Shown in pieces: positions 1-64,000 of a stretch of DNA of 64,000 nt; within the stretch, counting starts at the first letter, position 1; every line of letters begins with the position of its first letter. The position numbers and the translations under genes were made by a program. Source of the stretch: Hymenobacter cheonanensis. Its GTDB lineage: Bacteria > Bacteroidota > Bacteroidia > Cytophagales > Hymenobacteraceae. Below the pieces are notes generated by a model that ran no database searches, had not been told where the DNA came from, and saw only the letters and a list, made by a program, of their open reading frames with translations. The stretch covers positions 186,001-250,000 of the forward strand of contig NZ_JAUQSW010000006.1 in the NCBI RefSeq assembly GCF_030581075.1, written 5' to 3'.

Positions 1-2136
1 CTGGCCCTGCCCGCTATCAGGCTGGCCCCCAGCCAGGCCACGGCCCTGAAGGAAGTAACCGTGACGGGCCGCAAGCCGCTCTACGAGCGCCGGGCCGACC
101 GCACCGTGGTAAATGTCGCCGACAGCCCGCTCGCATCGGGGGCCACCACGCTCGACGTGCTGGCGCGCTCGCCCGGCGTGAGCCTGAGCAGCAGCAACGA
201 GCTGAGCCTGCGCGGCCGCCAGGGCCTGCTGGTGGTTATCGACGGCAAGCGCACGCCCCTCACCGGCAGCGACCTGGCCGAGTACCTGCGCTCCCTGCCC
301 GCCGAGCAGCTGCAAAGCCTTGAACTGATAACCAACCCGCCCGCCAGCTACGATGCCCAGGGCGGCGCCGGCGTTATCGCCATCAACCTCAAAAAAGACC
401 AGCGCCTGGGCACCAACGGCACTGCCAACGCCAGCTACGGCTACAGCGAGCAGGGCAAGTTTACGGGCGGGCTGGCCCTCAACCACCGCCGCAAAAACCT
501 GAACCTGTACGGCAACTACGCCTACACCGACCGCCGCTACTTTGTGCGGATTGACCTTGACCGGCGCTTTGCGCCCACGCCCGCGCTGCCGGCCGGCGGC
601 ACGGTGCTGGCCAACGACCAGCACTCGCACCTGCGCTCGCACGCGGGCAAGGTGGGCCTCGACCTCAACCTCACCAAGCGCACGCTGCTGGGTGCGTCGG
701 CCTCCGTGCTGGCTAGCCAGACGAATAATAACATTGCCAACCAGACGGTAGTAGTTGACGAGCAGGGCGCGCCCACCGACCGCTACCACGCCCGCACCGT
801 GCAGGACATCAGCCGGCCCAGCGGCAGCGCCAACCTCAACCTGCGCCACGCCTTTGCCGACTCGGCCGCCGCGGCCACGCTCACGGCCGATGCCGACTAT
901 GCCCGCTACCACCTCACGCGCCTGCTCGACCAGGATGTGTATTTCGATACCTCGGGCCAGCCCGGCAGCCTGCTCAGCGGCGACCAGCGCAGCACGCTCA
1001 GCATTGGGGCGGCGAAGGTCGATTTCAGCCAGCCGCTGCCCCACCGCACCCGCCTCGACGTGGGCGCCAAAGCCACCCGCGTGGTGTCGGACAATGACGT
1101 GGCCTTCACCAGCACGGTGAATGGCGTGACCTCGCCGCGGCCCGACATCTCCAGCCAGTTCAGCTACCACGAAAACGTAAACGCGGCCTACGCCAGCCTG
1201 CGCGGCGCCCTGCCCCGCACCACCCTGCAAGCCGGCCTGCGCGCCGAGCAAACCAACACCCTGGCCGAGCAGGCCGGAATTACGCTGCGCGAGCAGCATT
1301 ATTTACAATTGTTTCCGAGCGCGCTCGTCGAGCGCACGCTTAGCGAGCGGCACACGCTGGCCCTGGCCCTGGCCCGGCGCATCGACCGCCCCAGCTACGC
1401 GCAGATAAACCCCTTGCGCACTTACATCGACGCCACATCGTACCTCGCCGGCAATCCTAACCTGGTGGCTTCCACGAGCTACAACTTCGAGCTGACCCAT
1501 ACCTACCGCCAGAAGTTCAGCACCGGGCTAGCCTACTCGCGCACCGATTTGCCAATTGTAAACGTGGTGCAGCCCGCCCCTGATGGCGGCCGGCTCGTGG
1601 TAAGCCAGAACGTAAACCTGCGCACCCGGCACTTCTATACGCTCACCCTCACGGCGCCGCTGACCCTCACCAAGTGGTGGGCGCTCTACGCCAACGCCCT
1701 GGTGTACTACAACCGCTACGTGGGCGAGCTTAACGGCACCGACCTCGACCGCGGCCGGGTGGCCTGCAACCTCACCGCCAACAATAGCTTTACGCTGCCC
1801 AAGGGCTGGTCGGCCGAACTCAACGGCTTCTACGAGTCGCGCGAGGTCTACGGCTTTCAGGTCATTCAGGCGCGCGGCCAGGTGACGGCGGGCGTGCAAA
1901 AAAGCCTGTGGAACAAGCAGGGCACGTTTCGCCTGAACGTGGCCGATATCTTCTACACTACGCCCAACCGCGTCACCTCCACCTACGATAATTTCACCGA
2001 AGCCTACTACTCGCGCCTCGATACGCGCATTGTCACGGCGGCCCTCACCTACCGCTTCGGCAACAGCAAGGTGGCCGCCGCCCGCCGCCGCGCCGCCGGC
2101 GCCGATGAGGAGCTGCGCCGTGCCGCCGGCCAATAG
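1..2136 (+). CDS. TonB-dependent receptor-like outer-membrane beta-barrel protein (5' partial)
   Basis: The reading frame is open from the first base, so the gene starts upstream of the window; a GTG at 61 is an internal codon. The first visible residues (LKEVTVTGRK) are the usual junction between an N-terminal carboxypeptidase-like domain and the plug domain. The plug follows (VNVADSPLASGATTLDVLARSPGV, VVIDGKRTPL, LELITNPPASYDAQGGAGVI), then a long barrel with alternating aromatic strands up to about residue 690. This matches the Bacteroidota outer-membrane beta-barrel family related to TonB-dependent receptors. The substrate cannot be read from the sequence. The C-terminus ends in a basic, Ala/Arg-rich tail after the last strand (AALTYRFG), unlike the usual terminal aromatic residue. 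A strong hairpin terminator follows the stop. Confidence 0.88.
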   Translation: MALPAIRLAPSQATALKEVTVTGRKPLYERRADRTVVNVADSPLASGATTLDVLARSPGVSLSSSNELSLRGRQGLLVVIDGKRTPLTGSDLAEYLRSLPAEQLQSLELITNPPASYDAQGGAGVIAINLKKDQRLGTNGTANASYGYSEQGKFTGGLALNHRRKNLNLYGNYAYTDRRYFVRIDLDRRFAPTPALPAGGTVLANDQHSHLRSHAGKVGLDLNLTKRTLLGASASVLASQTNNNIANQTVVVDEQGAPTDRYHARTVQDISRPSGSANLNLRHAFADSAAAATLTADADYARYHLTRLLDQDVYFDTSGQPGSLLSGDQRSTLSIGAAKVDFSQPLPHRTRLDVGAKATRVVSDNDVAFTSTVNGVTSPRPDISSQFSYHENVNAAYASLRGALPRTTLQAGLRAEQTNTLAEQAGITLREQHYLQLFPSALVERTLSERHTLALALARRIDRPSYAQINPLRTYIDATSYLAGNPNLVASTSYNFELTHTYRQKFSTGLAYSRTDLPIVNVVQPAPDGGRLVVSQNVNLRTRHFYTLTLTAPLTLTKWWALYANALVYYNRYVGELNGTDLDRGRVACNLTANNSFTLPKGWSAELNGFYESREVYGFQVIQARGQVTAGVQKSLWNKQGTFRLNVADIFYTTPNRVTSTYDNFTEAYYSRLDTRIVTAALTYRFGNSKVAAARRRAAGADEELRRAAGQ

Positions 2137-2180
2137 GCCGGGCTAGCCCGTGCACTGGCGCGGGCCGGGCGGCCTGGCAA

Positions 2181-2227
2181 AAAGCCCCGCCGGGCGCGGC
2201 CCATTGCTAGGCCGCCCGGCGGGGCTT
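2181..2227. terminator. Bidirectional rho-independent terminator
   Basis: A 15-bp GC-rich stem (2181-2195 pairs with 2213-2227) is flanked by A-rich and T-rich ends. It lies between the convergent outer-membrane protein gene and the four-helix-bundle gene, so it can stop transcription from both sides. Confidence 0.8.
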
Positions 2228-2247
2228 TTCGGCTACCAGGGCAGCTA

Positions 2248-2985
2248 CTACGCGGTTTGCGCGGTCAGCTCCTTCAGCTTTTTATAGGTTTTCTTCGATT
2301 CGGCATACTGCTTTTCTACCGCCTCGCGCAGGTTGCCCTTGAGGGCTTTGCGGCGCAGGGCTTTTTTGTAGGCTTTAATGGCCCACTGTTCGCCATACAC
2401 GTTGGCGGCCAGGATGGCTTTTTCGTCGCGGGCCGTTACGAGGGCCTGGGCGTCCATCAGCTTGCGGTACAGCTTGCCTTTGAGGGTAGTGCCGGTTTCG
2501 CGCTCGCCACCCTTCTTGGTCAGGTAGTCGTTGAGGGTTTTAGAAAAATCCTGGCTTTGGCCCACCAGCTTCTGGTAGTAGCTTTTCAGGTGCGCGTCCT
2601 TGGTTTCGGCCACGGCCCGCTTATAACCCTCAATGCGGTCATTTACAAAGAGTAGTAAGCGCTCGAGCGCAGCTTTGGCGCGCTTGGCTTTACCTTTTTT
2701 CTTCGGAGCTACCAGGTAGGCCAGGCCCGCGGCCAGCAGCGCGCCGCCCACTACTTTCTGGGTGGTCGTCAGCTTGTTATAGGCACCCACAGTTTTATCG
2801 GTGGCATCCTTTACCGAGTCGGGCACGTGGCCGAGCAGGTCTTTGCTTTTCTCGGCAGCCTCGTCGTAGAGGCTTTTGGCCTTGTCGGCGGCCGTGCCGT
2901 ACAGGTCTTTAGCCTTGTCGGCGGTTTCAGTATAGAGGTCCTTGGCCTTGTCGGCGGCGTCGGAAATAGGTTCGGGCAAGTTCAT
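2248..2985 (-). CDS. PA2169-type four-helix-bundle protein with LEA-like repeats
   Basis: 245 residues from the ATG at 2985; an upstream in-frame start at 3054 adds a low-complexity leader and is less likely. Residues 11-54 are four 11-residue units (ADKAKDLYTET, ADKAKDLYGTA, ADKAKSLYDEA, AEKSKDLLGHV), the periodicity of LEA group 3 amphipathic helices. A hydrophobic segment with GGALLAAGLAYL at about 78-93 is followed by a lysine-rich stop (PKKKGKAKRAK). The rest resembles the DUF2383 ferritin-like four-helix bundle of PA2169-family proteins. The role is unknown; an envelope-stress or desiccation function would fit the repeats but is inference. The next minus-strand gene shares the GALLAAG segment. 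Confidence 0.75.
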   Translation of the reverse strand: MNLPEPISDAADKAKDLYTETADKAKDLYGTAADKAKSLYDEAAEKSKDLLGHVPDSVKDATDKTVGAYNKLTTTQKVVGGALLAAGLAYLVAPKKKGKAKRAKAALERLLLFVNDRIEGYKRAVAETKDAHLKSYYQKLVGQSQDFSKTLNDYLTKKGGERETGTTLKGKLYRKLMDAQALVTARDEKAILAANVYGEQWAIKAYKKALRRKALKGNLREAVEKQYAESKKTYKKLKELTAQTA

Positions 2986-3217
2986 CGGGTTAGAAGTCTG
3001 AGGGTGTAAACACGCTGTTTTACGGCAAGCCGGCGGCTGGCGTTGGCTAACCACCGGGTTTTTAGCAACTCTTCCTATCTCTTCATCCTCAATAAATTGC
3101 CCCAGGCAGTTTAAAAGGCAGCATAGTCTTCACTACCTGCCATTTGCGGCCGGCAAGCCGACAGAAACCCGGCATATAGCCCCCGCAGTTTCTTCCCCCT
3201 GAAAGCGCGGATAAAAA

Positions 3218-3261
3218 AGCCCCGCCGGGCGCGCCCGGTGGTTGGCGCGCTCGGCGGGGCT
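3218..3261 (-). terminator. Rho-independent terminator of the 64-residue gene
   Basis: An 18-nt arm at 3218-3235 pairs with 3244-3261 with few mismatches. The A-run at 3212-3217 reads as a U-tract on the minus strand. The core is nearly the same as that of the hairpin at 2181-2227. Confidence 0.75.
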
Positions 3262-3283
3262 CGTGGCTAGGGGCCGGCTAAGG

Positions 3284-3478
3284 CTAGTTGTTGCCGATGG
3301 CCGCCTGCTTGCCTTTGCTGCGCTTGTAGAGGTAAGCCGCGCCAGCGGCCAGCAGCGCGCCGCTCAGCAGCTTGTGCGACGACTTAAGGCCGCTCGTGGT
3401 GCCGTCTTCATTGGTTCTGCTGCCGAAGAGGCCGGCAATTAGGCCCCCTAGGGTGCCGCTGGGCTGATTATCGCTCAT
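3284..3478 (-). CDS. Small single-pass membrane protein, unknown function
   Basis: 64 residues starting at ATG 3478. The N-terminal half is Gly/Ser-rich (GGLIAGLFGSRTNEDGTTSG). Residues 37-51 form one hydrophobic helix (LLSGALLAAGAAYLY) followed by a basic stop (KRSKGK), so the C-terminus is short and probably cytoplasmic. The helix is nearly the same as that of the four-helix-bundle protein encoded at 2248-2985, which suggests a shared membrane module. It has its own terminator downstream and lies 57 bp from holA on the same strand. No function can be assigned. Confidence 0.65.
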   Translation of the reverse strand: MSDNQPSGTLGGLIAGLFGSRTNEDGTTSGLKSSHKLLSGALLAAGAAYLYKRSKGKQAAIGNN

Positions 3479-3535
3479 GAGTGAAAGGTCGGTTAGGGTG
3501 AATACCGGCTTTTTACGGGGCTGGCCCCGGCCGCG

Positions 3536-4597
3536 TTACCCCACCGCCGCCACCGGCACCGGGTGCAGTATCAGCCACACCAGCTCGCGCAGAATTTCGC
3601 CCTCGTCCATGCTGCCGCTTTCAATGCCCTTGCTCTGCGCATCGGCCCGGCGAATGAGGTGAATAAGGTCAATCGTGCGCTCGGGGCTGAACTGGCGCTG
3701 GGCCAGCTGATACTCCTTCTGGGCAAACTTATTGATGCCCAGCTTTTGTAAGTCGGCATCCGAAGGGTTGTTGCCCGCCTGGTGCAGGGCTAGCAGCCGG
3801 GTGAAGAAGTTGAAGAGCAGCGTCAGGTTGGGGATGAGCGGGTTGGCTTTAGGGTTGGCAGCAAAGTGCGTGAGAATCCGGTTGGCCTTCAGCACGTCGC
3901 GCTGCACCAGGGCCCGCTGCAATTCAAAAATGTTGTATTCCTTGCTGATGCCCACCAGGCGCTGCACCAGGTCTTCGTCGATGGCCTGGCCGGCCTTCAC
4001 GTTGAGCAGCAGCTTATTCACTTCATTGGCCAGGCGGCTCAGGTCGGCGCCGATGTACTCGGCCAGCAGGGCCGTGGCGCCGGGGGTTATTTGGTGCTTG
4101 CGCCCGCGCACGTAGCCCGTCAGCCACTGCGGTATCTGGTTGTCGTAGAGCTTCTTGCTCGTCATCAGGGCCACGCCGGGCGCGTCTTTGCCAGCCAGCA
4201 GCTTGCCCAGTTTCTTGCGCGAGTCGAGGGTTTTGTACTTATAGCACAGCACCAGCACGGTACTGGCGAGCGGGTTTTTGAGGTAGGCTTCGAGAAATGG
4301 CCAGGCCTTTTCGCTTTCTAAATCGGCCACGGCCTGCGCCTCCTTCACGATAACCACCGAGTAGTCGCTCATCATCGGGAAGCGCTTGGCCTGGCCCAGA
4401 ATGCCCGCCGCGTCGGTATCCTTGCCATACAGCACCGTTTGGTTGAAGCTTCGCTCGCCTTCGGGCAGCACTGAGGCTTCGAGCGCGTCGGCCACGGTAT
4501 CAATAAAATACGGCTCCTCGCCCTGCAAAAAATACACCGGCTGAAACTGCCGCTGCTGCACGTGCTTAAGGATGTCGTCGGGGGTTAAAACTGGCAT
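3536..4597 (-). CDS. holA: DNA polymerase III subunit delta
   Basis: 353 residues, a normal length for HolA, which with the tau/gamma and delta' subunits opens the beta sliding clamp and loads it onto DNA. The N-terminus (FQPVYFLQGEEPYFIDTVADAL) is the typical degenerate nucleotide-binding start of the family, followed by QAKRFPMMSDYSVVIVKEAQ and, in the middle domain, LLAEYIGADLSRLANEVNKL, a signature stretch of HolA. The C-terminal collar domain is rich in QLAQRQFSPERT-type helices. The ATG at 4597 is clear and no upstream extension is needed. The gene stands alone, divergent from tyrS. Confidence 0.93.
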   Translation of the reverse strand: MPVLTPDDILKHVQQRQFQPVYFLQGEEPYFIDTVADALEASVLPEGERSFNQTVLYGKDTDAAGILGQAKRFPMMSDYSVVIVKEAQAVADLESEKAWPFLEAYLKNPLASTVLVLCYKYKTLDSRKKLGKLLAGKDAPGVALMTSKKLYDNQIPQWLTGYVRGRKHQITPGATALLAEYIGADLSRLANEVNKLLLNVKAGQAIDEDLVQRLVGISKEYNIFELQRALVQRDVLKANRILTHFAANPKANPLIPNLTLLFNFFTRLLALHQAGNNPSDADLQKLGINKFAQKEYQLAQRQFSPERTIDLIHLIRRADAQSKGIESGSMDEGEILRELVWLILHPVPVAAVG

Positions 4598-4703
4598 AGT
4601 AAGGTGCGGGGCTAGCCCCCGCCCGGCAGTAAACAGCGCTTGGCTAACGAAACAAACGCCTGGGCGGGGGCCGGCCCCGCACCCTACAAAGCTACCGCCC
4701 GGC

Positions 4704-4711
4704 TACCTTTG
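4704..4711 (+). promoter_or_regulatory. TAnnTTTG promoter element for tyrS
   Basis: TACCTTTG matches the Bacteroidota -7 element. It lies 42 nt before the ATG at 4754, which supports that start over the TTG at 4640. Confidence 0.6.
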
Positions 4712-4753
4712 CCCACTGTTTTAGGGCGGCTTTATGCCGCCGTGCTTTTGCGT

Positions 4754-6085
4754 ATGTCTTCTGAAATCAACTCTTCGTCCTCTCCTACCGATTTGCTGGC
4801 CGAGCTGAAATGGCGTGGCATGTACCACGATGCCATGCCCGGCACCGCCGAGCACCTGGCCGGCGCCGCGCCCGTGTCGGGCTACATCGGCTTCGACCCC
4901 ACGGCGGCCTCGCTGCACATCGGCAACCTGGCTACCATCATGCTGCTGGTGCACTTGCAGCGCGCCGGCCACCGCCCGGTGGCGCTGGTGGGCGGCGCCA
5001 CCGGCATGATTGGCGACCCTAGCGGCAAGAGCGCCGAGCGCAACCTGCTCGACGAAACCACCCTGCGCGCCAACCAGGCTGGCATCCGGGCGCAGCTCGA
5101 AAAATTTCTGGAGTTCAACGACTCGCCCACCGGCGCGGTGCTCGTTAATAATTACGACTGGTTCAAGGACTTCAGCTTCCTGGGCTTTCTGCGCGATGTA
5201 GGCAAGCACCTGACGGTGAACTACATGATGGCCAAGGACTCGGTGAAGCGCCGCATCGGCGGCAACGAGGACAGCGGCACCGAGGGCATCAGCTACACCG
5301 AGTTCAGCTACCAGCTCTTGCAGGGCTACGACTTTTTTCACCTCTACCAAAACCTGGGCTGCACCCTGCAAATGGGCGCTAGCGACCAGTGGGGCAACAT
5401 CACAACGGGCACCGAGCTTATCCGCCGCCTTACCGATGGCCAGGGCAAAGCCTACGCCCTCACCGGCCAGCTCATCACCAAGGCCGACGGCACCAAGTAC
5501 GGCAAGAGCGAAACCGGCACCGTGTGGCTCGACCCGGCCCTGACCTCGCCCTACCAGTTTTACCAGTTTTTCCTTAATAGCAAGGATGAGGACGCCCCGC
5601 GCCTTATCCGGGTGTTTACCCTGCTGAGCCAGCCCGCAATCGAGGCCCTCGAAGCTGAGCACGCCCAAGCCCCGCACCTGCGCACGCTGCAAAAGGCGCT
5701 GGCTAAGGAGGTTACCATCCGGGTGCACTCCGAGGCGGCCTACGAGGCAGCAGTGTCGGCGTCGCAGGTGCTGTTTGGCGGCGGCGACCTGGCCAGCCTC
5801 GACGAGGCTACGCTGCTCGATGTGTTTGCCGGCGTGCCGCACCTGCGCGTGCCCCGCGCCGAGGCGCTGGCCCAGCCGCTGGCCGTGCTGCTGAGCGAGG
5901 CTACCGACAAGAAAATTCTGCCCTCGCGTGGCGAGGCCCGCAAGCTGGTGCAAGCCAACGGCCTCAGCCTGAACGGCCAGAAAGCAACCTCAGCCGATAC
6001 GCCGGTGGCCGAGCTGCCCCTGCTGCTCGATAAGTATCTGGTGGTGAAGAAAGGCAAAAACTACTTCCTGGTCGAACTCAGCTAG
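4754..6085 (+). CDS. tyrS: Tyrosine--tRNA ligase
   Basis: 443 residues from ATG 4754. It attaches tyrosine to tRNA-Tyr in the cytoplasm. The class I signature is present as LHIGN within [13 protein letters not shown], the tyrosine pocket as [14 protein letters not shown] and [11 protein letters not shown], and the KMSKS equivalent as KYGKS in [13 protein letters not shown]. The C-terminal 65 residues ([20 protein letters not shown]) form an S4-like RNA-binding domain. An open frame continues upstream to a TTG at 4640, but the promoter element at 4704-4711 lies inside it, so the shorter start is preferred. A palindromic repeat and a terminator follow the stop. Confidence 0.96.
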
Positions 6086-6106
6086 AATCCACAGGTGGTA
6101 GTAAAG

Positions 6107-6213
6107 ACGTTGGTCATGCAGAGCGCAGCGAAGCATCTCGCGTGCTGACGTTAGCGACCGTTTGGTTTACTGCACTACGCGAGATGCTTCGCTACGCTCT
6201 GCATGACCAACGT
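6107..6213. repeat. Palindromic repeat element, copy 1
   Basis: Two 37-nt arms (6107-6143 and 6177-6213) are reverse complements with one mismatch around a 33-nt loop. The arm core GTCATGCAGAGC and GAAGCATCTCG is shared with copies at 14720-14820 and 60793-60899. No open frame lies in it. Confidence 0.85.
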
Positions 6214-6250
6214 TTAACTTACTACTTACAGAAGCCCAGGCTACCATACG

Positions 6251-6289
6251 CAAGAGCGCCCCGCTAGCTAGGCTAGCGGGGCGCTCTTG
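6251..6289. terminator. Hairpin terminator between tyrS and the H1-like gene
   Basis: A perfect 18-bp stem (6251-6268 with 6272-6289) has a 3-nt loop. It separates convergent genes, so it may serve both strands, although the flanking U-tracts are short. Confidence 0.7.
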
Positions 6290-6356
6290 TATTCAATAGT
6301 TCTTCCACAAAATCCGCGTGCTTGGAAAAACCCGCGTACTCCGTGGCTCAGACCAC

Positions 6357-6635
6357 CTATTTTTTCTTCGCAGCCGGAGCAGCTTTCTTGGCGGCGGCCG
6401 GAGCGGCTTTCTTAGCGGCCGGAGCGGCTTTGGCAGCCGGGGCAGCAGCCCCATCCTTCGACGAGTTCTTCATGTTCTGCACTTCCAGGCGGATGGCCTG
6501 GGCGTGGTTTTTCAGGTCCTGCATGCCCTTGCGCACGCGGGTGCCGGCGGCCGCATTGTTTTTGTCGTACGACTTTTCGAAGTCGTCTTCCAGCGAGTTG
6601 ATTAGGTCCTTGAGTTGGTTGAAAGGGTTAGCCAT
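6357..6635 (-). CDS. Histone H1-like DNA-associated protein
   Basis: 92 residues. The first 55 or so residues (MANPFNQLKDLINSLEDDFEKS, GTRVRKGMQDLKNHAQAIRLEV) form a predicted coiled helix typical of the short Bacteroidota histone H1/Hc1-like proteins. The tail from about residue 62 is built of Lys/Ala/Pro units (KAAPAAKKAAPAAAKK) like the C-terminal tail of eukaryotic H1 and chlamydial Hc1. It probably binds DNA non-specifically through the basic tail and compacts the nucleoid. Start at ATG 6635. A plus-strand frame through the same bases only mirrors the repetitive tail. The name rests on tail composition and length. Confidence 0.8.
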   Translation of the reverse strand: MANPFNQLKDLINSLEDDFEKSYDKNNAAAGTRVRKGMQDLKNHAQAIRLEVQNMKNSSKDGAAAPAAKAAPAAKKAAPAAAKKAAPAAKKK

Positions 6636-6833
6636 GAACGGTGGTTGGAAATTGGGTGAGAAAAAGGGGAATTGTGCTTACGCGGCCCTAATATACAGGC
6701 ACTTTCTACGCAGGCAAGTTTTCCAGGTTTTTTTCAAAACCGCATTTCTGGCCTCGCAGGGGCCTTTTTTCACTAAAAATGCTTTTTTAATGAAGATACT
6801 TCCCGCTAGCAGCCTTGGTATTGTACAAAAACA

Positions 6834-6868
6834 GGCGCGCCGGCTACCTTTGCAGGCAGCCGGCGCGC
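6834..6868 (-). terminator. Rho-independent terminator of the serine palmitoyltransferase gene
   Basis: An 11-bp GC stem (6835-6845 with 6858-6868) is followed on the minus strand by a T-rich tract (complement of 6824-6833). It lies 30 nt after the stop codon at 6898. Confidence 0.75.
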
Positions 6869-6897
6869 GGGTTGTAGGGCAGCTAGTGGCCAGTAAC

Positions 6898-8136
6898 TTA
6901 GGCAGTAGCCGACTGCTTGCTGTAGAGCCCTTTGTCGAGCTTAGTGGCGATGGCTTCGAAGGCCGTGATAGTCTGGGCCACGTCATCCAGCGTGTGCACG
7001 GCCGTGGGGATGAGGCGCAGCATAATTACGCCCTTGGGTACCACGGGGTAGACCACAATAGAGCAGAAAAGGCCGTGATTCTCACGCAAATCGAAGGTTA
7101 GGGCCGTAGCATCGGGGATTTGGCCGTTGAGGAACACCGGCGTAACCGGCGACTCGGTGGTACCGATATTAAAGCCTTTTTCGCGCAGGCCGCTTTGCAG
7201 GGCGCGCACGATGGTCCAGAGGTTTTCGCGGTATTCGGGGTGGTTGCGAATCAGCTCCAGGCGCTTGAGGGCGCCTATTACGAGCGGCATGGGCAGCGAT
7301 TTGGCGAAAATCTGGCTGCGCATGTTGTAGCGCAAATATTCAATCACGCCCTCCTGGCCGGCCACGAACGCGCCAATGCTGGCCATGCTCTTGGCGAAGG
7401 TGTAAAAAATCAGGTCTACGCCCTCCGTAACGCCCAAATGCTCGGCCGTGCCGGCCCCCGTGGGCCCTAGCGTACCGAAGCCGTGGGCATCATCGACGAA
7501 GATGCGGAAGTTGAATTTTTCCTTGAGTTTTACAATTTCGCGCAGCTTGCCGAGGTTGCCCGACATGCCAAACATGCCCTCGGTAATCACCAGAATACCA
7601 CCGCCGGTTTCGTCGGTGAGGCGCTTGGCGCGCTCCAATTGCTTTTCGAGGCTCTCGATGTCGTTGTGCGGAAATACGAAGCGCTTGCCCTGGTGCAGGC
7701 GCACGCCGTCGATGATGCAGGCGTGCGACTCGGCGTCGTACACGATGGCGTCGTGGCGGCTCACGAGGGCATCAATAATGCTGACCACACCCTGGTAGCC
7801 GAAGTTGAGCAGCAGCGCCGCAGGCTTGTGCACGAAGTCGGCCAGCTCGTTTTCGAGCTGCTCGTGCAGGGTCGAGTTGCCGCTCATGATGCGGGCGCCC
7901 ATGGGGTAGGCCATGCCGTACTCGGAAGCGCCGTCGATGTCGGCCTGCCGCACTTCGGGGTGGTTGGCCAGGCCCAGGTAATTATTCAGGCTCCAGGTGA
8001 GCACTTCCTTCCCGCGAAAAATCATGCGGGGCTTAATCTCGCCTTCGAGCTTGGGAAACGTGAAGTAGCCGTGGGCGTAGTGAGAGTGCGAGCCTAGTGG
8101 GCCCCGATTGGCCGAAACGCGGTCGAAAATATCCAC
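6898..8136 (-). CDS. spt: Serine palmitoyltransferase-like PLP enzyme (alpha-oxoamine synthase)
   Basis: 412 residues from GTG 8136 (VDIFDRVSANRGPLG). This soluble enzyme would condense serine with an acyl-CoA to give 3-ketosphinganine, the first step of the sphingolipid synthesis common in Bacteroidota. Visible family features are SLNNYLGLANHP, GYQGVVSIIDALV, the PLP-contact strand FVDDAHGFGTLG and the Schiff-base lysine in YTFAKSMASIGAF. The segment NMRSQIFAKSLPMP is typical of the Bacteroidota Spt group, whereas KBL or BioF would be the alternatives. The open frame runs to a TTG at 8199, but family proteins start at the MDIF/VDIF position. A TATCTTTG element lies 76 nt upstream and a terminator follows. 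Confidence 0.85.
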   Translation of the reverse strand: MDIFDRVSANRGPLGSHSHYAHGYFTFPKLEGEIKPRMIFRGKEVLTWSLNNYLGLANHPEVRQADIDGASEYGMAYPMGARIMSGNSTLHEQLENELADFVHKPAALLLNFGYQGVVSIIDALVSRHDAIVYDAESHACIIDGVRLHQGKRFVFPHNDIESLEKQLERAKRLTDETGGGILVITEGMFGMSGNLGKLREIVKLKEKFNFRIFVDDAHGFGTLGPTGAGTAEHLGVTEGVDLIFYTFAKSMASIGAFVAGQEGVIEYLRYNMRSQIFAKSLPMPLVIGALKRLELIRNHPEYRENLWTIVRALQSGLREKGFNIGTTESPVTPVFLNGQIPDATALTFDLRENHGLFCSIVVYPVVPKGVIMLRLIPTAVHTLDDVAQTITAFEAIATKLDKGLYSKQSATA

Positions 8137-8212
8137 TGAAAACTTGGGGGAATAAGTTGGGAGAGCAGGGCAAGCGAACCCGACCGGCTCGCGCAGCAAA
8201 ACTGTTAAACGG

Positions 8213-8220
8213 CAAAGATA
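8213..8220 (-). promoter_or_regulatory. TAnnTTTG promoter element for spt
   Basis: Reads TATCTTTG on the minus strand, 76 nt before the GTG at 8136. Confidence 0.5.
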
Positions 8221-8402
8221 GCCCGCGCTCAGCTTTTGTACATAATTTGGGCGTGGCGGCGGGCCAGCCAGCAGCTCTTTATTACCAAGGTAGCGGATTA
8301 AGGTTTTCTTTGTGCGGTAAAACGGCTGGCTTCGCCATTTCGGCCTGCCTCACCTGCCCTACTATAAACGGAGTGCCCCTCCGCTTTACAAGCCCACCCC
8401 GC

Positions 8403-9914
<1,512 letters not shown>

Positions 9915-9968
9915 ACTCTTGCTGTGCCATAATGCATAATGTTTGAAATCAAGTGAAGCTTTGTAATT

Positions 9969-10430
9969 ATGGAAGAAGTTGATTTTCTAGTTGCAGAGCT
10001 TCGCAGGTTTTCACCCGACATTGCTGAGTTAGGAACAGCAGTCAATTCACAGCTAGTTACTCAATTTGAACGCGAGCATGATTTCGTGTTACCTAATGAC
10101 TACAAGCTCACTATCGCTCAGATAAACGGCTTTAGCGTCATGGGAGCCGAAGTTTATGGTCTTCATGGCAAGACTTCGTCCCCTTCGCTGGAAAGTGTTT
10201 ATCAACGAGAGCATACTGACGTTTTCTATCCTCAGCCCTCTTATCTGATTCCATTTAGTGGCGATGGCGGCGGTAATTTTTATTGCTTTGATACTCGTTT
10301 TGAAAGCGCTGACGAACAGTCAAGCCCAGTCGTCTTTTGGGTTTCAAACTATCCCTATACAGAGGATGACCCGCCGGTTATTACTAATGACAGCTTTCTA
10401 GATTTTGTCAGGGAAGTAATTATCGGTTGA
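9969..10430 (+). CDS. SMI1/KNR4 (SUKH) family protein
   Basis: 153 residues. The pattern of an N-terminal helix, FEREHDFVLPNDYKLTIAQINGF, then a hydrophobic core with LIPFSGDGGGNFYCFDTR, fits the SUKH superfamily; the IPF...GDGGGNFYCFD block is its most conserved segment. In bacteria these proteins are mostly immunity proteins for polymorphic nuclease or deaminase toxins, but many are orphans. I see no toxin gene next to it. The coding sequence is clearly poorer in G+C than its neighbours and uses A/T-ending codons, consistent with recent transfer. Start at ATG 9969, 54 bp after accC. Confidence 0.82.
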   Translation: MEEVDFLVAELRRFSPDIAELGTAVNSQLVTQFEREHDFVLPNDYKLTIAQINGFSVMGAEVYGLHGKTSSPSLESVYQREHTDVFYPQPSYLIPFSGDGGGNFYCFDTRFESADEQSSPVVFWVSNYPYTEDDPPVITNDSFLDFVREVIIG

Positions 10431-10478
10431 ACCTTGGAAGAGTACGATTATGAGGGTAATGAAAGAAGATAGATAATT

Positions 10479-11363
10479 ATGCTCTACCTGGTGCGCGACC
10501 ACCTCTTCCCGGTGCTCGTGTTTCTGCACGCGCTGCTGGCGGGCCGGCCGCCCAACGATGGCCACGGGCGCTTTGCTCGCCAGCGGCACTACCGGGTGGC
10601 GCGGCTAGCCCGCCTGCCCGCCCCCATCCGGGAAAGCTCGGGGCTAGCGCGGGGCGACTCGGCCGGGCTGGTGTGGACCCACGGCGACGGCGGCACCCCG
10701 GCCACGCTCTACCTGGCGAGCCTGGCCGGGCGCCTATGCGGCGTGCTGCCGCTGGCCCCGTTGGCGAACCATGACTGGGAAGAATTGGCCCGCGACCCGG
10801 CCGGGCGCTTCTACATCGGCGACTTTGGCAACAATCGCAACGACCGGCGCGATTTGGCTATTTATCGCATCACCCCCGGCGCGGGTGGGGCGCGGGTCGA
10901 TACCATCGCCTTCCGCTACCCCGACCAGACGGCGTTTCCGCCGCCCCCGGCCCGGCGGCACTTCGACTGCGAGGCGATGGTGTTTTATAACGACACCCTG
11001 CACCTCTTTACCAAAGACCGCAGCCGGATGCACCGCACGCGCTACTACACGGTGCCCGCGCGGCCCGGCCGCTACGTGGCGGTACTGCGCGACAGCCTGC
11101 GGCTGCGCACCCTCGTGACGGGCGCGGCCCTGCGGCCCGATGGCCGCCAGGTGGCGCTGCTGGGCTACGGCGGGCTGTTTTTGTTTGACGGCCCGCCCGG
11201 CTCCCGGCTTTTTCAGCAGGCCAAGGCGTATCGCCGGCTGCCGACCACGGGCCAGGCCGAGGGCGTAGTTTATCTAAAAAACAACGCCCTGCTCTTTAGC
11301 AACGAGCGGGGGCGGCTGTTTCGGGTCACGTATCGGGACAAAACCGCGCCGGCCGCCCACTAG
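10479..11363 (+). CDS. Exported or membrane-anchored protein of unknown function, possible beta-propeller
   Basis: 294 residues. The first 22 residues (MLYLVRDHLFPVLVFLHALLAG) look like a signal peptide or anchor. The rest has propeller-like repeats: SSGLARGDSAGLVWTHGDGG, WEELARDPAGRFYIGDFGNNRNDR, FDCEAMVFYNDTLHLFTKDR and TTGQAEGVVYLKNNALLFSNERG. The motifs D-W-E-(D/E)-(L/I)-A and GDFGNN-(R/K)-N are seen in periplasmic Bacteroidota proteins of unknown function. The protein contains many Arg and Pro residues and is GC-rich, in contrast to the SUKH gene just before it. No catalytic residues can be named. Confidence 0.65.
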   Translation: MLYLVRDHLFPVLVFLHALLAGRPPNDGHGRFARQRHYRVARLARLPAPIRESSGLARGDSAGLVWTHGDGGTPATLYLASLAGRLCGVLPLAPLANHDWEELARDPAGRFYIGDFGNNRNDRRDLAIYRITPGAGGARVDTIAFRYPDQTAFPPPPARRHFDCEAMVFYNDTLHLFTKDRSRMHRTRYYTVPARPGRYVAVLRDSLRLRTLVTGAALRPDGRQVALLGYGGLFLFDGPPGSRLFQQAKAYRRLPTTGQAEGVVYLKNNALLFSNERGRLFRVTYRDKTAPAAH

Positions 11364-11398
11364 GCCCCCACGCTAGCCCATAGGCCGGGCTAGCTGGC

Positions 11399-12460
11399 CT
11401 ATTCGCCGGCGCCCTGCTGCGACGACTCGCGCACGAACAGCTCGGGCTGGAGCACCACCTGGCGCTGCATAAAAGGCGCATCGGGCGCGGCGGCCAGCTC
11501 CAAAAACAGGCGCACGGCGGCCTGGCCCATTTCCTCGCAGCGCTGGTCCACGGAGGTGAGGCGGGGCTCGGTGATGGCCGTGAAGCCCTCGTTGCTGAAG
11601 CCGGCCAGGGCAATATCCTGCGGTACCCGAATGCCCTGGGCCTTCAGCACCTGGAGCGCGCCGAGGATGGCCGAGTCGCCGGCCGCGAAGATGGCATCAA
11701 TCGGGTTGGGCAGGGCTAGCAGCTGGCGCGTGGCCTGGGCGCCGTCCTCGGTCGTCATGTCGGAGGTGATAATCAGTGCCTCCTCGGGGGCCAGGCCGTA
11801 GGCGGCCAGTGCGTCGAGGTAGCCCTGGCGGCGGTGCTGGTAAATATTGAGGTGCTGCGGGCCCGCCAGGTGGGCAATGCGGCGGCAGCCCTGCTCCAGC
11901 AGGTGGCGGGTGGCCTGAAAGGCGCCCTCGCGGTCGTTAAGCACCACCGAGTTTACCTGTTCGGTGGCCGGAATGCGGTCGAAGAACACCAGCGGCACGC
12001 CCCGGCCCCGCACCTTATCAAAATGGTGATAATCCTGAGTGTTGCGGGCCAGCGACACGAGCACGCCCGCCACCTGGGCGTTGAGCAGCGTCTCCACGTT
12101 GCGGCGCTCGAGCTGCACGTCTTCGTGCGACTGGCACACGATGACGCTGAAGCCGGCCTTGCTGGCCGCCGTTTCGATGCCCTGAATGACGGACGGAAAA
12201 AACTTGCCCTCGATGTAAGGCACCACCACGCCCAGCAGCCGGCTCTGGCCTTTGCGCAGGGCGGCGGCCAGGTGGTTGGGCTGGTAATTAAGCTTTTTGG
12301 CTAGCTTGAGCACGCGCTGCTTGGTGGCCGCCCCAATGCTGTGGTGGTCGCTGAGCGCGCGCGAAATAGTCGTCATCGATACGCCCAGCTCGCGGGCCAG
12401 GTCGGCCATCGAAACGGCGGGTGGGGTAGCGCCGGGCGCCGGCTTTTTAGGGGAACTCAT
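11399..12460 (-). CDS. LacI-family transcriptional regulator
   Basis: 353 residues. An N-terminal extension of about 15 residues precedes the helix-turn-helix (SMADLARELGVSMTTISRAL) and the hinge helix (NYQPNHLAAALRKG) with the leucine that inserts into the minor groove at a central CpG. A periplasmic-binding-protein-like effector domain follows (LLGVVVPYIEGKFFPSVIQGIE, VPLVFFDRIP, IDAIFAAGDSAILGALQVL, IALAGFSNEGFTAITEPRLTSVDQ). Such regulators usually sense sugars or related metabolites. There is no adjacent transport or catabolic operon to suggest the ligand. The palindrome CCGCAAACGTTTGCGG at 50657-50672 in front of pckA is of the type this family binds, but the pairing is inference. Confidence 0.92.
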   Translation of the reverse strand: MSSPKKPAPGATPPAVSMADLARELGVSMTTISRALSDHHSIGAATKQRVLKLAKKLNYQPNHLAAALRKGQSRLLGVVVPYIEGKFFPSVIQGIETAASKAGFSVIVCQSHEDVQLERRNVETLLNAQVAGVLVSLARNTQDYHHFDKVRGRGVPLVFFDRIPATEQVNSVVLNDREGAFQATRHLLEQGCRRIAHLAGPQHLNIYQHRRQGYLDALAAYGLAPEEALIITSDMTTEDGAQATRQLLALPNPIDAIFAAGDSAILGALQVLKAQGIRVPQDIALAGFSNEGFTAITEPRLTSVDQRCEEMGQAAVRLFLELAAAPDAPFMQRQVVLQPELFVRESSQQGAGE

Positions 12461-12639
12461 GCGAATACTAACCGCCAGCTTCTACCAAAAAAGGCAGCTG
12501 GCCTCCCTACAAATTTAGGACGGCTTTCGGCAATCCAATTCCGGCCCGGCGCGGGTGGCGGCCCCGCCCCCGCCCGCCCGGCAGCCTTGGTAGCTGGCCT
12601 CCTCCCTATATTGCCGCCGTTCCTTAACGCCCGCCCCCG

Positions 12640-13167
12640 ATGCTTAACCTTCTTTGCAGCGCCCTAGCCCTGGCAACCTGGGGCGCGGCCCCGGCCGCCG
12701 CGCCCACGGGCCAAATCGACTTCAGCAAGCTGCGGCTGAATCAGTTGGCCTTCACTTCGAGCCGTAGCCAAGTGCAGCAGCGCCTGGGCCAGCCCCGGGC
12801 CGTGGTGGCGCCCCACTACGAGTGCGGCGCTTATTCGAGCCAAGAGCAGGGGCAGAAGTTTTACCAGCTGCGCTACCCGCACGCCCGGTTTATTGGCAAC
12901 AATAAAGTAGGCTATGCCATTCAGTACGTGTATTTTGTTCCGAAAGGCCCGGCGCTGACGTATGGCCGCCACGCGCTCAGCGACCGCACTACGGTGGCCG
13001 ACTTGCAGCGCCTCTTCGGCCCCGGCACCCACCCCGAGAAGATTAAAACTGCCGAGATGCCCCAGGGCCAGGAAGCCGTATCCGTCCATTCCGACCACGA
13101 CGACGGCGCCATTTTCTGGTTCAGCCACGGCCGGCTCACCAAGTTTGAGTACTGGACGCCCTGCTAG
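12640..13167 (+). CDS. Secreted protein of unknown function
   Basis: 175 residues with a signal peptide (MLNLLCSALALATWGAAPAAA). The mature part begins GQIDFSKLRLNQLAFTSSRSQVQQRLGQP, a pattern like the small SmpA/OmlA or DUF-type periplasmic domains in which a helix is followed by G-x-P. It contains two cysteines (YECGAY and the C-terminal TPC) that could form a disulfide. Nothing in the surroundings gives a role; it sits between a convergent-side LacI gene and mrp. Codon use matches the genome. Confidence 0.65.
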   Translation: MLNLLCSALALATWGAAPAAAPTGQIDFSKLRLNQLAFTSSRSQVQQRLGQPRAVVAPHYECGAYSSQEQGQKFYQLRYPHARFIGNNKVGYAIQYVYFVPKGPALTYGRHALSDRTTVADLQRLFGPGTHPEKIKTAEMPQGQEAVSVHSDHDDGAIFWFSHGRLTKFEYWTPC

Positions 13168-13222
13168 GCTCCGCTGCCCCGATTATACCGGCCCGCAGAA
13201 ACCCATCCCCCGCCCGCCGGGT

Positions 13223-13230
13223 TATCTTTG
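13223..13230 (+). promoter_or_regulatory. TAnnTTTG promoter element for the mrp-nifU pair
   Basis: TATCTTTG ends 29 nt before the ATG at 13260 and supports that start. Confidence 0.6.
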
Positions 13231-13259
13231 CAGCTACGCCCCTAGCGGCGCAATTGCAT

Positions 13260-14366
13260 ATGCCTGAGATAACGATAGACGCCGTCCGCCACGCCCTGAG
13301 CTTCGTGGAAGAGCCCGATTTGGGCCAGGATTTGATTACGCTTAACATGGTGGAAGACATTGTGGTGGAGGGCCGCACGGTGTCGTTCACGGTGGTGCTC
13401 ACTACGCCCGCCTGCCCGCTCAAGCAGCTTATCCACGATGCCTGCGAGCGGGCCGTGCACACGATGGTGGACAAAGACGCCAACGTGGTGATTCAGATGA
13501 CCTCGCGCGTGACCACCATGCGCAACAACAACACTATCTTGCCCGGCGTGAAGAACATCATCGCCATTGCTTCGGGCAAGGGCGGCGTGGGCAAAAGCAC
13601 CGTCACGGCCAACCTGGCCGTGGCCCTGGCCGCTGCCGGCGCCAAGGTGGGCCTCATCGACGCCGATATTTCGGGCCCGAGCATGCCCACCATGTTTGGC
13701 GTGGAAGACGCCCGGCCGCACGTATACCAGTCGCCGGCCGGCAAAAACCTCATCGAGCCCATCATCAAATACGGGGTTAAGCTGATGAGTATCGGCTTCC
13801 TGGCCCCTAGCGAGCACGCCATTGTGTGGCGCGGGCCGATGGCCTCGTCGGCGCTCAAGCAGTTTATTACGGAGGTAGACTGGGGCGAGCTTGATTACTT
13901 GCTGCTCGATTTGCCGCCCGGCACCTCCGACATTCACCTTACCATGGTGCAAACCGTGCCCGTGACCGGCGCCATCATCGTGACCACGCCGCAGCCCGTG
14001 GCCCTGATGGACGCGCAGAAGGGCTTGCAGATGTTCCGCCAGCCGCAAATCAACGTGCCGGTGCTGGGCATTATCGAGAACATGGCCTGGTTTACACCCG
14101 CCGAATTGCCTGAAAATAAATACTATATCTTTGGCGAGGGCGGCGGGCAGCGCCTGGCCGCCAAGCACGACGTGCCGCTGCTCGGGCAGCTGCCGCTGAT
14201 ACAGGCGGTGCGCGAGGCCGGCGACGATGGCCGCCCGGCCGTGCTGGCTGATGTAAATTCGCCGGCGGCGGCCACCTTCCGAGACCTGGCCGAGAGCCTG
14301 GCCCGCCAGGTGAGTATTCGCAACAACGTTGCCCCTAAAACTTCCGTTGTGCAGATGAACCGCTAA
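13260..14366 (+). CDS. mrp: Mrp/NBP35-family iron-sulfur cluster carrier ATPase
   Basis: 368 residues from ATG 13260. An N-terminal MIP18/DUF59 domain (MPEITIDAVRHALSFVEEPD) with TTPACPLKQLI is followed by a deviant Walker A P-loop (ASGKGGVGKSTVTANLAVAL), the switch VGLIDADISGPSMPTMFG, and LLLDLPPGTSDIHLTMVQ. These are typical of ApbC/Mrp proteins that carry and deliver Fe-S clusters. The usual C-terminal CxxC is replaced in this subgroup by an ENMAWFTP segment lacking the cysteine pair, so cluster binding by this protein is uncertain. The nifU-like gene 100 bp downstream supports a Fe-S role. Confidence 0.92.
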   Translation: MPEITIDAVRHALSFVEEPDLGQDLITLNMVEDIVVEGRTVSFTVVLTTPACPLKQLIHDACERAVHTMVDKDANVVIQMTSRVTTMRNNNTILPGVKNIIAIASGKGGVGKSTVTANLAVALAAAGAKVGLIDADISGPSMPTMFGVEDARPHVYQSPAGKNLIEPIIKYGVKLMSIGFLAPSEHAIVWRGPMASSALKQFITEVDWGELDYLLLDLPPGTSDIHLTMVQTVPVTGAIIVTTPQPVALMDAQKGLQMFRQPQINVPVLGIIENMAWFTPAELPENKYYIFGEGGGQRLAAKHDVPLLGQLPLIQAVREAGDDGRPAVLADVNSPAAATFRDLAESLARQVSIRNNVAPKTSVVQMNR

Positions 14367-14465
14367 GTAGCGCCCGGCGGCCGGCCTGTTGCAGGGCGGC
14401 CCGCAGCGCACATTTTACTGCTTTAGCCTGTTTCTGGCACATTGCTAACCGTTAATTGATTGAAA

Positions 14466-14693
14466 ATGGATTCTGTTTTGTCCCGCGTCGAGCAAGCCCT
14501 TGATTCTCTGCGTCCTTACCTGGCCACGGATGGCGGCAACGTGCGCGTGGCCGAAATCACCGACGCCGGCGTACTGAAGCTGGAGTGGGAAGGCGCCTGC
14601 GGCGCCTGCCCCATGTCGCCGATGACCCGTGCGGGCCTCGAAGACACCGTGCGCAAGGCCGTGCCCGAAATCACGGCCGTAGAGGCCCGCTAG
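14466..14693 (+). CDS. NifU C-terminal-domain Fe-S scaffold protein
   Basis: 75 residues from ATG 14466, the size of a stand-alone NifU C-terminal domain (NfuA/Nfu-like). The conserved core is LRPYLATDGGNVRVAEI, then EWEGACGACPMSPMTRAGLEDTV. The CGAC pair (CxxC) binds a bridging Fe-S cluster between two subunits. A TTG two codons upstream is in frame but less likely. It follows mrp with a 100-bp gap and probably works with it in cluster assembly or transfer. Confidence 0.92.
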   Translation: MDSVLSRVEQALDSLRPYLATDGGNVRVAEITDAGVLKLEWEGACGACPMSPMTRAGLEDTVRKAVPEITAVEAR

Positions 14694-14719
14694 CTTCTTA
14701 AAAAAGTAATCTTCTCCAT

Positions 14720-14820
14720 CGTTTGTCATGCTGAGCTTGCCGAAGCATCTCGCCCCAATCGTTAGGTTAGTACCCTGGCGGTGCGGGCGAGATGCTTCGG
14801 CAAGCTCAGTATGACAAACG
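14720..14820. repeat. Palindromic repeat element, copy 2
   Basis: Arms of 36 nt (14720-14755 and 14785-14820) are reverse complements with one mismatch around a 29-nt loop. A T-run at 14821-14827 directly after the right arm would let it act as a terminator for nifU transcripts. Core TGTCATGCTGAGCTTGC is shared with copy 3. Confidence 0.88.
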
Positions 14821-14859
14821 TTTTTTTATACCACCCCACCCCCGCCCCGCCTTTTGCCT

Positions 14860-16176
14860 ATGCCCGCTTCGCCCGCCAACGACCCTAGCCTGCGCTCCTG
14901 GATTGACATCCGGCCCACCGACGACTTTCCGATTCAGAACCTGCCCTTCGGGGTAATGGAGGTGCCCGAGTGGGGCCCGCGCCTGGCGGTGGCCATCGGC
15001 GGCTACGCCCTCGATTTGTACGAGTGCGCGCAGCTAGGCTATTTCGACAGCATTGCCGAGGACGTGCCGGCGCTGGGTGCGGCGCTGCCCAAGGTGTTTC
15101 GGCGGCGCTCGCTGAATGCGTTTTTGCGGCTGGGGCCGGCGGCGTGGCGGGCCGTGCGCGAGCGCGTGAGCGAGCTGCTGCGCCACGATAATCCCAGCCT
15201 GCGCGACAACGAGCTGGCCATCCGCACCTGCCTGCTGCGCCAGCGCGACGTGACCCTGCTGCGCCCGGTGAAGCCCACCAACTACGTCGATTTTTACAGC
15301 AGCCTGGAGCACGCTACCAACGTGGGCGCCATGTTCCGGCCCGATAACCCACTGCTGCCCAATTGGCGGCACCTGCCCATTGCCTACCACGGCCGGGCCA
15401 ACTCCATCGTGGCCAGCGGCACGCCCGTGCGCCGGCCTAGTGGGCAGTGCCGCCCGGCCGGCCGGGAAACACCGGTTTTCGGCCCCACCCAGCAGCTCGA
15501 TTTTGAGCTGGAAACGGCTTTCATCGTGGGCCGGGGCACCGCGCAGGGCAGCACGGTGCCCCTGGCCGAGGCCGAGAGCCACATTTTTGGCCTCGTGCTG
15601 TTCAATGACTGGAGCGCCCGCGATATCCAGAGCTGGGAGTACCAGCCGCTAGGGCCGTTTTTGGGTAAGAGCTTCGCCAGCAGCGTGTCGCCCTGGGTGG
15701 TCACGCTCGATGCGCTGGAGCCCTTCCGGGTGGCCGGCCCGGCGCAGGAGCCGCAGCCCCTGCCCTACCTGCAAGCTACTGGCGAGCAGCATTTTGACGT
15801 TCAGCTCGAAGTACTCATTCAGCCCGCCGGCGCCACGGCGGCCCCGCTCGTTATCAGCCACACCAGCACGAAATATTTGTACTGGAGCATGGCCCAGCAG
15901 CTGGCCCACCACGCCAGCAACGGCTGCCCGCTCGACGCGGGCGACCTCTACGCCTCGGGCACCATCAGCGGGCCCACATCCGGCTCGCTAGGCTCCCTGC
16001 TGGAGCTTACGCAGCGCGGCACCCAGCCGCTGAACCTGCCGGGCGGCGTGCAGCTGGGCTTTTTGCGCGATGGCGACACGGTTATCCTGCGCGGCTACGC
16101 CGAGAAGAACGGCGTGCGCATCGGGCTGGGCGAGGTGAGCGGCACGGTGCTGCCGGCAATTACTACTGACCACTAA
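14860..16176 (+). CDS. fahA: Fumarylacetoacetase
   Basis: 438 residues from ATG 14860. It hydrolyses fumarylacetoacetate to fumarate and acetoacetate, the last step of tyrosine/phenylalanine degradation through homogentisate. The N-terminal SH3-like domain (FPIQNLPFGVMEVPEWGPRL, GVAIG-type loop) precedes the catalytic domain with VDFYSSLEHATNVGAMFRP, the metal-binding DFELETAFIVGRG and LFNDWSARDIQSWEYQPLGPFLGKSF. TGTISGP-like text (YASGTISGPTSGSLGSLLEL) matches the family's C-terminal signature. No other gene of the homogentisate pathway is in the window. It is preceded by palindromic copy 2. Confidence 0.94.
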   Translation: MPASPANDPSLRSWIDIRPTDDFPIQNLPFGVMEVPEWGPRLAVAIGGYALDLYECAQLGYFDSIAEDVPALGAALPKVFRRRSLNAFLRLGPAAWRAVRERVSELLRHDNPSLRDNELAIRTCLLRQRDVTLLRPVKPTNYVDFYSSLEHATNVGAMFRPDNPLLPNWRHLPIAYHGRANSIVASGTPVRRPSGQCRPAGRETPVFGPTQQLDFELETAFIVGRGTAQGSTVPLAEAESHIFGLVLFNDWSARDIQSWEYQPLGPFLGKSFASSVSPWVVTLDALEPFRVAGPAQEPQPLPYLQATGEQHFDVQLEVLIQPAGATAAPLVISHTSTKYLYWSMAQQLAHHASNGCPLDAGDLYASGTISGPTSGSLGSLLELTQRGTQPLNLPGGVQLGFLRDGDTVILRGYAEKNGVRIGLGEVSGTVLPAITTDH

Positions 16177-16187
16177 CATTACTTTCT

Positions 16188-17480
16188 TTGAACACGCTCC
16201 CGCTTTCTGCCCCCTTTCCCCAACCCACTGCCCGGCGACAGTTTGAATTTAATCTGGAAGCCTTACGTGGATGCGCGGCCCTTATCGTTGTCGTCTTTCA
16301 CGCACTTGTGGTGCCTGCCAGCTTGGACCCCGCTTATACCCCCGGCAGTATATGGCAAAAGCTTTTACCGGGCCATTCCAGCGTATTGATTTTTTTTATT
16401 CTGTCAGGGTACGTTATAGGCCTAACCAATACGAAAGCGCTCACCCGCCACACCATTCTTTCCTATTTGCGCAAGCGGCTGGTCAGGCTATATCCCATAT
16501 ACCTGATAAGCTTATTTATTGCCGCGGCAGTTGCCGGTTTTAAGTATTCTGCTTTTACCCTATTAGGGCACGTGCTATTTTTACAAGATTCTGTTATCCC
16601 GGTGATATCAGAAAACATGCCCCTGTGGTCTTTAAATAGCGAGGTTCTATTTTATCTTCTCTTCATTCCCGTATCTTATTTCAGCATCAGCCCCGGCCGC
16701 GTGTGCCTGCTATCCTTGCTGCTGGGGCTTGCCAGCAGGCTACTGTTTCCAATGCCGCTTCTCAGCTCCTATTGCTTTGGGTTTGTATTCTGGTCAAGCG
16801 GGTTATGGCTGGCACAGTCTTCCCTTTTCGCAAAGCAATACTCCTCGCGCTGGTTTCTGATAGCCTTACTGTGTTTGTTTTTCAGCTACGAGTCGCTGAA
16901 TCCATTTTTTTCAATTACCGATGCGCTGGATAAGCGCCTGCATATCAATTTTCTCCCCACCAGCGGGCTATATATATCATTTGTCGACCTGTTTGAGTGG
17001 CCATTTTACTTTTATTTATTCTTGCGCTTTGCCAATCATAAGCTGCGCGGCGACGTATTCGTTTTGCTGCCCTTGCTCTTTCTGAATTTTGCTTACAGCG
17101 CCCATTTATTCTTGAAATACAAGGCAGACCCTGCTAAGCTGGAGCCATTCATTTTTCCAATGTTCTTTTTCCTTATAGGAAGCGTAATTCTGCTATTTAC
17201 CAGGAACCAGCATAAGAACGAGCAGGCTGCCCCGTTGCCAGTGTCGCTGCTGAAGCTAGGCGGCATCTCCTACGGGATTTACGTAATTCACTTTCCCATC
17301 AGCGTTTTTCTCTCGCGCTTTACCACGTTCAGCGGCTCCGGCTTTACGTTCAGTGTGCGCCTGGCCCTCGACGTTATGCTGGTGCTACTCACCGGCTACG
17401 TATTGGAAATGAAAATCCAGCCCTGGTTTAAAGCCCGGTTTAGTGAGCATACCCCTCGCCTGGCGACTGCCAGCAAGTAG
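16188..17480 (+). CDS. Acyltransferase 3 family integral membrane protein
   Basis: 430 residues, starting at TTG 16188, since no ATG is available near the conserved N-terminus. Residues 20-45 (FNLEALRGCAALIVVVFHALV) carry the family start, with the catalytic histidine in VFHAL. The pattern FILSGYVIGL and RKRLVRLYPIYL follows. About ten transmembrane helices are visible. These enzymes O-acylate sugars of lipopolysaccharide, exopolysaccharide or small molecules at the inner membrane. G+C is lower than in flanking genes and A/T-ending codons are frequent, so it may be acquired. It begins 11 bp after fahA, but the functions have no obvious link. Confidence 0.85.
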   Translation: MNTLPLSAPFPQPTARRQFEFNLEALRGCAALIVVVFHALVVPASLDPAYTPGSIWQKLLPGHSSVLIFFILSGYVIGLTNTKALTRHTILSYLRKRLVRLYPIYLISLFIAAAVAGFKYSAFTLLGHVLFLQDSVIPVISENMPLWSLNSEVLFYLLFIPVSYFSISPGRVCLLSLLLGLASRLLFPMPLLSSYCFGFVFWSSGLWLAQSSLFAKQYSSRWFLIALLCLFFSYESLNPFFSITDALDKRLHINFLPTSGLYISFVDLFEWPFYFYLFLRFANHKLRGDVFVLLPLLFLNFAYSAHLFLKYKADPAKLEPFIFPMFFFLIGSVILLFTRNQHKNEQAAPLPVSLLKLGGISYGIYVIHFPISVFLSRFTTFSGSGFTFSVRLALDVMLVLLTGYVLEMKIQPWFKARFSEHTPRLATASK

Positions 17481-17494
17481 CTGAGCCTCAGCTA

Positions 17495-17538
17495 AGCAAA
17501 AGGCCCCTGGCGATAGGTATCGCCAGGGGCCTTTTGCT
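17495..17538. terminator. Bidirectional rho-independent terminator
   Basis: A perfect 19-bp stem (17495-17513 with 17520-17538) with internal A- and T-runs lies between the convergent acyltransferase and acs genes. Confidence 0.85.
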
Positions 17539-17551
17539 TCCTTTTCTTTTT

Positions 17552-19465
17552 TTACTTTTTGCCCGCCACAATCTCATCCACAATCAGCGGGTCGAGCAAG
17601 GTCGTCGTATCGCCGAGGTTCGACGTTTCGCCCTCGGCCACCTTGCGCAGGATGCGGCGCATGATTTTGCCCGAGCGGGTTTTGGGCAGGCCGCTCACCA
17701 GCTGAATCTTATCGGGCTTGGCGATGCGGCCGATAGCGGCCACCACGGCTTCGATGATGCTGGCCTCGGTGCGCTGCACGTCGATATCGGAAGTGGGCAC
17801 GCCGTTTTGGCAAATAACGTAGGCGTAGATGCCCTGCCCCTTCACATCGTGCGGATAGCCTACCACGGCGCTTTCCACCACGTGTTCGCTCTGGTTGATG
17901 GCATTCTCGATTTCGGCGGTGCCGAAGCGGTGGCCGCTCACGTTTATTACGTCGTCGACGCGGCCGATAATGCGGTAGAGGCCGTTTTCGTCGCGCCGGG
18001 CGCCGTCGCCGGTGAAGTAGTAGCCCGGGTAAGGCTGGAAGTACGTCTGGCGGCAGCGCTCGTGGTCGCCCCAGGTGGTGCGAATGACGCCCGGCCAGCT
18101 CGCCTTTATCGCCAGGTAGCCCTCCTGGTCGTTGCCCTCAATCTCGGTGCCGTCCTGGTTGAGCAGTACGGGCTGCACGCCGGGCAGCGGCAGGCCGGCC
18201 CGGGCGGGCACGCTGGGCGTGATGCCGGCCAGCGCCGAAATCATGATGCCGCCGGTTTCGGTTTGCCACCACGTGTCCACGATGGGGCAGCGGCCTTTGC
18301 CCACATGCTGGTGGTACCAGTGCCAGGCCTCTTCGTTGATGGGCTCACCCACCGACCCTAGCACGCGCAGGCTGCTGAGCGAGTAGGCCAGCACGTGGTC
18401 GAGGGGGGCGGCCATGAGCGAGCGGATGGCCGTGGGCGCGGTGTAAAATACCGTGACGTGGTGTTTATCAATTACTTCCCAAAACCGGCCCGGCGACGGA
18501 AACGTGGGTACGCCCTCAAACAGTAGCGTGGTGCTGCCCGCCAGCAGCGGCCCGTACAGGCCGTAGGTGTGGCCCGTAACCCAGCCGATGTCGGCGGTGC
18601 ACCAGTACACGTCGTTTTCCTCAATTTGGAACACGTTGCGGAAGGTATAGTCGGCCCACACCATGTAGCCGGCCTGGGTGTGCACCACGCCCTTGGGCTT
18701 GCCGGTGCTGCCCGAGGTGTAGAGGATGAACAGCGGGTCTTCGGCCTGCATTTCCTCGGCGGGGCAGTCTTTTTCGACGTCCTTCACCTCGTCGTGGTAC
18801 CACACGTCGCGGCCGGCCTGCCACTGCACGGGCCAGCCGGTGTGCTCTACCACAATCACACGCTGCACGCTGGGGCAGCTAGCCAGTGCCTCATCCACCA
18901 CGCTCTTCACCGGAATCTGCTTGGCGCCCCGGTTGAGGCCGTCGGCCGTGATGACGCACGTGGCCTGGGCATCGTTAACGCGGTCGGCAATGGCGCTGGC
19001 CGAAAAGCCGGCAAACACCACCGAGTGCACCGCCCCGATGCGGGCGCAGGCCAGCACCGCCACGGCCAGCTGCGGTATCATGGGCACGTAGAGCACCACG
19101 CGGTCGCCCTTGCGCACGCCGTTCTTTTTCAGCACGTTGGCAAACTGGCACACCTGCTCGTGCAGCTCGCGGTAGGTGAGGCGCAGGTGGCGCGTTTTGG
19201 AGTCGTTGGGCTCGAAGATGATGGCGAGCTTGTTGGCCCGCTGCTCAAGGTGGCGGTCGAGGCAGTTCTCGGTAATATTGAGGCTAGCCCCGGCGTACCA
19301 GGTGCTGGTGCCGGCCGGCGAAAACTCGCCGCCGCGCACGGTAGCCCATTTTTTGCGCCAGGTGAAAGGCTCGGCCGCGGCGGCCCAAAAGGCGTCGGGG
19401 TCTTCAACAGATTGGGTGTAGTCGGCGTGGTACTCTTCCAGCGTGCGCGTGCGAATGGCAGACAT
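17552..19465 (-). CDS. acs: Acetyl-CoA synthetase (acetate--CoA ligase)
   Basis: 637 residues from ATG 19465 (MSAIRTRTLEEYHADYTQSV). It activates acetate to acetyl-CoA through acetyl-AMP. Seen are the N-terminal ACAS domain, WYAGASLNITENCLDRHLE, the phosphate loop ILYTSGSTGKPKGVVHT, DTWWQTETGG and the C-terminal lysine context PKTRSGKIMRRILRK, whose lysine is the known acetylation switch in this family. An open frame upstream to 19567 is non-homologous and contains a collapsed palindromic repeat, so it is excluded. It lies directly downstream of a transporter-fused histidine kinase and receiver protein on the same strand, as in the CrbS/CrbR acetate-switch loci of proteobacteria. Confidence 0.95.
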   Translation of the reverse strand: MSAIRTRTLEEYHADYTQSVEDPDAFWAAAAEPFTWRKKWATVRGGEFSPAGTSTWYAGASLNITENCLDRHLEQRANKLAIIFEPNDSKTRHLRLTYRELHEQVCQFANVLKKNGVRKGDRVVLYVPMIPQLAVAVLACARIGAVHSVVFAGFSASAIADRVNDAQATCVITADGLNRGAKQIPVKSVVDEALASCPSVQRVIVVEHTGWPVQWQAGRDVWYHDEVKDVEKDCPAEEMQAEDPLFILYTSGSTGKPKGVVHTQAGYMVWADYTFRNVFQIEENDVYWCTADIGWVTGHTYGLYGPLLAGSTTLLFEGVPTFPSPGRFWEVIDKHHVTVFYTAPTAIRSLMAAPLDHVLAYSLSSLRVLGSVGEPINEEAWHWYHQHVGKGRCPIVDTWWQTETGGIMISALAGITPSVPARAGLPLPGVQPVLLNQDGTEIEGNDQEGYLAIKASWPGVIRTTWGDHERCRQTYFQPYPGYYFTGDGARRDENGLYRIIGRVDDVINVSGHRFGTAEIENAINQSEHVVESAVVGYPHDVKGQGIYAYVICQNGVPTSDIDVQRTEASIIEAVVAAIGRIAKPDKIQLVSGLPKTRSGKIMRRILRKVAEGETSNLGDTTTLLDPLIVDEIVAGKK

Positions 19466-19518
19466 TTTTGGGGAATTGAGAATGTAGAATGATGAATTAA
19501 AAAATGAAAGTCGTCTTC

Positions 19519-19559
19519 CCCGTCCGTCATTGCTTCGCAGGCTCATAATGACAGACGGG
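19519..19559. repeat. Collapsed copy of the palindromic repeat
   Basis: A 13-bp stem (19519-19531 with 19547-19559, one mismatch). The stretch 19531-19554 resembles the right-arm tail of copy 3 (GCTTCGCAAGCTCAGCATGACA) with three changes. It looks like a short remnant after loss of the middle of the element. Confidence 0.6.
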
Positions 19560-19567
19560 TCCAGCAT

Positions 19568-19939
19568 TTAGCCACCCAGCAGCTCGCGCACTTTCTGCAT
19601 CAGCTGGCGGGTGCTGAAGGGCTTGGGAATGTAGAGGTCGGCGCCCGCTTCGTAGCCCTTTTGTACGTCGGCGAGCTGGCTTTTGGCCGAGAGAAAGATG
19701 ACCTTGGTGGCGGCGCGGTCGGGGCGCTGGCGCAGCTGGCGGCACACCTGGTAGCCGTCCACATCGGGCATCATCACGTCGAGCAGCACGAGGTCGTAGG
19801 GCGTCTGGTCGATGGCGGCCAGGGCCTCGGTGCCGTTGCGGGCAATGCCCACCTGGTAGCCGTTCTTACGCATCAAAAACTCCAAGGACATGACGATATT
19901 CGGCTCGTCGTCAACCAGTAAGATAGCGGGCGTAGTCAT
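19568..19939 (-). CDS. Single-domain response regulator (receiver only)
   Basis: 123 residues, a complete CheY-like receiver with no output domain. The acidic pair is D10-D11 in LLVDDEPN, the phosphoacceptor is D54 in LVLLDVMMPD, the switch serine is S84 in IFLSAKSQ and the conserved lysine is K106 in YIPKPF. Its start overlaps the end of the kinase gene by 4 nt (ATGA), so the two are translationally coupled and it is the evident phosphorylation partner. Without a DNA-binding domain it cannot regulate transcription by itself; a further phosphorelay partner or a protein-protein output is needed. Confidence 0.9.
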   Translation of the reverse strand: MTTPAILLVDDEPNIVMSLEFLMRKNGYQVGIARNGTEALAAIDQTPYDLVLLDVMMPDVDGYQVCRQLRQRPDRAATKVIFLSAKSQLADVQKGYEAGADLYIPKPFSTRQLMQKVRELLGG

Positions 19940-22740
19940 AGCGAAAAGGAGGAAGAAAAGGGAGCCGCCGCCCGCGCGGGCACGGCCAGCGGCAGCTCGA
20001 TAAAGAAGCGGGCGCCCTGCTCGGGAGCGCTCTCAACCCAGATGCGGCCCTGGTGCAGCTCCACTATTTTTTTGGTAATGGCTAGCCCCAGGCCCGAGCC
20101 TTCGGGCTTGCGCATGGTTTGGTGGTGGGCCTGAAAAAACTTGTCGAATATCTGGTGCTGCTCGGCCAGGGCAATGCCTTTGCCGTTGTCTTCCACGCAC
20201 AGCAGCAGGGCGTCGGCGGCGGGCCAGGCCAGCACCGCAATGCTTCCCGGCCGCCCCGGCACGGTGGCCTTGATGGCGTTGGACAGCAGATTTATGAGCA
20301 CCTGCATCAGGCGGTCGCGGTCGGCGGGCAGCAGCGGCAGGCTGGCGGGCACCTCCACCCGCAGCTCGGTGCCGCGCTCGCGGGCTAGCTGGGCCACGGC
20401 CTCGGCGGCCTCCTGCACCACCTCGGCCAGCACTAGCGGTGTGCGCTCCAGGCTGGCCTGGCCGCTCTCAAACTTCTCCAAATCGAGCACCAAGGAAATA
20501 AGGCGGGTGAGGCGCTCGGCCTCACGGCCGATGGTGAGCTGGAAGCGCTCGCGCTCTTCTGCTTCTAAATCAGGGTTATCGGCCAGAATTTCGGCCAGCG
20601 CCCGGATGCTGGTGAGCGGCGTGCGCAGCTCGTGGGTCACGGTGTAGAGAAACTCATCTTTCTGCATATCCAGCACTTGCAGCTGGTCGTAGGCCTGGCG
20701 CAGCTCGTCGGTGAGGCGCTGTAGCTGGCGACGCTGCTTTTGCAGCTGGCGGTTAGCCTCCAGCAGCTGCTGGCTTTCCTTGAGAATGCCCACCACACTG
20801 TCGTAGCTGATTTGCTCGGCCCCCGCCACCGAGGCCAGCAGCATGCGGGCCGAGGCCGGGCCTAGCGTGCCGGCCAGCAGCTTTTCGGCATAAGTGAGCA
20901 GGCGCGGGTCGGCGGGCGGAATGGGCGCCGGGCTGCCGGCGGCCAGTTCGGCGGCGCCGGGGTCGGTCGTTGGTAAGGCATCGGGAAAACGCTCGGCGAA
21001 GGCGCGCAGGGCCTGGTTGGTGCGCTTCTTCCCCAGAAAGCCGAGCAGCAGCGCGCGCACGTCGGGCAGGGGCGTGCGGCCTTGCCAGCCGGCAATTTCC
21101 TCGGCCAGGCTGCGGCGGCGAAATACATCGACAAACACGTCGGCCTGGCGCAGCTCCAGCGCTGTAGGGGGCCAGGCCAGCGACAAGCCCACGTAGAGCC
21201 CGATGTTGAAAAACCAGCTCCAAAACAGCCCGTGCGACAAATAATCAAGGCCATCGAGCCCAAACAGCGCGCCCGGCCGCAGCCAGGCCAGCCCCCCCAC
21301 CCCGTCGCTGAGCACGCTCACCGGCAGGCGCCCCGGCCCCACCAGCGTGGGCACCACCAGGGTAAAAAACCACACCGCAAAGCCCGCCAGCAGCCCCAGC
21401 GTGGCGCCGCGCCGGGTGCCGCCCTTCCAGTACAGCCCCCCCAGCACGGCAGGCAGAAACTGCGCCACCGCCGCAAACGACACCAGCCCGGTATTGACGA
21501 GCGGCAGCTGCCGGCCCACCCCGGCGTAGTAGCCGTAGGCCAGGGCCAGCACCAGCACCACGGCCAGCCGCCGGCTCGTGAGGGCTACCCGGCCCAGGTA
21601 GGCAAACCAGCGCCGCTGGCCCTCGGGCCGGGCCGCCGGCACGCGCACCAGCAGGGGCATCAGCAGGTGGTTGCTCATCATCACGCTCAGGGCAATGGTT
21701 TCGACGATAATCATGCTGCTGGCCGCCGACAACCCGCCCAGGTACGTGAGCAGGGCTAGCCACGGGTGGCCCGCCGCCAGCGGCAGCGCCAGCACAAAGG
21801 TGTCGGCATCGAGGCCCCGGCCGCCGAGCCGCAGCATGCCGCCAAAGGCAATGGGCAGCACAAACACGTTGATAACGAGCAGGTAGAGCGGAAACAGCCA
21901 CATGGCCTTGCGCAGGTGGTTTTCGTCCACGTTCTCGACCACGGCTACCTGAAACTGGCGCGGCAGCAGCAACACCGCCGACATGCTAAGGACAAGCAGC
22001 GTGAGCCACTCGGCCCCGCTGGTGCCCGCGCTGCGGAAGGTGAAGAGCTGCCGCAGCGCGGGCTCGGCCGCCGCCTGATTAAACAAGTCGGCAAAGCCCC
22101 CAAATAGCCCAAACGTGACGAAGCCCCCTAGTAGCAGAAACGCCAGCAGCTTCACTAAGCTTTCGAGGGCCACGGCCAGCACCACGCCCTCGTGCCGCTC
22201 GGTGGCCTCGACCGAGCGCACCCCGAACAGCACCGTAAACACGGCCAGCACGCCCGCCGCAAACAACGCCGCCCCGCTAGCCCCGGCCCCCTGCCCGCCG
22301 CCCGTCAGCACCACGAACGAGCTGGCAATCGCCTTGATTTGCAGCGCAATGTAAGGCACCACCCCGAGCACGCACACCGCCGTAGCGAGGGCCCCCAGGC
22401 TGGCGCTCTTGCCGTAGCGGGCCGAGATGAAGTCGGCAATCGAAGTAAGGCGCTGCTGGCGGCACACCCGGATTATTTTGCGCAGCACCAGCCACCACGC
22501 CGGCGCCAGCAGCCCCGGCCCCAGGTAAATGCCCACGAAGCTCAGCCCCTGGTGCGCCGCCCGCCCCACCGAGCCGTAGTAGGCCCAGGCCGTGCAGTAC
22601 ACGGCCATGCTCAGGGCGTACACGTAGGGGTTGGCCACCAGGCTTTTGCGCGCCGCCGAGCGCCGCTCGGCGGCGTAGGCAACGCCGAAAAGCAGGGCTA
22701 GATACCCAAACGAAAACGCAATGACGAGCAGCTTATTCAC
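19936..22740 (-). CDS. Sodium:solute symporter-fused sensor histidine kinase (CbrA/CrbS-like)
   Basis: 934 residues. Residues 1 to about 530 are a sodium/solute symporter domain with some 13 transmembrane helices (SMAVYCTAWAYYGSVGRAAHQG, YGKSASLGALATAV, LGGLSAASSMIIVETIALSVM). A linker follows with a coiled coil (QQLLEANRQLQKQRRQLQ), then HisKA with the phosphorylated histidine at about residue 703 in VTHELRTPLTSIR, then HATPase_c (NLLSNAIKATV, VEDNGKGIAL, GSGLGLAITKKIVELH). The architecture matches CbrA/CrbS kinases that couple solute transport or sensing to regulation. Position next to acs suggests acetate or another carboxylate as signal; this is inference. Confidence 0.92.
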   Translation of the reverse strand: MNKLLVIAFSFGYLALLFGVAYAAERRSAARKSLVANPYVYALSMAVYCTAWAYYGSVGRAAHQGLSFVGIYLGPGLLAPAWWLVLRKIIRVCRQQRLTSIADFISARYGKSASLGALATAVCVLGVVPYIALQIKAIASSFVVLTGGGQGAGASGAALFAAGVLAVFTVLFGVRSVEATERHEGVVLAVALESLVKLLAFLLLGGFVTFGLFGGFADLFNQAAAEPALRQLFTFRSAGTSGAEWLTLLVLSMSAVLLLPRQFQVAVVENVDENHLRKAMWLFPLYLLVINVFVLPIAFGGMLRLGGRGLDADTFVLALPLAAGHPWLALLTYLGGLSAASSMIIVETIALSVMMSNHLLMPLLVRVPAARPEGQRRWFAYLGRVALTSRRLAVVLVLALAYGYYAGVGRQLPLVNTGLVSFAAVAQFLPAVLGGLYWKGGTRRGATLGLLAGFAVWFFTLVVPTLVGPGRLPVSVLSDGVGGLAWLRPGALFGLDGLDYLSHGLFWSWFFNIGLYVGLSLAWPPTALELRQADVFVDVFRRRSLAEEIAGWQGRTPLPDVRALLLGFLGKKRTNQALRAFAERFPDALPTTDPGAAELAAGSPAPIPPADPRLLTYAEKLLAGTLGPASARMLLASVAGAEQISYDSVVGILKESQQLLEANRQLQKQRRQLQRLTDELRQAYDQLQVLDMQKDEFLYTVTHELRTPLTSIRALAEILADNPDLEAEERERFQLTIGREAERLTRLISLVLDLEKFESGQASLERTPLVLAEVVQEAAEAVAQLARERGTELRVEVPASLPLLPADRDRLMQVLINLLSNAIKATVPGRPGSIAVLAWPAADALLLCVEDNGKGIALAEQHQIFDKFFQAHHQTMRKPEGSGLGLAITKKIVELHQGRIWVESAPEQGARFFIELPLAVPARAAAPFSSSFSL

Positions 22741-22801
22741 TGTACAAAATCCACCGCGAAGCTCCGCGGGGCACTAAGAAAATTGTGTGAAGCGGGCAGG
22801 G

Positions 22802-23020
22802 CTAGCCGGCTTTTCGCACGAGCCAGCCCGTAATCCCAATCAGCAGCAGCCAGGTAAGCAGCACGTAGAGATACAGCACCGGCACGCCCGCTACCCGCCC
22901 GTCGCGGTCGAAGGCGGCCAGTAGGGGGTAATTGAGCAGCACCGCAAACAGCCCGGCTACGAAAAGCAGCCGTTGGCCGCGCGGCTGGCTGCTGTCGGTT
23001 GGATTGGGGTTGGGGTTCAT
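22802..23020 (-). CDS. Small two-helix membrane protein, probable partner of the symporter-kinase
   Basis: 72 residues from ATG 23020. Two hydrophobic helices (LLFVAGLFAVLLNYPLLAAF and VPVLYLYVLLTWLLLIGITGWLV) flank FDRDGRVAGVP and the protein ends KAG. The NYPLL...G-V-P-x-LY-x-Y pattern resembles the DUF3311-type small proteins found beside sodium:solute symporters. It lies 61 bp upstream of the symporter-kinase gene on the same strand, as small genes precede actP and cbrA elsewhere. Function is inferred from position only. An earlier in-frame start at 23050 is possible. Confidence 0.62.
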   Translation of the reverse strand: MNPNPNPTDSSQPRGQRLLFVAGLFAVLLNYPLLAAFDRDGRVAGVPVLYLYVLLTWLLLIGITGWLVRKAG

Positions 23021-23048
23021 GACCGAGGCTAGCGGGTGGGTAGAAGGC

Positions 23049-23083
23049 AAAAACCCGCCCGGCGGGCTGCCTGACGGGTTTTT
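23049..23083 (-). terminator. Hairpin terminator after the MHS-type permease
   Basis: Arms 23049-23057 and 23074-23083 (AAAAACCCG with CGGGTTTTT) enclose a second internal stem. A U-tract is available on the minus strand, 20 nt past the permease stop. Confidence 0.7.
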
Positions 23084-23103
23084 ACTTACAAATCAGTCAG
23101 TTA

Positions 23104-24582
23104 TCAGCTGTCCATCAGCTTCACATCGCGGGTGTCTTTCATCAGGGCCATGCCCACGAAGAAGCAGATGAGCGCGATGACTACCGGATAAATGAGGCCG
23201 ATAATGCTCTTGTGTTCATTGGCAAACGTGCCGGCCGGCTGGGCCGCCGCCCACACGCCAATGGAGGTAGCCACCAGGGGCACAAAGCCGCCAAAGATGC
23301 CATTGCCAATGTGATAGGGCACCGACAGCGAGGTGTAGCGCACGCTGGTCGGGAACAGCTCGACGAGGTAGGCGGCGATGGGGCCGTAGACCATCGTCAC
23401 GAACAGCACGAGGCAGAAGGTGAGCGCAATCATGGCCGGAATGTTGGGGTTGAGGGCCTTCATGACGGCGGGCACGGCCTTGCCGGCGGCATCCACGGTG
23501 GCGGGCGTTACCTCGGTAATGGGGCCGGCGAAGGCTTGCAGGCCGTGGAAGAGCGGCATGGTGAACAGCGCGCCGCAAATCATGCCCGTCATGATGATGC
23601 GCTTGCGCCCGATGCGGTCGGAGAGCGAGCCAAAATACACGAACAGCGGCGTGGCCAGCAGCATCGACACCACCATGATGATGCTCGAATGCACGGTGTC
23701 GAGCTTGAGCGTGGCATTCATGAAGGTGAAAGCCTGAAACTGGCTGGTGTAGAAAATAACACCCTGGCCCATCGTGACGCCGAAAAGGGCGATAAGCACG
23801 AGGCGGCGGTTGACGGGGTTCACGAACGAGTCGCGCAGCGGGCTCTTGCTGGTGGTGCCGGTGGCCTTGGCCTTGGCAAACAGCGGCGACTCGTGCAGGC
23901 GCTTGCGGATGAAGTACGAGGCAATTACCAGGAAGCCCGAGAGCAGGAACGGAATGCGCCAGCCCCACTCCTTAAACGCGGGCTCGCCCAGCAGCTTGCG
24001 GGTAATTAAGATGACGGTGATGCTGAGAATGAGCCCGCCGGTGGCCGTAATCTGAATGAAGCTGGTGTAGTAGCCGCGCTGCTTATCCGGCGCATATTCA
24101 GCCACATAAGTGGCCGCGCCGCCGTACTCGCCGCCCAGGGCCAAGCCCTGCAACAGGCGCAGAATGACCACGATAACCGGGGCTGCGATGCCGATAGAAT
24201 CGTAGCTCGGGATGAGGCCCGTAATAAACGTGGCCCCGCCCATGATGAGCAGCGTGACCAGGAAGGTGTACTTGCGCCCAATCATGTCGCCGATGCGGCC
24301 GAAGAATACGGCCCCGAACGGCCGTACCACGAAGCCCGCCCCAAAAATGGCCAGCGCCCCGAGCAGCGACTTGGTGAGGTCGCCGGACTGCCCAAACAGC
24401 ACCGGCCCGATAATGGCCGCCAGCGAGCCAAAAATGTAAAAGTCGTACCACTCGATAACCGTGCCCACCGACGAGGCCGTGATGACCTGCCAGATGGTTT
24501 TCGAATCGACCTGGTTGTTGTCGTGCGCCGCCGGCGCATCTACGGCCGCGCCGTAGGCGTTGGGGTTCAGGCTTTGTTCCAT
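23104..24582 (-). CDS. MFS permease, metabolite:H+ symporter type
   Basis: 492 residues with 12 transmembrane segments. The loop 2-3 signature is GRIGDMIGRKYTF, and its equivalent in the second half is GSLSDRIGRKRII. EWYDFYIFGSLAAIIGPVLF in helix 1 and LLQGLALGGEYGGAATYVAEY in helix 4 are characteristic of the metabolite:H+ symporter group (KgtP, ShiA, ProP relatives), which moves organic acids or osmolytes. An insertion of about 40 residues (EVTPATVDAAGKAVPAVMKAL) separates helices in the second half. It lies between the kinase operon and a porin on the same strand, so an organic acid substrate is plausible. Confidence 0.9.
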   Translation of the reverse strand: MEQSLNPNAYGAAVDAPAAHDNNQVDSKTIWQVITASSVGTVIEWYDFYIFGSLAAIIGPVLFGQSGDLTKSLLGALAIFGAGFVVRPFGAVFFGRIGDMIGRKYTFLVTLLIMGGATFITGLIPSYDSIGIAAPVIVVILRLLQGLALGGEYGGAATYVAEYAPDKQRGYYTSFIQITATGGLILSITVILITRKLLGEPAFKEWGWRIPFLLSGFLVIASYFIRKRLHESPLFAKAKATGTTSKSPLRDSFVNPVNRRLVLIALFGVTMGQGVIFYTSQFQAFTFMNATLKLDTVHSSIIMVVSMLLATPLFVYFGSLSDRIGRKRIIMTGMICGALFTMPLFHGLQAFAGPITEVTPATVDAAGKAVPAVMKALNPNIPAMIALTFCLVLFVTMVYGPIAAYLVELFPTSVRYTSLSVPYHIGNGIFGGFVPLVATSIGVWAAAQPAGTFANEHKSIIGLIYPVVIALICFFVGMALMKDTRDVKLMDS

Positions 24583-24629
24583 GAGTAGATTGGGTGGGAA
24601 AATAAGTAGTTGAATAAGTGAGCGCTAGG

Positions 24630-26195
24630 CTACAAGAACACCTGCGTTTGCAGCGTCACTTCGGGGCGGTGGGTCACGTCGCCGGCCACGCCCACGCCGT
24701 TCACGGTCGTCATGTTGAAGTCGGGGCGGGCGCGGTAGTTGAGCGTCACCTTGGCGTTGTGGCCGTCGATGTAGAAGTTGAGGCCCGCGTCGTAGATGTT
24801 CACGCCCTGCACGTCGCCGGCGGCGTTGCGCAGGCCCTCGTAGTTGCTGTGCAGGTAGGCCACGTAGGGCTGCAAGCGCACTTTTTTGCCCAGCGTATTC
24901 TTGCCCATCAGGAAGCCGAGCTGGCCGTAGACGGTGCCGCCGGTGCCCGACTGCGGCACGGCGTTGCCGCGGGTGGCACTGGCACCGTAGCCGGGGTTTT
25001 CGGCTCCCACAAAGCGCACATAGTTGGGCCCGAAGTCGTAGTTCCAGTACACGCCGTAGAAGGTCACGGCCGTGCGCTTGGCCGTGTCGAGCGGCGCATC
25101 GTAGAATACGTCGGCCCCGAACAGCTTGATGTCGTGCTTGGTAGTGGGCACGGCGGCGTAGAGGTCAGTGCCGCTGGCCAGGTTGGTGAGGTTCACCGTA
25201 CTGCTGCTCTGGCGCGAGAACATCCCGTTCTGGTTGTACATAAAGCCCGCCCCAATGCTCAGCACCTTCTTGGCGCCCAGGTACGTGCCCTGGGTGTAGG
25301 GCAGCAGGTTGGCCTCGGGCTCCAGAAAGTTGTAGCTGAAGTAGCCCTGGTACACGTGCCCGTCGTTTTGGGGGTTGTACTGGGCCACGTTCACGCCGGT
25401 GTTGGTCGTAATGCCGCCCACCGTCGAGTTCACCCCTAGCCCCAGCGGGTTGCCGGTTTGCACGCCGCCCACCACGTAGTTGGGGTTGGTGGGCAGATTG
25501 GTCAGGAAGGGGTCGCTCATCGAAAGCTTGTAATCAAATTTGCCGATGCGCCCCTTGGCGTAGACCCCAAGCCAGCGCGCAAACTGGTCGATGGCGTCGA
25601 TGGTGGGGAAGTTGGTCAGCGGCACGTCCATCGTCATGATGCTCGTGGTGCTGGCGCTGCTCATGCGCGAAATACCGTTGTAGTAGTGCAGGCCGGCCCC
25701 CAGGTTGAGGTACTTGTTGACCTTGTACTCCGTCACGGCCTCGTGAATGAAGAATTGCGGCTTCTTGCCATCCGTAGTGGGCGCCACGCCGCCGCTCACG
25801 TTGTTCTGGTTGTTGATACCCAGGTGGGTATAGATGAGAAAGCGCGGGCTGAGCTGGGCCAGCAGCACCATGCGCGAGCGCCGGATGCCGAAGTCTAGCT
25901 GGTCGCTCTTGGGCTCGTTGGGGCCGCGCAGCGTGCCGCTGTTGTTCTCGTTGTAGCGCACGTACACCTGCGTCCAGGCCATGAGGCGCACGTACTTCTG
26001 GCCGTCGGGCGAGAGGTTGAACTTCATGCCGGCGCCGTAGGGCACGGGCTTGGTGGGCGCGGGCGGCGCGGGCGGCGGCGCCTGGGGCGCGGGCGGCGGC
26101 GCGGGGCTAGCAGGGGCCGGCGGGGCCACCTGCGCGGCCGCCGAGCCAGCTAATAGTAAGCCGCTAAGGGCTAGCGCGTAGCGAGATTTGGACAT
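24630..26195 (-). CDS. Outer-membrane porin, phosphate-selective O/P-like
   Basis: 521 residues from ATG 26195. A signal peptide (MSKSRYALALSGLLLAGSAAAQ) is followed by a Pro/Ala linker of about 28 residues, then a beta-barrel with the OprO/P-like start GMKFNLSPDGQKYVRLMAWTQVYVRY and DFGIRRSRMVLLAQLSPRFLIYTHLGINN. The barrel ends VTLQTQVFL with a terminal hydrophobic residue. The permease gene 47 bp downstream on the same strand suggests a shared transcript in which this protein admits the solute through the outer membrane. Substrate selectivity cannot be read from the sequence. Confidence 0.85.
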   Translation of the reverse strand: MSKSRYALALSGLLLAGSAAAQVAPPAPASPAPPPAPQAPPPAPPAPTKPVPYGAGMKFNLSPDGQKYVRLMAWTQVYVRYNENNSGTLRGPNEPKSDQLDFGIRRSRMVLLAQLSPRFLIYTHLGINNQNNVSGGVAPTTDGKKPQFFIHEAVTEYKVNKYLNLGAGLHYYNGISRMSSASTTSIMTMDVPLTNFPTIDAIDQFARWLGVYAKGRIGKFDYKLSMSDPFLTNLPTNPNYVVGGVQTGNPLGLGVNSTVGGITTNTGVNVAQYNPQNDGHVYQGYFSYNFLEPEANLLPYTQGTYLGAKKVLSIGAGFMYNQNGMFSRQSSSTVNLTNLASGTDLYAAVPTTKHDIKLFGADVFYDAPLDTAKRTAVTFYGVYWNYDFGPNYVRFVGAENPGYGASATRGNAVPQSGTGGTVYGQLGFLMGKNTLGKKVRLQPYVAYLHSNYEGLRNAAGDVQGVNIYDAGLNFYIDGHNAKVTLNYRARPDFNMTTVNGVGVAGDVTHRPEVTLQTQVFL

Positions 26196-26501
26196 CAAGT
26201 AGAGTGTAACGAGTGGGAAAGCAGGAAAAGGGGGCCAGCCCCAACGCCGAGCCTGTGCTTGGCTCGGCTAAGTAGCAGCCCAAAGGGGCTGGCTGGTGAG
26301 CGCATGCAATCGTTTTGCTAACTCGCTATAGCTGGCTTTCCACCCCGCCTCGCCACTTTTCAACCCGCACAACCGCTCGCCAAGCAGCTGCACCCGCTAG
26401 CTGTTACCTATTCAGGAGCGTATTAATCAACCTTATCTGGCTGCCCGGCCTCTTTCAGGAACAACCGGCCACCAAACAGGCCGGCAGCTATAGTAATTAA
26501 G

Positions 26502-26509
26502 CAAACCTA
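26502..26509 (-). promoter_or_regulatory. Possible TAnnTTTG promoter element for the porin-permease genes
   Basis: Reads TAGGTTTG on the minus strand. The 306-nt distance to the porin ATG is unusually long, so the match may be chance. Confidence 0.3.
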
Positions 26510-26570
26510 TACCTGTTTAGCGACAAAGCCCCCTTGAGGTATCCACGGCGCGGCCAGACGCACAAAAAAA

Positions 26571-26592
26571 GCCGCTTCCGGGAGGAAGCGGC
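26571..26592 (-). terminator. Rho-independent terminator of the second MFS permease
   Basis: A 9-bp stem (26571-26579 with 26584-26592) with a 4-nt loop; the A-run at 26563-26570 is a U-tract on the minus strand. It lies 31 nt after the stop. Confidence 0.82.
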
Positions 26593-26623
26593 CCGTTCAG
26601 CTGGCTTGTATTCAAGGACTTGC

Positions 26624-27919
26624 TTACTCCACGTAATCCAGGTCCTTGGCATAGGTTTCGGGCAGGGTGCTGGCGCTGAAAAAGGCCAGCCCCAACGTAA
26701 CGACCCCAATAATGGCCGCGCCGCCCACCATGCCCAGCCCCGGCTGGCTCTTCAGGTACTGAAACAGCGGCACAATGATGACCGTGGCCCCGCGCGCAAA
26801 GTTGGGAATAGTGGTGGCCACCGTGGAGCGCAGGTTGGTGCCAAACTGCTCGGCCGCCACCGTCACAAACAGCGCCCAGAAGCCGCTGGCGTAGCCAATC
26901 AAAAAGCACACCGTGTAAAATGTATTCGGGCTAGCCCCTCGCAGGGCAAAGAGATACACGGCCACCATACTGGCCGTGGCCAGGATAAAGATGCGGAGGG
27001 CGCGGGTGCGGCTGCGCATCCACTGGCTCACGGCGCCGCTGGTGAAATCGCCGAGCGTGATGCCGAAGTAGCACCAGAAAATGCTCAGCCCGCCCGTCAC
27101 CGGCCCCGTGAGCCCGAACTGCTTGCCAAACTCGGGGGCTAGGGTGATGAGAATACCCACCAGAAACCAGAACGGCACGCCCACCAGCAGGCAGCGCAGG
27201 TACTTGTAAAACCGCGTACCGTCGGTAAAGATGCTCAGGAAGTTGCCGCGCGCCACGTTGGTGTTTTTTGTGCTCTCAAACATGCCCGATTCCAGCACGC
27301 CGGCCCGCAGCGCCAGTAGGGCCAGCCCCAGCCCGCCGCCGATGAAGTAGGCGTTGCGCCAGCCAAACTGCTGGCCCACCAGGTAGGCCACCATGGCGCC
27401 ACTCACGCCCACGGTAGCCACTATCATGGTGCCGTAGCCGCGCTTTTCCTTGGGCAGGCTTTCGGCCACCAGCGTGATGCCCGCGCCCAGCTCGCCGGCC
27501 AGCCCAATGCCCGCAATCAGGCGCAGCCAGCCGTATTGCTCCACGGTTTGCACAAAGCCGTTGGCGATATTGGCCAGCGAATACAGTAGAATTGAGCCGA
27601 AAAGCACCGACAGGCGCCCGCGCTTGTCGCCGAGCACGCCCCAGAGCACGCCGCCCAGCAGCATGCCCCACATCTGCATACTCAGCAGGCTCAGGCCCTG
27701 CGCCGTAAGCGCCGCCGGGTCGGTAACGCCAATGCCCTTGAGGCTATCGACCCGAATAATACTGAATAGCACAAGGTCGTAGATATCAACAAAATAGCCT
27801 AGCGAGGCCACGATAACTACGGCGCTGAGCAGCCCCACCGGGGGGCGCCCGGCAGCCGGCACGGAAGAGGAAGGAGAATGCACGGGGTGGGGAAAAAACG
27901 TTTTTTGAGGCCTAAACAT
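26624..27919 (-). CDS. MFS permease
   Basis: 431 residues, 12 transmembrane segments. Helix 1 is ASLGYFVDIYDLVLFSIIRV, the loop 2-3 signature is GVLGDKRGRLSVLFG, and helix 4-5 shows GIGLAGELGAGITLVAESLPKEKRGYGT. The second half has WFLVGILITLAPEFGKQFGL and FWALFVTVAAEQFGTNLRST. The family is clear, but the substrate is not; related Bacteroidota proteins are annotated only as MFS transporters. The ATG at 27919 gives a 28-residue Pro/Ser-rich leader that may be too long; GTG codons within it are alternatives. Separated from the porin by a terminator, it is probably its own unit. Confidence 0.87.
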   Translation of the reverse strand: MFRPQKTFFPHPVHSPSSSVPAAGRPPVGLLSAVVIVASLGYFVDIYDLVLFSIIRVDSLKGIGVTDPAALTAQGLSLLSMQMWGMLLGGVLWGVLGDKRGRLSVLFGSILLYSLANIANGFVQTVEQYGWLRLIAGIGLAGELGAGITLVAESLPKEKRGYGTMIVATVGVSGAMVAYLVGQQFGWRNAYFIGGGLGLALLALRAGVLESGMFESTKNTNVARGNFLSIFTDGTRFYKYLRCLLVGVPFWFLVGILITLAPEFGKQFGLTGPVTGGLSIFWCYFGITLGDFTSGAVSQWMRSRTRALRIFILATASMVAVYLFALRGASPNTFYTVCFLIGYASGFWALFVTVAAEQFGTNLRSTVATTIPNFARGATVIIVPLFQYLKSQPGLGMVGGAAIIGVVTLGLAFFSASTLPETYAKDLDYVE

Positions 27920-28000
27920 ACTGACCAGCGTCTGCCCCGGCCTACTTATCGGCTGGCTAGCCCCTTGGCCCGATGCTAAGCGACTATAGCTGGCGCCTGC

Positions 28001-28423
28001 CTAGCCAGCCCGGAAGCGCTCCCAGCGAATAACCATGAACTTATCGCCCAGCTCGGTTATCATCATCCCGGCGCCCTTCACGTTCTCGGGCTTCTGAAAA
28101 AACTCGGCCAGCTCCTTCTGGTTGAGGATTTTATAGGTCGGGTGATAGTCGGGCTGGCGCGGGGCCTTCACGCCGTATTTCTTCACCCAGTTCATCACGC
28201 TCACGTGGCTGACCCCTAGCAGGCGCTCGATTTCGCGGTAGCTCACGCCCTCAATGTAGAGCTGCAACGCCTTGACTACGTAGTAGGGGTTGACCTCGCG
28301 GCCCACCTTGGCCACGGTGTAGTGGTAGCCGCAGCCTTTGCAGCGAAAGCGCTGGCGCTCATTAATTACGCCGCTCTTGGTGGCTTCCTTAGAGTCGCAT
28401 TTGGGGCAGGCAGGGGCAGACAT
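28001..28423 (-). CDS. Zinc-ribbon/HTH protein resembling the InsA part of IS1 transposases
   Basis: 140 residues from ATG 28423. An N-terminal zinc ribbon (CPKCDSKEATKSGVINERQ then FRCKGCGYHYTV, two CxxC pairs) is followed by a helix-turn-helix (GVSYREIERLLGVSHVSVMNWVKKYG). These two modules match the InsA-type N-terminus of IS1/IS1595 transposases. The remaining 45 residues (LNQKELAEFFQKPENVKGAGMMITELGDKFMVIRWERF) are not a DDE nuclease domain, and no inverted repeats or transposase remnant flank the gene. I infer a domesticated DNA-binding regulator. It is transcribed divergently from a flavin reductase, with back-to-back promoter elements between them. Confidence 0.72.
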   Translation of the reverse strand: MSAPACPKCDSKEATKSGVINERQRFRCKGCGYHYTVAKVGREVNPYYVVKALQLYIEGVSYREIERLLGVSHVSVMNWVKKYGVKAPRQPDYHPTYKILNQKELAEFFQKPENVKGAGMMITELGDKFMVIRWERFRAG

Positions 28424-28470
28424 AACAAGGCAGGAAGACCGGGTGGGACAGCAACAGGCAGGGCTAGCGG

Positions 28471-28478
28471 CAAATGTA
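28471..28478 (-). promoter_or_regulatory. TAnnTTTG promoter element for the InsA-like gene
   Basis: Reads TACATTTG on the minus strand, 47 nt before the ATG at 28423. Confidence 0.5.
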
Positions 28479-28516
28479 TAGGTATTTAGCAAAAAACAGC
28501 CTCCTCCCGCGACCCT

Positions 28517-28524
28517 TACTTTTG
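28517..28524 (+). promoter_or_regulatory. TAnnTTTG promoter element for the flavin reductase gene
   Basis: TACTTTTG, 71 nt before the ATG at 28596 and 38 bp from the divergent element. Confidence 0.45.
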
Positions 28525-28595
28525 GTGGCCTCGCCTGCTTTGGGGCGCATGGCTAAGCAGCCCGGCCGTAGCTTTGGCCCCACCTTCCCTAGCCC

Positions 28596-29507
28596 ATGCC
28601 CGCCCCCACGCACCGCGCCATTGCCCCCGCCGACCTCTCGGCGGCCGATTTTTACCAGTACCTCATCGGCGCGGTGGCGCCGCGGCCCATCGCGTTTGCC
28701 AGCACGGTGTCGGTCGAAGGCAAAGTGAACCTGAGCCCCTACAGCTTCTTCACCATTGTAAGCCAAAACCCGCCCATGCTGGCGTTTTCGCCCACCAGCC
28801 GGGGCCGCGACAACTCCGAGAAAGACACCCTGCGCAACGTGCGCGAGGTGCCCGAAGTCGTCATCAACATCTGCGATTATGCTTTGGTAGAGCAACTATC
28901 GCTGGCCAGCGCCGAGTACCCTAGCGGCGTCAACGAGTTTACCAAGGCCGGCCTCACCGAGGCCAAGTCGGATAGGGTGCGGCCGCCGCGCGTGGCCGAG
29001 TGCCCGGCCGCCTACGAGTGCGTGGTCGAGCAGATTATCGCTCTCGGCGACGGGCCCGGCCACGGCAACCTGGTGCTGTGCCGCGTGGTACAGGCCCACT
29101 TTCGGGAAACTATTTTGCTCGAAGGCCGGCCCGGTATCGACCCGCTCAAGTTCGAGGCCGTATCGCGCCTCGGCGGCGACTGGTACAGCCGCCTGCGCCC
29201 CGAAAACCTGTTCACCGTGGGCCGCCCCAACCGCCAGCTCGGTATCGGCTTCGACGAGCTACCCGCGCACCTGCGCCACAGCGACCTACTCACCGGCAAC
29301 GACCTGGCCAAGCTCGCCAATACCGAGCGCGCCGCCCTGCCCACCCCCGCCCAAATCGACGAAATCCGAGCCGAGCCGATGGTGGCCTACCTGCTCCACA
29401 AGCACCGTGGTGATGCTGCCGAGCAGCAAAAGCACCTCACGTTGCTAGCCCGGCAGTGGCTGGCCGAGGGCCGCGTGGCCGAGGCGTGGCGCGTGCTGCT
29501 GGCGTAG
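28596..29507 (+). CDS. Flavin reductase-like FMN-binding split-barrel protein
   Basis: 303 residues. The N-terminal 200 residues form the FMN-binding split barrel of the flavin reductase-like family: GAVAPRPIAFASTVSVEGKVNLSPYSFFTIVSQNPPMLAFSP and KDTLRNVREVPEVVINI are its hallmark segments. The long C-terminal extension (about 100 residues, GIGFDELPAHLRHSDLLTGNDLAKLANTE) is common in the Bacteroidota versions and of unknown role. The physiological electron acceptor is not evident. Divergent from the InsA-like gene. Confidence 0.88.
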   Translation: MPAPTHRAIAPADLSAADFYQYLIGAVAPRPIAFASTVSVEGKVNLSPYSFFTIVSQNPPMLAFSPTSRGRDNSEKDTLRNVREVPEVVINICDYALVEQLSLASAEYPSGVNEFTKAGLTEAKSDRVRPPRVAECPAAYECVVEQIIALGDGPGHGNLVLCRVVQAHFRETILLEGRPGIDPLKFEAVSRLGGDWYSRLRPENLFTVGRPNRQLGIGFDELPAHLRHSDLLTGNDLAKLANTERAALPTPAQIDEIRAEPMVAYLLHKHRGDAAEQQKHLTLLARQWLAEGRVAEAWRVLLA

Positions 29508-29652
29508 CAAGCTAGCCCGCAAAGCACTGTCAGCTTCCTGCTCCCTTAGCCCCATCTACAGCTTCCCATCGGCGGCTAGCTTTGCTGCGTTTGATACTGA
29601 CTTAACCTCTAGGCTATCAACCAAACAGCTCACAGCAGTAGCGGCACCGGCT

Positions 29653-29853
29653 TTGCCAAGCGTGAGCGCCGCGTTCACGTGCGCCCACTGCCAGCAAGTC
29701 TGGGTTTTATCAGAACCTGACAATGCCTGGCGGGGATTCTTCCTGCCTGAGCCAGAAGCCGTTCGCCATTTGCAAAAAATGCAAAAAGCCACCACTACCC
29801 GTCGGCTAGGCTGTCTGGTGGTGGTGGCTTTTATCGTCCTGCTAATTATCTAG
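29653..29853 (+). CDS. Possible small zinc-finger, tail-anchored protein (uncertain)
   Basis: Up to 66 residues from a TTG at 29653. It has a CAHC pair near the N-terminus (FTCAHCQQVWVLSEPDNAWRGFFLPEPEA) and ends with a hydrophobic helix (LGCLVVVAFIVLLII), which gives a sensible small-protein layout. The frame stays open upstream to about 29508 without an ATG, so the start is unclear and the gene may be a remnant. An overlapping minus-strand frame (29556-29795) is the competing reading. The 388-bp gap between the flavin reductase and alanine dehydrogenase holds nothing else I can support. Confidence 0.38.
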   Translation: MPSVSAAFTCAHCQQVWVLSEPDNAWRGFFLPEPEAVRHLQKMQKATTTRRLGCLVVVAFIVLLII

Positions 29854-29895
29854 CACAATTGGCTTTGAGCCGCTTGTTTCTGCTGTTTGATGCGC

Positions 29896-31122
29896 CTAAT
29901 TCCGTACTGCAATCAGCAGCCCTAACTCCTTGTAGCGCATGTTGAATTTCTTGGCGATGGCGGCATTAGTGAGCGAGCCTTTGTAGATGTAGACGCCCGA
30001 GCGGAAATGCTCGTTGGTGAACAGCGCTTCATTGATACCACCTTGCTGGCTGATATCCTGCAGAATGGGCGTAAAGATGTTGCTGAGCGCGTTGGTAGCC
30101 GTGCGAGGCACGCGCGAGGCGATGTTGGGCACGCAGTAGTGCACCACGTCGTACTTGCGGAAGACGGGCTTGCTGTGGCTGGTCAGCTCGCTGGTTTCGA
30201 AGCAGCCGCCCTGGTCGATGCTGATGTCGATGATGATGGAACCGGCGGCCATGCTGGCCACCATTTGCTCGGGCACCATAAACGGGATGCGGCCTTCTTC
30301 CACCGCCAGGGCGCCGATAACCACGTCGGCCCGCCGAATCTGCTGGCTCAGGGCAAACGTATCGAGGGTGCTGGTGTAGAGCTGCGTGCCGAGGTTATGC
30401 TTGAGGCGGCGCAGCTTATAGAGATGATTGTCAAATACTTTTACCTCGGCGCCCAGGCCAATGGCGGCGCGGGCCGCGTACTCGGCCACCGTGCCCGCGC
30501 CCAGAATAACGACCTGCGACGGCGGCACGCCCGTGATGCCGCCCAGGATAATGCCCTTGCCCTCGTTGGAGCGGGCCAGGTATTCGGCGGCCACCAGCAT
30601 GACGGTGGAGCCCGCAATTTCGCTCATGGCGCGCACCACGGGGCGGGCGCCGCTAGGGTCTTTTATCAGCTCGAAGCCGATGGCATTCACTTTTTTGCGG
30701 GCCAGGGCATTGATGAATTCGGGCGTCATGGTGCCCATTTGCAGGGCCGAGATGAGCGTTTGGCCGGGGCGCATCAGCTCGATTTCATCGAGCATGGGCG
30801 GGGCTACTTTCAGGATGATGTCGGCCTTGTAGACCTCCTCGGTGGAGTAGGCAATGGTGGCACCGGCTTCGGAGTAGTCGTGGTCGGAGTACTTGCTGGG
30901 CTCGCCGGCCCCGCTTTCCATCAGCACCTCATGGCCTTCCGTAACGAGGTGCAGCACGGCTTCGGGCGTGAGGCCCAGGCGATTTTCCTGCAGCGAGGTT
31001 TCCTTGGGCAGGCCGATGAAGAGCTTGCGCTTGCGCGTTTCCACGGCCAGCATCGACTCCTGGGTGAAGTAGGCGCGGCTCGTAGCCAGGGCGCCAAAGC
31101 CGGAGGGTAGCTGTTCGGCCAT
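29896..31122 (-). CDS. ald: Alanine dehydrogenase
   Basis: 408 residues from ATG 31122. It interconverts L-alanine and pyruvate with NAD+ and ammonia. The N-terminal substrate domain shows IGLPKETSLQENRLGLTPEAV and the catalytic lysine/histidine regions (ILKVAPP); the Rossmann domain is VVILGAGTVAEYAARAAIGLGAEVKVFDN. DISIDQGGCFETSELTSHSKPVF and HYCVPNIASRVPRTATNALSN are diagnostic for Ald over lysine-oxoglutarate reductases. The N-terminus has about 30 extra residues relative to the classical enzyme, as usual in Bacteroidota. It follows tsaE on the same strand, with a palindromic repeat between. Confidence 0.94.
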   Translation of the reverse strand: MAEQLPSGFGALATSRAYFTQESMLAVETRKRKLFIGLPKETSLQENRLGLTPEAVLHLVTEGHEVLMESGAGEPSKYSDHDYSEAGATIAYSTEEVYKADIILKVAPPMLDEIELMRPGQTLISALQMGTMTPEFINALARKKVNAIGFELIKDPSGARPVVRAMSEIAGSTVMLVAAEYLARSNEGKGIILGGITGVPPSQVVILGAGTVAEYAARAAIGLGAEVKVFDNHLYKLRRLKHNLGTQLYTSTLDTFALSQQIRRADVVIGALAVEEGRIPFMVPEQMVASMAAGSIIIDISIDQGGCFETSELTSHSKPVFRKYDVVHYCVPNIASRVPRTATNALSNIFTPILQDISQQGGINEALFTNEHFRSGVYIYKGSLTNAAIAKKFNMRYKELGLLIAVRN

Positions 31123-31132
31123 AACTTAATTT

Positions 31133-31207
31133 CAGTGAGCAGTGACGAATGACTGGTGAGCAGACAGGCTGCCCAAGTGGTCACTGTTCACTGCTCATTG
31201 CTCACTG
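31133..31207. repeat. Inverted repeat of CAGTGAGCA units
   Basis: The left part (31133-31153, starting CAGTGAGCAGTGACGAATGAC) and right part (31181-31207, ending GCTCATTGCTCACTG) are imperfect reverse complements built from short GTGAGCA units. It differs from the GCATCT palindromes. It overlaps the 3' end of tsaE, whose stop codon at 31195 lies inside the right part. Confidence 0.65.
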
Positions 31208-31632
31208 TTAATTGTTAAAAGTCTTGATTCGGGGCCGGTTACGGCCAGCTCCACCAGCAGTCGCTGCGGGGGTAGCAGGCCGGCCACGTGGCTAGGCCAC
31301 TCGACCAAGCAAAGATACCCCGAATCGAAGTACTCGGCCGCACCCAGCCGGGCAGCCTCTTCTTCGGAGTCGACGCGGTAAAAATCGAAGTGATAGATGG
31401 GCAGGCCCCGCCCGTCGCGGTATTCGTTGACCAAAGCAAACGTGGGGCTGCTCACGTCGTCCTCAACCCCTAGCGCGGCGCACAACGCCCGGATGAGCGT
31501 GGTTTTGCCCGCCCCCATCTCGCCCTCGAAGGCCACAATAGGTTGGCCCGACTCGGCGAGGGCGGTGGCGAGTTGCTGGGCGGCCGTGGGCACGGCGGCC
31601 AGGTTCGGAATTTCGAGGGTAATCGGCGTCAC
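31195..31632 (-). CDS. tsaE: tRNA threonylcarbamoyladenosine biosynthesis ATPase TsaE
   Basis: 145 residues from GTG 31632. TsaE is the ATPase that works with TsaB and TsaD to form t6A37 in ANN-reading tRNAs. The Walker A is GEMGAGKTTLI, followed by SSPTFALVNEY, the HFDFYR motif and LVEWPSHV, all diagnostic. The last residues (SRLLTINSEQ) and the stop codon are encoded by the inverted repeat at 31133-31207, so the C-terminus appears to have been rewritten by repeat insertion; the core fold ends before it. Confidence 0.93.
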   Translation of the reverse strand: MTPITLEIPNLAAVPTAAQQLATALAESGQPIVAFEGEMGAGKTTLIRALCAALGVEDDVSSPTFALVNEYRDGRGLPIYHFDFYRVDSEEEAARLGAAEYFDSGYLCLVEWPSHVAGLLPPQRLLVELAVTGPESRLLTINSEQ

Positions 31633-31674
31633 GCTTCGCTAAATAAGTATACCTCAGGCTTTTTCAGGTGGCTA

Positions 31675-32277
31675 TTAGTGCATCCGGTCGTCGCGCACGG
31701 GCAGGCTCACCACAATCTCGCCCTCTATTTTGAGTAATTCCTGCAGGCGGGCATCGACTTCGGCGGGGTTGCAGTATTCCTTGGCCAGGTCTACGTAGCT
31801 CACGAAGTGGCCGGCCTCGCTGGCCATCAGCTCGTAGTAAAACTGGCTCAGCTCGGGGTCGCGGTCCTGCAAGTGCAGCCACAGCAGCTTGAAGCGCTCG
31901 CAGGAGCGCGCCTCGATGAGCGACGACACGAGCAGCTGGTCCATGAGCTGGCGCTCGCGGGGGCCGCCCTTGCGCACGTGCGCCATGAGCTGCACCACGT
32001 ACTCGTCGCGCCGGGGGCGGCCCAGCGCCAGGCCGCGCTTGCGCAGCTCCTTCACCACGCGGTCGAAGTGCTCCCACTCCTCGGCCACGAGGGCGGTAAG
32101 CTCGTCCACGAGCCGCTCTTTTTCGGGGTAGTGCACGATGAGCGAAATGCCGGTGCTGGCCGCCTTTTGCTCGCAATAGGCGTGGTCGACAAGGATTTCC
32201 TCCAGGTTTTTGCTGGCGAGGTCGGCCCAGCGCGGGTCGCTGTTGAGCTTAAGCTTGAGGATGGTTTTTTCTTTCAT
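31675..32277 (-). CDS. miaE: tRNA-(ms2io6A37)-hydroxylase
   Basis: 200 residues from ATG 32277. MiaE is a diiron monooxygenase that hydroxylates the isopentenyl group of ms2i6A37 in tRNA. The ferritin-like bundle carries the metal ligands in DHAYCEQKAAS, EEWEHFDRVV, LIEARSCERFKLL and MASEAGHFVSYVDLA. The downstream tsaE gene and miaB at 41380 also act on A37 of tRNA, which makes the assignment coherent. An in-frame extension to 32340 is not supported. The putative porin lies upstream on the same strand. Confidence 0.92.
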   Translation of the reverse strand: MKEKTILKLKLNSDPRWADLASKNLEEILVDHAYCEQKAASTGISLIVHYPEKERLVDELTALVAEEWEHFDRVVKELRKRGLALGRPRRDEYVVQLMAHVRKGGPRERQLMDQLLVSSLIEARSCERFKLLWLHLQDRDPELSQFYYELMASEAGHFVSYVDLAKEYCNPAEVDARLQELLKIEGEIVVSLPVRDDRMH

Positions 32278-32357
32278 ACTTCTGGATGATACCTGCTGCT
32301 TACGACTTGATTTGCGTTGAGACGGACAATTGGCAATCAACGCCTAGCAATCAACAA

Positions 32358-34397
32358 CTAGCTGAAGAACCGCCACCGCACCCCAAACTGGAAGCGGCGC
32401 GGGTAGCCGGTGTAATACGGCGTGGTGAAGTAGCCGTCGCTGGTGAGGCCCTGGTTGAGGTAGGCTACTTTCAGGAAAATAGAGGCCGACGAGATATCGG
32501 CCGCCACAAACAGGTTAGCGATGGCGTAGTTGGCAATGGTGAAGCGGTCCTGTACGTAAAACTGCTGGGTGCTAGGGGCATAGTTGTAGCCCCGGAAGCG
32601 CGACTGGTAGTAGAGTTCGCCGCCCACCTGCGCAAACAGGGCGTGCCCAAACACCCGGCGCTGGTAGTACACCCGCGACTCGGTGACGAGGGCCGGCACG
32701 CGCAGGCCCGCCCCGTCGCCGCCCTGCGTGTAGGTAGCCTGGTTGTCGAAAAACACGCTGCCGAGCCGGGCGCGGTGCCGGGCAAAGCCGATAAGCAGCG
32801 TCTTGCTGTCGGCCAGGGCCGTAGAAAGCTGCTCGGGCACGCCATACTGGTTGTAGAACACCAGGCCCGAAATGCGCACCGCGGCGGCGCTCAGCTCGAT
32901 GGAGTGCTCGGCCAAAAAGGGCAGCCGCTGGCGCAGGCGCACGGTCAGCTGCTGGGTGGTAGTATTATTGAAAGTGCTCTGCCACTTGCTGTCGCTGATG
33001 TTGGCCCAGGCGTAGTTGTTGCCAATAAAGACGCGCTGCGTAAGCGTGGGCGAGTATGAGTTGAGCAGCAGCTCGGCCGACAGCGGGCCGGTGCGGATGC
33101 GCCCGCGCAGCCAGTATTCGCCGCCCGCCCCTAGCACTTTCACGCTGCCGTTGTCGTAGGGCAGGTATTCGCCGGCCACCTCCACGGCGTAGGTATCGCG
33201 GTAGTTGAACGAGGCCGTGCCGCCCACAAACAGCTGCCCGAAGTAGTGCGGCGCCACGGCCGTGTCGGCCGGGGCAGCGCCCACCGTTACGAGGCGCAGG
33301 CCCGTGCCCGAGCGCCCGAGCGGCGTGGTGAGCTGCGAAAGCCAGGCGTTGCGGTAGCGCCCATACACGTTGTACTCGAGGCGGCTGGTGCGCCCGAGCA
33401 GGCCAAAGGTGTTCTCAATCTGGCGGAAGGTGGCGCGGTCGTCGGTAGCCACCGTATTGCGCAGCGTGCCCGAATTGGGGAAAGCCGTGGCCTGCGGGTA
33501 AAACAGCAGCAGGCCATTGCCATCGCGCGGCAGGGCATTGTCGGTGTAGCCGTTGTACTGGCGGCGCAGGTCGAGCACATGGTAGGCAGTGAAGCCCTGC
33601 TGCGCCAGCCGGTAAGATTGAAACACGTGCACCTGGTCGCGGTCGTCGATGTTGATGCCCGGCGCGAGGTACACCCGCTCCAGGTCGTACTTAAAAAAGC
33701 TGTTGTCGCCTTTCGACTTGTCCAGGCTTTCGGTGGCCGTGGGCCAGATGCCCCCTAGCTCGCGGGTGCGCTGGCGGCTGGCCGAGTAGTTGGCCAGCAG
33801 GTGGTAGCGGCCGTCTTCGGTCTGGTAGCGGCCGTAGATGGTAAAATTGTTGTGCTCGACCTGCCACTGCGTGGTGTTCACGGCCAGTACCTGATTACTG
33901 GCAATGCGCTCGTAATCAACGCCGATGCTGAAATTTTTCTTCAGCGAGCGCGAGTAGTTGATTTCGAACACCTGCTCGCCCCGGCTGCCCTGGATGTAGC
34001 GGAAAAACGAGTATGGCGAACGGCTGTCGTAGTAGGGCACCTCGCTGCCGTCGCGCACATTGCGGTCGAAGGCATTGCGCCCGAAGCGCGCCCCTAGCTG
34101 GTAGTTGGGCTGGTAGAGCAGCGGCCGCGAGGCCGAGCCCAGCACGCCCAGGTCTTGCTGAAAGGTAGTGTCGTGGGCCCAGAAGCGCGCCTGCGGCCAG
34201 CGCGTGAGCGAGGTGTCGATGGGCGTGCCGCCCGTGGAGTCGCGCCGCACCTCGGCCTCGTAGATGACGCGGGTGGTCTTGGGGCCGTAGAGCACCTTGG
34301 TCGAGTCGTCGACAATCTGCGCGTGGCCAGCTAGGGCAGCGCCCAGCGTCAGGGCCAGCAGCAGGAGCCCGCGGACGACGTTTTTAAAAGAAATCAT
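32358..34397 (-). CDS. Putative porin (Bacteroidota beta-barrel family)
   Basis: 679 residues from ATG 34397, with a signal peptide (MISFKNVVRGLLLLALTLGAALAGHAQ). The mature N-terminus has TRVIYEAEVRRDSTGGTPIDTSL, and LGVLGSASRPLLYQPN leads into a large barrel with many alternating Tyr/Arg strands ending FQFGVRWRFFS, with an aromatic penultimate residue typical of outer-membrane proteins. This is the 'putative porin' family commonly found in Cytophagales. A TACCTTTG element stands 46 nt upstream, at the 3' end of lpxK. Substrate unknown. Confidence 0.85.
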   Translation of the reverse strand: MISFKNVVRGLLLLALTLGAALAGHAQIVDDSTKVLYGPKTTRVIYEAEVRRDSTGGTPIDTSLTRWPQARFWAHDTTFQQDLGVLGSASRPLLYQPNYQLGARFGRNAFDRNVRDGSEVPYYDSRSPYSFFRYIQGSRGEQVFEINYSRSLKKNFSIGVDYERIASNQVLAVNTTQWQVEHNNFTIYGRYQTEDGRYHLLANYSASRQRTRELGGIWPTATESLDKSKGDNSFFKYDLERVYLAPGINIDDRDQVHVFQSYRLAQQGFTAYHVLDLRRQYNGYTDNALPRDGNGLLLFYPQATAFPNSGTLRNTVATDDRATFRQIENTFGLLGRTSRLEYNVYGRYRNAWLSQLTTPLGRSGTGLRLVTVGAAPADTAVAPHYFGQLFVGGTASFNYRDTYAVEVAGEYLPYDNGSVKVLGAGGEYWLRGRIRTGPLSAELLLNSYSPTLTQRVFIGNNYAWANISDSKWQSTFNNTTTQQLTVRLRQRLPFLAEHSIELSAAAVRISGLVFYNQYGVPEQLSTALADSKTLLIGFARHRARLGSVFFDNQATYTQGGDGAGLRVPALVTESRVYYQRRVFGHALFAQVGGELYYQSRFRGYNYAPSTQQFYVQDRFTIANYAIANLFVAADISSASIFLKVAYLNQGLTSDGYFTTPYYTGYPRRFQFGVRWRFFS

Positions 34398-34443
34398 GCA
34401 AAGAAGTGTCACGCAACTATCGGGCGCGCACGCACGCCGCCGG

Positions 34444-34451
34444 CAAAGGTA
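34444..34451 (-). promoter_or_regulatory. TAnnTTTG promoter element for the putative porin
   Basis: Reads TACCTTTG on the minus strand. It abuts the lpxK stop codon and precedes the porin ATG (34397) by 46 nt. Confidence 0.55.
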
Positions 34452-35573
34452 CTAGCCCCCGGTGCGCCGGGTAGCCACGGCCACGGCCGCCACCAGCCGC
34501 GCCGCGCCATTGCCCAGCAACGCCACGCGCACCGGAATGGTATAGGTGTGCCGCGCCATTGCCAGCACGGGCCCGGGCCAGAGGCTGCCCCCGCCTGCCT
34601 CACCCGCGCCCCCAAGCCGGGTAGCGTCTTTTTCGGTCGTAAAAACCGGCCAGCCAGGCTGCCAGTGTTGGTGAAGCGCCTGCAAATCGGCGGGCCGAAA
34701 AGCGTGGTGGTCGGGCAGCGCCGCGTGGTGCCGGATGGTATAGCCCTGGCCTTCGAGGTACTCGCGCAAGGGGCCGGGCTGCGCGATGCCCGTGAGCAGC
34801 AGCGCCGGGCCGGGCGTGGGCAGGCCGCCAGGGTCCGCGGGCCCGGGCTGGCCTGGCAAGTTGAAGCGGCCGGCCAACGGCGCGGGCGCCGCGTAGGCAT
34901 AGGCCGAAAACAGCACCGGCACGCCGGGCCGGGCGTAGCGCCGCACCTGAGCCTCGGCGGCAGCCTGGGCTTCGGCAGACAAGTTGGGCGGGCACTTGGT
35001 GAGGATAACAATATCGGCGCGGGCGGCCCCGGCGCGGCTTTCGCGCAGGCGGCCGGCGGGCAGCACGTAGTCGTCGTAAAAGGGCCTGGCCAATTCAGTA
35101 AGCAGAATGTTGAGCGCCGGGCGCACGCGCCGGTGCTGGTAGGCATCATCGAGCACCACGCAGGTTAAGTTGGGGTGCTGCCGGCGCAATAAATCGAGGC
35201 CTAGCTGGCGGTTTTCGGCCACGGCCACCGGCACGCCCAGCGCACCAAACTGCGCGAAATACTGCCACGGCTCGTCGCCCACGGTAGCCGCCGAGTCGGC
35301 GGCGGTGGCCAGCCGCGGGCCTTTGGTTTGGCGGCCGTAGCCCCGGCTCAGGATGGCCGGGCGCTGGCCCTGGCGCAGCAGCTCCTCAACCAGCCAGGCC
35401 ACGTGGGGCGTTTTGCCGGTGCCACCCACCCGCAGGTTGCCCACCCCTAGCAGCGGCACCCAGCCGGGCGCCGACGCCTTCCAGCCGTGGTCGTAGAGCC
35501 AGTTGCGCACCGCCAGCACGGCGGCATAGAGCCACGAAAACGGGAGCAGCAGGTAGTGGGGGCTTGGGCGCAT
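34452..35573 (-). CDS. lpxK: Tetraacyldisaccharide 4'-kinase
   Basis: 373 residues from ATG 35573. LpxK phosphorylates the 4' position of the lipid A disaccharide at the inner membrane. The N-terminus has an amphipathic membrane helix (PHYLLLPFSWLYAAVLAVRNWLYD), then the P-loop GVGNLRVGGTGKTPHVAWL, ILSRGYGR, VGDEPWQYF, and VVLDDAYQHRRVRP, the LDDA/DGFQH-type motif. All family landmarks are present. An open frame to 36005 overlaps the divergent glycosylase gene and is not part of it. CAAAGGTC at 35578-35585 (minus strand GACCTTTG) is a near-consensus promoter only 4 nt from the ATG. Confidence 0.94.
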   Translation of the reverse strand: MRPSPHYLLLPFSWLYAAVLAVRNWLYDHGWKASAPGWVPLLGVGNLRVGGTGKTPHVAWLVEELLRQGQRPAILSRGYGRQTKGPRLATAADSAATVGDEPWQYFAQFGALGVPVAVAENRQLGLDLLRRQHPNLTCVVLDDAYQHRRVRPALNILLTELARPFYDDYVLPAGRLRESRAGAARADIVILTKCPPNLSAEAQAAAEAQVRRYARPGVPVLFSAYAYAAPAPLAGRFNLPGQPGPADPGGLPTPGPALLLTGIAQPGPLREYLEGQGYTIRHHAALPDHHAFRPADLQALHQHWQPGWPVFTTEKDATRLGGAGEAGGGSLWPGPVLAMARHTYTIPVRVALLGNGAARLVAAVAVATRRTGG

Positions 35574-35639
35574 GGCACAAAGGTCAGCGAATTTCTGCGT
35601 CCCCTCCGCCGCCCCACGTACTAGGCCCCACGCACCAAA

Positions 35640-35647
35640 TACCTTTG
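35640..35647 (+). promoter_or_regulatory. TAnnTTTG promoter element for the glycosylase gene
   Basis: TACCTTTG ends only 4 nt before the ATG at 35652. Transcription would start at or next to the A of the start codon, so the mRNA is probably leaderless. Confidence 0.55.
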
Positions 35648-35651
35648 CTTC

Positions 35652-36338
35652 ATGCCCGATTTTGCCGCCCGCCTGCTCGCCCTGCTTTCGTCGTTTCCGC
35701 TGCCTGCCGCGCCGCTGCCGGGCAGCGTGGAGGTCCGCAACTCCTTCCACGACCCGGCCGTGCGCGATATCCTGAGCGCGTTTGCCCACAAGTTTTACGC
35801 CGGCGACGCCCCGCGCGTGGGCATTTTCGGCATCAACCCGGGCCGGTTTGGCGGCGGGCGCACCGGCGTGGCCTTCACCGACCCGGTAGCCCTGGCCAGC
35901 TGCGGCATTGCCCACACGCTGCCCCGGCAGCGGCGCGAGCTGTCGAGCGAGTTCGTTTATAAATTTATTGAGGCGCTCGGCGGCCCGGCCGAGTTTTACC
36001 AGCACTTTTTTCTGAGTTCGGTGTACCCGCTGGAATTGACTCGGGAAGGGAAAAATTATAATTACTACGATGCGCCCGCTCTCACCAAAGCGCTGTGGGC
36101 CGACATGCGCCTGTCGCTAACCGAGCAGGCCGAGCGCCTGCACCTGCGCCGCGATGTGGCCGTGAGCCTGGGCCGCCGCAACGGCGAGTTTCTGCGCAAA
36201 CTCAACGCAGAGCTAGGTTTATTCGACCGAATCGAAATTCTTGACCACCCGCGCTTTCTGATGCAGTACCGCCGCAAGGGCCTGGCCGAAAACGTGGCCC
36301 GCTACGTGGAAGTGCTCGGCGGGCTGCTCGAAAAATAA
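35652..36338 (+). CDS. SMUG2-like uracil-DNA glycosylase (DUF4918)
   Basis: 228 residues. Motif 1 is FGINPGRFGGGRTGVAFTDP, which parallels the SMUG1 GMNPGPFGMAQTGVPF motif with the catalytic-region Asn. Motif 2 is DHPRFLMQYRRK, in place of HPSPR. The middle has FFLSSVYPLELTREGKNYNYYD, typical of DUF4918. A SMUG2 member from Pedobacter has been shown to excise uracil from DNA; transfer of that function here is by family. The gene is divergent from lpxK and followed by nif3. Confidence 0.85.
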   Translation: MPDFAARLLALLSSFPLPAAPLPGSVEVRNSFHDPAVRDILSAFAHKFYAGDAPRVGIFGINPGRFGGGRTGVAFTDPVALASCGIAHTLPRQRRELSSEFVYKFIEALGGPAEFYQHFFLSSVYPLELTREGKNYNYYDAPALTKALWADMRLSLTEQAERLHLRRDVAVSLGRRNGEFLRKLNAELGLFDRIEILDHPRFLMQYRRKGLAENVARYVEVLGGLLEK

Positions 36339-36447
36339 TTTGCGCGTAGCGGGCGAGTACAAATTCGCCGCCTATCTGCTTTATTTGCCTGACTATCACT
36401 ACCTGCTCTGCTTTCGCCTTCTCTGTTTATTTAGTTTTATCTAGCTA

Positions 36448-37569
36448 GTGCCTACTGTTCAAGAACTCGCCCGGCTGCTGGAAACGGCCGCCCCCCTGGC
36501 CTACCAGGAAAGCTACGACAATGCCGGCCTGCAGTGTGGCCTGCCCGAAACTGAGATTACCGGCGTGCTCCTTGCCCTCGACTGCACCCCCGCCGTGGTG
36601 GCCGAGGCCAGCCGGCGCGGCTGCAACGTGGTAGTGTGCCACCACCCGGTCATTTTCCGGCCGCTCAAGCGCCTCACGGGCCGGGGCCTGGTCGAGCAAA
36701 CACTGATGGCCGCCCTCAAGGCCGACGTGGCTATCTACGCCGCGCATACCAACCTCGATAACGTGCGCCAGGGCGTAAATGCCAAGCTGGCCGACAAGCT
36801 GGGCCTGCGCAATACCCGCACGCTGGCCCCCAAAACCGGCACGCTGGCCCGCCTCAGCACCTACGTGCCCGACGAGCCCACCGCCGACGGCCAGCAGCTG
36901 GCCGACAAGGTGTTGCAGGCGCTGTACGCGGCCGGGGCGGGCCACGTGGGCAACTACCGCGAGTGCAGCTTTCAGACGCCGGGCCTGGGCACCTTCACGC
37001 CGGGCGCGGGCAGCCACCCCACCATCGGCAAGGAAAACCAGCCCACTGCCGTGGCCGAAACCCGGCTCGAAGTGCTGCTGCCGCTGCACCGCCAGGCCGC
37101 CGTGCTGGCCGCCCTGCGCCAGGCCCACCCCTACGAAGAGGTAGCCTATGAGTTCGTAAAGCTCGAAAACGAGCACCAGGACGTGGGTGCCGGCCTGGTG
37201 GGCGAGCTGCCCGAGGCCATTAGCCCGGCGGCCTTCCGCCAGCTGCTGAAAGCCGAGCTAGGGGTGCCCGTGGTGCGCCACACGGCCTTCGAGAAAAACA
37301 TCAAAAAAGTGGCCCTGTGCGGTGGGGCAGGCAGCTTTCTCACCGGCGCGGCCCTGGCGGCCGGGGCCGATGCCTACGTGACCGGCGACGTGAAATACCA
37401 CGAGTTTTTTGCCCCCGAGGGCCGGCTCATGCTCTGCGATGTGGGCCACTTTGAGAGCGAGCAGTTTACGGATGAGATATTCCGCGATTTGCTGCTGGCC
37501 GCGTTCGGTCGTACTTTTGCGGTCTTATTCGCTGAAACCCCCACGAATCCCGTTCAGTATGACTGCTAA
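36448..37569 (+). CDS. Nif3-like dinuclear metal-centre protein
   Basis: 373 residues from GTG 36448. Both Nif3 halves are present, with metal ligands in VVCHHPVIFRPLKRL, YAAHTNLDNVRQGVN, and near the C-terminus in VTGDVKYHEFF and DVGHFESEQF. A CutA1-like insert domain (about residues 130-240, containing LPLHRQAAVLAALRQAHPYEEVAYEFV) makes this the long form of the family. The biochemical role (GTP cyclohydrolase-like or metallohydrolase) is unsettled. It overlaps the zinc-ribbon gene by 11 nt, a pairing conserved in many bacteria. Confidence 0.92.
   Translation: MPTVQELARLLETAAPLAYQESYDNAGLQCGLPETEITGVLLALDCTPAVVAEASRRGCNVVVCHHPVIFRPLKRLTGRGLVEQTLMAALKADVAIYAAHTNLDNVRQGVNAKLADKLGLRNTRTLAPKTGTLARLSTYVPDEPTADGQQLADKVLQALYAAGAGHVGNYRECSFQTPGLGTFTPGAGSHPTIGKENQPTAVAETRLEVLLPLHRQAAVLAALRQAHPYEEVAYEFVKLENEHQDVGAGLVGELPEAISPAAFRQLLKAELGVPVVRHTAFEKNIKKVALCGGAGSFLTGAALAAGADAYVTGDVKYHEFFAPEGRLMLCDVGHFESEQFTDEIFRDLLLAAFGRTFAVLFAETPTNPVQYDC
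37512..37519 (+). promoter_or_regulatory. Internal TAnnTTTG promoter element for the zinc-ribbon gene
   Basis: TACTTTTG inside the 3' end of the Nif3 gene, 39 nt before the ATG at 37559. Confidence 0.45.
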
Positions 37570-38329
37570 TTCTGCCGCCGTGGCAAATCCGGCCGACGCG
37601 CCTATTTCCGCCAAGCTCGAAGCTTTGCTCAACCTGCAACGCATTGATTCGCAGCTGGATGAAATTCGCCGCGTGCGCGGCGACCTGCCCGAGGAAGTGC
37701 GCGACCTCGAAGACGAAATTGCCGGCTACGAAGCCCGCGTGAAGCGCTTCGACGAAGAAATCGGTGGCCTGCAAGACCAAATCAAGCAGCGCAAAGCCGC
37801 TACCAAAGAGGCCGAAGGCCTCATTAAGCGCTACGAAGAGCAGCAAACCAACGTGCGCAACAACCGCGAGTACGAGGCCATTGCCAAGGAAGTGGAGCTG
37901 CAGCGCCTCGAAATTCAGATTTCGGACAAGAAAATCAAGGAGGCTCAGTACCTCATCGACCAGCGCAACACGGAAGCCAACGTGACCCGCCAGCGCCTCG
38001 ACGAGCGCCGCAAGGACCTCGATACCAAGAAAAGCGAACTCGACACTATCGTGGCCGAGAACGAAGCCGAGGAGAAGCAGCTCATGAGTGAGCGCGAAAC
38101 CGCCGTGCAGCCCGTCGAAAACCGCCTGCTGACGGCCTACGACCGCATTCGGGGCAACATGCGCAACCGCCTGGCGGTAGTGCTGGTGCGCCGCGATGCC
38201 TGCGGCGGCTGCTTCAACACGGTGCCCCCGCAGCGCCAGGCCGACATCATCTCGCACAAGAAAATTATTGTGTGCGAGCACTGCGGCCGTATCTTGGCCG
38301 ACGTAGAAGGTAAACAGTCGGCCAACTAG
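37559..38329 (+). CDS. C4 zinc-ribbon coiled-coil protein (DUF164 family)
   Basis: 256 residues from ATG 37559. Residues 15-190 are a long charged coiled coil (LEALLNLQRIDSQLDEIRRVRGDLPEEV...). The C-terminus holds a zinc ribbon with cysteines in DACGGCFNTVPPQRQ and IIVCEHCGRIL. This is the DUF164/CT398-type protein. Related proteins have been connected with the flagellar/type III apparatus and sigma-54 in Chlamydia, but the general role is unknown. It overlaps nif3 by 11 nt and ends just before a terminator. Confidence 0.9.
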   Translation: MTANSAAVANPADAPISAKLEALLNLQRIDSQLDEIRRVRGDLPEEVRDLEDEIAGYEARVKRFDEEIGGLQDQIKQRKAATKEAEGLIKRYEEQQTNVRNNREYEAIAKEVELQRLEIQISDKKIKEAQYLIDQRNTEANVTRQRLDERRKDLDTKKSELDTIVAENEAEEKQLMSERETAVQPVENRLLTAYDRIRGNMRNRLAVVLVRRDACGGCFNTVPPQRQADIISHKKIIVCEHCGRILADVEGKQSAN

Positions 38330-38350
38330 GGTCCGGTTTGTTTTGAAAGG

Positions 38351-38378
38351 AAAAGGAACGGCTTTGGTCGTTCCTTTT
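38351..38378 (+). terminator. Rho-independent terminator after the zinc-ribbon gene
   Basis: A 10-bp stem (AAAAGGAACG at 38351-38360 with CGTTCCTTTT at 38369-38378) and an 8-nt loop, ending in a T-run. Confidence 0.78.
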
Positions 38379-38393
38379 TTGTTGCGCCAGCCT

Positions 38394-39953
38394 ATGCTTT
38401 TTCTTACCTCGGGTTCTCCGTTGTTTCGCCGCCTGCCGCGGGCGCTTGCCGGCGCGGCGCTGCTGTGCGCGGCCCTGGGCGCACCGGGGCGGGCTAGCGC
38501 CGCTGTGCAAGACCCCGAAGCAAATTCGGTCAGTAGTTCTCTCGCGGCAAGCGAAAGCCTTGCTCCCAGCGCCCGCCGCGCCTACGCCGAGCTGCTGAAG
38601 CTGAAGCTGGGCGCCAGCCGCCAGCTGCTGGCTACCGAGCCGGCCGGCGCCCCCGGCACCCTGCTGGTAGCCGACTGCGCCGATTTCGTGGAGCTGCTCA
38701 TCAGCCAGGATGCCACCCGCTACGACGCCGCCCTGGCCGCTCAGGATGCCCGGCTGGCCGCCCTGGAGCGGGCGCCGGCTGGCGCGCTGCGCGACTACGC
38801 CCGGGCCGAAATTCAGCTGCACCAGGCCGTGGCCCAGCTGGCGTTTCACCACGAGGTGCGCGGCGCCTGGCACCTGCGCCAGGCCGTGCTGCTGCTGCAG
38901 GCCGTGGTGCAGCGCTACCCGGCTTTTTTGCCGGCCCGCAAAACACTGGGCATCTGCCAGTTCGGCATTGGCTCGCTGCCCGAGGGCTACCACTGGCTGC
39001 TGCGGCTGCTAGGCCTGCGCGCCAGCCCCGAAGAGGGCCTGGCCAACCTGGGCCGGGCGGCCGCCCAGCCCCACGACTTTCAGCCCGAAAGCCAGTTGCT
39101 GCTAGCCCTCATCCGCGAGTCGTACTACAAGAAGGGTGACGAAAGCCTGGCCGTGGCCGGCCGGCTGGCCCGCGAGCAGCCCGACAATCTTCTTTTCAGC
39201 TACGTGGTTATCAGCCTCAACAAGCGCCAGCACCACGGCGAGGCCGCGCTGGCGGCCTACCGCGCCCGCCCCACCGGCCCGGCCTACCTGCCGCTGGCCT
39301 ACCTGCACCACCTGGCCGGCGACCTGCTGCTGTACCGCGGCGACTACGCCGCCTCCACGGCCGAAAACCAGCAGTTTTTGCGCGAGTTTCGAGGCGAATA
39401 TTACCGCAAGGATGCCGCCTTCAAGCTTTACCTGGCGGCGTGGCTGGGGGGCGCGCCAGCCGCCACGGCCGAGCGCTACCGCCAGCAAATCAACCTGGCC
39501 GGCCCGCTCGTTATCGAGGAAGATATTTATGCCCAGCGCTTTTACCACGATGCGCAGCCGCTCAACCCGGCGCTTACCCGCGCCCGGCTGCTCACCGACG
39601 GCGGCTATTACCCACAGGCACTGAGCATTTTACAGCAGTTCCGAGTTACTGCGGCCACCTCGGTGCGCGACCAGCTCGAAGCGCCCTACCGGCGCGCCCG
39701 CGCCTGGCAGGGTCTGGGCCAGCCCGACTCGGCTAGGGCCGACTATGGGCGCACGCTGCGCCTATCAGCCGCGCTGGGCGAGCCGGCCTACTACTTCGCG
39801 CCGCAGGCGGCCCTGCAGCTGGGCTACCTGGCGCTGGCCGCCGGCCAGCGCACGGCGGCTAAAACCTACTTCGAGCGGGCTATGGCTTACCCCAGGCACG
39901 AGTATAAAAACAGCACCGACCAGAAAGCCAAAGTGGCTTTGCGGGAGTTATAG
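38394..39953 (+). CDS. Exported TPR-type protein of unknown function
   Basis: 519 residues from ATG 38394; the open frame upstream overlaps the terminator and is excluded. An N-terminal signal peptide (LPRALAGAALLCAALGAPGRASA) leads into all-alpha repeats: AQLAFHHEVRGAWHLRQAVLLLQAVVQRYPAFLPARKTLG, LPLAYLHHLAGDLLLYRGDYAAS, RARAWQGLGQPDSARADYGRTL and APQAALQLGYLALAAGQRTAAKTYFERAM. These are TPR-like helices, probably a periplasmic scaffold. A DUF3808/IML2-like match is possible but not confirmed. It precedes pabB by 9 bp. Confidence 0.75.
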   Translation: MLFLTSGSPLFRRLPRALAGAALLCAALGAPGRASAAVQDPEANSVSSSLAASESLAPSARRAYAELLKLKLGASRQLLATEPAGAPGTLLVADCADFVELLISQDATRYDAALAAQDARLAALERAPAGALRDYARAEIQLHQAVAQLAFHHEVRGAWHLRQAVLLLQAVVQRYPAFLPARKTLGICQFGIGSLPEGYHWLLRLLGLRASPEEGLANLGRAAAQPHDFQPESQLLLALIRESYYKKGDESLAVAGRLAREQPDNLLFSYVVISLNKRQHHGEAALAAYRARPTGPAYLPLAYLHHLAGDLLLYRGDYAASTAENQQFLREFRGEYYRKDAAFKLYLAAWLGGAPAATAERYRQQINLAGPLVIEEDIYAQRFYHDAQPLNPALTRARLLTDGGYYPQALSILQQFRVTAATSVRDQLEAPYRRARAWQGLGQPDSARADYGRTLRLSAALGEPAYYFAPQAALQLGYLALAAGQRTAAKTYFERAMAYPRHEYKNSTDQKAKVALREL

Positions 39954-39962
39954 CGGTCTCTT

Positions 39963-41240
39963 ATGCTACGAATACCCCTGGCCGACTTACCGGCTGATTT
40001 TCGCGGCCGGGCCCTGCAATGGGCTAGCCGCTTCGCGCACTGCACTTATTATGAGCACAATGACTTGCAGCAGTCGGCGGCGGGCACCTTCGCTCGGCTG
40101 CTGGCCGTGGCTACTGCCGCGCCGGCCGCGCCCGATTCGTTGGCTAGCCTGCCCGAGTACCTGCGCCGCCCGGCATCGCTGCCGCACTGCGGCTTTGTGA
40201 CGTATGACGTTAAAAATGAGATAGAAGCGCTCAGCAGCCATAATTTTGCGGGGCTGTCCTGGCCGACGCTGCATTTTTTTCAGCCCGAAACCTGCCTGCG
40301 CTGGCAGGGCGAGGTGCTGCTGCTGGAGGGCCAGACGGCGGGCGTGCTGGCCGCCATCCTGACCACCGAGGTGCCTGGCGCGGCCCGGCCGGTGGTACCG
40401 CCCCTGCGCCCGCGCCTGCCCCGCGCTGAATATCTGCGCGCCGTGGAGGCCGTGCGCGAGGATATTCTCAACGGCGAAGTGTACGAGTTGAATCTGTGCC
40501 AGGAGTTCTACGCTGAAAACGTGGCGCTCGACCCTCTGGCTGCTTTTTGGCGGCTTAATGAAGTCTCACCCGCACCTTACGCGGGCTTTCTGCGCCACCA
40601 CGACCACTACCTGCTGTGCGCCTCGCCCGAGCTGTTTTTAGCGCAAGCAGGCCCTGGCATCGTCTCGCAGCCCATCAAGGGCACCCGGCGCCGCGGCGCC
40701 AACCCGGCCGACGATGAGCAGCAGCGGCTAGCCTTGCTGCACGACGAAAAGGAGCGCGCCGAAAACCTGATGATAGTGGACCTCGTGCGCAACGACCTGG
40801 CCCGCGTGGCCCGCACGGGCACCGTGCGCGTGCCCGAACTGTTCGGCACCTACGGCTTCCGGCACGTGTGGCAGCTGATTTCGACCGTGCAGGCCGAGCT
40901 GCGGCCCGATGCAGAGCTAGCCGACATTCTGCGCGCCACCTTCCCGATGGGCTCGATGACGGGCGCGCCCAAAATCAAGGCCATGCAGCTGATTGAGCAC
41001 TACGAGGCCAGCTGGCGTGGGCTCTACAGCGGCAGCTTTGGCTACGTGCTGCCCGGCGGCGACTTTGTCTTTAATGTGGTGATTCGCAGCCTGCAATACC
41101 GCGCCGACACGGGCTACCTGAGCCTGCAAGTGGGCTCAGCCATCACCTACGACTCGGTGCCCGCGCAGGAGTACGCCGAGTGCCTGCTCAAAGCCCAGGG
41201 CGTGCTGGAGGCGCTGGGCACTGTCATCAGTGCGCAATAA
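39963..41240 (+). CDS. pabB: Aminodeoxychorismate synthase component I
   Basis: 425 residues. It converts chorismate to 4-amino-4-deoxychorismate for folate synthesis. The chorismate-binding domain shows LNLCQEFYAENV, SPELFLA, the PIKGTRRRG motif, NLMIVDLVRNDLARVARTGTV, GSMTGAPKIKAMQLIEHYE and VGSAITYDSVPAQEYAECLLKAQG. The lysine in PIKGT is characteristic of PabB; anthranilate synthase has PIAGT. The amidotransferase partner PabA is not in the window. Confidence 0.92.
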   Translation: MLRIPLADLPADFRGRALQWASRFAHCTYYEHNDLQQSAAGTFARLLAVATAAPAAPDSLASLPEYLRRPASLPHCGFVTYDVKNEIEALSSHNFAGLSWPTLHFFQPETCLRWQGEVLLLEGQTAGVLAAILTTEVPGAARPVVPPLRPRLPRAEYLRAVEAVREDILNGEVYELNLCQEFYAENVALDPLAAFWRLNEVSPAPYAGFLRHHDHYLLCASPELFLAQAGPGIVSQPIKGTRRRGANPADDEQQRLALLHDEKERAENLMIVDLVRNDLARVARTGTVRVPELFGTYGFRHVWQLISTVQAELRPDAELADILRATFPMGSMTGAPKIKAMQLIEHYEASWRGLYSGSFGYVLPGGDFVFNVVIRSLQYRADTGYLSLQVGSAITYDSVPAQEYAECLLKAQGVLEALGTVISAQ

Positions 41241-41334
41241 GCCGCTAGTACGTTCTCCTCAGGGTAAGTGCTGGCTGCTTGGTGATAACTGGTAATTGCA
41301 CTCTGCCATTCTGTCATTTACTCGCCCCGTTTCG

Positions 41335-41342
41335 TATCTTTG
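41335..41342 (+). promoter_or_regulatory. TAnnTTTG promoter element for miaB
   Basis: TATCTTTG, 37 nt before the ATG at 41380. It lies inside the longer open frame that begins at 41296, which argues against that upstream start. Confidence 0.6.
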
Positions 41343-41379
41343 TCGCTTGCCGCGCACCCGGCTAAGGTGCCTGCCTGCT

Positions 41380-42819
41380 ATGTCCCAACCGCTCATTACG
41401 TTAGATTTTCTCGATAAGGCGCCGGCTGCCGAGGCGGCCGCCCCAGCCACCGACGTGCGCGTGAGCGCCGCTACCCGCACCGGCGGTGCTCGCAAGCTCT
41501 ACATCGAGAGCTACGGCTGCCAGATGAATTTCTCCGATTCCGAAATCGTGTCCAGCATCCTGGCCGCTGAAGGGTTTGACACCACGGAAGACGTGGCCGT
41601 GGCCGACCTCGTGCTGCTCAATACCTGCTCCATTCGGGAGAAGGCCGAGCAAACCGTGCGCATGCGCCTCAAACAAATCAACTCGCACAAGAAGCGTAAG
41701 CCCGGCATGCTGGTGGGCGTGCTCGGCTGCATGGCCGAGCGCCTGAAAAGCAAGTTCTTGGAGGAAGAAAAAATCGTGGACCTTGTAGTTGGCCCCGATG
41801 CCTACCGCGATTTGCCCCAGCTCATTGCCCAGGTCGATGGCGGCCAAAAGGCCGTGAACGTGCTGCTGAGCCGCGAGGAAACCTACGCCGACATCACGCC
41901 CGTGCGCCTGAACTCGAACGGCGTGTCGGCCTTCATCAGCATCATGCGCGGCTGCGATAATATGTGCTCGTTTTGCGTGGTGCCCTTCACCCGCGGGCGC
42001 GAGCGCAGCCGCGATGCCCACAGCATTGTACAAGAAGCCCGCGACTTAGTGGCCGCTGGCTACAAAGAAGTTACCCTGCTGGGCCAGAATGTGGACAGCT
42101 ACAAGTGGGCTAGCGAAGACGGCACCGAGCGCGTCAACTTCGCGCAGCTGCTGGAGCGCGTGGCCCTCATCAGCCCCGAATTGCGGGTGCGCTTCTCGAC
42201 CTCGCACCCCAAGGATATTACCGACGAGGTGCTGCACACCATGGCGCGCTACGACAACATTTGCAAGTACCTGCACTTGCCCGCCCAAAGCGGCAACTCG
42301 CGCGTGCTGGAGCTGATGAACCGCACCTACGACCGTGCCTGGTACGAGGACCGCGTGGCCGCCGTGCGCCGCATCCTGGGCGATGACTGCGCCATCTCGA
42401 CCGACATGATTGCCGGCTTTTGCTCCGAAACCGAAGCAGAACACCAGGATACGCTCAGCCTGCTCGACCACGTGCAGTACGACATGGCCTACATGTTTTT
42501 CTACTCCGAGCGCCCCGGCACCCTGGCCGCCCGCAAGCTCGAAGACGATGTGCCGCTGGAAGTCAAAAAGCGCCGCCTCCAGGAAATCATCGACCGCCAG
42601 CAGGCGCACAGCCGCGCCCGCTACGAGCGCGGCGTGGGCCGCGTGCACCAGGTGTTGGTCGAGAATTTCTCAAAGCGCTCGAAAGACGACCTTAGCGGCC
42701 GCAACAGCCAGAACCAGGTCGTAATTTTCCCCAAGGGTAATTTCCAGAAGGGCGACTACGTTAACGTACTTGTGCATACCAACACGGGCGGTTCACTCAT
42801 TGGGGAAGCCATTGGCTAG
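41380..42819 (+). CDS. miaB: tRNA-2-methylthio-N6-dimethylallyladenosine synthase
   Basis: 479 residues from ATG 41380. MiaB adds the methylthio group to i6A37 of tRNA, making the substrate of MiaE (31675-32277). The N-terminal UPF0004 domain has its three cluster cysteines in [27 protein letters not shown] and [11 protein letters not shown]; the radical-SAM cluster is [19 protein letters not shown]; a TRAM domain closes the protein ([18 protein letters not shown]). It has its own promoter and leads a plus-strand series of envelope and secretion genes. Confidence 0.96.
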
Positions 42820-42828
42820 GCCCTGGCC

Positions 42829-42945
42829 ATGCAGATAATCTCCGTAGAAATAGGCTGGCTAGGGTGGTTTTATCTATCACTGATAGGCGGCGCGCTGCTT
42901 TTCGTGCTGATTCGAAAGTTTCGCGCACGTTCGCAACGCCATTAA
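42829..42945 (+). CDS. 38-residue single-pass membrane microprotein
   Basis: A short open frame beginning MQIISVEIGWLGWFYLS and ending RARSQRH, then TAA. It has one hydrophobic helix (about residues 8-29, LGWFYLSLIGGALLFVLI) and a strongly basic tail with Arg/Lys, a positive-inside layout. It starts 9 bp after the miaB stop and ends 12 bp before the sigma-54 activator start, so it would be part of the same transcript. Evidence is layout and composition only. Confidence 0.55.
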   Translation: MQIISVEIGWLGWFYLSLIGGALLFVLIRKFRARSQRH

Positions 42946-42957
42946 ATAGCATTTGCC

Positions 42958-44292
42958 TTGACAAATCAAGAAATTCAATCCATCAAGCAGCGCTTCGGCA
43001 TTATCGGCAACGCGCCGGCGCTCAACTACGCCATTCAGGTGGCTACGCAGGTGGCACCCACCGATATGACCGTGCTCATCACCGGTGAGAGCGGGTCGGG
43101 CAAGGAGTCGTTTTCCAAGATTATCCACGCGCTCTCGCCCCGCAAGCACGGGCAGTTCATTGCCATCAACTGCGGCGCCATTCCGGAGGGTACCATCGAC
43201 TCGGAGCTGTTCGGCCACGAGAAGGGCGCCTTTACGGGGGCTAACGAGGCGCGCAAGGGCTACTTTGAGGTCACCGACGGCGGCACCATCTTCCTGGATG
43301 AGATTGCCGAGATGCCGCTCGGTACCCAGGCCCGCCTGCTGCGCGTGCTCGAAAACGGCGAGTTTATCCGCGTGGGCAGCAGCAAGGTGCAGAAGACGGA
43401 TGTGCGCGTAGTAGCCGCCACCAATGTCAATTTGCTCGACCGCGTGCAGGCCGGCAAGTTTCGCGAAGACCTGTATTACCGCCTTAATACGGTGCCCATC
43501 ACGGTTCCACCTTTGCGTGAGCGCGGCGATGATATCTACTTGTTATTCCGCAAGTTTACCGCTGATTTTTCGGAGAAGCACCGCGTGAAGCCCATCAGCC
43601 TCACGCCCGACGCGGTGCGGCTGCTTACGCGCTTTCGCTTCCCCGGCAACATCCGCCAGCTCAAGAACCTGGCCGAGCAGATTTCGGTGCTGGAGATGGA
43701 GCGCGAGGTCGATGCTACCCGCTTAGCCACTTACCTCCCCGCCGCCCAAACCTCGCAACTACCGGCCCTTTTGCCCGGCCACGGGGCTAGCGGTGGTGAT
43801 TTTGGCTCGTACTCGGAGCGTGACATCCTGTACCGGCTGCTCTTCGACATGCGCCGCGACATGACTGACCTCAAAAAGGTGGTGCTGGAGCTGGCCACCG
43901 GCAACCGCCCCGCCGCCGCCGACACCCAGGAGTTGCTGCGCCAGAACAGCCACCTGTTCAACAACTTAAACGAAGCCTCACCCTATCCTGGCCCCGAAAA
44001 CCCGGCCGAAGCCGGCGCGGGCTACTACCTGCCCGCTAGCCCCGCCGCGCCACTGCGGGTCGATGTATCGGCCGCCAGCCCCTACGCCGACGAAGACGAC
44101 ATCGACCAGACCGAGGACATCTCGCACGAAACGGAGGAAGAGACGCTCTCGCTCGACGCCATTGAGAAAGAGATGATTCTCAAGGCCTTGAAAAAGCACC
44201 ACAACAAGCGCAAGTACGCCGCCCAGGACCTGGGCATCTCGGAGCGTACCCTCTACCGCAAGCTCAAGCAATATGACCTCGAATCGGCTTAA
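42958..44292 (+). CDS. Sigma-54-dependent activator without N-terminal sensor domain
   Basis: 444 residues from TTG 42958. The AAA+ domain begins almost at once: Walker A GESGSGKES (usual GESGTGKE), sigma-54 contact loop GAFTGA, Walker B GGTIFLDEIAEM, and the R-finger region LYYRLNTVPITVPPLRERGDD. A long linker rich in acidic residues (DEDDIDQTEDISHETEEET) precedes a Fis-type HTH (KYAAQDLGISERTLYRKLKQY). No receiver, GAF or PAS domain is present, so activity must be controlled by expression or a partner protein. It overlaps the LptE gene by 20 nt. Confidence 0.9.
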   Translation: MTNQEIQSIKQRFGIIGNAPALNYAIQVATQVAPTDMTVLITGESGSGKESFSKIIHALSPRKHGQFIAINCGAIPEGTIDSELFGHEKGAFTGANEARKGYFEVTDGGTIFLDEIAEMPLGTQARLLRVLENGEFIRVGSSKVQKTDVRVVAATNVNLLDRVQAGKFREDLYYRLNTVPITVPPLRERGDDIYLLFRKFTADFSEKHRVKPISLTPDAVRLLTRFRFPGNIRQLKNLAEQISVLEMEREVDATRLATYLPAAQTSQLPALLPGHGASGGDFGSYSERDILYRLLFDMRRDMTDLKKVVLELATGNRPAAADTQELLRQNSHLFNNLNEASPYPGPENPAEAGAGYYLPASPAAPLRVDVSAASPYADEDDIDQTEDISHETEEETLSLDAIEKEMILKALKKHHNKRKYAAQDLGISERTLYRKLKQYDLESA

Positions 44293-44818
44293 CTGCACGC
44301 GCCGCCGGGCGCTGGGCCTGCTAGCGCTGCCCGCCCTGCTGCTAGCCAGCGGCTGCGGCATCTACTCCTTCAACGGCACCAACATCGACCCGTCGGTGAA
44401 AACGATTTCGATTCAGACGTTCCAGAACAGCGCGCCCAACGCGCCGGCTTATCTCTCGCAGCGCTTCACGGAGGATATTAAGGACTATTTTCAACGCAAC
44501 ACCACGCTGAAGCTGGTGCCGCGCGATGGCGACCTGCAATTTGAGGGCAACATTGCGGCCTACGACTTTGCGCCGGCTCAGATTCAGCAAACCGGCGGCC
44601 TGCCCGGCGCCGGCGCCAACCGCCTCACCATCCAGGTGCAGCTACGCTTCACCAACACCAAGAATACCAAGCAGGATTTCGAGCAGACCTTTCAGAGCCA
44701 GAAGGACTTCGCCTCGACGCAGGACATTGCGACCGTGAACAACGACCTTAATTCGGTGCGCGAAATCACGCGTAACATCATCAGCGACATGTTCAACAAG
44801 TCGGTAGCCAACTGGTAG
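44273..44818 (+). CDS. lptE: LPS-assembly lipoprotein LptE
   Basis: 181 residues. A lipoprotein signal peptide ends at the lipobox LLASGC (Cys28), followed by GIYSFNGTNIDPSVKTISIQTFQN, the conserved Bacteroidota LptE start. The rest, FTEDIKDYFQRNTTLKLVPRDGDLQFEGNI, is the LptE/RlpB fold. LptE plugs the LptD barrel and helps insert lipopolysaccharide in the outer membrane. The start codon lies within the last 20 nt of the sigma-54 activator gene, a linkage seen across Bacteroidota. Confidence 0.88.
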   Translation: MTSNRLNCTRRRALGLLALPALLLASGCGIYSFNGTNIDPSVKTISIQTFQNSAPNAPAYLSQRFTEDIKDYFQRNTTLKLVPRDGDLQFEGNIAAYDFAPAQIQQTGGLPGAGANRLTIQVQLRFTNTKNTKQDFEQTFQSQKDFASTQDIATVNNDLNSVREITRNIISDMFNKSVANW

Positions 44819-44921
44819 CCGCGGCGGCCGCACTAGCCCCTGGCGCGCTATTCTGCCTCCTTTGCCGTAATGTTGCGGGCCCAAAGCGCGCCCTTTCAAC
44901 GACGCTGCCCTTCTTTTTTCT

Positions 44922-46106
44922 ATGACCCGCGCCACGCTTTTACAGTTGCTAGCCCACCCCACGGCCCTCACCGGGGCCGACGTGCGCGCGCTGGAGCAGC
45001 TGGCCGAAGCGTTTCCGTACTGCCAAACGGCGCACCTGCTGCTGGCCAAGGCCGCGCACGACCAGGGCTCGATGCTGGCCGGCCAGCGCCTGCGCCGCGC
45101 CGCCACCTACGCCGCCGACCGCACCCGGCTGCGCCAGCTTATCGAGCTGCCGGCCCCGGCCGAGCAGCTAGCGCCCCCGGTTGCCGTTGAGGCCCAGGCC
45201 GATGCAGGAACCAGCTCGCAGCTGCCAGCGGCGGCCCTGGCCCACGTGAGCGAGCCTCTGGCCGAGCAAGAGCTTTTCGCTGCTAATGAGCAGGTTGCAG
45301 CCAGCCCCACAGCGTTACTGGAAGACAAGCCTGACCAGGTAATCGAACCACTGGCGCCCGAGCCAGCACCTGTGCTAAGCCCAGCGCCCGAAGCAGCTGC
45401 TCAACCAGAACCAACCCCAGCTGCGCCCCAGCCAGAGGCAGAAATAGAAACCGAGCTGCCGCCGCAGGCCCCGCCCATCCGGCCACCAGCCGAGGCCGAG
45501 GTAGCCCGCTTCGAATTTGGCCTGGCCCCTGAAGAGCCAGCCGAGATTATGGCCTACCGCCTGCCCGGGCTGGAGGAGGCTAGCGCGCCTGCACTTATAA
45601 CTAGTGCCCCAGCCACGCCGCTATTACCCGCCTTCAATGGCTTGGCCGATGTTTGCTACGCCCCTAGCGAAGGCAGCCGCCTGGGCTTCGGTTTAGTGGC
45701 AGCTGCCAGCTCCGAGGCAATACCAGGCGCGAGCTTACCGCCCGCCGACGAGTTCTTTGCGCCCGATGCCTTGCTCCTGGCGCACCTAGCTGTCCACCAA
45801 GCGCCTGCGCAGCCCAAGCCCAGCTCGCTCGACTTGATAAACAGCTTCTTGCAGCGGGCGCCCGCGCCCACGCGCCGCCGCACGGCCCCGCTGCCCAGCG
45901 CGCCCGAACCCGATGCGCAGGCCGACCTATCGGTGCGCAGCACCCGGGCCGAGCCCGATTTGGCCTCCGAAAGCTTGGCTAAAATTCTGGCCCGACAGGG
46001 CAAAATTGACCGCGCCATCGCAGTTTATGAGCGCCTTATGGTGAAACAGCCAGAAAAAATGGCGTACTTTGTAGCCCAAATTGAATCTTTGCGCCCTTCA
46101 GCGTAG
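44922..46106 (+). CDS. TPR-like protein with long Pro/Glu-rich linker
   Basis: 394 residues. The N-terminal 75 residues have helical hairpins (TGADVRALEQLAEAFPYCQTAHLLLAKAAHDQG, LRRAATYAADRTRLRQLIEL). A low-complexity stretch of about 110 residues rich in Pro, Ala and Glu follows (residues about 85-195). The C-terminus has another helix pair (SLAKILARQGKIDRAIAVYERLMVKQPEKMAYFVAQIESL), a TPR unit. The same two-ended layout is common in Bacteroidota next to secG. No signal peptide is visible, so it is probably cytoplasmic. Function unknown. Confidence 0.7.
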   Translation: MTRATLLQLLAHPTALTGADVRALEQLAEAFPYCQTAHLLLAKAAHDQGSMLAGQRLRRAATYAADRTRLRQLIELPAPAEQLAPPVAVEAQADAGTSSQLPAAALAHVSEPLAEQELFAANEQVAASPTALLEDKPDQVIEPLAPEPAPVLSPAPEAAAQPEPTPAAPQPEAEIETELPPQAPPIRPPAEAEVARFEFGLAPEEPAEIMAYRLPGLEEASAPALITSAPATPLLPAFNGLADVCYAPSEGSRLGFGLVAAASSEAIPGASLPPADEFFAPDALLLAHLAVHQAPAQPKPSSLDLINSFLQRAPAPTRRRTAPLPSAPEPDAQADLSVRSTRAEPDLASESLAKILARQGKIDRAIAVYERLMVKQPEKMAYFVAQIESLRPSA

Positions 46107-46121
46107 CTTTTACTTTTTCCC

Positions 46122-46496
46122 ATGTACCTTTTTCTCGTCATTTTCATCCTGCTCATTTGCTTTCTGCTAGCCCTCGTGGTGCTGGCTCAAAACCCCAAAG
46201 GCGGCGGCCTCAGCAGCCAGTTTGGCGCGGGCGGCGCAGCTAACCTCATGGGCGTGAAGCGCACGGGCGACTTGCTTGAGAAACTAACCTGGGGCTTCGC
46301 CGTGGGGTTGATTATCCTGACCCTGGCCACGCACATCATCGGCGGCAGCAGCGTGGGCCCCGCGCGCAGCATCAACCAGCAGGCTGCACAGCGCGCCGTG
46401 GTGCCTGCTGCTCCGGCCGCCCCCGCCTCTGCGCCGACGGCGCCAGCCGCGCAGCCTTCTACTATCCCGGCTCCGGCTCCGCAGTCGGCTAAGTAG
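46122..46496 (+). CDS. secG: Preprotein translocase subunit SecG
   Basis: 124 residues. Two transmembrane helices (YLFLVIFILLICFLLALVVLAQ and WGFAVGLIILTLATHII) enclose the conserved loop NPKGGGLSSQFG. The C-terminal 45 residues are an Ala/Pro-rich tail typical of Bacteroidota SecG. It stabilises the SecYEG channel. It begins 15 bp after the TPR-like gene and is followed by a terminator. Confidence 0.92.
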   Translation: MYLFLVIFILLICFLLALVVLAQNPKGGGLSSQFGAGGAANLMGVKRTGDLLEKLTWGFAVGLIILTLATHIIGGSSVGPARSINQQAAQRAVVPAAPAAPASAPTAPAAQPSTIPAPAPQSAK

Positions 46497-46520
46497 GGTA
46501 AATACTGCTTCGAATTTCCT

Positions 46521-46564
46521 AACAAGCCAGCGGTGCCCGTTTCAAGCGGGGTCGCTGGCTTGTT
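46521..46564 (+). terminator. Rho-independent terminator after secG
   Basis: A 12-bp stem (46521-46532 with 46553-46564) and a T-rich end. It separates the secG unit from groES. Confidence 0.72.
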
Positions 46565-46729
46565 GCTTTTATGCCGGTTTGGGCAGGCTAGCGGCTGTGC
46601 TTCTGCCAATCCGGCTAGTTGGGGCGCGCATTCTGTCAGGTTTCGGCGGTTGGCACATTTCGTGTCCTTCGCGGCGCAGAAGTTCCCCACTTCTTTGACA
46701 CCCCACACCTCCATTTCCCATTTCAACCA

Positions 46730-47020
46730 ATGGCACTGAGCATTAAACCGCTAGCCGACCGCGTAGTCATTAAGGCCGCCGCCGCCGAAGCCACCACCAA
46801 ATCTGGCATCATCATCCCCGACACTGCCAAGGAAAAGCCCCAGCGTGGCGAAGTAGTAGCCGTAGGCGAAGGCAAAACGTCGGATAACGGCACCGTTATC
46901 AAGCCCGAGGTGAAAGTAGGCGACCAGGTTCTGTACGGCAAGTGGACCGGTACGGAAATCACCCTAGATGGCGAGGACTACCTCATTATGCAGGAAAAGG
47001 ATATCCTGGCGGTTCTCTAA
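46730..47020 (+). CDS. groES: Co-chaperonin GroES
   Basis: 96 residues from ATG 46730. The start [43 protein letters not shown] carries the mobile loop ([10 protein letters not shown]) that caps GroEL. It forms the heptameric lid of the chaperonin. GroEL starts 47 bp downstream, so they are one operon. I see no CIRCE element and no clear TAnnTTTG element upstream, so heat-shock control here is not visible from the sequence. Confidence 0.97.
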
Positions 47021-47037
47021 GCCGGTTTTCCACTTAA

Positions 47038-48714
<1,677 letters not shown>

Positions 48715-48765
48715 ACCGCAGAGTACGGTTGATTCAACAGATTTTGCTGAGTCGACTAGCCCACA

Positions 48766-48802
48766 AAAAAGCCCCGCTGGACAATGTCCGGCGGGGCTTT
48801 TT
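48766..48802. terminator. Bidirectional rho-independent terminator
   Basis: A 12-bp stem AAAAAGCCCCGC/GCGGGGCTTTTT (48766-48777 with 48791-48802) with an extra inner pairing, between convergent groEL and the peptide transporter gene. Confidence 0.85.
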
Positions 48803-48815
48803 GTTGGGCTAACTT

Positions 48816-50390
48816 TTAAGCCTGCGGAGCGGGAGCAGGATAATTGCGGGCATCCATCATCTTAGCCAGGCGGCCGCTGATGAGAAATAGGATGCCAGCG
48901 GCCACCGCGGCCGATACGACAAACACCATGAAGAAATCGTAGAGATTGGTGATGTGGAACCCTAGCACAGTGGGCGCGGGTGCCGTCGATTTAGGGTCGG
49001 GGTAGAGGCTGCTCATGTAGCCGGCCAGGTAGTTGGCGGCGGCATTGGCCAGAAACCAGACGGCCATCAGTAAGGAGGCAAACTTGGCCGGGGCCAGCTT
49101 ATTTACCAGCGACAAGCCAATGGGCGACAGGCAAAGCTCGCCGGCCGAGTGCAGGAAATAGAGCGCTACCAGGAAAAACATGCTCACCTTAACGCCGGGC
49201 TGCAGGTTGTGCACCCCGAAGCACATCACGAGGTAGCCGGCGGCCAGCAAGGCTAGTCCCATTGCCATCTTAACGGGCGAAGCGGGCTCGGCGCCGCGCT
49301 TGCCCAGGGCCGTCCAGACCATGGCCATGAGCGGCGCGCCGGCCACTACGAAAATAGCATTCAGGTTTTGGAAGATGCTGGCGGGCAGCGTAATACCGAA
49401 AATGGTGCGGTCCATCTGCTCATCGGCGAAGAAGGTGAGCGAGGCGGGCGCCTGCTCGAACGCCGCCCAGAAGAAGACCACGAAGAAGGATACGATGAAG
49501 ATGACCATAATGCCCTGTACATCGGCGCCGCTCAGTGACTTATCGCTGAAAATCATATAGATAATGGCGACCAGCGCAATACCCAGCAGCGGCGCAATAG
49601 TGGGAAACATGGCCGAATCGAGCCACAAAATGCCCAGTACCAGGGCTAGCAATACCGGCAGCAGCGCATAAACTCCCTTTACGCCGCCCGAGTGCACCGG
49701 CGTCAGGCCCACCTGCTCGCCTTCGGGCGTGTGCAGGTATTTGCCCTTGCCCCAGTTGAAAACGGCCGTACCGAGCAGCATGGCGATGCCACAGGCCAGG
49801 AAGGCCCAACGGAAATCGCCGGGGTGCCCGGTATCGCCGATAAGGCTGGTAATGGTGTTGCCGATAAATGAGCCCAGGTTGATACCCATGTAAAAGATGG
49901 TGTAGGCAGCATCCTTGCGCGTATCGGTGGGCGAGTAGAGCGAGCCGACCATGCTCGAAATATTGGGCTTGAAGAAGCCATTGCCCACAATCATGGTGCC
50001 CAAGCCCGCATAGAGCAGCCAGTGGCTAAGCTGGTGAGTGCTGGCGGGCCCGTAGTTGCTGGCCGAAAAGAAGAGCGTAAACTGCCCGATGGCCATCAGC
50101 AGGCCACCCACCGTAATGGAGCGCCGGTTGCCCCAGTAACGGTCGGAAATAAAGCCCCCGATGAGCGGCGTGAGGTACACCAGGCTTGTGTAGCCACCGT
50201 AGAACTTCGACGCGAACGCCTTGTCCATCATCATGGCCTTGGTAAGGAACAGCACCAGCACGGCGCGCATGCCGTAGTAGCTGAAGCGTTCCCACATCTC
50301 GGTGGCAAACAAGAGGTAAAGGCCGCGCGGGTGGCTGCCCGAGGCCGTTTGGGGCGGTTGCGGGCGCAGGCTGGCGGTAGCAGGTTGCAT
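48816..50390 (-). CDS. POT-family peptide:H+ symporter
   Basis: 524 residues. The proton-coupling motif ExxERFxYYG is present as EMWERFSYYGMRAVLVLFLT. GGFISDRYWGNRRSITVGG follows, then the helix 4-5 region VGNGFFKPNISSMVGSLY, which is diagnostic of the PTR2/POT family. Fourteen hydrophobic segments are visible. It imports di- and tripeptides across the inner membrane. Start at ATG 50390. It shares a 357-bp divergent region with pckA. Confidence 0.93.
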   Translation of the reverse strand: MQPATASLRPQPPQTASGSHPRGLYLLFATEMWERFSYYGMRAVLVLFLTKAMMMDKAFASKFYGGYTSLVYLTPLIGGFISDRYWGNRRSITVGGLLMAIGQFTLFFSASNYGPASTHQLSHWLLYAGLGTMIVGNGFFKPNISSMVGSLYSPTDTRKDAAYTIFYMGINLGSFIGNTITSLIGDTGHPGDFRWAFLACGIAMLLGTAVFNWGKGKYLHTPEGEQVGLTPVHSGGVKGVYALLPVLLALVLGILWLDSAMFPTIAPLLGIALVAIIYMIFSDKSLSGADVQGIMVIFIVSFFVVFFWAAFEQAPASLTFFADEQMDRTIFGITLPASIFQNLNAIFVVAGAPLMAMVWTALGKRGAEPASPVKMAMGLALLAAGYLVMCFGVHNLQPGVKVSMFFLVALYFLHSAGELCLSPIGLSLVNKLAPAKFASLLMAVWFLANAAANYLAGYMSSLYPDPKSTAPAPTVLGFHITNLYDFFMVFVVSAAVAAGILFLISGRLAKMMDARNYPAPAPQA

Positions 50391-50656
50391 GCAGGTAACG
50401 AAGGGGAAAAAGAAGAAAAAAGAAAATACCCCCTGCCGCGCTGGGTTGGGGGTGGGTAAAGCTAAGAAAACTTTGGGTAATAGCCCGACGAAGGCCTAGC
50501 TGGCTCTAAGCTTACAGGTAGGGCTAGCCAGCCCCAAACCCAGGATGAGCAGGCTTAGCTAGCCCACTTTTGAGAGCCCGATAGTGGCGCTAACCGAGAA
50601 TTTTCTTCAAAGCATAGCACTTACTGTATTTTTAAAAAATGGCGCGAAGTTGATTT

Positions 50657-50672
50657 CCGCAAACGTTTGCGG
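50657..50672. promoter_or_regulatory. LacI/PurR-type operator upstream of pckA
   Basis: CCGCAAACGTTTGCGG is a perfect 16-bp palindrome with a central CpG. Its core GCAAACGTTTGC is the same as the PurR consensus and close to CcpA/LacI-family sites. It ends 21 bp before the pckA -7 element, where it could block RNA polymerase. Confidence 0.65.
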
Positions 50673-50693
50673 CCGAAATTTCCGCGCCTGAAC

Positions 50694-50701
50694 TACCTTT
50701 G
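50694..50701 (+). promoter_or_regulatory. TAnnTTTG promoter element for pckA
   Basis: TACCTTTG, 46 nt before the ATG at 50748. A TTTG at 50666-50669 inside the palindrome is a candidate upstream element, but the 24-nt spacing is longer than usual. Confidence 0.6.
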
Positions 50702-50747
50702 TGGCACGATTTCACTCTCCTCCCACCCATTTTTTCGTTCTTTTTAC

Positions 50748-52367
50748 ATGGCAGACCAAAAAGCTGTCGCTACCCGCCTGGCCTCGCTAGGCTTCCCGCA
50801 GGCCCCCACCCTCGCCCACCTCAACCTACCGCCGGCCGCCCTGGTCGAGCATGCGTTGCGGCGGGGTGAAGGCACACTCACCGACACCGGCGCGCTCATG
50901 GCCGACACCGGCGCCTTCACGGGCCGCTCGCCCAAAGACCGCTTCGTAGTGCGCGATGCCAACACCGAAGACAGCGTGTGGTGGGGCGACATCAACATTG
51001 CCTTCGACCCGGCCAAGTTTGAGCAGCTGCACCAGAAAATGGTGGCTTACCTCGCCGACAAGGAAATTTTTGTGCGCGATGCCTACGCCGGGGCGCACCC
51101 CGCTACCCAGCTCAAGCTGCGCGTGGTAAACGAATTGGCTTGGCACAACCTGTTCTGCTACAACATGTTTCTGCGCCCCGCTACTGGCGCAGACACTTCT
51201 TGGATGCCCGACTTCAGCATCATCTGCGCCCCCGGCTTCGAGGCCGACCCTAGCGTGGATGGCACTCGCCAGAAGAACTTCGCCATCATCGACTTTACCC
51301 GCAAGCTCATCCTCATTGGCGGCACGGGCTACGCGGGCGAGATGAAAAAGGGCATTTTTGGGGTGCTCAATTACCTGCTGCCCCACCAGCACGATACCCT
51401 GTCCATGCACTGCTCGGCCAACGTGGGCGAGGCCGGCGACACGGCTATTTTCTTTGGCCTTTCGGGCACGGGCAAAACGACGCTCTCTACCGACCCCAAC
51501 CGCGGCCTTATCGGTGATGATGAGCACGGCTGGCTGCCCGGCGAGGGCGGTATTTTCAACTTTGAGGGCGGCTGCTACGCCAAGGTCATCGACCTGTCGG
51601 CTACTAAGGAGCCCGAAATCTGGAATGCCATTCGCTTCGGCTCCATTGTCGAAAACACGCGCTTTGTGCCCGGCACCCACACCGTAGACTACGCCAACAA
51701 GAGCGTGACCGAAAACACGCGCACGGCCTATCCCATCAGCTTCATTCCCAATGCAATAGAGCCTTCGGTGGCGGGCGCGCCGAAAAATATTTTCTTCCTC
51801 ACGGCCGATGCCTTTGGGGTGTTGCCACCCATCAGCCGGCTCGATAAGAGCCACGCCATGTACCACTTCATGTCGGGCTACACGGCTAAGGTAGCCGGCA
51901 CCGAGATGGGCATTACGGAGCCGCAAACTACGTTTTCGGCCTGCTTCGGCCAGGTCTTTCTGCCCCTGCACCCTACGCGCTACGCCGAGATGCTAGGCCG
52001 CCAGCTGGAGGAAAACCCGGAAATAAACGTCTGGCTCATCAATACCGGCTGGACGGGCGGCGCCTACGGCACCGGCCACCGCATGAAGCTGAGTTACACC
52101 CGCACCATGATTACGGCTGCCCTGTCGGGCGTGCTCAGCGAGGTGCAGTTCAGGACGCACCCGGTTTTCGGGGTGGCCGTGCCCGGCGCCGTGCCCGGCG
52201 TGCCCGCCGAAATTCTGGACCCGCGCAATACCTGGGCTGACAAAGAAGCCTACGACCGCACGGCCGCGAGCCTGGCCGAAAAATTCGTGAAAAACTTTGA
52301 GAAGTACGCCGAGTATGCCACGGCCGACCTGCTGGCCGGCGCCCCCCGCCTGGCAGTGGAGGCCTAG
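50748..52367 (+). CDS. pckA: Phosphoenolpyruvate carboxykinase (ATP)
   Basis: 539 residues from ATG 50748. It converts oxaloacetate and ATP to PEP, the entry step of gluconeogenesis. Substrate and metal residues lie in GAFTGRSPKDRFVV, GTGYAGEMKKGIFGVLNYLLP and MHCSANVG; the kinase-1a P-loop is GLSGTGKTTLS, followed by DDEHGWLPGEGGIFNFEGGCYAKVIDLS. An in-frame extension to 50667 overlaps the promoter and is excluded. A perfect operator-like palindrome upstream suggests repression by a LacI-type regulator. A 16-bp hairpin terminator follows. Confidence 0.96.
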   Translation: MADQKAVATRLASLGFPQAPTLAHLNLPPAALVEHALRRGEGTLTDTGALMADTGAFTGRSPKDRFVVRDANTEDSVWWGDINIAFDPAKFEQLHQKMVAYLADKEIFVRDAYAGAHPATQLKLRVVNELAWHNLFCYNMFLRPATGADTSWMPDFSIICAPGFEADPSVDGTRQKNFAIIDFTRKLILIGGTGYAGEMKKGIFGVLNYLLPHQHDTLSMHCSANVGEAGDTAIFFGLSGTGKTTLSTDPNRGLIGDDEHGWLPGEGGIFNFEGGCYAKVIDLSATKEPEIWNAIRFGSIVENTRFVPGTHTVDYANKSVTENTRTAYPISFIPNAIEPSVAGAPKNIFFLTADAFGVLPPISRLDKSHAMYHFMSGYTAKVAGTEMGITEPQTTFSACFGQVFLPLHPTRYAEMLGRQLEENPEINVWLINTGWTGGAYGTGHRMKLSYTRTMITAALSGVLSEVQFRTHPVFGVAVPGAVPGVPAEILDPRNTWADKEAYDRTAASLAEKFVKNFEKYAEYATADLLAGAPRLAVEA

Positions 52368-52391
52368 CCGCGCCCCCACACCCTGGTAACG

Positions 52392-52426
52392 ATAAGTCCC
52401 CGCTGGCCGTGCCAGCGGGGACTTAT
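52392..52426. terminator. Hairpin terminator between pckA and lipoprotein gene
   Basis: A perfect 16-bp stem (52392-52407 with 52411-52426) and a 3-nt loop, between convergent genes. The U-tract is weak. Confidence 0.7.
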
Positions 52427-52455
52427 GCGTTCTATACGAGGCTAGTATAATTCTT

Positions 52456-52947
52456 TTACTGCGGAGCAGTGGCGATTACGCGCAGCCCTAGCAAACGATT
52501 AGGGTTATCGGGCCGGAAAACGGGCAGCACCAGGTAGTCGCGCGCGCTGCTGCGTAGCGAAGCCCGCCCCATCAGGCTGTCTTCCTGCTGGCCAAGCACC
52601 AGCAAGTCATGCACTTGCCGGGTGTGGGCGTTATAAGTAGCTACGAGTTGCAGGCCGCCGGTGCGAAAAGCCAGCAGCGAATCGGTGCTGGCTACGCCGA
52701 CCGATAGGGGGTCGAGGTAACCCGCTGGCAAGGGGTAGGCGGCGCCCAGGCGGCTGCGCAGCCCATCAATCGAGCTGTTCAGCAAAGCCGGCACATTGGT
52801 GGTAGGCGCCACGGCCGCGTGTGCCGTAGCGCTAGCCGTTTGCGTGGGCTCGTGCGCGCCCGAGCAGCTCGCCAGCCACCAAGTGGTGGCCACCAGCAAT
52901 GCCCTTAAATAAGAGCGCGCTACCTGCTGTTGCCCACCACCAGCCAT
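52456..52947 (-). CDS. Putative lipoprotein of unknown function
   Basis: 163 residues. A type II signal peptide (SYLRALLVATTWWLASC) ends at the lipobox cysteine of LASC. The mature protein is Ala/Thr-rich for 25 residues, then has LLNSSIDGLRSRLGAAYPLP and a mixed domain ending in LLGLRVIATAPQ. Its ATG overlaps the stop of the upstream NUDIX gene by one base (TAATG), so it is translated from the same mRNA. No homologue comes to mind. Confidence 0.65.
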   Translation of the reverse strand: MAGGGQQQVARSYLRALLVATTWWLASCSGAHEPTQTASATAHAAVAPTTNVPALLNSSIDGLRSRLGAAYPLPAGYLDPLSVGVASTDSLLAFRTGGLQLVATYNAHTRQVHDLLVLGQQEDSLMGRASLRSSARDYLVLPVFRPDNPNRLLGLRVIATAPQ

Positions 52948-53642
52948 TAATCGGAGGTTGCTTTAGCGGGTTTGCCGGCCATCTCGCTCAGGTAGTGGCG
53001 CACTACCAGGGTGATGGAGGCGTAAGACTCTTCGAGGCGGGCTAGTGCATCCTGGGGCGACATCCAGCGCACTTCTTCAATGTATTCTTCAGTTTGCGGG
53101 CGCATCACCGAGTCATCGAGGCACTGCATCACGAACCAGCTCGTCTTTTTGAGCATTTTATTGCCCTTGTAGGCGTAGGAATGCCAGGTGCTGGGCAGTT
53201 TTTCGCCCAGCTCTACCTTGATGTTGCATTCCTCTTCCACCTCACGTATGGCGCCCAGGGCCACGTCTTCGTCGCTTTTGAGCTTACCCTTGGGCAAGTC
53301 CCATTTGCCGAGGCGGTAAATCATGAGTACCTGACCGTTTTTCACGACCAGGCCACCGGCCGCCTTGGCAATCTTAAACTGGTCTTTGAGGTGCAGAATA
53401 AGGTTGCTTTTTTTGCGGGCCATCATGGTCAGTGTTTTCAGCTTTTTCAGCTTTTTCACTTCCATCAGCCGCAGCAGGCGGTCAAGAAAGGCCGAGGTGG
53501 CGTCGCGCACCAGCACATCGCCCACCAGGTCTTTGCTGGTAAACTCGTCGTCGGCCCCGAGCACGAGGTCGTATTTGTGCTTGTACACCTTGTCGCTAAC
53601 CTTTTTAATAATCAGCGGCACATCGTTGATGAAGACGTTCAT
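52947..53642 (-). CDS. NUDIX hydrolase with N-terminal extension
   Basis: 231 residues from ATG 53642. About 90 N-terminal residues (MNVFINDVPLIIKKVSDKVY... KKLKKLKTLTMMARKK) precede the NUDIX domain, which begins AAGGLVVKNGQVLMIYRLGKWDLP. The NUDIX box is GKLKSDEDVALGAIREVEEECNI, with the essential REVEEE glutamates. The N-terminal part is conserved in Bacteroidota and of unknown role. The substrate is not evident. The in-frame extension to 53777 overlaps the divergent phosphoesterase promoter region and is unlikely. Confidence 0.88.
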   Translation of the reverse strand: MNVFINDVPLIIKKVSDKVYKHKYDLVLGADDEFTSKDLVGDVLVRDATSAFLDRLLRLMEVKKLKKLKTLTMMARKKSNLILHLKDQFKIAKAAGGLVVKNGQVLMIYRLGKWDLPKGKLKSDEDVALGAIREVEEECNIKVELGEKLPSTWHSYAYKGNKMLKKTSWFVMQCLDDSVMRPQTEEYIEEVRWMSPQDALARLEESYASITLVVRHYLSEMAGKPAKATSD

Positions 53643-53782
53643 CGGAAGTAATTCAAAAGAAAACGGCGGGAGTGAGCTATTGCCCGTGCCAATACCTGCC
53701 CCATACGGGAGGAAGCGCCGCAAGATACGGGCTAGCCGCTTTTCGCGGTGCCCACCGCCCCGGCTGCATCTTTGCACTTCTT

Positions 53783-54307
53783 ATGACGCGCATCGCCCTC
53801 CTTTCAGACACCCACGGCTACTTCGATGCCCGCATTGCGCACCATTTGCGCGGGGCCGACGAAATCTGGCACGCCGGCGACTTCGGCTCGTCGGAGCTGG
53901 TGCTGCAGCTTACGGCCCTGGCCCCTACTTTCCGGGGCGTGTACGGCAACATCGACGGCACCGACATCCGCTACACCGAGCCACTGGTGCAGGATTTCAG
54001 GGTGGAGGGCCTGCACGTGCTCATGACGCACATCGGCGGCTACCCGGGCCACTACGCCCCCGCCGCGCGGCAGCTGCTGGCCCAGGTGCGTCCCGGCCTG
54101 TTTGTGTGCGGGCACTCGCACATTTTGCGGGTTATGCCCGACCCCAAGCTGGGGCTGCTTACGCTGAACCCCGGCGCGGCCGGCCGCCACGGCTTTCACA
54201 GGGTGCGCACCCTGCTGCGCTTCGGCATCGACCAAGGCAAGGTAGTAGACATGCAGGCCGTGGAGCTGGGTCCCCGCACTGCCATTTTAGACACCGAAGG
54301 ATATTAA
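53783..54307 (+). CDS. YfcE/MJ0936-type metallophosphoesterase
   Basis: 174 residues from ATG 53783. The calcineurin-like metal ligands are in ALLSDTHGYFD, IWHAGDFGS, VYGNIDGTDIR, LMTHIGGYPG and VCGHSHILRV, all five blocks present. Small enzymes of this group are cyclic-nucleotide or general phosphodiesterases. CATCTTTG at 53767-53774 is one base from the promoter consensus and ends 8 nt before the ATG, so the leader would be very short. A terminator follows. Confidence 0.9.
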   Translation: MTRIALLSDTHGYFDARIAHHLRGADEIWHAGDFGSSELVLQLTALAPTFRGVYGNIDGTDIRYTEPLVQDFRVEGLHVLMTHIGGYPGHYAPAARQLLAQVRPGLFVCGHSHILRVMPDPKLGLLTLNPGAAGRHGFHRVRTLLRFGIDQGKVVDMQAVELGPRTAILDTEGY

Positions 54308-54342
54308 AAAAGCGTTCGGCCGGGCTGGCCAAACGCTTTTTT
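54306..54342. terminator. Rho-independent terminator
   Basis: A stem of AAAAAAGCG with CGCTTTTTT plus inner GGCC pairing (54306-54342), between the phosphoesterase gene and a convergent alanine-rich gene. Confidence 0.75.
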
Positions 54343-54363
54343 AAGTTTTAGAACCTGGCTGCT

Positions 54364-54894
54364 TTACAGCGCGATTTCGGGCTTGGGGTGCTCGCCGGCC
54401 TGGCCATCTTCGGTTACGGGCTTGGTCTCGGCCTCCGCGGCATCAAAGCCTTCCTTGCCGGTCTGGTTGGCTTCGGTAGCCTGGTTTTCTTCGGGGCTCT
54501 TGCTTTCGAGGGCGTGCTTGGCGCCTTCCACGAGGTTGTGGGCGGCTTCCTGCACGGCTTCGGTGGCTTTTTCCACGAGGCTGTTGTGGGCTACGGCATC
54601 GGCCGCATCGGCGGCCAGGTGCTTCACCTTGTCGGCAGCGGCCGAGGCGGCGTGGGCGGCTTTGGCCAGCAGGCCTTCTTCCTTAGTGGCGGGCTTAGCC
54701 GCCTCGGCCGCTACGCTAGGCTTTTTTTTTTCGTCCGCCTCCGCAGGGGCCGACGTAGTGAAACGCGATTTCAGCTCGTCCAGGTCCACGTTCTTCAGCA
54801 CGGGCGTACGCAGCAAGTTCTTGATTTTGCGCGTTTCATTGTTGGCACGGGCAATGTTTTTGCGGTGCTTGCGCTTCAGACGGGTAACGGACAT
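54364..54894 (-). CDS. Alanine-rich basic-start protein, unknown function
   Basis: 176 residues from ATG 54894. The first 42 residues are highly basic (MSVTRLKRKHRKNIARANNETRKIKNLLRTPVLKNVDLDEL). The rest is helical, rich in Ala, Glu and Lys, with LEA/YtxH-like repeats (KAAHAASAAADKVKHLAADAADAVAHNSL, EKATEAVQEAAHNLVEGAKHAL) and an acidic end. It might bind nucleic acid through the basic start, but this is composition-based. A divergent TATTTTTG promoter lies 50 nt upstream. Long plus-strand frames through the same bases mirror the repeats. Confidence 0.7.
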   Translation of the reverse strand: MSVTRLKRKHRKNIARANNETRKIKNLLRTPVLKNVDLDELKSRFTTSAPAEADEKKKPSVAAEAAKPATKEEGLLAKAAHAASAAADKVKHLAADAADAVAHNSLVEKATEAVQEAAHNLVEGAKHALESKSPEENQATEANQTGKEGFDAAEAETKPVTEDGQAGEHPKPEIAL

Positions 54895-54944
54895 GATATT
54901 CGGGGCAATTAGAGTTCTAGGGGGGACTTCTGGCAAATGAGGTG

Positions 54945-54952
54945 CAAAAATA
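54945..54952 (-). promoter_or_regulatory. TAnnTTTG promoter element for the alanine-rich gene
   Basis: Reads TATTTTTG on the minus strand, 50 nt before the ATG at 54894. Confidence 0.5.
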
Positions 54953-54958
54953 AGGCTT

Positions 54959-54966
54959 TACATTTG
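54959..54966 (+). promoter_or_regulatory. TAnnTTTG promoter element for the threonine aldolase gene
   Basis: TACATTTG, 14 nt before the TTG at 54981. It is back to back with the divergent element, 6 bp apart. Confidence 0.5.
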
Positions 54967-54980
54967 AAATCGCAAACCTT

Positions 54981-56045
54981 TTGCTCAATCCCTTGGCTTT
55001 AGCTCCTTCTCCCCTGCCGATTATCGACCTGCGCTCCGATACCGTGACGCGCCCCACTCCCGCCATGCTCGCCGCCATGCAAGCCGCCGCCGTAGGCGAC
55101 GACGTGTACGACGAAGACCCCACCGTGCGTGAGCTGGAAACCAGCCTGGCCGCCCGCTTCGGCATGGAAGCCGGCCTGTTTTGCCCCTCGGGCACCATGA
55201 CTAACCAGCTGGCTATCATGGCGCACTGCGCGCCCGTGTCGGAGGTTATCTGCGAAGCCACGGCCCACGTGTACTTGTGGGAAGTGGGCGGCATTATGCA
55301 CCACGCCCGCGCTTCGGTGGCCCTGCTGCCCGGCGAGCGGGGCCGCCTCACGGCCAGCCAGGTGGCCGGCGCCGTGCGCCCGGCGGGCAATGTGCACTAC
55401 CCCACCACCCGCCTCGTGTGCCTCGAAAACACCCACAACCGGGGCGGCGGCAGCTGCTACGCCTGGGAGGATTTAAAGGAAATTGCGGCCTTTACTAAAA
55501 AGCAGGGGCTAGCCCTGCACCTCGACGGGGCGCGCATCTTCAACGCCCTCGTGGCCACCGGCCAGCGCAGCGAGGACTACGGAAAATTATTTGACTCTAT
55601 TTCGGTGTGCCTGAGCAAGGGGCTGGGCGCGCCGGTGGGCTCGGTGCTGCTGGGCGCGCAGGAGCTTATCAACGGCTGCAAGCGCCTGCGTAAGCTGTTT
55701 GGCGGCGGCTGGCGGCAGGCGGGCTACCTGGCCGCGGCCGGGCTTTATGCCCTGGAAAATAACGTGGCCCGCCTGGCCGACGACCACCGCCGCGCCGCCC
55801 AGCTAGCCGGGGCGCTGCGCCCGCTGCCCTACGTGGCCGAAATTCTGGAGCCCGAAACCAACCTCGTTATTTTCCGCCTCGACGAAAGCCGCCTCACGGT
55901 GGCCGATTTCCTGGCCCGCCTCGAAGCGCAGGGCATCAGGGCCAGCGGCTTTGGCGGCAGCTGGGTGCGCTTCGTAACGCACCTCGACGTGACGGAGGAG
56001 ATGCTAACGCGGCTGCTGGCCGCCCTGCCGGGGCTAGCCGGCTAG
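54981..56045 (+). CDS. ltaE: Low-specificity L-threonine aldolase
   Basis: 354 residues from TTG 54981; the TTG at 54993 is also possible because no ATG precedes IIDLRSDTVTRPT. It cleaves threonine or allothreonine to glycine and acetaldehyde. The family start IDLRSDTVTRPTPAMLAAM, GDDVYDEDPTV, NTHNRGGG and the PLP lysine in ISVCLSKGLGAPVGSVLLG are all present. Acetaldehyde would feed acetate and acetyl-CoA. Divergent from the alanine-rich gene. Confidence 0.92.
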   Translation: MLNPLALAPSPLPIIDLRSDTVTRPTPAMLAAMQAAAVGDDVYDEDPTVRELETSLAARFGMEAGLFCPSGTMTNQLAIMAHCAPVSEVICEATAHVYLWEVGGIMHHARASVALLPGERGRLTASQVAGAVRPAGNVHYPTTRLVCLENTHNRGGGSCYAWEDLKEIAAFTKKQGLALHLDGARIFNALVATGQRSEDYGKLFDSISVCLSKGLGAPVGSVLLGAQELINGCKRLRKLFGGGWRQAGYLAAAGLYALENNVARLADDHRRAAQLAGALRPLPYVAEILEPETNLVIFRLDESRLTVADFLARLEAQGIRASGFGGSWVRFVTHLDVTEEMLTRLLAALPGLAG

Positions 56046-56120
56046 GCCGGCCCACCGCTTGTTTCTGACCGTGGGGGCGGCCGGCTGCGTATGCACTGGC
56101 AGCCCCTACGGCTTTTTTTG

Positions 56121-57407
56121 ATGGATTTATACAATGCGCTAGCCCTGCTGCTAGTACTGGCGGCGGCCTTCGCCTACCTCAATCACCGCTTCCTTAAAAT
56201 GCCCCCCGCCATTGGGCTGATGGTGCTGGGGCTGGTGACCTCGCTGGGGCTGGTGGGGCTGGCCCGGCTGGGCGCAACGCCGGTGGTGCGGCTGGCCGGG
56301 GTAGTGGGTAAAATCGATTTCAGCGCCCTTGTGATGCAGGTGATGCTGGGCTTTCTGCTCTTCGCCGGCTCCATCCACGTCGATACCCGGCGGCTGGGGC
56401 GGCTGCGCTGGTCGGTGGGCACGCTGGCGCTGCTGGGCACGCTCCTGAGCGTGGCGCTGGTGGGCGGGGCCATGTACTGGCTGCTGCCGGTGCTGGGGCT
56501 GCCTACGCCGCTGGTATACTGCCTGCTGTTTGGGGCCCTCATCTCGCCCACCGACCCGGTGGCGGTGCTCAGCATTCTGACCAAGGCCAATATTGACAAA
56601 GACCTGGAAATTAAGATTGTGGGCGAGTCGCTGTTCAACGATGGCGTGGGCGTGGTGCTGTTTGTGGTGCTGCTCGAAATGGCGCAGCTAGGCCCGCAGG
56701 ATGTGACGCTGAGCCACGCCCTGGCCGTATTTGCCCAGGAAGCCGGGGGCGGCGTGGCGCTGGGGGCAGCCCTGGGCCTGAGCGCGGCCTGGCTGCTGCG
56801 CTCGATAGACAACTACCAGGTGGAAGTGCTGCTGACGCTAGCCCTGGTGGCCGGCGGCACGGCCCTGGCCGCCAGCCTGCACACCTCGGGCCCGCTGGCC
56901 ATGGTGGTGGCCGGGCTGCTGGTGGGCCATTTCAGCCGCAATGCCAGCATGCTCTCGGAGCAGTCGCAGGACTACGTGGACAAGTTTTGGGAGCTGCTAG
57001 ATGAAGTACTCAATGCCGTGCTATTTGTGTTGGTGGGCCTGGAGGCGCTGGTGCTGCCCATTACGGGCCGCATAATTGGGGCGGGGCTAGCGGCGATAGT
57101 AGTGGTGCTGGGGGCGCGGCTGCTGTCGGTGTGGCTGCCGCTGGTGCTGCTGCGCGGCAGCGGCTTGTTTACGCCCTCGCACCGCAGCGTGCCGGTGCTG
57201 ACCTGGGGCGGGCTGCGCGGCGGCCTGTCGGTGGCGCTGGCCCTGAGCCTGCCGGCCTCGGCGCCGCGCGAGCTGCTGGTGGGCATTACCTACGTTATCG
57301 TCGTGTTTTCCATTATTGGCCAAGGCCTTACGATTGGGCCGCTGGTGCGCTGGCTGGGGGTGAGCCGGCCGACCGGGCCGCCTGGCACCCCGCCCGATGC
57401 AGCGTAG
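56121..57407 (+). CDS. CPA1-type Na+(K+)/H+ antiporter
   Basis: 428 residues from ATG 56121; an in-frame ATG at 56091 adds ten residues (MHWQPLRLFL). About 12 transmembrane helices. Transport-site motifs are ISPTDPVAVLSIL and VGESLFNDGVGVVLFVVLLE, and the helix LTLALVAGGTALAASLHTSGPLAMVVAGLLVGH follows. WGGLRGGLSVALALSLP is the conserved arginine segment of NhaP/CPA1 proteins. It exports sodium or potassium in exchange for protons. No long cytoplasmic tail is present. Confidence 0.92.
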   Translation: MDLYNALALLLVLAAAFAYLNHRFLKMPPAIGLMVLGLVTSLGLVGLARLGATPVVRLAGVVGKIDFSALVMQVMLGFLLFAGSIHVDTRRLGRLRWSVGTLALLGTLLSVALVGGAMYWLLPVLGLPTPLVYCLLFGALISPTDPVAVLSILTKANIDKDLEIKIVGESLFNDGVGVVLFVVLLEMAQLGPQDVTLSHALAVFAQEAGGGVALGAALGLSAAWLLRSIDNYQVEVLLTLALVAGGTALAASLHTSGPLAMVVAGLLVGHFSRNASMLSEQSQDYVDKFWELLDEVLNAVLFVLVGLEALVLPITGRIIGAGLAAIVVVLGARLLSVWLPLVLLRGSGLFTPSHRSVPVLTWGGLRGGLSVALALSLPASAPRELLVGITYVIVVFSIIGQGLTIGPLVRWLGVSRPTGPPGTPPDAA

Positions 57408-57476
57408 CTTTTGCCAGCCAAAACTCGTAGTAGGGGCACTTTGGCCGACTAGCTGAAGTTCGAGATAGCCTAGCCT

Positions 57477-58130
57477 ATGGATTTTTTCGTAATCGGCGAC
57501 GTCCACGGCTGCCTGCACACGCTGCGCGAGCTGCTCACGCACTGGCGGCCCGCCGAGGAAACCCTGGTGCAGCTTGGCGACCTCGTGGACCGCGGCAATT
57601 ACTCGCCCGCCGTGGTAGAGCTGTGCCGCCAGCTCAGCCAGGATTTTCCGGAGAAAACCATTTTTCTGCAAGGCAACCACGACTGGGGCATGGCCGAACA
57701 CCTGGGGCCCGATGGCCCGTACCGCGCCTGGCTAAGCTGGGGCGGGCGCGCCACTTTGCAGCAATACCAGCAGCACCGCACCTGGCTAGCCGAGCACGCC
57801 GCCTGGCTGAGCCAACGCCCGTTGTACTGGCGCAACGACTATATCGTATTCTCCCATGCCGGCTTTGCCGACGTAGTTGACCCGCTCGACCCAAATAGCA
57901 ACGACGGGGTGTTGTGGCGGCGCGGGCCACTGCGCAACCTCGAACTGCTGCAAGTAGTAGGCCACACGCCCACCGCCAGCCACGCGCCCGAGTACGTGGA
58001 AGCTTCCAATACTATTTACCTCGATACCGGCGCGGCCCAGGGTTACTGCCTCACCGCCCTGCGCCTGCGCGAAACCGGCGAGGTACTTGAAACTGTTGCT
58101 ATCCCGACCCACGAGGCCGATTTCCAGTAG
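57477..58130 (+). CDS. PPP-type serine/threonine phosphatase-like metallophosphoesterase
   Basis: 217 residues. The three PPP blocks are GDVHGCLHTL, LGDLVDRGNYSP and FLQGNHDW, followed by the histidine-containing HAGFADVVDPLDPN and GHTPTASHAPEY. This is the bacterial PrpA/ApaH-like group; whether it removes phosphate from proteins or Ap4A is not decidable from sequence. It precedes the AlkA-type gene by 9 bp, probably in the same transcript. Confidence 0.88.
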   Translation: MDFFVIGDVHGCLHTLRELLTHWRPAEETLVQLGDLVDRGNYSPAVVELCRQLSQDFPEKTIFLQGNHDWGMAEHLGPDGPYRAWLSWGGRATLQQYQQHRTWLAEHAAWLSQRPLYWRNDYIVFSHAGFADVVDPLDPNSNDGVLWRRGPLRNLELLQVVGHTPTASHAPEYVEASNTIYLDTGAAQGYCLTALRLRETGEVLETVAIPTHEADFQ

Positions 58131-58139
58131 TCCTGCTTT

Positions 58140-58811
58140 ATGTCTGATTCCATTTCCGAACCCCACTGGCACGCCGCCGCGCTGGCCCACCTGCGCCAGG
58201 CCGACCCTATTCTGGCCCAGGCCATTGCCCGCGTAGCCGGCCCGGTGCGCCCCGCCGCCCACGAAGACCTGTACCTGGCGCTGCTGCGCGCCATCGTCAG
58301 CCAGCAGATTTCGACCAAGGCGGCGGCGGCCATCTGGCGGCGCTTCACCGCCCTCTTTCGGCCCGATGGCTACCCCGAGCCCCGCGAGGTGCTGCGCCTG
58401 GAAGAAGATGAGCTGCGCGAGGCTGGCCTGTCGCGCCAAAAAATTGGCTACCTCAAGGCCATTGCCGAATACCAGGAGCGCGGCCAGCTCGACTACGAGC
58501 ACCTGAGCCAGCTCGATGAGGAAGCCTTCACCGCCCACCTCACCGCCATCAAAGGCGTAGGCCGCTGGACCGCCCAGATGCTGCAAATGTTTGCCCTCGA
58601 CCAGCCCGATGTGTTCAGCGAAGGCGACCTGGGCATCCAGAACGCCATGCGCAAGCTCTACGGCCTGGAAGAAACCGGCCGCGCCCTGCACAAAAAAATG
58701 CTGTTGCTGGCCGAGCCCTGGCGCCCCTACCGCTCGCTAGCCTGCAAATACCTGTGGCGGTCGCTCGACCCCACGCCTCCTATTAATGCCGACCTGGGCT
58801 GGGATGGCTAA
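58140..58811 (+). CDS. DNA-3-methyladenine glycosylase (AlkA/HhH-GPD family)
   Basis: 223 residues. The HhH motif is LTAIKGVGRWTAQMLQMFAL and the catalytic aspartate lies in FSEGDLGIQNAMRK. The N-terminal DLYLALLRAIVSQQISTKAAAAIWRRF is the usual helical start. It removes alkylated bases. It has no transcription-factor Ada domain. Lies between the phosphatase gene and a small membrane gene. Confidence 0.9.
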   Translation: MSDSISEPHWHAAALAHLRQADPILAQAIARVAGPVRPAAHEDLYLALLRAIVSQQISTKAAAAIWRRFTALFRPDGYPEPREVLRLEEDELREAGLSRQKIGYLKAIAEYQERGQLDYEHLSQLDEEAFTAHLTAIKGVGRWTAQMLQMFALDQPDVFSEGDLGIQNAMRKLYGLEETGRALHKKMLLLAEPWRPYRSLACKYLWRSLDPTPPINADLGWDG

Positions 58812-58820
58812 CTTTCTGCC

Positions 58821-59075
58821 ATGAAAAAGTCCGCTCAAGTTGGCATCTACTACGTGTTTGCTGTGCTAGTAATACTTTATTGCTCAAAGTATTATAGAAC
58901 CGGACCTTGCACACCAAATTTTGACCTTTTGTCTTTCTTAGTGTTACTGCCGTTGAGCTTTGCACTGCTAGTACAAAGCTTTTTGAGAATTGTGACTAGA
59001 AGACAGGAAAGAAAAACTTCTCTTCTTATTCACGCAGTTGGAGTCGCTGCGATGTTACTTCTATTTCTAAAATAG
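58821..59075 (+). CDS. Small membrane protein of unknown function
   Basis: 84 residues. Three hydrophobic segments (VGIYYVFAVLVILYC, LLSFLVLLPLSFALLVQSFL and LIHAVGVAAMLLLFL) surround a short polar loop with cysteines (YCSKYYRTGPCTPNF) and a basic loop (RRQERKTS). The G+C content is far below that of its neighbours and A/T-ending codons dominate, so it may be acquired. It starts 9 bp after the glycosylase stop. Not recognised. Confidence 0.62.
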   Translation: MKKSAQVGIYYVFAVLVILYCSKYYRTGPCTPNFDLLSFLVLLPLSFALLVQSFLRIVTRRQERKTSLLIHAVGVAAMLLLFLK

Positions 59076-59149
59076 AAACACAGTCATATCGCCTCACAAT
59101 AAGGGGGCTGCTTCAGCAACAGGAAATCAAGGTCTGCGCTACGGCCGCC

Positions 59150-59157
59150 TATCTTTG
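59150..59157 (+). promoter_or_regulatory. TAnnTTTG promoter element for the carboxylase gene
   Basis: TATCTTTG, 41 nt before the ATG at 59199. Confidence 0.58.
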
Positions 59158-59198
59158 GGCTTTACCTGAAAGTTATCCCAACCTCCCCGCCCTACCCA

Positions 59199-60773
59199 AT
59201 GGCCGACCCCCACGTAGCCGCCCACCCTACCCTCTCCAAAACTGAGCTGCTCGCTGCCAAAAACCAGGAAGCCCTGCTCGGCGGCGGCCAGACCCGCATC
59301 GATGCCCAGCACAAAAAAGGCAAGCTCACCGCCCGCGAACGCATTGACTTACTGCTTGATGAAGGCTCCTTCGAGGAAATCGGCAAGTTTGTGATGCACC
59401 GCGCCAAAGACTTTGGCCTCGACAAAGAATACTACCTCGGCGACGGCGTGGTGACCGGCTACGGCACCATCCACGGCCGCCTGGTCTACGTTTTCTCGCA
59501 GGATTTTACGGTGTTCGGTGGCTCGCTGAGCGAGACGCACGCCGAGAAAATCGTCAAGATAATGGACCTGGCCATGAAGAACGGCGCGCCCGTTATCGGC
59601 CTCAACGACTCGGGCGGCGCCCGCATTCAGGAGGGCGTGGTGAGCCTCGGCGGCTACGCCGATATCTTCTACAAGAATACCCTGGCCAGCGGCGTGGTGC
59701 CGCAGCTTTCGGCCATTATGGGGCCGTGCGCGGGCGGCGCGGTGTACTCGCCGGCCATTACGGACTTCATTCTGATGGTCGAAAACACGAGCTACATGTT
59801 CGTGACCGGCCCCAACGTGGTGAAGACCGTAACCCACGAAAACGTGACCAGCGAGGAATTGGGCGGGGCCAGCACCCACTCGGCCAAGAGCGGCGTCACG
59901 CACTTCACGGCACCCAACGAGGTGGTCATCATTCAGCAGCTCAAGCAATTGCTGAGCTACATGCCCCAGAACTGCGAGGAAACCGCCCCCGCCGCGCCCT
60001 ACGAGGCTAGCAGCGACGAAAGCCGCCCGGCGCTCGACACGCTCATCCCCGACAACGCCAACCAGCCCTATGACATCCGCGAAGTCATTGAAGGCCTGAT
60101 TGATACTGGCTCGTTCATGGAAGTGCACCAGAACTTTGCCGAGAACATCGTGGTGGGTTTTGCGCGGCTGGCGGGCCGCAGCATCGGCATCGTGGGCAAC
60201 CAGCCGGCCGTGCTCGCCGGCGTGCTCGACATCAACGCCAGCACCAAGGCCGCGCGCTTCGTGCGCTTCTGCGACTCGTTTAATATCCCGCTGCTCGTGC
60301 TCGAAGACGTGCCCGGCTTCCTGCCCGGCACCGACCAGGAGTGGCGCGGCATCATCACCAACGGCGCCAAGCTGCTCTACGCTTTCTGCGAGGCCACCGT
60401 GCCGCGCATCACCGTCATCACCCGTAAAGCCTACGGCGGGGCCTACGACGTGATGAACAGCAAGCACATCGGGGCCGACCTCAACTTTGCCTGGCCCACC
60501 GCCGAAATCGCGGTAATGGGCGCCAAGGGCGCCGCCGAAATCATTTTCAAGCGCGAAATCGCCCAAGCCGAAGACCCCGAAGCCAAACTCCAGGAAAAGG
60601 TAGACGAGTACCAGCAAAAATTTGCCACGCCCTACCGCGCCGCCCACCGCGGCTTTGTCGATGAAGTAATTCTGCCTTCGCAAACGCGCCAGAAATTAAT
60701 TCGCGCCTTTAAAATGCTGGAAAATAAAGTGGACACGCTGCCGCGCAAGAAACACGGTAACATTCCGCTGTAA
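59199..60773 (+). CDS. pccB: Acyl-CoA carboxylase beta subunit (propionyl-CoA type)
   Basis: 524 residues, normal for PccB. It moves CO2 from biotin to propionyl-CoA, giving methylmalonyl-CoA. The two crotonase-like halves are visible: [61 protein letters not shown]-like text ([20 protein letters not shown]) and, in the second half, [30 protein letters not shown] and [28 protein letters not shown] promoter lies upstream. No biotin carboxylase or BCCP is adjacent; the AccC at 8403-9914 could be the partner. Confidence 0.93.
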
Positions 60774-60792
60774 ACCTTGGCTCTTTCCTATT

Positions 60793-60899
60793 TGTCATGC
60801 TGACGAAGGAAGCATCTTATCACGGCTGCTTTTATCAGCATTTATTCCGAACCCGAGCATTGCGAACGTGATAAGATGCTTCGCAAGCTCAGCATGACA
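60793..60899. repeat. Palindromic repeat element, copy 3
   Basis: Arms 60793-60823 and 60868-60899 pair over GTCATGCTGA and GAAGCATCTTATCAC, with an unpaired segment where the left arm has CGAAG and the right arm has GCTTGC. It carries TTATCAC at the inner arm ends in place of the TCGC(C/G) of copies 1 and 2. It sits 10 bp before the M42 peptidase ATG. Confidence 0.82.
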
Positions 60900-60910
60900 C
60901 CGTTTTAAAA

Positions 60911-61981
60911 ATGCGTTCCGAATCGTTCGAGTTTCTTGAGAAATACCTGAATAATCCCTCGCCCACCGGCTTCGAAAAAGAAGGCCAGAAGCTGTGGCTG
61001 GACTACATCAAGCCATATATCGACGAGTATTTTGTTGATACCTACGGCACCGTAGTTGGGGTAATTAACCCCGACGCGAAATACAAAGTCGTCATTGAGG
61101 CGCACGCCGATGAGATTTCGTATTTCGTTAACTACATCACCAAGGAGGGTTACCTGTATCTGCGCCGCAACGGCGGCTCCGATGCACTGGTAGCCCCTAG
61201 CAAGCGGGTAAATATTTTCGGTGAAAAAGGCATTGTGAAAGCCGTGTTCGGCTGGCCCGCCATCCACGTGCGCAAGGTGGAGCAGGACAAAGCGCCCACC
61301 ATCGAAACCATATTTCTCGACTGCGGGGCCAGCAGCGCCGACGAGGTAGCCGAAATGGGCATTCACGTGGGCTCAGTCGTGACGTTTGAGGACGAGTTTA
61401 CCGTGCTCAACGATAAGTATTACGTGGGCCGCGCCCTCGACAACCGCGTGGGGGGCTTCATGGTAGCCGAGGTGGCCCGGATGCTGAAAGAAAACGGTAA
61501 AAAGCTGCCTTTCGGCCTGTATATCGTGAATGCAGTGCAGGAAGAAATAGGCCTGCGCGGCGCCGAAATGGTGGCGCACCGCATTAACCCCGATGTGGCA
61601 ATCATTACCGACGTGACGCACGATACGCAGTCGCCGATGTACGAGAAGAAAACCAGCGGCGATATTTTCTGCGGCAAAGGCCCGGTAATTACCTATGGCC
61701 CGGCCGTGCAAAATAATCTGCGCGACTTAATTATTAATACGGCCAAGGAAACGGACATTCCGTTTCAGCGGGCCGCCGCGACCCGCGCCACCGGCACCGA
61801 CACGGATGCGTTCGCCTACTCGGGCTCGGGCGTGGCTGCCGCGCTTATTTCGCTGCCACTCAAGTATATGCATACCACGGTAGAGACCGTGCACAAGGAC
61901 GACGTGGACAGCGTGACGCGCCTCATTTACGAAACGCTGCTGCGTATTGAAGACGGGCAGGATTTCCGGTATTTCTCGTAA
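60911..61981 (+). CDS. M42-family metallopeptidase (glutamyl aminopeptidase type)
   Basis: 356 residues. Metal ligands are in VVIEAHADEISYF, the bridging aspartate in VGRALDNRVGGFMVAEV, the catalytic glutamates in VNAVQEEIGLRGAEM, IITDVTHDTQSP and the last histidine in LPLKYMHTTVETVHKDDV. These form the dodecameric tetrahedral aminopeptidases. They degrade peptides from the proteasome-like or Lon/Clp systems. It starts 11 bp after a palindromic repeat and ends before a terminator. Confidence 0.92.
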   Translation: MRSESFEFLEKYLNNPSPTGFEKEGQKLWLDYIKPYIDEYFVDTYGTVVGVINPDAKYKVVIEAHADEISYFVNYITKEGYLYLRRNGGSDALVAPSKRVNIFGEKGIVKAVFGWPAIHVRKVEQDKAPTIETIFLDCGASSADEVAEMGIHVGSVVTFEDEFTVLNDKYYVGRALDNRVGGFMVAEVARMLKENGKKLPFGLYIVNAVQEEIGLRGAEMVAHRINPDVAIITDVTHDTQSPMYEKKTSGDIFCGKGPVITYGPAVQNNLRDLIINTAKETDIPFQRAAATRATGTDTDAFAYSGSGVAAALISLPLKYMHTTVETVHKDDVDSVTRLIYETLLRIEDGQDFRYFS

Positions 61982-61997
61982 TACTTTATTTCCTTCT

Positions 61998-62034
61998 AAA
62001 AAGCGGCTGCATCCCTTATGCAGCCGCTTTTTTG
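61998..62034 (+). terminator. Rho-independent terminator after the M42 peptidase gene
   Basis: A stem of about 15 bp (61998-62012 with 62018-62032) with A- and T-runs and a 5-nt loop. Confidence 0.82.
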
Positions 62035-62054
62035 CTTCGTACTAGCTCCTTACA

Positions 62055-62864
62055 ATGGCCTATAATTCTCACCAACGCCAGGTTAAAACAATCGACCAGA
62101 TGGGTCGGGAAGTCCACTTTCCGTACCCACCCCTACGTATTGTCTCGCTAGTACCTTCCCAAACCGAGCTATTATTCGACCTCGGCTTGCAAAAACAATT
62201 AGAAGGCGTTACAAAGTTTTGCACGCATCCACACAATGCCCGCCACAAGGCTAGTGTGATTGGGGGCACGAAGAATTTTGATTTTATCAAAATCAGGGCC
62301 GCCCGCCCTGACTTGATTATTGGTAATAAGGAGGAGAATTATCAGGATGGGATTACAGAGCTGGCCAAGCACTACCCCGTGTGGATGAGCAACGTAACGG
62401 ATTTGCCAGAGGCGCTAGAGATGATTCGCGGCGTTGGGGAAATTACCGGAAAATTGCACCTTGCTGAGTCATTAGCAGCAGCAATTAAAGCCAAGTTTGA
62501 TGCAATCCAGGCACGGCCTGCTTTGGTGCCAGTCGCCTATTTCATCTGGCGTAAGCCCTATATGGTGGCCGCCGCCGGCACATTTATTAATGACATGCTG
62601 CAGCGGGCTGGCTTTTCCAATGTATTTGCCCACCTAGGGCGCTACCCCGAAGTGATACCCGAACAACTAGCCAAGGCTGCCCCGGCTCGCATTTTCCTGT
62701 CGTCGGAACCCTACCCTTTTGGAGAAAAACACGTGGCTGAATTTCAGGAGATTTGCCCGGCCGCAAAAATTCAATTAATAGATGGGGAGCTTTTTAGCTG
62801 GTATGGCACAAGGTTATTATTCTCAGCTTCTTACTTCCAGACGCTACAACACGTGCAAGGCTAA
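62055..62864 (+). CDS. BtuF/FecB-type helical-backbone metal receptor domain protein, no signal peptide
   Basis: 269 residues. The fold start RIVSLVPSQTELLFDLGLQKQLEGVTKFC and the second lobe VAYFIWRKPYMVAAAGTFINDMLQRAGFSNVF match cobalamin/iron-chelate-binding proteins of ABC importers. IPEQLAKAAPARIFLSSEPYPFG is typical of the second domain. The N-terminus (MAYNSHQRQVKTIDQMGREVHFPYPP) lacks any signal peptide or lipobox, so it would stay in the cytoplasm. No ABC permease, ATPase or B12 riboswitch is nearby. G+C is lower than the neighbours. In many Bacteroidota such orphans are annotated as cobalamin-binding proteins; the role is unknown. Confidence 0.82.
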   Translation: MAYNSHQRQVKTIDQMGREVHFPYPPLRIVSLVPSQTELLFDLGLQKQLEGVTKFCTHPHNARHKASVIGGTKNFDFIKIRAARPDLIIGNKEENYQDGITELAKHYPVWMSNVTDLPEALEMIRGVGEITGKLHLAESLAAAIKAKFDAIQARPALVPVAYFIWRKPYMVAAAGTFINDMLQRAGFSNVFAHLGRYPEVIPEQLAKAAPARIFLSSEPYPFGEKHVAEFQEICPAAKIQLIDGELFSWYGTRLLFSASYFQTLQHVQG

Positions 62865-62914
62865 GAATCAACTGGTGCGCAATATCTTGCGGCTATAATC
62901 TCACCCTACCCCCT

Positions 62915-63772
62915 ATGGACCAGCGCATCATCAACCTGTTCGACGAGTACACCCACCGCCCGCTGTCGCGCAAGGAATTTCTGGACCGCCTGCTGATGCT
63001 GGCGGGCAGCGCTGCCCTGGCCACTACTGCTCTTTCCGTGTTGGAACCCGGTTATGCCCACGCGGCCACTATCTCGCCCCTGGCCGAAAATCTGGTGGAG
63101 GAAACCGTGACCTGGCCGGGCGATGGGGCCACCGTGAGTGGCTACCTGGTGCATCCTAAGGCCAAGAAAAAGCGCGGCGCAGTAGTCGTAATCCACGAAA
63201 ATCGGGGCCTTACGCCCCACATAAAAGATGTGACGCGGCGGGTGGCGCAGGCCGGCTACCTGGCGCTGGGCGTCGATGCGCTGTCGGTGGCAGGCGGCAC
63301 GCCCGCCGACGAGGATAAGGGCCGCGAACTCATCGGCCAGCTCGACCCGCAGAAAAACCTGAATAATTACCTGGCGGCCCTCACCTATCTGCGCGCCCGG
63401 CCCGAGTGCAACGGCCGCACCGGCTGCGTGGGCTTCTGCTGGGGCGGCGGGCTAGTCAACCAGCTGGCGGTGCACGACCCCAAGCTCAACGCCGCCGTGG
63501 CCTACTACGGCCAGCAGCCCAAGGCCGAAGACGTGCCCCGGATTAAAGCCGCTCTCATGCTGCACTACGCCGGCCTCGACCAGCGCATCGACGCCGGCAT
63601 CCCGGCCTATGAAGCCGCCCTGAAAGCCGCTCACATTCCCTACGAGCTGTTTGTGTACGAAGGCGTTAACCACGCGTTTAATAACGACACCTCGCCCGCT
63701 CGCTACAATGCCGAGGCGGCTAAATTGGCCTGGGAGCGCACGTTGCGGCTGTTTAAGGAAAAGCTGGGGTAA
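62915..63772 (+). CDS. Dienelactone hydrolase family protein, exported
   Basis: 285 residues. The start RPLSRKEFLDRLLMLAGSAALATTALSVLEPGYAHA looks like a Tat/Sec-type signal (SRKEF with a hydrophobic stretch). The alpha/beta hydrolase core follows: VVIHENRGLTPHIKDVTRRVA, the nucleophile cysteine in GCVGFCWGGG, aspartate in ALMLHYAGLDQRID and histidine in YEGVNHAFNNDTSP, so the Cys-Asp-His triad of dienelactone hydrolases is complete. Related exported proteins act on unknown esters or lactones. The partial lipoprotein gene starts 13 bp downstream. Confidence 0.88.
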   Translation: MDQRIINLFDEYTHRPLSRKEFLDRLLMLAGSAALATTALSVLEPGYAHAATISPLAENLVEETVTWPGDGATVSGYLVHPKAKKKRGAVVVIHENRGLTPHIKDVTRRVAQAGYLALGVDALSVAGGTPADEDKGRELIGQLDPQKNLNNYLAALTYLRARPECNGRTGCVGFCWGGGLVNQLAVHDPKLNAAVAYYGQQPKAEDVPRIKAALMLHYAGLDQRIDAGIPAYEAALKAAHIPYELFVYEGVNHAFNNDTSPARYNAEAAKLAWERTLRLFKEKLG

Positions 63773-63785
63773 GCCGCAAGTAGAC

Positions 63786-64000
63786 ATGAGAGTTTGCTAT
63801 CTATTTGCCGCTTCCGCGTTGTTGGCGACGAGCTGTTCAATGCTTAATTATGAATCTGATTTCATAGATTCTCCCCAGGCAGATTATTCTATAAAATCGA
63901 AAGTCAATCGCTTAGATTCTAACCGTAAGGATTATGCGTTGGTAAAGCTATTTTTATTTGATAAAAATCACAAGCAGCTGGATAGCTTAAATACTCATGC
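63786..64000 (+). CDS. Lipoprotein (3' partial), unknown function
   Basis: The frame runs off the window after about 71 residues. It begins MRVCYLFAASALLATSC, a type II signal peptide with the lipobox LATSC, followed by NYESDFIDSPQADYSIKSKV. G+C is low compared with the dienelactone hydrolase gene. The remainder is needed to identify it. Confidence 0.62.
   Translation, partial: MRVCYLFAASALLATSCSMLNYESDFIDSPQADYSIKSKVNRLDSNRKDYALVKLFLFDKNHKQLDSLNTH

Follow-up and report, generated by a model that had tools for sequence, protein, structure and literature searches.

A putative LacI-type operator in the pckA promoter of Hymenobacter may belong to a small regulon joining starch breakdown to central metabolism

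Introduction

Global carbon control in the Bacteroidota has been described mainly for the Crp-like regulator BT4338 (Cur) of gut Bacteroides. The closest described counterparts of the locus analysed here are LacI-family regulators. In enterobacteria, Cra (FruR) activates pckA, is known to act on icd and is displaced by sugar catabolites, as set out in the available text of PMC3146397 and PMC4052901. The same portion of PMC4052901 presents PckR of the Rhizobiales, a LacI-family protein predicted to activate pckA and TCA genes and encoded, in most genomes, at a distance from its targets. In Bifidobacterium breve, AraQ and MalR1 form a LacI-type pair acting on starch-sugar and central carbon genes; activation was deduced from sites lying upstream of the promoter in helical steps, and repression where sites overlap it (available sections of PMC6882875). 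Among the matches listed in the open-licence PMC literature, no title concerned LacI control of pckA in Bacteroidota, and pckA is missing from the main text of the Bacteroides thetaiotaomicron regulon study (PMC3878776).

Here we describe a palindrome in the pckA promoter of Hymenobacter cheonanensis that looks like the operator of a sugar-sensing LacI-type regulator. Its most likely reader is an orphan LacI paralogue encoded on contig C11 (the C11 LacI). As with Cra/FruR, a LacI-family protein may act on both pckA and icd, and putative operators stand at both promoters, 35-37 and 49 bp, respectively, before the promoter box. Unlike the Cra system, the targets here include amylases, and the C11 LacI scores 122.9 bits against the Cra profile NF008452, below its equivalog cut-off of 385. 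The Cra motif also differs from the core GCAAACGTTTGC. CcpA of Firmicutes is likewise a LacI-family carbon regulator, and the CcpA chains 2o20 and 3oqo are among the solved chains nearest to the C11 LacI by sequence; however, the latter scores 160.4 bits against TIGR01481 (equivalog cut-off 442.35), and the cre of CcpA differs from the present operator at the outer bases. The PurR operator of gammaproteobacteria holds nearly the same 14-mer as CGCAAACGTTTGCG, but the C11 LacI scores 165.7 bits against NF007979, below the equivalog cut-off of 501, and carbon genes, not purine genes, are targeted here. PckR, together with GapR and GluR, is similar by description, being a LacI-family regulator encoded apart from its targets and concerned with pckA and TCA genes; the available text of that study (PMC4052901) confines PckR to the Rhizobiales and names neither icd nor amylases for it. 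AraQ/MalR1 resemble the present case in LacI-type control of starch and central carbon genes from upstream sites, whereas their operator is given, in the available sections of PMC6882875, as CATTGTGAGC-GCTCACATCA and their central targets as bifid-shunt genes.

Results

A palindrome in the pckA promoter

The window, that is, the whole 64-kb stretch of DNA analysed, contains the following features:

48816..50390, minus strand: POT-family oligopeptide:H+ symporter, divergent from pckA (TIGR00924 340 bits, cut-off 130)
50657..50672, no strand assigned: putative LacI-type operator CCGCAAACGTTTGCGG, centre 50664.5, about -41.5 from the predicted transcription start
50694..50701, plus strand: TACCTTTG, predicted sigma-A -7 box of pckA (TAnnTTTG); predicted transcription start near 50706
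50748..52367, plus strand: pckA, ATP-dependent phosphoenolpyruvate carboxykinase, 539 aa (PF01293 716.8 bits; TIGR00224 710.2 bits, cut-off 590)
11399..12460, minus strand: LacI-family regulator (the window LacI), named by the initial annotation as the repressor; probably an arabinan/arabinose regulator (PF00356 51.5 bits; PF13377)

CCGCAAACGTTTGCGG is its own reverse complement over 16 bp, and 21 bp separate it from TACCTTTG, which verified the perfect palindrome and its spacing as first annotated. It is an even palindrome with a central CpG, the symmetry that marks LacI/GalR operators. Such symmetry is weak evidence by itself, because the window holds three perfect 16-mer palindromes, CCGCAAACGTTTGCGG included. 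The nearest named relatives of this pckA are from Hymenobacter (87% for Hymenobacter sp. H14-R3).

In Flavobacterium psychrophilum the -7 box occupies -12 to -5 (available text of PMC9723704), and the predicted transcription start and the operator positions relative to it were derived from that position. On this basis the operator would extend from about -49 to -34 and cover the -33 region. The closest TTTG upstream of the -7 box falls within the operator, 24 bp off; the missing -33 motif counts little, because none was found in Flavobacterium johnsoniae either, according to the available part of PMC7366714. On the strand of the POT symporter, no TAnnTTnG box was found within the pckA/symporter intergenic region.

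Conservation before pckA within and beyond the genus

Of 101 genomes of the genus, 98 had a pckA match, and 110 upstream regions were read from 97 genomes (pckA fragments of G097 being omitted from this count). The exact core was found in six of the 110 regions and the core within one mismatch in 11. In eight genomes of the nearest clade (G000, the source genome, G040, G057, G065, G096, G083, G005 and G020), the core stands at -89 to -91 from the pckA start codon and 35-37 bp before the -7 box; it is exact in the source genome and five near relatives and has one mismatch in the other two. Among the six genomes with a 36-bp spacing, mean pairwise identity is 95.6% for the 12-mer, compared with 44.8% for the spacer and 47.3% for the upstream flank. 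Thus, the pattern characteristic of LacI/GalR operators, with sites kept in orthologous promoters between divergent flanks, was found in the nearest clade only.

Across the 110 regions the site is missing from most other genomes of the genus. These include G034 and G043, although both have the window LacI and the C11 LacI; G050, also with both regulators, retains only a decayed site with two mismatches. In other clades, core forms with one or two mismatches sit 24, 29 or 20 bp before the box, and G028, G039 and G064 carry pckA sites in genomes without a close C11 orthologue. Conservation of the palindrome in relatives, on which the initial annotation had staked its proposal, therefore held in the nearest clade and not in most of the genus.

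Beyond the genus, we searched 250 bp upstream of 65 non-Hymenobacter pckA loci and found the core within one mismatch in three and within two mismatches in six. The true motif ranked first on both counts among 60 palindromes of the same composition (means 0.07 and 0.43). The three one-mismatch loci (L043, L052 and L071) are from distant Bacteroidota; in L043 (Cytophagales) the core lies directly 3' of the -7 box, a repressor-type place, and for L052 and L071 no TAnnTTTG box was found. LacI relatives with 41-46% identity occurred in seven of eight genomes picked because they have a strong or weak pckA site, and in one of four picked for having none. Such scattered operators might reflect a LacI control of this gene that arose or was rewired several times. 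The record of L052 is titled as a Rickettsiales bacterium, a label that looks wrong, its pckA product being 64% identical to the Hymenobacter protein.

Further sites at carbon genes

The core GCAAACGTTTGC occurs seven times in the 5.36-Mb genome, as against no occurrence of the reversed control pattern, and the 14-mer CGCAAACGTTTGCG occurs three times. All seven core copies fall within or next to carbohydrate or central-carbon genes. Three of them (TGCAAACGTTTGCA) are next to LacI, GH43 and galM genes on contig C16. The remaining four precede pckA, icd (NADP isocitrate dehydrogenase), an alpha-amylase operon with two amylase genes, where the core lies between the operon and a divergent pirin gene, and a secreted amylase-family gene, whose 963-aa product combines an alpha-amylase domain with a T9SS tail. 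Near-copies at C15:139553 and C17:119919 precede a DUF3103 protein and a GH5 cellulase, respectively.

For icd, 50 upstream regions were read out of 81 genomes with a match; nine have the exact core and one has the core with one mismatch. In all ten, 49 bp separate the core from the box (TAnTATTG), with a spacer identity of 53%. The two-mismatch cores of G021 (-336) and G033 (-348) are off this conserved place, and no site was found at the icd locus of G028, which is cut by a contig end. For the secreted amylase, the 30 best-scoring of 100 genomes with a match were read, the split gene of G005 being omitted, and the core was present within one mismatch in 13, of which 12 belong to genomes with a C11 orthologue. 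Among the 13 C11 genomes read, the distance from the core to TATCTTAG is 67 bp in 12, with a spacer 42.5% identical (12 genomes); the exception, G071, has a 66-bp spacing, a core with two mismatches and the box TAACTTCG. For the alpha-amylase operon, 30 of 49 genomes with a match were read over 1,100 bp, and 13 have the core within one mismatch, counting against the proposed reading a G020 entry that represents the second gene of a tandem pair; none was found in G036, whose locus is cut by a contig end. At this target the site lies 177 bp before the closest -7-like box.

Across targets, identity is 93-98% for the 12-mer and 89-91% for the 16-mer, compared with 43-53% for the spacers. The pckA operator looks to be part of a small clade-specific regulon with icd, the secreted amylase and the alpha-amylase operon.

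The window LacI and an arabinan locus

The gene at 11399-12460 does encode a LacI-family regulator, as first annotated; its helix reads ELGVSMTTISRAL, with SMTTISRAL as the recognition helix. It scores 164.4 bits against the CcpA profile TIGR01481 (cut-off 442.35) and 173.7 bits against the PurR profile NF007979 (cut-off 501). Orthologues carry CACAAACGTTTGTG, CACAATCGTTTGTG or ACATAAACGATTGTGT upstream of their own genes. In the 50 upstream regions read from 73 orthologue genomes, CAAACGTTTG was found within one mismatch in 19, whereas mononucleotide shuffles give an expectation of 0.59. These operators mostly have A instead of G at the sixth base from the centre (CACAAACGTTTGTG); in G083 and G040, one half-site each is identical to that of the pckA operator (CGCAAAC).

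No operator of the orthologue type was found in the window LacI's own upstream region in the source genome. At 12461-12900, the stretch 5' of the gene, the operators of most of the closest relatives are missing and the alignment ends at the -7 box, as if rearranged. A SUKH/SMI1-KNR4 family protein is encoded nearby, at 9969-10430.

The genome has three exact CACAAWCGWTTGTG sites, all within a 34-kb stretch of contig C21 (159309, 179260 and 192708). This locus (156001-198000) encodes a SusC-like receptor, AbnA-like arabinan hydrolases (under the NCBIfam cut-off), an arabinofuranosidase, galM, an FGGY kinase and a transaldolase. Because of the orthologues' operators and these CACAAWCGWTTGTG sites, we read the window LacI as a probable arabinan/arabinose regulator, and the C21 locus is its likely target.

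Candidate readers of the pckA operator

The genome encodes six LacI-type regulators. Those on C6, C20 and C1 lie in glucuronoxylan, pectin and SusCD neighbourhoods, respectively, and that on C16 beside GH43 and galM genes; among the neighbours scanned, no sugar locus adjoins the window LacI or the C11 LacI, both of which resemble the C16 LacI. The C6, C20 and C1 proteins were rejected as readers, each having a neighbourhood of its own; for C6 and C1, moreover, a different palindrome lies close by (CGGAAACGTTTTCG, CGGAAACGTTTACG). The C16 LacI, with three copies of TGCAAACGTTTGCA at its locus, was rejected because G005, G020, G034, G043 and G065 keep icd sites with only two members of the group (E <= 1e-90), which we infer to be the window and C11 orthologues.

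The C11 LacI (G000:C11:349404-350435) scores 45.7 bits for PF00356 and 134.1 bits for PF13377, both over the cut-off. Its helix, SASTISRAL, shares the pattern SASTxSRAL with that of the C16 LacI (SASTVSRAL); six of the ten C11 proteins compared have SPSTISRAL. No operator of its own was found upstream of the C11 gene.

The exact core is present in 79 of the 101 genomes. At least one core occurs in 78 of the 91 genomes with a relative of these LacI proteins, while the ten genomes without one (E <= 1e-90) hold a single core in total, in G087, together with one control hit. The set of C11 orthologues (49 genomes) ends at a clear gap, from 461 to 425 bits; that of the window LacI (73 genomes) was delimited at about 486 bits or 65%, below which the scores show no clear break, leaving G085 (65%, 467 bits) outside.

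A C11 orthologue of at least 75% identity is present in 14 of the 101 genomes. With and without it, respectively, sites were found at icd in 10/13 and 0/37 genomes, at the secreted amylase in 12/13 and 1/17, and at the amylase operon in 9/13 and 4/17 (13/18 and 0/12 at a 70% cut). The corresponding counts for the window LacI at 80% identity or more are 10/18 and 0/32 for icd, 11/16 and 2/14 for the secreted amylase, and 9/13 and 4/17 for the amylase operon, equal to C11 at 75%. For pckA, the counts are 8/14 with and 3/83 without the C11 LacI (p = 2.8e-6), and 9/18 and 2/79 for the window LacI (p = 1.5e-6). All of these co-occurrence tests take related genomes as independent, and both paralogues are always present in the nearest clade. 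If two mismatches are allowed at icd, the window LacI (80%) does better, with 13/18 and 0/32 as against 11/13 and 2/37 for C11. At any identity, the window LacI shows no association for icd (p = 0.57) or the amylase operon (p = 0.2) and a weak one for pckA (p = 0.03), while the values for C11 are 0.02, 0.0033 and 0.0077, respectively.

Several genomes separate the two paralogues. G021, G033, G052 and G093 have a window-LacI orthologue of 86-87% identity but lack both a close C11 orthologue and the secreted-amylase site. In the secreted-amylase tree, from which G011 was omitted, the site-bearing clade (15 rows, 100/100) includes G021 and G033 (exact place 85/68); in both, the window LacI is 86% identical, the C11-like protein only 64-65%, and the site is missing. 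Conversely, a site accompanies a C11 orthologue, with no window-LacI match of at least 65%, in G082 (at the amylase operon) and in G036 (at the secreted amylase). These assemblies are 90 and 82% complete, respectively, and the best match in G036 (64%) is cut by a contig end.

Although these tests are not clear-cut, the pckA-type operator appears to track the C11 LacI somewhat better for icd and the amylases, though not for pckA. On this co-occurrence and on its recognition helix, we consider the C11 LacI, not the window LacI, the most likely reader of the pckA operator.

Discussion

These sequence comparisons leave part of the initial annotation standing and part not. Conservation in near relatives and the other copies at carbon genes fit its proposal that the pckA palindrome is a LacI-type operator; the regulator that it named and the repression that it predicted probably do not hold up. 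The 11399-12460 protein is probably the wrong reader, and repression of pckA is doubtful, because three sites upstream of the promoter at fixed distances suit an activator.

Our preferred reading, plausible yet somewhat short of probable, is that the palindrome is the operator of a small regulon joining starch breakdown to central metabolism, read by the C11 LacI as an activator that a sugar releases. Without the sugar signal, a dimer of this protein would bind upstream of the promoters at fixed distances and activate pckA and icd as well as the amylases; a sugar or sugar phosphate would free it from the DNA, and its release would lower gluconeogenesis and scavenging enzymes together. The operator, its conservation, its fixed spacing, the set of targets and the co-occurrence are read from the sequences, whereas in this scheme we infer the binding protein, the sign of regulation and the effector. 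The operator centres lie at -41.5 (pckA, source genome), -55.5 (icd) and -73.5 (secreted amylase), and activation is favoured over repression because these positions are fixed and, at icd and the secreted amylase, outside the core promoter. Activation would also match Cra, PckR and AraQ/MalR1.

It is possible, although unlikely, that the C11 LacI is instead an ordinary repressor at pckA that covers the -33 region and is freed by a starch-derived sugar. LacI-type regulators more typically act as repressors (available text of PMC6882875), and repression has some room at pckA because the site overlaps the -33 region; the sites 20-29 bp before the box in other clades, nearer to it than in the source genome, and directly after it in one distant genus (L043) would also suit a repressor. 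However, the fixed spacings of 49 bp at icd and 67 bp at the secreted amylase leave the -7/-33 region free, and a rise of pckA on the arrival of starch sugar would make little metabolic sense. A similarly low probability attaches to control of pckA by the window LacI, as a repressor or otherwise, perhaps sharing the site with the C11 LacI. All 11 genomes whose pckA site is within one mismatch of the core encode an orthologue of this protein, which at 80% identity predicts that site as well as C11 does; the sites upstream of its orthologues are close relatives of the pckA operator, down to the shared half-site of G083 and G040, and the overlap with the -33 region would suit this protein too. 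Yet its orthologues' operators mostly have A at the sixth base, the form that marks the arabinan locus, and the genomes that separate the two paralogues speak against it, both the four with close window-LacI orthologues and no secreted-amylase site and, with the reservation about G036, the two with sites and no such match. A chance or structural origin of the palindrome, with no regulator behind it, seems very improbable: palindromes of this length recur in the window and a near-copy at C11:851754 lies, by eye, in a terminator-like hairpin, but the pckA palindrome is kept in place and sequence across divergent promoters and is common to four functionally related targets.

Taking the preferred reading further, we tentatively suggest that Hymenobacter has its own Cra-like switch, in which a stand-alone LacI protein drawn from polysaccharide-utilisation paralogues would bind fixed upstream sites to activate pckA, icd and extracellular amylases, and would be turned off by a sugar signal, with LacI control of pckA having arisen or been rewired several times in the phylum. 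If true, a LacI regulator acting on pckA, icd and starch enzymes would represent a further, separately evolved solution to carbon control in the Bacteroidota. Four promoters and two candidate proteins are available for a direct bench test. The case also cautions that co-location alone is an unsafe basis for naming a regulator.

Additional observations

The operator near-copy at G000:C11:851754 (L107, about 1501) sits between convergent genes, where by eye it makes up the centre of a long terminator-like hairpin. The C6 LacI regulator (L019:6131-7309, G000:C6), encoded beside GH67 and uxuA genes, has about 45 extra N-terminal residues with two CxxC motifs (CVKC and CKSC), an arrangement resembling a zinc ribbon joined to a LacI protein. 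Finally, at G000:C17:383380 and 383401 (L427:5380 and 5401), two LacI-type operators stand 21 bp apart before the gene of a GH10 xylanase with a T9SS tail.
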